Of a stretch of 16,295 nt of DNA, positions 1 to 16,295 are shown in pieces. A model generated the notes under the pieces. The model was not told the DNA's origin and did no database searches. It saw only the letters and a program-made list of their open reading frames with translations. The DNA comes from Prevotella sp. UBA3208 (GTDB lineage: Bacteria; Bacteroidota; Bacteroidia; Bacteroidales; Bacteroidaceae). Positions within the stretch are counted from its first letter, which is position 1. Each line of letters begins with the position of its first letter. Position numbers and translations under genes: made by a program. The stretch is from the NCBI GenBank assembly GCA_002363695.1, contig DEWO01000053.1:4167-20461 (forward strand), written 5' to 3'.

Positions 1-251
1 TCCAAGAAGATACCTTTCTCGAAGGTCCAGCGCGGAGGCTGCTTCACCGTGTTGACGTCCCACCGTTCCGTTACAATCTTATATTTGATGACGCCCGAAT
101 CGGAGATAAGCGTATTCACCCCGTAACTGATCATCATCGAGGCGGAATCACGGTCCCGAACGGCAGGCGCAGTGTGTTCCCTGTGCTCTTCACACGAACC
201 CAGGAACACCAGAGACAAGACGATAAGAATAACAGTTAATCGACCTTCCAT
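1..251 (-). CDS. lptC: LptC-like LPS-export lipoprotein, 3' end cut by the window
   Basis: Reading leftwards from an ATG at 251-249 gives an open frame of 83 codons that runs off the window edge. The product starts MEGRLTVILIVLSLV and has a lipobox LGSC with Cys20 as the predicted lipidated residue. The following region (YGVNTLISDSGVIKYKIVTE) matches the start of the LptC beta-jellyroll in Bacteroidota, where LptC is often a lipoprotein. In the family, LptC receives lipopolysaccharide from the LptB2FG transporter at the inner membrane and passes it along the periplasmic bridge. The start codon lies inside the end of the upstream outer-membrane protein gene (16-bp overlap), so the two are probably co-transcribed and possibly translationally coupled. 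The call rests on N-terminal similarity only, because most of the domain is outside the window. Confidence 0.78.
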   Translation of the reverse strand, partial: MEGRLTVILIVLSLVFLGSCEEHREHTAPAVRDRDSASMMISYGVNTLISDSGVIKYKIVTERWDVNTVKQPPRWTFEKGIFL

Positions 252-1576
252 TTAGCAAACCAACGCTCGTTGAATGTCAATCCGATATTGATACGGAAGC
301 AGTTCTCCGTTATCAGGTCCTTGGCAGAGGAGTGTACCCACTGTGCGCTGATATTCAGCGAGGTACGGTTGTTCCAAGTGTTTACAATGGGAATGCCGAA
401 ACCTGCGCTGACGCACAGTTCCTTGGGGCCGTCCAACATCACACCGTTACCTGTACTAATATTATAATAAGGTGTAGCATAGGAAGCACCCAGACGATAG
501 TGTACGCGTTTCAGGAACGAACGGGCAGACTGGTTGGGTATCCAGTCAGCACCCACAACCACCTTGTGGCGGTCTTTCAGGAGTCCGCTCATAGATATAT
601 ATTCTGCGGTGGAACTACTGGTTTGTCTCAATACCGGATAGTCCAACGAGCCCCACTTCTGCATCATATAGTCTGCACCTATGGTCAGGCTGTTCTTATG
701 GACCAATGTCAGACCTGCGCCAAAACTCATCGGCAGTTCGAAGGCATTACTCACACTCTTTTTGGTTGTGCTGGACACGCCGGTCTGCGAATCGGAGCTT
801 GTCATCTCAAGATTGGCATCTGCTCCCAATTTATGCCCAAGGCCAAAGGTAGCACCTACCGTCAGCAGATTGTCCTTGTTCAACTCCGTCGAATACTGAG
901 CACCGAAGTCAAGCTTCCAGCTGTTGATATTGGTAGAATAGGTTCTCAACAAAGATTTCTGATAGGCATCAGAGGCTGAATATCCTGCAGATTTCTCATA
1001 TTTACCCCAAAAATAAGAAACGTTGGCACCTATGGACAGGCCCTTAGCAATCTCCCATCCCAAGCCCAAGAAGGCCTGGCTAAAGCCGCCTGAGCCGTCA
1101 TAGTCCAACCAATAGGCATTCTTCGAAACACTGGCATAATGATCACCACCAGCATCGCCAATCCATCCTAACGACGTGTAACCATAACCGATGTTCGAGT
1201 AAGGAATCACGCCAAAGCTGGCACCAATCTTAGGCAACAGGCGGAAAGCAGCAACAGCATAGTCGAAGTCAGCGGTTTTGGCATTGACCCGCTTGCCACC
1301 TTCCTTAAAATTAGTAATCTGGCCAGACACACCTAAATCCAGAATCATCGTCAACGAATCAATAGAAGAATAGGATGCGGGATTCTGCACATTGACATAC
1401 TTGCCGTTCCTCACACCCATAGAAAGTCCAGCCATTCCGCGTCCGAAACTCTGAGACTGGTCAGCCAATACACCTAAGCCAAACTGGCTGTAAGGGGATA
1501 GCGTCTTGCTCACCTGTCCCATTGCAGATACGGTCAGAAAGCCCATCAGCAGGCTTCCAAATATACGTTTTTTCAT
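236..1576 (-). CDS. Outer-membrane beta-barrel protein (FadL/OmpP1-like family)
   Basis: The product is 446 residues from the chosen ATG at 1576. An in-frame start at 1642 exists but would put 22 residues across the likely promoter, and it precedes a good signal peptide (MKKRIFGSLLMGFLTVSAMG, cleaved near the AMG-Q site). The mature protein begins with SPYSQFGLGVL and an NPASYSSIDS segment, a layout common in Bacteroidota FadL/OmpP1-type barrels. After that come many alternating amphipathic strands rich in Gly, Tyr, Ser and Asn, ending in a strand-like FRINIGLTF. Such proteins sit in the outer membrane and may pass hydrophobic compounds, but the substrate cannot be read here. It is followed directly by lptC with a 16-bp overlap, which fits an outer-membrane assembly or export neighbourhood. 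Barrel assignment is firm; the FadL link is tentative. Confidence 0.75.
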   Translation of the reverse strand: MKKRIFGSLLMGFLTVSAMGQVSKTLSPYSQFGLGVLADQSQSFGRGMAGLSMGVRNGKYVNVQNPASYSSIDSLTMILDLGVSGQITNFKEGGKRVNAKTADFDYAVAAFRLLPKIGASFGVIPYSNIGYGYTSLGWIGDAGGDHYASVSKNAYWLDYDGSGGFSQAFLGLGWEIAKGLSIGANVSYFWGKYEKSAGYSASDAYQKSLLRTYSTNINSWKLDFGAQYSTELNKDNLLTVGATFGLGHKLGADANLEMTSSDSQTGVSSTTKKSVSNAFELPMSFGAGLTLVHKNSLTIGADYMMQKWGSLDYPVLRQTSSSTAEYISMSGLLKDRHKVVVGADWIPNQSARSFLKRVHYRLGASYATPYYNISTGNGVMLDGPKELCVSAGFGIPIVNTWNNRTSLNISAQWVHSSAKDLITENCFRINIGLTFNERWFAKWKVD

Positions 1577-1609
1577 CTGTCTTTGTTTAATCAATTGCAT
1601 TTCAGGTTG

Positions 1610-1617
1610 CAAAATTA
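1610..1617 (-). promoter_or_regulatory. Bacteroidota -7 promoter box for the outer-membrane protein/lptC genes
   Basis: On the minus strand this reads TAATTTTG, matching the Bacteroidota sigma-70 -7 consensus TAnnTTTG. It sits 34 bp upstream of the ATG at 1576, implying a short leader of roughly 25-30 nt. No clear TTG is seen at the -33 position; that region is a T-tract. It was recognised by motif and position only. Confidence 0.5.
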
Positions 1618-1662
1618 TTGAAAAAAAACGAAATAAACGCACGATAAGTGGAAAATATAGGT

Positions 1663-1670
1663 TAATTTTG
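1663..1670 (+). promoter_or_regulatory. Bacteroidota -7 promoter box immediately before the Lnb-type gene
   Basis: This reads TAATTTTG on the plus strand, the same octamer as the divergent box at 1610-1617. It ends only four bases before the GTG at 1675, so a start site a few bases downstream would give a leaderless or nearly leaderless mRNA. No good -33 TTG is visible, so it could be a chance match in AT-rich DNA. Confidence 0.38.
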
Positions 1671-1674
1671 CATC

Positions 1675-2880
1675 GTGAAACATTTAAAAACCGTTTTTAA
1701 TACGCTTTTCGGGCTTCTCCTGATGCTTTTTTCAGGAGCTTTAACACCCGTTTACGCACAAGAGTCTACCGTCGAGAACATTCTCCCTGACCCGATGGAC
1801 TCTGTCGAGATTTCTCTGCTCACCTGCCAGCCACACGACGAAATATACAGTCTCTATGGCCATACTGCCATCCGCTATCACGACACGCGGAAGGGTAAAG
1901 AGGTTGATGCGGCGTTTAACTACGGCGTGTTCGACTTCAAGAAGCCCTACTTCGTTCTCCGCTTCGTTTTCGGATTGACCGACTACGAGTTGGGAGCCTA
2001 CCCCTTTAACCTGTTCCTGAAGGAGTACCGCCATCTTGGCAGCATGGTTACCGAACAGGTGCTGAACCTGACCAGCGAAGAAAAGCTGTTACTGCATGAA
2101 GCACTCCGCCAAAACCTGCAACCGGAAAACAGCGTCTATCGCTACAACTACTTCTACAACAACTGTACGACCAAGGCCAGGGACATCATCGAGAAATGCA
2201 TTACCGGAAAAGTAGAATACGCTGAGCGTGAAGGATTTACACCTACATACCGAGACATGGTTCACGAGATGACGCGCAACCATCCTTGGGCCCGTTTCGG
2301 CAATGATTTGTTGCTGGGCATCAAGGCAGACCAGTCCACTACGTTGCGCCAGCAGGAGTTCTTGCCATACAACCTGATGTACGACTTCGACCACGCACAA
2401 ATATATGAGAACGGTCAATATCGTCCCTTGGTCAAGGAGCACCGCACTGCCGTTCCTGGTGGTGTGCAAATCACTAAGCAGGGGTTTCCATTGTCACCTT
2501 TAGCCTGTGCCATTCTACTGACTATCACAGGACTGATTCTCTCTGTCCTCCAGTGGCGGTCTAAGCGAAGTTTTCTCTTTTGGGACCTCCTGCTCATGCT
2601 CGCAGTAGGCACTATTGGCATCATGCTAACCCTGATGCTATTCTCGCAGCATCCCACGGTGAGTCTGAACCTGCAGATTCTACTATTCAATCCACTGCCC
2701 TGGTTCTTCCTCTGGCCTGTTATCAAGGGACGCCACAGCCACTATTGGACCATCACCTGCGCACTGATTCTGCTGTTCTTTATCGGCTCCCTGTTCCAGC
2801 AATACGCAGAAGGGCTTTGGAGTTTGGCACTATGTTTGCTCATGCAATGTTGTATTCACATTAAAAAAATCTCCAGATGA
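1675..2880 (+). CDS. lnb: Lnb-type lipoprotein N-acyltransferase candidate (DUF4105 domain plus membrane domain)
   Basis: The protein has 401 residues from a GTG start, chosen because it gives a full signal sequence (residues 1-29, ending VYAQ); the next ATG, at codon 17, falls inside that hydrophobic core. Residues about 45-260 form the DUF4105 (Lnb N-terminal) periplasmic domain, with a YGHT motif (His63) and an NNCTT motif (Cys164). These are the likely thiol catalytic pair of this papain-like fold. Residues about 273-394 hold four to five hydrophobic membrane segments and an FNPLPW motif. In Bacteroides this family has been shown to N-acylate lipoproteins, replacing Lnt. Its stop overlaps the start of the next gene by ATGA, so the pair is probably translationally coupled. 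The enzyme role for this copy is inferred from domain layout; paralogues of unknown role are possible. Confidence 0.75.
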   Translation: MKHLKTVFNTLFGLLLMLFSGALTPVYAQESTVENILPDPMDSVEISLLTCQPHDEIYSLYGHTAIRYHDTRKGKEVDAAFNYGVFDFKKPYFVLRFVFGLTDYELGAYPFNLFLKEYRHLGSMVTEQVLNLTSEEKLLLHEALRQNLQPENSVYRYNYFYNNCTTKARDIIEKCITGKVEYAEREGFTPTYRDMVHEMTRNHPWARFGNDLLLGIKADQSTTLRQQEFLPYNLMYDFDHAQIYENGQYRPLVKEHRTAVPGGVQITKQGFPLSPLACAILLTITGLILSVLQWRSKRSFLFWDLLLMLAVGTIGIMLTLMLFSQHPTVSLNLQILLFNPLPWFFLWPVIKGRHSHYWTITCALILLFFIGSLFQQYAEGLWSLALCLLMQCCIHIKKISR

Positions 2881-4250
2881 GAAACCGCTACCTATACATC
2901 ACCCTCCTGTCGCTTCTGGGCTTCAGTGCCGAAGCAACAGCCCAGGCGCTTGCAAAAGCCCCCCAGCTGGTGGTGAGCATCGCTGTCGACCAACTGCGCA
3001 CTGACTATCTGGAGACCTATGCCCCACTCTATTCACAAGGCGGTTTCAGGCAATTGCTGTCCAAAGGCTTGGTCTACCCCAATGCCAGCTACAGCTTCAG
3101 CCCTGTCGACCAGGCTTCAGCCTGCGCATCCCTTCTGACAGGCAGCACGCCTTACTATAATGGAGTCACCGGCAAGGAATGGCTCGACCGCAAGACGCTG
3201 CGTCCCCAGAATATTGTTGACGACAAGGAGAAAGGCCTGTCGCCGGCCCAACTGCTGGCATCAACCTTGGGCGACGAGATGAAAATAGCCTTCAACGGAT
3301 ACAGCAAGATATTTTCGTTTGCCACTACTGCCGAGAGTGCCATTTTGTCAGCCGGCCATGTGGCTGACGGAGTCGTCTGGTGCGCACAGGGCGCATGGAG
3401 GACTACACCCTACTATCCCTCTGGCGACCAGTGGCTTAGCCAATACACGCGTACTTACGCTCCGGCGGAGGATGCCAACAGGAACATCACTTCTTTGGTT
3501 TTAAGATGTATCGAGCAGTCAGGAATCGGCCAAGATGACTACACTGACCTGCTCTGCGTGAACTATACGCTCCAGCCGGACATTGTCGGCTACCAACTGT
3601 TAGACCACAACATTGCCGACCTCATCAAGTGCATCCAGCGCAAGTTGCCTAACGAGCGCGTCCTGTTTGTTCTTACCGGCACAGGTACGACGACTGAGGA
3701 GCGCGAGGAAGAGAACGAGCGTTTCCGTATTCCTACGGGCAAGTTCTACATCAACCGGGCTGCCAGTCTGCTCAATATGTATCTGGGTGCCGTCTACGGT
3801 TCTGCCCAATACGTAGAGGCCTGTCACAAGAACCAGCTATACCTGAATCGCAAATTCATTGAGAAGAAGAACCTCAACCTGGGCAATGTGCTCCGACAGG
3901 CACAGGAGTTCGTCCTGCAGATGTCAGGTGTGCGAAATGTCTATACCAGCACCCAGCTGCTGACCAGCGACAGCCAACTGCTGGAACGTGTGCGCAACGG
4001 CTTTAACATCGACAAGTGCGGCGACCTGCTCATCGACATTGCACCCGGCTGGCAACTTGTCAACGAGGAGACACATGCCAGCAGCACATCGCGTGCCAGC
4101 TACATCCCCTTCCCTATCATATTCTTCGGGGCAAACATTGAAGCCCAGCGCATTGTCACCCCTGTCACAGTAGACCGTATTGCGCCTACTGTAGCACGCG
4201 CTATCCGCATCCGGGCACCCAATGCCTGCTCTGCAGAACCGCTTTTTTAA
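2877..4250 (+). CDS. Alkaline-phosphatase-superfamily protein with a degenerate active site
   Basis: The protein has 457 residues, with a signal peptide (MRNRYLYITLLSLLGFSAEA, then TAQA) and a periplasmic fold of the PafA/type I phosphodiesterase kind. Family landmarks are visible: the VDQLRTDYL strand (Asp38), SLLTGSTPYYNGVTG (residues 85-99), DIVGY (235-239) and a late PFPIIFFG strand (411-418). The catalytic positions look wrong. The usual T-x-P-G-H nucleophile segment is replaced by QASAC (79-83), the D-H-G metal motif by LTGTGT (266-271), the GH after DxV by GY (Tyr239), and the K-x-R phosphate-binding pair by a TAE-like stretch near 151-153. Only Asp38, Asp235 and His400 look like retained ligands. 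I infer loss of phosphatase activity with the fold kept. It overlaps the Lnb-type gene by 4 bp, which suggests a joint envelope role. Motif alignment is from memory of the family, not a computed alignment. Confidence 0.72.
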   Translation: MRNRYLYITLLSLLGFSAEATAQALAKAPQLVVSIAVDQLRTDYLETYAPLYSQGGFRQLLSKGLVYPNASYSFSPVDQASACASLLTGSTPYYNGVTGKEWLDRKTLRPQNIVDDKEKGLSPAQLLASTLGDEMKIAFNGYSKIFSFATTAESAILSAGHVADGVVWCAQGAWRTTPYYPSGDQWLSQYTRTYAPAEDANRNITSLVLRCIEQSGIGQDDYTDLLCVNYTLQPDIVGYQLLDHNIADLIKCIQRKLPNERVLFVLTGTGTTTEEREEENERFRIPTGKFYINRAASLLNMYLGAVYGSAQYVEACHKNQLYLNRKFIEKKNLNLGNVLRQAQEFVLQMSGVRNVYTSTQLLTSDSQLLERVRNGFNIDKCGDLLIDIAPGWQLVNEETHASSTSRASYIPFPIIFFGANIEAQRIVTPVTVDRIAPTVARAIRIRAPNACSAEPLF

Positions 4251-4252
4251 AG

Positions 4253-4284
4253 GTAAAAGCGTAAAAAGGTAAAAAAGTAAAGGG
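4253..4284 (+). repeat. Degenerate 8-bp tandem repeat, four units
   Basis: GTAAA recurs at 4253, 4261, 4269 and 4277, exactly 8 bp apart. The full units differ only at their last three bases (consensus GTAAAAAG). The array begins two bases after the stop codon of the phosphatase-like gene. Units three and four also form the left arm of the hairpin at 4271-4300. Similar octamer arrays lie at 7727 and 11065. Confidence 0.75.
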
Positions 4285-4300
4285 TATTCTTCACTTTTTT
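4271..4300 (+). terminator. A-rich hairpin, putative terminator before secA
   Basis: A 12-base left arm (4271-4282, AAAAAAGTAAAG) pairs with 4289-4300 (CTTCACTTTTTT) across a 6-base loop, with a single A-C mismatch. The right arm ends in six T, so the transcript could end in a U-run. The stem is AT-rich and hence weak. It lies between the Lnb/phosphatase-like pair and the secA promoter and could separate the two transcripts. Because of the A-run and T-run ends it may act in either direction. Confidence 0.5.
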
Positions 4301-4303
4301 TCG

Positions 4304-4311
4304 TACCTTTG
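4304..4311 (+). promoter_or_regulatory. secA promoter -7 box
   Basis: TACCTTTG is a perfect match to the Bacteroidota TAnnTTTG -7 consensus. It lies 43 bases upstream of the secA ATG, giving a leader of about 36-40 nt. The -33 region is occupied by the preceding hairpin and its T-run. The leader itself (ATATTAATAAGG, then an A-rich stretch) is AT-rich without a strong Shine-Dalgarno, as is usual in this phylum. Confidence 0.65.
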
Positions 4312-4354
4312 CACCCCGAATTATATTAATAAGGTAAACAATAAAAATTTAGAT

Positions 4355-7300
4355 ATGAATTTCAACAAGATTTTACGTTCATTGTTCGGCGACAAATCGT
4401 CGCGCGACATGAAACTCATCCAGCCGCTCGTCGAGAAGGTGAAAGCAGCCTATCCGGCCATCCAGCAACTGGATAACGACCAGCTACGTCAGCGCACCAA
4501 GGACATTCAGCGCCAGATTCAGGACTCGGCCAACCAGCAGAAAGAAGAAATCGAAAAGCTCAAGGCCACCATCGAGGAAACGCCTATTGACGAGCGTGCC
4601 GACATCTTCGCCCAGATAGACAAGTTGGAGAAGGAGATTCTCGACATCTACGAGAAAGCCCTCGACGAGGCTATGCCAGAGGTTTTCGCCATTGTCAAGG
4701 AGACAGCCCGCCGCTTTGCCGAGAACGAGGAGACCATTGTGACTGCCACAGACTTTGACCGCGAACTGGCTGCCGATCCCCGTAAGGACTTCATCACCAT
4801 TGACGGTGACAAGGCCATCTATCATAACCACTGGACGGCAGGTGGCAATGACCTGAAATGGGAAATGGTACACTACGACGTTCAGTTGTTCGGCGGCACG
4901 GTGCTCCATCAGGGTAAGATTGCCGAGATGGCCACCGGTGAGGGTAAGACGCTCGTCGCTACCCTGCCCGTGTTCCTCAACGCCCTGACGGGCAACGGCG
5001 TTCACGTGGTGACCGTCAACGACTATCTGGCCAAGCGTGACTCTGAGTGGATGGGACCGCTCTATATGTTCCACGGACTCTCCGTAGACTGCATTGACAA
5101 GCACCAGCCCAACTCATCCGAGCGCCGCCGCGCCTATCAGGCCGACATCACGTTCGGTACCAACAACGAGTTCGGTTTCGACTACCTGCGCGACAATATG
5201 GCCATCTCGCCTGCCGACCTCGTGCAGCGCGCCCACAACTACGCCATCGTCGACGAGGTTGACTCCGTGCTGATTGACGATGCCCGTACGCCACTCATCA
5301 TCTCAGGTCCTGTGCCCAAGGGCGACGACCAGATGTTTGAAGAGTACCAGCCGCTGGTCGAAAAGCTGGTAGGTGTCCAGAAGCAACTGGCAACCCAATA
5401 TCTGGCTGAAGCCAAGCAGAAGATAGCCGAGGGCCAGGCCAAGAACGACAAGAAACTGCTGGACGAAGGTTTCCTGGCACTCTATCGTTCGCACAAGTCC
5501 ATGCCCAAGAACAAGCCCCTCATCAAGTTCCTCTCTGAAGAAGGTATCAAGAGCGGAATGCTCAAGACGGAGGAAATCTACATGGAGAACAACAACCGCC
5601 GTATGCCCGAAGTGGTTGAGCCCCTTTACTTTGTGGTCGATGAGAAGCTCAACTCGTGCGACCTTACTGACAAGGGTACGGCGTGGCTGGCCAATCAGGT
5701 CAATGATAAGGACCTGTTCGTGCTGCCCGACATCACGAGCCAGTTGTCAGCCCTCGAAGGTGACACCACGCTCAGCGACGAAGAGCGCGTCAACAAGAAG
5801 GACGAGATGCTGCAGCACTATGCTGTGCAGTCAGAGCGTGTTCACACCCTGCAGCAACTGCTCAAGGCCTACTGTATGTTCAACAAGGACGACGAGTACG
5901 TGGTCATTGACGGTGAGGTCAAGATTGTCGACGAGCAGACTGGACGTATCATGGAGGGCCGCCGCTGGTCAGACGGACTGCATCAGGCTGTCGAGGCCAA
6001 AGAGCACGTGAAAGTCGAGGCTGCCACCCAGACCTTTGCCACCATTACCCTGCAGAACTACTTCCGTATGTACCACAAGCTGGCCGGTATGACCGGTACC
6101 GCTTCTACGGAGGCTGGTGAGTTCTGGGACATCTATAAGTTGGATGTGGTGGAGATTCCCACCAACAAGCCCGTCATCCGCGACGATATGGACGACCGCA
6201 TCTACAAGACTGCCCGCGAGAAGTACAAGGCCGTCATTGAAGAAGTGGTCCGCCTGCGCAATGCCGGACGTCCTATCCTGATTGGTACCACATCGGTGGA
6301 AATCTCTGAGTTGCTGAGCCGTATGCTCGACATGTATGTCAATCCTGAAACTGGCAAGCGCGAGGGTATCCCCCATCAGGTGCTGAATGCCAAGCTGCAC
6401 CAGAAGGAGGCTGACATTGTGGCCCTGGCTGGTCAGTCGACCAACGGCAAGGGTGCCGTCACCATCGCTACCAACATGGCCGGTCGTGGTACGGATATCA
6501 AGCTGTCGCCAGAAGTAAAGGCCGCTGGCGGTCTGGCCATCATCGGCACTGAGCGTCATGAGTCACGTCGCGTCGACCGCCAGTTACGTGGTCGTGCCGG
6601 ACGTCAGGGTGACCCGGGTTCGTCACTGTTCTTCATCTCACTGGAGGACAAGCTCATGCGTCTGTTCGGTTCTGAGCGCATTGCCTCTGTCATGGATAAG
6701 TTGGGCTTCAAGGAAGGCGAAATGCTGGAGAGCCCCATGATCAGCAAACAGGTAGAGCGTGCCCAGAAGAAGGTTGAGGAGAACAACTTCGGTATCCGTA
6801 AACGCCTGCTGGAGTACGACGACGTGATGAACAAGCAGCGTACTGTGGTCTACTCGAAGCGTCGTCACGCCTTGATGGGCGAGCGCATCGGCATGGACAT
6901 CTCGAATACCATCTGGGACCGTGTGGTCAACATCATCGAGACGAACGACTACGAGGGCTGCAAGGAACAGTTCATCAAGGTGTTCGCGATGGAGTGTCCC
7001 TTCACGAACGATGAGTTTATCAATAAGAATCACGAAGAACTGTGCGAGGAGGTGTTCCAAGTTGCTATGGGTAGCTTCAAGCGCCACATGGAGCACGTTC
7101 AGGAAGTCGCCATGCCTGTCATCAAGCAAGTCTACGAAACTCAGGGACAGATGTACGAGCGCATTGTAGTGCCTCTGACTGACGGTCGCAAGATGTATAA
7201 CATTCCCTGTAACCTCAAGGAAGCCTACGACACTGAGTGTAAGTCGGTGGTCAAGGAGTTCGAGAAGCAGATTCTGCTCCACATCATTGACGAGGCCTGG

Positions 7301-7720
7301 AAGGAGAACCTGCGTGAGCTCGACGAGCTAAAGCACTCTGTGCAGAATGCATCGTACGAGCAGAAAGACCCGCTGTTAATCTTCAAGCTCGAGAGTGTCA
7401 AGCTGTTCGACAATATGGTCAACACCATGAACAATCGTTCCGTCTCTATCCTGATGCGTGCCCAGATTCCTGTTATGCAGGAGGTGCAGGAAGCGGCTCC
7501 CGAGGAGCATACCCAGCGCCAGCAGTACACCGAGTCGAAGCAGTCGCTGACACAAGAGCAGATGACCGACCCCAACCAGGCTGCCGCTGCTGCTCAGGAC
7601 ACCCGAGCCCAGCAGCCTCGCACGCCCATCATCAAGGACAAACTGCCCGGACGTAACGACCCATGTCCCTGCGGATCAGGCAAGAAGTTCAAGCAGTGTC
7701 ACGGAAAGGGACTGGTGTAA
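4355..7720 (+). CDS. secA: Preprotein translocase ATPase SecA
   Basis: SecA is the ATPase motor that pushes unfolded secretory proteins through SecYEG. The protein has 1,121 residues, longer than the roughly 900 of E. coli. Walker A is MATGEGKT at 192-199 and Walker B is the DEVD at 300-303, followed by [12 protein letters not shown]. Further landmarks are [13 protein letters not shown] (269-281), [15 protein letters not shown] and the [14 protein letters not shown] helicase motif. Walker A lies about 90 residues later than in E. coli because of a charged helical insertion near residues 55-150; a second insertion lies in the preprotein-binding region near 335-440. Both agree with Bacteroidota SecA. 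The C-terminus carries the zinc motif [13 protein letters not shown] (Cys1104, Cys1106, Cys1115, His1116), which in the family contacts SecB and the ribosome, preceded by a low-complexity Gln/Ala linker. The gene has its own promoter and the stop is followed by an octamer repeat. Confidence 0.99.
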
Positions 7721-7726
7721 GACCAA

Positions 7727-7760
7727 TCTAAAAGTCGAAACATCGAAATCTCGAAAAAAA
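7727..7760 (+). repeat. Degenerate 8-bp tandem repeat between secA and the ABC ATPase gene
   Basis: TCGAAA occurs at 7735, 7743 and 7751, exactly 8 bp apart, and a weaker unit TCTAAAAG sits in the same register at 7727. The array starts six bases after the secA stop and ends six bases before the next ATG, so it fills almost the entire 46-bp gap. No hairpin or promoter box is visible in the gap, so read-through from secA is likely. Confidence 0.75.
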
Positions 7761-7766
7761 TCGTTT

Positions 7767-8498
7767 ATGATTAACATTCAGAACCTCCAAAAACAATTCG
7801 GCGAGACTCGTGCCTGCGACATCCCAGCGTTTACGGTCAACGACGGTGACATTCTGGGACTTGTGGGCAACAATGGAGCCGGCAAGACGACGCTCTTCCG
7901 ACTCCTTCTCGACCTGCTCAAACCCGACCAGGGTTCGGTTGTCTACCGTTTCCCCAATACTGCTGAGGGAACGGCCGAGGCTATCAATCCCGCTGAGTCT
8001 GAGAACTGGAAGCAGCACGTCGGCGCCTATGTTGACGAAGGCTTTCTCATCGACTTCCTCACCCCTGAGGAATATTTCTCTTTTCTCGGCAAGATTTCCG
8101 GCATCAAGCAGGCTGAGGTTGACCAGCGGCTTGCCCTGTTCGAGCGTTTTGCCAACGGCGAGGTCTTCGGACAGAAGAAACTCATCCGCAACCTCTCGGC
8201 TGGTAACAAGATGAAGGTAGGCATCATCTCGGCCCTCTTCCGCCAGCCCGACATGGTCATTCTCGACGAGCCCTTCAACTTCCTCGACCCCACCAGTCAG
8301 GTATTGCTCAAACATCTGCTTACCGACTATGCCCAGCAGACAGGCTCCACCATTCTCATCTCGAGCCACAACCTGCAGCATACCATTGACATTTCTACGC
8401 GCATTGCGCTCCTGGAGCACGGACAGATTATCCGCGACCTGCCCAATGCCGAGGGGAGCGCGGCCCAGGAGTTACAGGAATACTTCAATGCAGAATAG
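7767..8498 (+). CDS. ABC transporter ATP-binding protein, no partner permease in view
   Basis: The protein has 243 residues and is a complete single nucleotide-binding domain. Walker A is GNNGAGKT (34-41), the signature is LSAGN (143-147, a variant of LSGGQ), Walker B is MVILDEP (163-169) and the H-loop His is 201 in ISSHNLQ. The Q-loop region (HVGAYVDEGF) carries Asp/Glu rather than Gln. The order FNFLDPTSQ after Walker B and the short length are typical of ATPases of the CcmA/NatA-like export class, which normally work with a separate membrane subunit. None lies next to it: secA is upstream and the downstream gene is convergent. It may pair with a distant permease or have a regulatory role. 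Substrate is unknown. Confidence 0.9.
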   Translation: MINIQNLQKQFGETRACDIPAFTVNDGDILGLVGNNGAGKTTLFRLLLDLLKPDQGSVVYRFPNTAEGTAEAINPAESENWKQHVGAYVDEGFLIDFLTPEEYFSFLGKISGIKQAEVDQRLALFERFANGEVFGQKKLIRNLSAGNKMKVGIISALFRQPDMVILDEPFNFLDPTSQVLLKHLLTDYAQQTGSTILISSHNLQHTIDISTRIALLEHGQIIRDLPNAEGSAAQELQEYFNAE

Positions 8499-8530
8499 AA
8501 AAAAGGCCTAAGCTTTCGCTAATTCTCACC

Positions 8531-8560
8531 AAAGCTTTCGTTGACTTCAACGAAAGCTTT
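8531..8560. terminator. Perfect 13-bp hairpin between convergent genes, likely bidirectional terminator
   Basis: AAAGCTTTCGTTG (8531-8543) and CAACGAAAGCTTT (8548-8560) are perfect reverse complements around a 4-base loop ACTT. On the plus strand the right arm runs into CTTTGTTTTC; on the minus strand the mirror arm ends in GCTTT. It lies 32 bases after the ABC ATPase stop and facing the minus-strand gene ending at 8595, so it probably ends both transcripts. A third copy of the arm core, AAGCTTTCG, sits at 8510-8518 and could form a competing stem with 8551-8559. Confidence 0.72.
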
Positions 8561-8582
8561 CTTTGTTTTCGGCCAAAGCTAT

Positions 8583-8621
8583 GGCTGTTTCCACCTACCG
8601 TACGGTCATGTGGAAACAGCC
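8583..8621 (-). repeat. Perfect 12-bp inverted repeat around the stop codon of the minus-strand gene
   Basis: GGCTGTTTCCAC (8583-8594) and GTGGAAACAGCC (8610-8621) are exact reverse complements separated by 15 bases. The loop holds the 10-base palindrome ACCGTACGGT (8597-8606) and the TAG stop of the DUF5715-type gene. The right arm encodes part of that protein's last residues. A 12-bp GC-containing stem at the 3' end could protect the mRNA or assist termination together with the hairpin at 8531-8560. No U-run follows it directly. Confidence 0.7.
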
Positions 8622-9287
8622 CTGCTTGACTTCATACTTGATATAGCAACGGCCCTCCTCGCGCTTGTCACGTAGCACCTCGGAGAGTACCCACTTCAGC
8701 GTATCGTCGCGCACTGGGCGTTCGATGGGATGATAGCGGTTATAGCAGATGTCAAAGGTGGTTCCAAAGAGGTGACAGGAACGTTCGGTAGCATTTTGGT
8801 TGTGACGCTGCAGACGCGCAACATCATCCTTGGAGCGCAGAACGCTGGTGACGATGAGCTGCTGGAGGGGAACTCCCTTGACATAAAGACTGTCGTAGAA
8901 AGCCTGACCGATGTCCTGCAACAGCAGGGCAGCACGGGGCACCAGATAGGGAATGCTACTGCTGAGGCGGTCAACGTGCCAATAAGGACTCTCACCAATG
9001 TAGACCAGTTCTTTCTTGCGTTTCTCGGCATCCTCCCGATTCATAACCGGACGGACGCCCCAGCGCTCTGCTGCCACAATCTGTACACTCTGGCTGTCAG
9101 GGAATGCCTTCTTGTAATTGGGCACAGAGAGTATGCGATGCGGAACTGTAGGATTAACTACAGACACCTCGTAGACTGCCGCAGACTGATGACGCTGTGG
9201 CAGATGCCGTACGACAGCCAACAACGCCACAATGGCCAGAAAGAGAAACAGGAACTGACGCTTCGTGAGGCTTTTCTTTTTCTTCAT
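8595..9287 (-). CDS. Membrane-anchored DUF5715-family protein, M15/VanY-like fold
   Basis: The protein has 230 residues from the ATG at 9287. An upstream in-frame ATG at 9350 would overlap the preceding gene and puts 21 polar residues before the signal anchor. Residues 1-10 are highly basic (MKKKKSLTKR), followed by a hydrophobic anchor at 11-26. The core VTSVLRSKDD (146-155) and NATERSCHLFGTTFDI (165-180) have the H-x6-D arrangement (His172, Asp179) of zinc-dependent M15 D-Ala-D-Ala peptidases, and a C-terminal CFHMT (His226) could be the third ligand. The likely location is periplasmic, tethered to the inner membrane, acting on peptidoglycan stems; this is inferred and not certain for DUF5715. 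It is the last gene of the minus-strand series, 38 bp after the TPR gene. Confidence 0.72.
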   Translation of the reverse strand: MKKKKSLTKRQFLFLFLAIVALLAVVRHLPQRHQSAAVYEVSVVNPTVPHRILSVPNYKKAFPDSQSVQIVAAERWGVRPVMNREDAEKRKKELVYIGESPYWHVDRLSSSIPYLVPRAALLLQDIGQAFYDSLYVKGVPLQQLIVTSVLRSKDDVARLQRHNQNATERSCHLFGTTFDICYNRYHPIERPVRDDTLKWVLSEVLRDKREEGRCYIKYEVKQGCFHMTVR

Positions 9288-9325
9288 ATCTGTTAATCTG
9301 ATTTTAGCATTTCTATTCTGATGGG

Positions 9326-10024
9326 TTATCTCTTTGCTTTTTGATACCACTCATGCAACATGCCACGTGGGATGCCCCTGCGGACGGCAGCATCGAGCAC
9401 ACGACGCGCCTCCTCACGGCGCTCAAGCACCAATAGCAAGTCAACATGAGAGACAACATAGAGCGGATCGTGGGGAGAGAGCTGTTCGGCACGCTGCCAG
9501 TCGTAGAGAGCCGACTCGTCCTGCTTCATCACGCGCTCCAGATTAGCCCGTGCAGCGTATGCCACTGCTGAGTCGGCATGTTGCTCAATAACCTGATTCA
9601 GCTGGTCAAGGGCTTCCTGACGGTGCCCCTGTTGCTGTAGCACAACAGCCAGCGACAAACGTCCCTCAAAATGATTGGGGAACATGACCAGCAGGTCGTT
9701 CAGGTCGTTACGTGCCAAATCGAAACGACGCAGGTGAGTGTTGGCATACGCACGATAGAACAATGCAGCAGGATTGCGCGGCTCGTGCTGCAAGACAAGT
9801 GCATACTCGTCAATGGCATACTCCCACTGCTTGAGTTCCAGATTGGCAGTCGCCTTGCGCAAGTGCAAGTCTGTAGACCATTGAGTCTCGGCAATCTGCC
9901 TGTTGAGTATGGTCAACGAGTCGCGCCAGCGCTGGCTGTCTGACAATTGCTGGGCCTGTATAGCTGATGCTCCCAATATGGCCACCAACAGGACTAAGCC
10001 TGCACGATATAGTCTACTATCCAT
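9326..10024 (-). CDS. Secreted tetratricopeptide-repeat protein
   Basis: The protein has 232 residues from the ATG at 10024. The frame stays open up to 10225, but that extension is Cys/Gly/Ser-rich sequence antiphase to leuB and precedes a convincing signal peptide ([20 protein letters not shown], cut near QAQ-Q). From about residue 50 to 215 there are about five TPR-like helix pairs, with hallmarks such as [19 protein letters not shown] (86-104) and [19 protein letters not shown] (152-170). TPRs form scaffolds for protein-protein contacts; no catalytic domain is present. It probably acts in the periplasm. The start lies 31 bp inside the end of leuB, so it is almost certainly translated from the leucine-operon mRNA. 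A link to leucine synthesis is not evident. Confidence 0.85.
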
Positions 10025-11055
10025 TGTCCGACTTCTTTGGTTCCGTATTGAGTTCCACCCTCTACCTGAATTTCCGGGGTGCGCACATTGGCATCCAGCG
10101 AGGCAGTAACAGCCTGACGAATGAGGGCTCCCTCCTTGTCCAACCCGAAGTGTTCGAGCAGCATGGCGGCAGAGAGTATTTGTGCCAACGGGTTGGCCAG
10201 ATTCTGGCCGGCAGCCTGAGGCCACGAACCATGTACAGGTTCAAACAACGGAGTATGTTCGCCCAGCGAACTGGAAGGCTGCAATCCCATGGAGCCCGTA
10301 ATGCACGACGTCTCGTCGGTTAGGATGTCACCGAAAGTATTCTCCGTCACAATGACGTCGAAGAAGCGAGGCTCCGTCAGCACACGCATAGAGGCATTGT
10401 CTATGAACATGTAGTCGGTAGTAACCTCAGGATACTGGGGTTCCATCTCCTTAGCTATCTGACGCCACAGACGACTGGAAGCCAGCACATTGGCCTTATC
10501 GACCACCGTAAGATGCTTGCGGCGCGTCATCGCCATCTCGAAGGCCACCTTCAGAATGCGCTCCACCTCGGGACGGGTGTAGACGTTAGTGTCGTAAGCC
10601 TTGTCGTTATCCTGATATTTCTCGCCGAAGTACATACCGCCCGTCAACTCACGGATAACCACAAAGTCGGCTCCGCGCAGCAGTTCCTCCTTGAGCGGTG
10701 ACTTGTGAAGCAGACAGTCGAAAGTAGCCACGGGGCGCACATTGGCAAAGAGTCCCAGTTGCTTGCGCATAGCCAACAAGCCTGTCTCTGGACGCATCTT
10801 CAGCGTGGGATCGTTGTCGTACTTGAGGTCACCAACAGCAGCAAACAATACTGCATCTGAGCGCATACATACCTCGTGGGTGGCAGCAGGATAAGCATCG
10901 CCACAAGCCTCTATGGCACAGGCACCTACCAGTGCCTCCTCATATTGGAACTCGTGTCCGCACTTGGCTGCAATAGCATTGAGCACGGCCACACCTTGTT
11001 TCATGATCTCCGGACCTATTCCGTCGCCCGGAAGAACGGCAATCTTAAGTTTCAT
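9994..11055 (-). CDS. leuB: 3-Isopropylmalate dehydrogenase
   Basis: LeuB oxidises and decarboxylates 3-isopropylmalate with NAD+ to 2-oxoisocaproate, the last leucine-specific step before transamination. The 353-residue protein has the family length and all expected motifs: PGDGIGPEI (9-17), substrate arginines at [12 protein letters not shown] (Arg97, Arg107) and VIREL (Arg135), GGMYFG (Tyr142), [14 protein letters not shown] (Lys187) and [12 protein letters not shown] (Asp243, Asp247). [13 protein letters not shown] and FEPVHGS follow; HGS is typical of NAD-dependent members. If the LeuA-family gene upstream makes citramalate, LeuB could also act on methylmalate in isoleucine synthesis, as in other bacteria. 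It is separated from that gene by 42 bp filled with octamer repeats, and its 3' end overlaps the TPR gene by 31 bp. Confidence 0.98.
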
Positions 11056-11064
11056 TTTATTCTT

Positions 11065-11104
11065 GTTTTTTTGTTATTCCGTTATTACGCTATTTCGTTA
11101 TTTC
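11065..11104 (-). repeat. Degenerate 8-bp tandem repeat between the second synthase gene and leuB
   Basis: On the minus strand five units run from 11104 down to 11065 in exact 8-bp register. The first four are GAAATAAC and close variants; the fifth is degenerate (AAAAAAAC). The stop codon of the upstream gene (TAA, 11100-11098) lies inside the first unit, and the array ends nine bases before the leuB ATG. No hairpin or promoter box is seen in the gap. Confidence 0.78.
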
Positions 11105-12672
11105 GAATGTTCACTTTCGACGATATTCAGCATTTTGAAAGTAGCCTTGATGGCGGCTTCCGTCTGGTCGGCATCCAGTCCCCGGGTACGCAGCAGGCCG
11201 CCCTTGTAGTGCCACGAGATGACCGTCTGCACCAAGGCATCCGTGCGTCCGCCTGGCGGGATGGTAACCTGGTAGTTGGCCAAAATGGGGAAGGTACGGT
11301 CCAAATACTTTTTATATATGTAGCGCAGGGCCTTGACAAAGGCGTCGTACTGACCGTCGCCCACAGCACTGCCGTCATACTGCTGTCCGTTGATTTCGAC
11401 CTTGATATTGGCCCCAGGCTTCAGTCCGTAGGCCGTAGAGACGACATAACTGATGAGCTTGACACGGTCTTCTGAACCATCATGCTTCAGTACGTCGCTG
11501 ACGATGTATGGCAGGTCTTCCTGCGTCACAATCTCCTTCTTGTCGCCCAGTTCTGTAATGCGCGCTGTCACACGGCGTGTCTGCTCCGGTGTCAGTTCCA
11601 AACCAAGTTCCTCCAGGTTCTTGGCTATGTTGGCACATCCGGAATTCTTGCCCAAAGCGTACTCACGTTTACGTCCGAAACGCTCTGGCATCAACTCGTT
11701 ATAGTAGAGCTGATCCTTGGAGTCGCCGTCAGCATGGACACCAGCCACCTGGGTAAAAACATTCTCGCCCACGATAGGCTGGTTTGGAGCCACCGTGATA
11801 CCACTAAAACTCTCTACCATGCGGGAGAGGTCGTTGAGTTGGTTCTCCACAATGCTGGTCTTGGCGTGGAACTGGTCCTTCAGAATGGCTTGCACAGAAG
11901 CCATCGGCGCATTACCACAACGCTCTCCCAGTCCATTGACGGTGACATGCAAGCCACGAGCTCCGCTTAGTACTGCAGCCAGCGAGTTCGAAACAGCCAA
12001 GTCATAGTCGTTGTGGGCATGAAAGTCAAAGTGTACGTCCGGATAGCGTTTTACCATCTTGCGGAAGTACTCAATAACCTGCAGAGGGTTCATCACACCA
12101 AGCGTGTCAGGCAGCATGAACCTTTGGATAGGCTGATGGCCTGCGACCAGCGCATCCATCATCTGATAGACGTAGTCTGGCGAATCCTTCATGCCGTTAG
12201 ACCAGTCTTCCAGATAGAGATTGACACACAGTCCACGCTCGGCGGCATAGGCAATCTCCTGCTGAACGTCTTTGATATGCTCATCGGGCGTCCTGTGCAA
12301 CTGATGAGTGCAATGCTTCAGCGAGCCCTTTGTCAGCAAGTTGATGACCCTGCCACCGCAGTCGGCTATCCAGTCTACACTCTTGCCACCATCCACAAAG
12401 CCCAATACTTCCACACGCTCCAGACGCCCCGTTTGTTCTGCCGCACGGCAAATCATAGACACCGCTTCCTTCTCGCCTTCCGACACACGTGCCGAAGCGA
12501 CCTCAATGCGGTCGACGTTGACGTCGTTCAGCAACTTACGGGCCATCACCAGTTTCTCGTGCGGCAGGAAGGACACGCCATTGGTCTGCTCACCGTCACG
12601 CAACGTGGAGTCCATAATCTCCACGAAGGGAGCCATACGCTGGTAGCCGTTTACTTGTTGAGCCGTTCCCAT
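11098..12672 (-). CDS. Second LeuA-family synthase, possibly (R)-citramalate synthase
   Basis: The protein has 524 residues with the HMGL-like/LeuA TIM barrel: MDSTLRDGEQTNGV (20-33; Arg25 catalytic, Asp21 metal), FHAHND (217-222; His218 and His220 metal ligands) and GLGERCGNAP (247-256). A C-terminal LeuA-type allosteric domain follows from about residue 385. It is only distantly related to the leuA product in this window: the [11 protein letters not shown] segment is replaced by GERCGNAPMAS and YCEDAGRTD by LEDWSNGMKDS. Such a paralogue beside leuC, leuD and leuB could condense acetyl-CoA with pyruvate to citramalate and feed isoleucine synthesis through the same enzymes; a second isopropylmalate synthase is the alternative. 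The start at 12672 overlaps leuD by 22 bp; an internal ATG at 12636 (codon 13) would give a 14-bp gap and is also credible. Confidence 0.82.
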   Translation of the reverse strand: MGTAQQVNGYQRMAPFVEIMDSTLRDGEQTNGVSFLPHEKLVMARKLLNDVNVDRIEVASARVSEGEKEAVSMICRAAEQTGRLERVEVLGFVDGGKSVDWIADCGGRVINLLTKGSLKHCTHQLHRTPDEHIKDVQQEIAYAAERGLCVNLYLEDWSNGMKDSPDYVYQMMDALVAGHQPIQRFMLPDTLGVMNPLQVIEYFRKMVKRYPDVHFDFHAHNDYDLAVSNSLAAVLSGARGLHVTVNGLGERCGNAPMASVQAILKDQFHAKTSIVENQLNDLSRMVESFSGITVAPNQPIVGENVFTQVAGVHADGDSKDQLYYNELMPERFGRKREYALGKNSGCANIAKNLEELGLELTPEQTRRVTARITELGDKKEIVTQEDLPYIVSDVLKHDGSEDRVKLISYVVSTAYGLKPGANIKVEINGQQYDGSAVGDGQYDAFVKALRYIYKKYLDRTFPILANYQVTIPPGGRTDALVQTVISWHYKGGLLRTRGLDADQTEAAIKATFKMLNIVESEHSK

Positions 12673-13247
12673 TGTTCTATCTTGTCTTTGTTCTCTACCA
12701 GGAAATCAATGTCGTCTAGGCCGTTCATCAGACAGTGCTTCTTGTATCCATTGATTTCAAACTGCTCCGAACGTCCTGTAGCCTTATTGGTTACTGTCTG
12801 ACGGGGCAGGTCTACCTCGACCAGCGTCTTCGGATCGCGCTGAATACTCTGGAACAATTCAGAGAGAAAGTCCTCGCTGACAACTACAGGCAGCACAAAA
12901 TTGTTCAGTTCATTGTTCTTGTGAATGTCGGCAAAGAACGAACTGATAACTACGCGAAAGCCATAGCCCGCAATAGCCCATGCGGCGTGTTCGCGACTGC
13001 TGCCCGAGCCGAAGTTCTTGCCTGCCACGAGAATACATCCCGAGTAGGCTGGGTCGTTGAGCACGAAGTCCTTATTGGGGGTTCCGTCGGCATTGTAACG
13101 CCAATCGCGGAACAGGTTATCACCGAAGAAACTTTCCTCGCGCGTCGTAGCCTTGAGGAATCGTGCAGGTATAATCTGGTCAGTATCTACATTCTCCAAT
13201 GGCAGGGGAACACAGGTCGATGTGATGATATTGAATTTCTGTTTCAT
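12651..13247 (-). CDS. leuD: 3-Isopropylmalate dehydratase small subunit
   Basis: LeuD pairs with LeuC to isomerise 2-isopropylmalate to 3-isopropylmalate through isopropylmaleate. The protein has 198 residues, the usual size of the swivel-domain subunit. Family marks are [15 protein letters not shown] (18-32) and the substrate-contact motif [15 protein letters not shown] (78-92). The ATG overlaps the leuC stop as ATGA, so translation is likely coupled and keeps the two subunits in balance. It is also the subunit that would be shared if citramalate is made by the next gene. Confidence 0.98.
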
Positions 13248-14620
13248 AATAGTGTTCTTGGGTCGGTTATTACTCCTGTTACAGCAGCGGCAGCAGCCAC
13301 AAGGGGCGAAGCCAGGATAGTGCGTGAGCCTGGACCCTGACGGCCCTCAAAGTTACGATTTGAGGTCGAGACGGCATACTTGCCGGCAGGCACCTTGTCG
13401 TCATTCATGGCCAGACAGGCCGAACAGCCTGGCTGACGAATCTGGAAGCCTGCCTCGATGAGTACTTTGTCCAGTCCTTCCTCGCGAATCTGTCGGTCGA
13501 CATTCCATGAGCCAGGCACCAACCATGCCACCACGTCTGTGGCTTTCTGACGGCCCTTGACGATAGACGCAAAAGCGCGGAAGTCCTCGATACGTCCATT
13601 GGTACAAGCGCCCAAGAACACATAGTCAATCTTCTTGCCCAACAAGTGTTCCCCAGCTTTGAAACCCATGTAGTCAAGAGCTTTCTGGAAGCCTACCCCA
13701 CCTTCTGCAGGAATGGCTTCGCTGATGCCGATACCCATACCGGGATTGGTGCCATAGGTAACGCGTGGCTCAATGTCTTTGGCATCGAATACCAGTTCTT
13801 TGTCAAACACAGCATCGGGGCCACTCTGCAATGTACGCCAATAAGCAACAGCCTTATCCCAGTCTGCGCCTTTCGGAGCATACTCCCTACCCTTCAGATA
13901 GGCAAAGGTAGTCTCATCAGGAGCTATGAATCCGCCACGGGCCCCCATCTCTATCGAGAGGTTACAAAGTGTCAGTCGGCCCTCCATCGAAAGAGCGCGT
14001 ACAACGTCACCACTGTACTCCACAAAATATCCCGTGGCACCACTGGTGGTCAACTGGCTCATCAGGTAGAGTGCCACATCCTTAGCCGTCACTCCTTTCT
14101 GCAACTGGCCGTTGATAGTGATGCGCATCGACTTGGGTTTCTGTTGAAGGATACACTGTGAGGCCATCACCATCTCCACCTCAGAAGTTCCAATGCCGAA
14201 AGCCACAGCCCCCATAGCTCCGTGAGTCGACGTGTGTGAGTCGCCACAGACAATGGTCATACCGGGCAACGAGAGTCCTTTCTCAGGACCTACGACATGG
14301 ATGATACCATTGTCCTTGGACATCATGCCATAGTGGGTCAAACCGAACTCGCGGGCATTCTGCTCTAACGTGGCTACCTGTTTGGCAGAAACAGGGTCCT
14401 CAATGGGTTTATCCTGGTCATGCGTAGGCGTATTGTGGTCGGGCATACAGTAGATATGGTCAGGACGGAAACATTTCAGCCCGCGCTGACGCATTCCGTC
14501 GAAAGCCTGAGGCGATGTGACCTCATGACAATACAGACGGTCTATATATAACTGCGTGGGCCCGTCGTCTACCATCTGCACCACGTGCTTGTCCCATATT
14601 TTGTCAAAAAGCGTATTCAT
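13244..14620 (-). CDS. leuC: 3-Isopropylmalate dehydratase large subunit
   Basis: LeuC is the aconitase-family subunit that carries the [4Fe-4S] cluster and works with LeuD. The protein has 458 residues, near the usual 460-470. Cluster cysteines are visible as Cys339 in GACTNGR and Cys399/Cys402 in [10 protein letters not shown]. Other marks are [14 protein letters not shown] (27-40), [12 protein letters not shown] (126-137) and [16 protein letters not shown] (421-436). Only three bases separate it from the leuA stop, and it overlaps leuD by 4 bp, so all three genes form one translation-coupled block. Confidence 0.98.
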
Positions 14621-14623
14621 ACC

Positions 14624-16120
14624 TTATTTCTTGAATTTGTTAATACAATCGATATATGCTTCAACGGAAGCCGTCACAATGTCTGTATTGGCACCGAAGC
14701 CATAATATAACGAGCCATTGTACTCCACCTGCATGTGTACCTTACCCACGTCATCTGAGCCCTTGGAAATAGCCTGGATGGTAAACTCCTTCAGTGTCAT
14801 CTGCTTCGAGATAATTTTCTTCAGCGCCTTGATAGCAGCATCCACAGGACCATTACCCGAGGCTGCAGCCTCAAACTTCTGATTCGAGATGTCAAGCCCA
14901 ATAGAGGCCACACTCTTGACTCCCTTACCGGTTGTCACCTGCAGGAAGTCTAACTTCACGGCGTGAGCCTCAGCCGTATCGGCACCAGCCAACATCAATA
15001 CGTCAGCATCGTTCACCTCCTTCTTCTGGTCTGCCAACTTCAGGAACTTCTCGTACACTTTATCCAGTTTCTCTTCTGACAACTCAACACCATTGACATT
15101 GAGTCTGTACTTCAGCGCAGCACGACCTGAGCGTGCCGTCAGTACGATGGAGCTATCGTCAATGCCCACATCCTTGGGGTCCATAATCTCGTACGTATGC
15201 ACATTCTTCAGCACACCATCCTGATGAATGCCCGAAGAATGGGCAAAGGCATTGCGACCCACCACAGCCTTATTCGGTTGTACGGGCATATTCATCAAGC
15301 TGGACACCATGCGGCTTGTGGGATAAATCTTTGTTGTATTGATATTGGTATCAATTCCCAGCCCCTTGTGACATTTGAGTATCATGGCAATCTCCTCAAG
15401 CGAGGTGTTGCCAGCCCGCTCACCTATACCATTGATTGTTACCTCCACCTGACGTGCACCAGCCATCACACCACAGAAAGTGTTGGCTGTCGCCATACCT
15501 AAATCATTGTGGCAGTGGGTTGAGATGACGGCGTTGTCTATGCCGTCCACATGCTCCTTCAGATATTTGATTTTCTCAAAGTACTCCTGAGGCAGGCAGT
15601 AACCTGTTGTATCAGGAATGTTGACTATTGTAGCTCCTGCCTTGATAACGGCTTCTACCACACGGGCCAAATACTCGTTGTCCGTACGTCCGGCATCCTC
15701 GCAGTAGAACTCTACGTCCTCCACATACTTTTTGGCATACTTCGTAGCACGTACAGCACGCTCGATAATCTCTTCGCGATTGGAGTTGAACTTGTACTGA
15801 ATGTGCTCGTCAGACGTACCAATGCCCGTGTGAATACGCTTACGCTTAGCATACTGCAGCGCTTCGGCAGCCACATCGATGTCGTGCTCCACAGCACGCG
15901 TCAATGCACAAACAGTTGGCCATGTGACAGCCTTCGAAATCTCAATGACCGAATGGAAATCACCCGGACTTGACACGGGGAAGCCAGCCTCAATGACGTC
16001 TACGCCAAGCTGCTCCAGCGCCTTAGCCACCTGAATCTTCTCAATGGTGTTCAACTGGCAGCCAGGCACTTGTTCGCCGTCGCGCAGGGTCGTGTCAAAA
16101 ATAAACAATCTGTCGCTCAT
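14624..16120 (-). CDS. leuA: 2-Isopropylmalate synthase
   Basis: LeuA condenses acetyl-CoA with 2-oxoisovalerate, the committed step of leucine synthesis. The protein has 498 residues. The catalytic barrel carries [13 protein letters not shown] (8-20; Asp9 metal, Arg13 catalytic), STHCHNDLG (200-208; His202 and His204 metal) and [13 protein letters not shown] (231-243). The C-terminal part from about residue 385 is the leucine-sensing regulatory domain, ending [11 protein letters not shown]. It is first in the operon and is preceded by an apparent attenuator, so both feedback inhibition and transcription attenuation may act here. The start at 16120 is the first ATG before the LRDGEQ region and needs no extension. 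Confidence 0.97.
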
Positions 16121-16171
16121 CTTAGTTTAATGTTAATGTGTTAATATATCCATTTATCCATCGCTATTACG

Positions 16172-16206
16172 AAAAAAGCCCTTCACACTCGGAAGTGAGA
16201 AAGGCT
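16172..16206 (-). terminator. Attenuator terminator hairpin upstream of leuA
   Basis: On the minus strand 16206-16177 folds into a stem with arms AGCCTTTCTCACT and AGTGTGAAGGGCT around loop TCCG. It has 13 positions paired, including one T-G wobble and one T-T mismatch, and is followed by a six-base T-run (16177-16172). It is a textbook intrinsic terminator located 51 bases before the leuA ATG, with no gene ending nearby, so it most likely controls entry into the leucine operon. Confidence 0.85.
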
Positions 16207-16263
16207 CGTATCATTGTTCTTGTTCGTCTTATACCTTAATTAATACACACCTCATCACTTCCG
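16190..16263 (-). promoter_or_regulatory. Predicted antiterminator pairing in the leuA leader
   Basis: On the minus strand CGGAAGTGA (16263-16255), inside the leader-peptide codons, is exactly complementary to TCACTTCCG (16198-16190), which covers the upper 5' arm and loop of the terminator. A GAG following a one-base bulge could extend the pairing. The two structures exclude each other. A ribosome stalled at the Ile codons upstream would leave 16263-16255 free to pair, opening the terminator. Confidence 0.7.
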
Positions 16264-16295
16264 GCTACACTGCGCAGTCGAATAATAATCAGGTT
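16236..16295 (-). CDS. leuA leader peptide, C-terminal part
   Basis: The minus-strand frame entering at the window edge reads NLIIIRLRSVAGSDEVCIN and stops at TAA (16238-16236). It has three consecutive Ile codons (ATT) flanked by Leu, and Val codons further on, which fits a regulatory leader peptide for a branched-chain amino acid operon. The start codon lies beyond the right edge. The codons GCC GGA AGT GAT also encode the antiterminator strand. A 10-base palindrome ACTGCGCAGT (16269-16278) lies within the peptide codons. The gene is inferred from codon content and its place before the terminator; start and ribosome site cannot be seen. Confidence 0.68.
   Translation of the reverse strand, partial: NLIIIRLRSVAGSDEVCIN

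Follow-up and report, generated by a model that had tools for sequence, protein, structure and literature searches.

The leader of leuA at the right end of the window, by which we mean the whole 16,295-nt stretch of Prevotella sp. UBA3208 DNA analysed here, is very probably a classical ribosome-mediated transcription attenuator, in which ribosomes would stall on isoleucine and leucine codons ahead of a leuACD-citramalate synthase-leuB operon. It has a short open reading frame (ORF) with codons for the end products, mutually exclusive pairings that covary, and a terminator whose T-run lies ahead of the first gene. Reading along the minus strand, the 3′ part of the ORF is followed by the terminator and T-run and then by leuA, with the following parts.

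16236..16295, minus strand: leader peptide ORF, 3′ part (NLIIIRLRSVAGSDEVCIN, then stop), read from the sequence; its start codon lies beyond the window end.
16281..16289, minus strand: three putative Ile control codons, ATT ATT ATT; of 65 leaders, 64, 60 and 65 have Ile or Leu at these positions.
16275..16277, minus strand: putative Leu control codon, CTG, the last position where a modelled stall antiterminates (P(2:3) 1.00, and 0.03 one codon later).
16274..16294, minus strand: segment 1, partner of segment 2 in hairpin 1:2 (predicted fold, covariation).
16249..16268, minus strand: segment 2, with the antiterminator strand at 16263-16249, within the leader codons (sequence, covariation).
16190..16206, minus strand: segment 3, the terminator 5′ arm and loop, complement of segment 2 (sequence, covariation).
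16177..16188, minus strand: segment 4, the terminator 3′ arm (fold, covariation).
16172..16177, minus strand: six-T run ending the intrinsic terminator (sequence).

The genes downstream were assigned from their best NCBIfam matches.

14624..16120, minus strand: leuA, 2-isopropylmalate synthase (TIGR00973, 663.6 bits; cut-off 598.7).
13244..14620, minus strand: leuC (TIGR00170, 620.4 bits; cut-off 560.25).
12651..13247, minus strand: leuD (TIGR00171, 186.7 bits; cut-off 116.25).
11098..12672, minus strand: probable (R)-citramalate synthase (best match NF042433 CimA, 616.1 bits, below the cut-off of 950).
9994..11055, minus strand: leuB (TIGR00169, 424.2 bits; cut-off 353.2).

Synthesis of the leucine precursor uses LeuA, LeuCD and LeuB; citramalate synthase, together with LeuCD and LeuB, supplies 2-oxobutyrate for isoleucine.

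The leader codons from 16295 to 16236 read AAC CTG ATT ATT ATT CGA CTG CGC AGT GTA GCC GGA AGT GAT GAG GTG TGT ATT AAT TAA. The terminator stem spans about 16206-16177, with six T at 16177-16172, upstream of the leuA start at 16120. The initial annotation, made from the sequence alone, had proposed four elements in order: a frame with Ile and Leu codons, a 9-nt segment inside it, a terminator holding the complement of that segment, and a T-run before leuA. All four lie on the minus strand where it placed them, and CGGAAGTGA (16263-16255) and TCACTTCCG (16198-16190) are perfectly complementary. The antiterminator and terminator hold, but the set omitted a further hairpin: in the predicted fold, the Ile-codon segment 16294-16274, with the control codons, pairs with the antiterminator strand, giving the classical set of 1:2, 2:3 and 3:4 pairings, and this hairpin 1:2 is part of the switch logic. 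The 175-nt leader folds with a z-score of -2.40, and 5 of 200 shuffles folded equally well. Within the terminator stem, the U at 16198 is unpaired opposite another U (16185; U or C in many relatives) and finds a partner in the antiterminator, which points to selection on both folds.

Stalling of the ribosome, an end to transcription in the leader and the choice of amino acids sensed are inferred from what was observed in computer analysis: the sequence, the pairings and their covariation, codon placement, conservation and operon association. RNA polymerase would make the leader with its short ORF. With too little charged Ile-tRNA or Leu-tRNA, the ribosome would stall on the Ile codons or the next Leu codon and cover segment 1, leaving segment 2 free for segment 3; the 2:3 pairing would block the terminator and the leuACD-citramalate synthase-leuB operon would be transcribed. 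When both amino acids are plentiful, the ribosome would reach the stop codon and cover segment 2, or 1:2 would re-form; 3:4 would then form and transcription would end before leuA. Translation-coupled attenuation, as the initial annotation had suggested, is supported by covariation of three helices, by agreement between modelled stall positions and codons, and by recurrence of the element before leuA and ilvD.

Relatives were found by scanning genome contigs for LeuA, and the best 80 of 590 were taken, mostly from rumen Prevotella-type genomes, with LeuA proteins 87-94% identical. The window shares about 80% DNA identity with the closest loci across leader and leuA, so these are other species. 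Among these best 80 of 590 loci, the attenuator element is present upstream of leuA in 67, recognised by a CGACTGC pattern in 56 and by eye in 11 more; the same two approaches found no element upstream of leuA in 13 (L001, L003, L008, L033, L043, L059, L060, L062, L064, L067, L070, L073 and L075). The expectation that relatives would keep the codons and the complementarity is therefore borne out in 67 of the 80, but not in the 13 that lack the whole element. Several of these 13 loci retain a promoter-like box near leuA, pointing to simple loss or a different mode of control. In all 67 leader-bearing loci, which include one from a culturable strain, Xylanibacter ruminicola (L045), an ORF of 10-45 codons that begins with ATG spans the control region; the start codon sought by the initial annotation is thus present in these relatives, and the window's own start codon and promoter would lie past its edge. 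A TAn2-4TTTG box, which we take to be the usual Bacteroidota -7 box, lies no more than 90 nt upstream of the leader ATG in 64 of the 67 relatives, compared with 5.6% of random windows from the same loci.

The gene order is also widely kept. A citramalate synthase-like gene lies 3′ of leuD, within the fetched flank, in 72 of the best 80 of 590 loci. Three of the remaining eight reach a contig end, L002, L003, L062 and L064 have no citramalate synthase-like gene in the flank, and the flank of L073 also has no leuC or leuD. L002 is the sole locus of this closer set with a leader and no citramalate synthase gene in a complete flank; its leader has two Ile codons.

Covariation was counted for the three named structures in an alignment of the window with the 67 leaders (68 rows). 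Helix 1:2 comprises 19 pairs, with 85.3% of cells paired and 9 pairs changed on both sides; helix 2:3 comprises 13 pairs (96.6% paired, 5 changed on both sides) and helix 3:4 comprises 11 (95.2% paired, 6 changed on both sides). For each helix, none of 500 shuffles matched the observed percentage paired, both-side changes or covariation score, a control inflated by the relatedness of the sequences and applied to structures derived from those same sequences. Sliding the partner by 1-3 columns reduced pairing to 23-67%. Helix 1:2 has the least support: three pairs are broken in 28-42 of the 68 rows, and its slid versions retain 4-7 pairs changed on both sides. RNAalifold returned no consensus structure for the 5′ part of the leader, so the pairs counted for this helix are those of single-sequence folds. 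The initial annotation had called for a covariation check on its two hairpins; all three pairings (1:2, 2:3 and 3:4) covary. The C and T of the control codon CTG (16275..16277) are invariant in 68 of 68 rows.

Stalling was modelled by folding the RNA beyond the ribosome with each codon in turn in the A site, using 66 rows of the alignment (L039 and L042 left out), equilibrium folding without kinetics, and codon 0 set as the conserved Arg codon. For the window alone, the predicted probability of the terminator is 1.00 without a ribosome, that of the antiterminator is 0.98-1.00 for stalls from -4 to +1, and the terminator returns at 0.96-1.00 from +2. Averaged over the 66 leaders, the values without a ribosome are 0.03 for the antiterminator and 0.88 for the terminator; the antiterminator rises to 0.67-0.73 for stalls at -3 to +1 and 0.59 at -4, and the terminator stands at 0.85-0.91 from +2. 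In the model, stalls at -3 to +1 fail to favour 2:3 in 24-30% of leaders, and stalls at -4 in 39%. Shifting the assumed footprint by 3 nt moves the modelled antitermination step by one codon.

Codon placement agrees with these predictions. Among 65 leaders (L039, L042 and L077 left out), Ile or Leu codons occupy -4 in 57, -3 in 64, -2 in 60 and -1 in all 65, and no position from +2 to +8 holds one in more than a single leader; the anchor of this count requires CGA or CTA at codon 0 and a CT-codon at +1, which makes Leu at +1 (65/65) true by construction. A recount without the anchor measured distance from segment 2 in each leader's own frame for 67 leaders. Ile or Leu then appears in 59, 63, 63, 57 and 57 of 67 leaders at 9, 8, 7, 6 and 4 codons before segment 2 (85-94%), and in 3, 1, 0 and 1 of 67 at 3, 2, 1 and 0 codons before it; from 3 codons before segment 2 to 3 into it, only 0-4% of codons are Ile or Leu. 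In the model, the control codons are thus placed so that a stall would free segment 2.

Ile or Leu returns near the peptide end: 7 codons past the segment 2 start it stands in 21 of the 48 leaders that extend so far, and 8 codons past it in 10 of 16. Modelled stalls at these codons would not antiterminate, and the model leaves their return unexplained. Ile accounts for 27 of the codons at 7-8 past the segment 2 start, in the last codons of leaders from L002-L080. Ten leaders have a stop codon six bases into segment 2, in a frame differing from that of the other 57, and nine of the ten encode peptides ending in RK. That segment 2 is kept in these ten despite the early stop and the other frame implies that it is constrained as RNA. 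The initial annotation had unhindered translation covering the antiterminator strand in passing. With the ribosome at the stop codon, half or more of segment 2 would be covered in 51 of 66 leaders; otherwise, 1:2 can re-form, which amends this part of the proposal.

A covariance model, R1, trained only on the leuA leader alignment, was used to search more widely. At E≤0.001, R1 matched 82 of 150 genomes in the genus to which G001 belongs (G001 being the genome of L024, Prevotella sp. MA2016). It also matched 65 of 295 genomes in the order of G001 and 38 of 395 in the phylum. These numbers should not be read as counts of true elements, because antisense copies and plain terminators are among the weaker rows. 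In the genus search, leuA lay downstream in 14 of 20 fetched regions. From the order search, 80 of 88 rows were fetched, the other eight being two of G001, five antisense copies and one second match beside L236. The first downstream ORF of at least 120 amino acids was leuA in 43 (34 among the first 60 regions and 9 among the last 20), ilvD in 27 (24 and 3), and another gene or none in 10 (2 and 8), such that 70 of the 80 inspected matches precede leuA or ilvD. Five of five tested ilvD proteins exceed the NCBIfam cut-off for dihydroxy-acid dehydratase. Extending all 34 leu operons among the first 60 order-search regions showed the gene order leuA-leuC-leuD-citramalate synthase in 33, with leuB also visible in 28 of these; the remaining operon runs into the end of its contig. 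The 25 phylum-wide loci include one match before leuA and one before ilvD, and most others look like plain terminators. Within Prevotella, none of 30 fetched ilvD loci matched R1 at E≤0.1 (ilvD itself was matched in 45 of 60 genomes).

Many leaders share GGAAGTGA- or TCACTTCC-type antiterminator strands, and in the distant leaders the strands change jointly, for example to GGTAAGT/ACTTACC in L132 and GGGTGG/CCACCTT in L141. Duplex formation between segment 3 and the upstream region was compared with that of shuffles, after dropping two sequences with no usable hairpin. The duplex reached p≤0.05 in 21 of 24 ilvD, 25 of 33 distant leuA and 64 of 66 Prevotella-type leuA leaders, as well as in the window, in a test biased by the fact that the model choosing the distant set favours these strands in sequence. 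At p≤0.01 the numbers were 17, 12 and 46, respectively, and the window did not reach this level.

The upstream gene sits beyond the window, which leaves room for the hairpin to be that gene's ordinary terminator with an ORF beside it by chance. We regard this as having a negligible probability, given the promoter-like box ahead of the leader ORF in nearly all relatives, the covariation of mutually exclusive helices, and the presence of leuA or ilvD downstream of most inspected matches. A structured leader with a terminator could also be a ligand riboswitch, a T-box or a protein-binding attenuator that happens to contain an ORF. In Rfam 15, no family reached its gathering score in the window (four matches, all far below it), and 32 related loci gave no match besides tRNA genes; hence no known T-box or riboswitch family is present in the window or these loci. 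Together with codon content that tracks the operon, described below, this makes such a regulator highly improbable and favours attenuation by ribosome stalling.

Codon usage was compared in 101 leuA leaders (67 Prevotella-type and 34 distant) and 23 of 24 ilvD leaders (one without an ORF was dropped), a set that leaves out the last 20 order regions and 14 genus-search leuA leaders and in which some ORF choices are possibly wrong. The leuA leader peptides contain 17.6% Ile, 18.1% Leu and 3.9% Val, and the ilvD leader peptides 14.5% Ile, 16.2% Leu and 17.1% Val, against a background of 6.1% Ile, 9.1% Leu and 7.2% Val in nine window proteins. Val per leader is higher before ilvD than before leuA (Mann-Whitney p = 7e-9; 6e-8 against distant leuA leaders only), and Ile and Leu are somewhat higher in leuA than in ilvD leaders (p = 0.0009 and 0.006), all with relatedness ignored. 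Of the Leu codons, the rare CTA accounts for 130 of 442 in leuA leaders and 14 of 389 in the background. Dihydroxy-acid dehydratase serves all three branched-chain amino acids. Leader codon content thus fits the supply of each operon: Ile and Leu with little Val before leuA, and Ile, Leu and Val before ilvD.

The initial annotation had stressed a triple codon of Ile rather than Leu. That contrast does not survive the comparison with relatives, which carry both alike and are enriched in rare CTA. A leader sensing only isoleucine (or only leucine), with the other codons incidental, is unlikely in our assessment. The window's modelled effective stretch (-4 to +1) has three Ile and two Leu codons, and Ile occupies -3, -2 and -1 in 60, 60 and 64 of 65 relatives, as sensing of isoleucine alone would have it. 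Against this, Ile and Leu, but not Val, are enriched alike over background in the 101 leuA leaders, CTA is enriched, and Leu stands four codons before segment 2 in 57 of 67 leaders and thirteen before it in 54 of 66. A response to both amino acids appears likelier, because the leaders carry both, with more Leu codons past the window edge in relatives.

Nascent peptides such as TnaC and SecM arrest the ribosome, and the strong conservation of I-I-I-R-L in Prevotella-type leaders could be read in the same way, with IIIIRL as an arrest sequence instead of a row of hungry codons. This is very unlikely: CGACTG takes part in 1:2 pairing, none of the leuA leader peptides listed for the distant set contains IRL although composition is retained (for example, IIILL), and the gain of Val in ilvD leaders fits tRNA supply better than one arrest motif. 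Stalling on scarce charged tRNA remains our preferred reading.

Other candidate leaders were noticed in the course of these searches. A Phe/Tyr-rich leader peptide, such as MLNAYFYGYYFYFAENCEAVGRK, precedes a prephenate dehydratase-like gene in 30 of 30 fetched loci of the genus Prevotella (L326-L355); the gene is found in 46 of 60 genomes, and such leaders appear in 55 of 1200 control windows. In L095 and L099, where it was first seen, the strand GTGAAGCGG complements the next terminator arm, and this looks like a second attenuator family. An Asn-rich leader peptide, MKNYLKNNKLNNNCNNNYCCERLCF, and a terminator-like hairpin lie before asnA in L391 (about 2558-2420, minus strand), where the aspartate--ammonia ligase scores 396 bits (cut-off 292.8). 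WWWW or WAWFWF leaders precede anthranilate synthase component I genes in other phylum genomes (L240 and L251, about 1440-1610); these Trp-rich leaders are probably trp attenuators. A leader, MNFIITTTTISTTTTISSCRKVCL, precedes an aspartokinase gene in L243 (about 1480-1615); Thr/Ile leaders before aspartokinase-like genes are not general in Prevotella (2 of 30 loci, against 23 of 1200 control windows). Finally, in L259 and L260 (about 1470-1600) a short ORF is preceded by a leader rich in Ile, MKNSIQNSIIISIIIIRIT in the case of L259, where the ORF had no NCBIfam match at E≤1e-20.

The Bacteroid-trp motif is an attenuator-type RNA of an amino-acid operon (trp, with Trp codons) in Bacteroidota; the window leader shares this type and phylum, but that motif belongs to trp, and the window has no Rfam match. 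The enterobacterial leu leader combines alternative hairpins with a terminator. Like the leu leader of Salmonella and E. coli, for which the accessible part of the source describes an attenuated operon and a leader peptide with Leu codons including CUA, used by the Salmonella attenuator (PMC1183508), the leader here carries Leu codons before a leu operon. Unlike it, the leader here has Ile beside Leu in the effective stretch, a probable citramalate synthase in the operon and no Rfam match. The ilvD leaders resemble those of E. coli ilvGMEDA (PMC1183508) and Corynebacterium ilvBNC, the ilvB-II motif (PMC10272879), which in the accessible parts of these sources have an upstream ORF rich in branched-chain codons with a terminator and an antiterminator; they differ in phylum and first gene, and the likeness is one of description, not of direct sequence comparison. 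Leader-peptide attenuation of leu and ilv operons is thus already established, as far as the accessible text of these two papers goes (PMC1183508, PMC10272879).

For Bacteroidota, the accessible text only hints at such leaders: it mentions clues of leader-peptide attenuation before unnamed amino-acid operons in Flavobacterium psychrophilum (PMC9723704) and, in Bacteroides thetaiotaomicron, small ORFs reminiscent of leader peptides in long 5′ untranslated regions (PMC7366714). The accessible parts of PMC4833913 and PMC2965389 contain no leu leaders of Bacteroidota, and a leuA or ilvD attenuator from this phylum was not found in the open-licence literature, as far as its accessible text extends; a 2010 comparative survey (Lopatovskaya et al.) may list some.

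It is likely that leader-peptide attenuation is a main and ancestral means of controlling how branched-chain amino acids are made across the order of Prevotella, with one related family of leaders at leuA and ilvD, whose codons are tuned to the products of their operons, and with parallel leaders for Phe/Tyr before prephenate dehydratase, Asn before asnA and Trp before trpE. A covariance model is now available for this leader family, which Rfam 15 does not recognise. If our reading is right, the relatives of Prevotella rely on ribosomes to sense branched-chain amino acids through attenuation, and the codons of a leader would be readable as a label of the amino acids that its operon supplies. 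For the operon in the window, the regulation would then support the view that its LeuA-like enzyme feeds isoleucine synthesis via citramalate.
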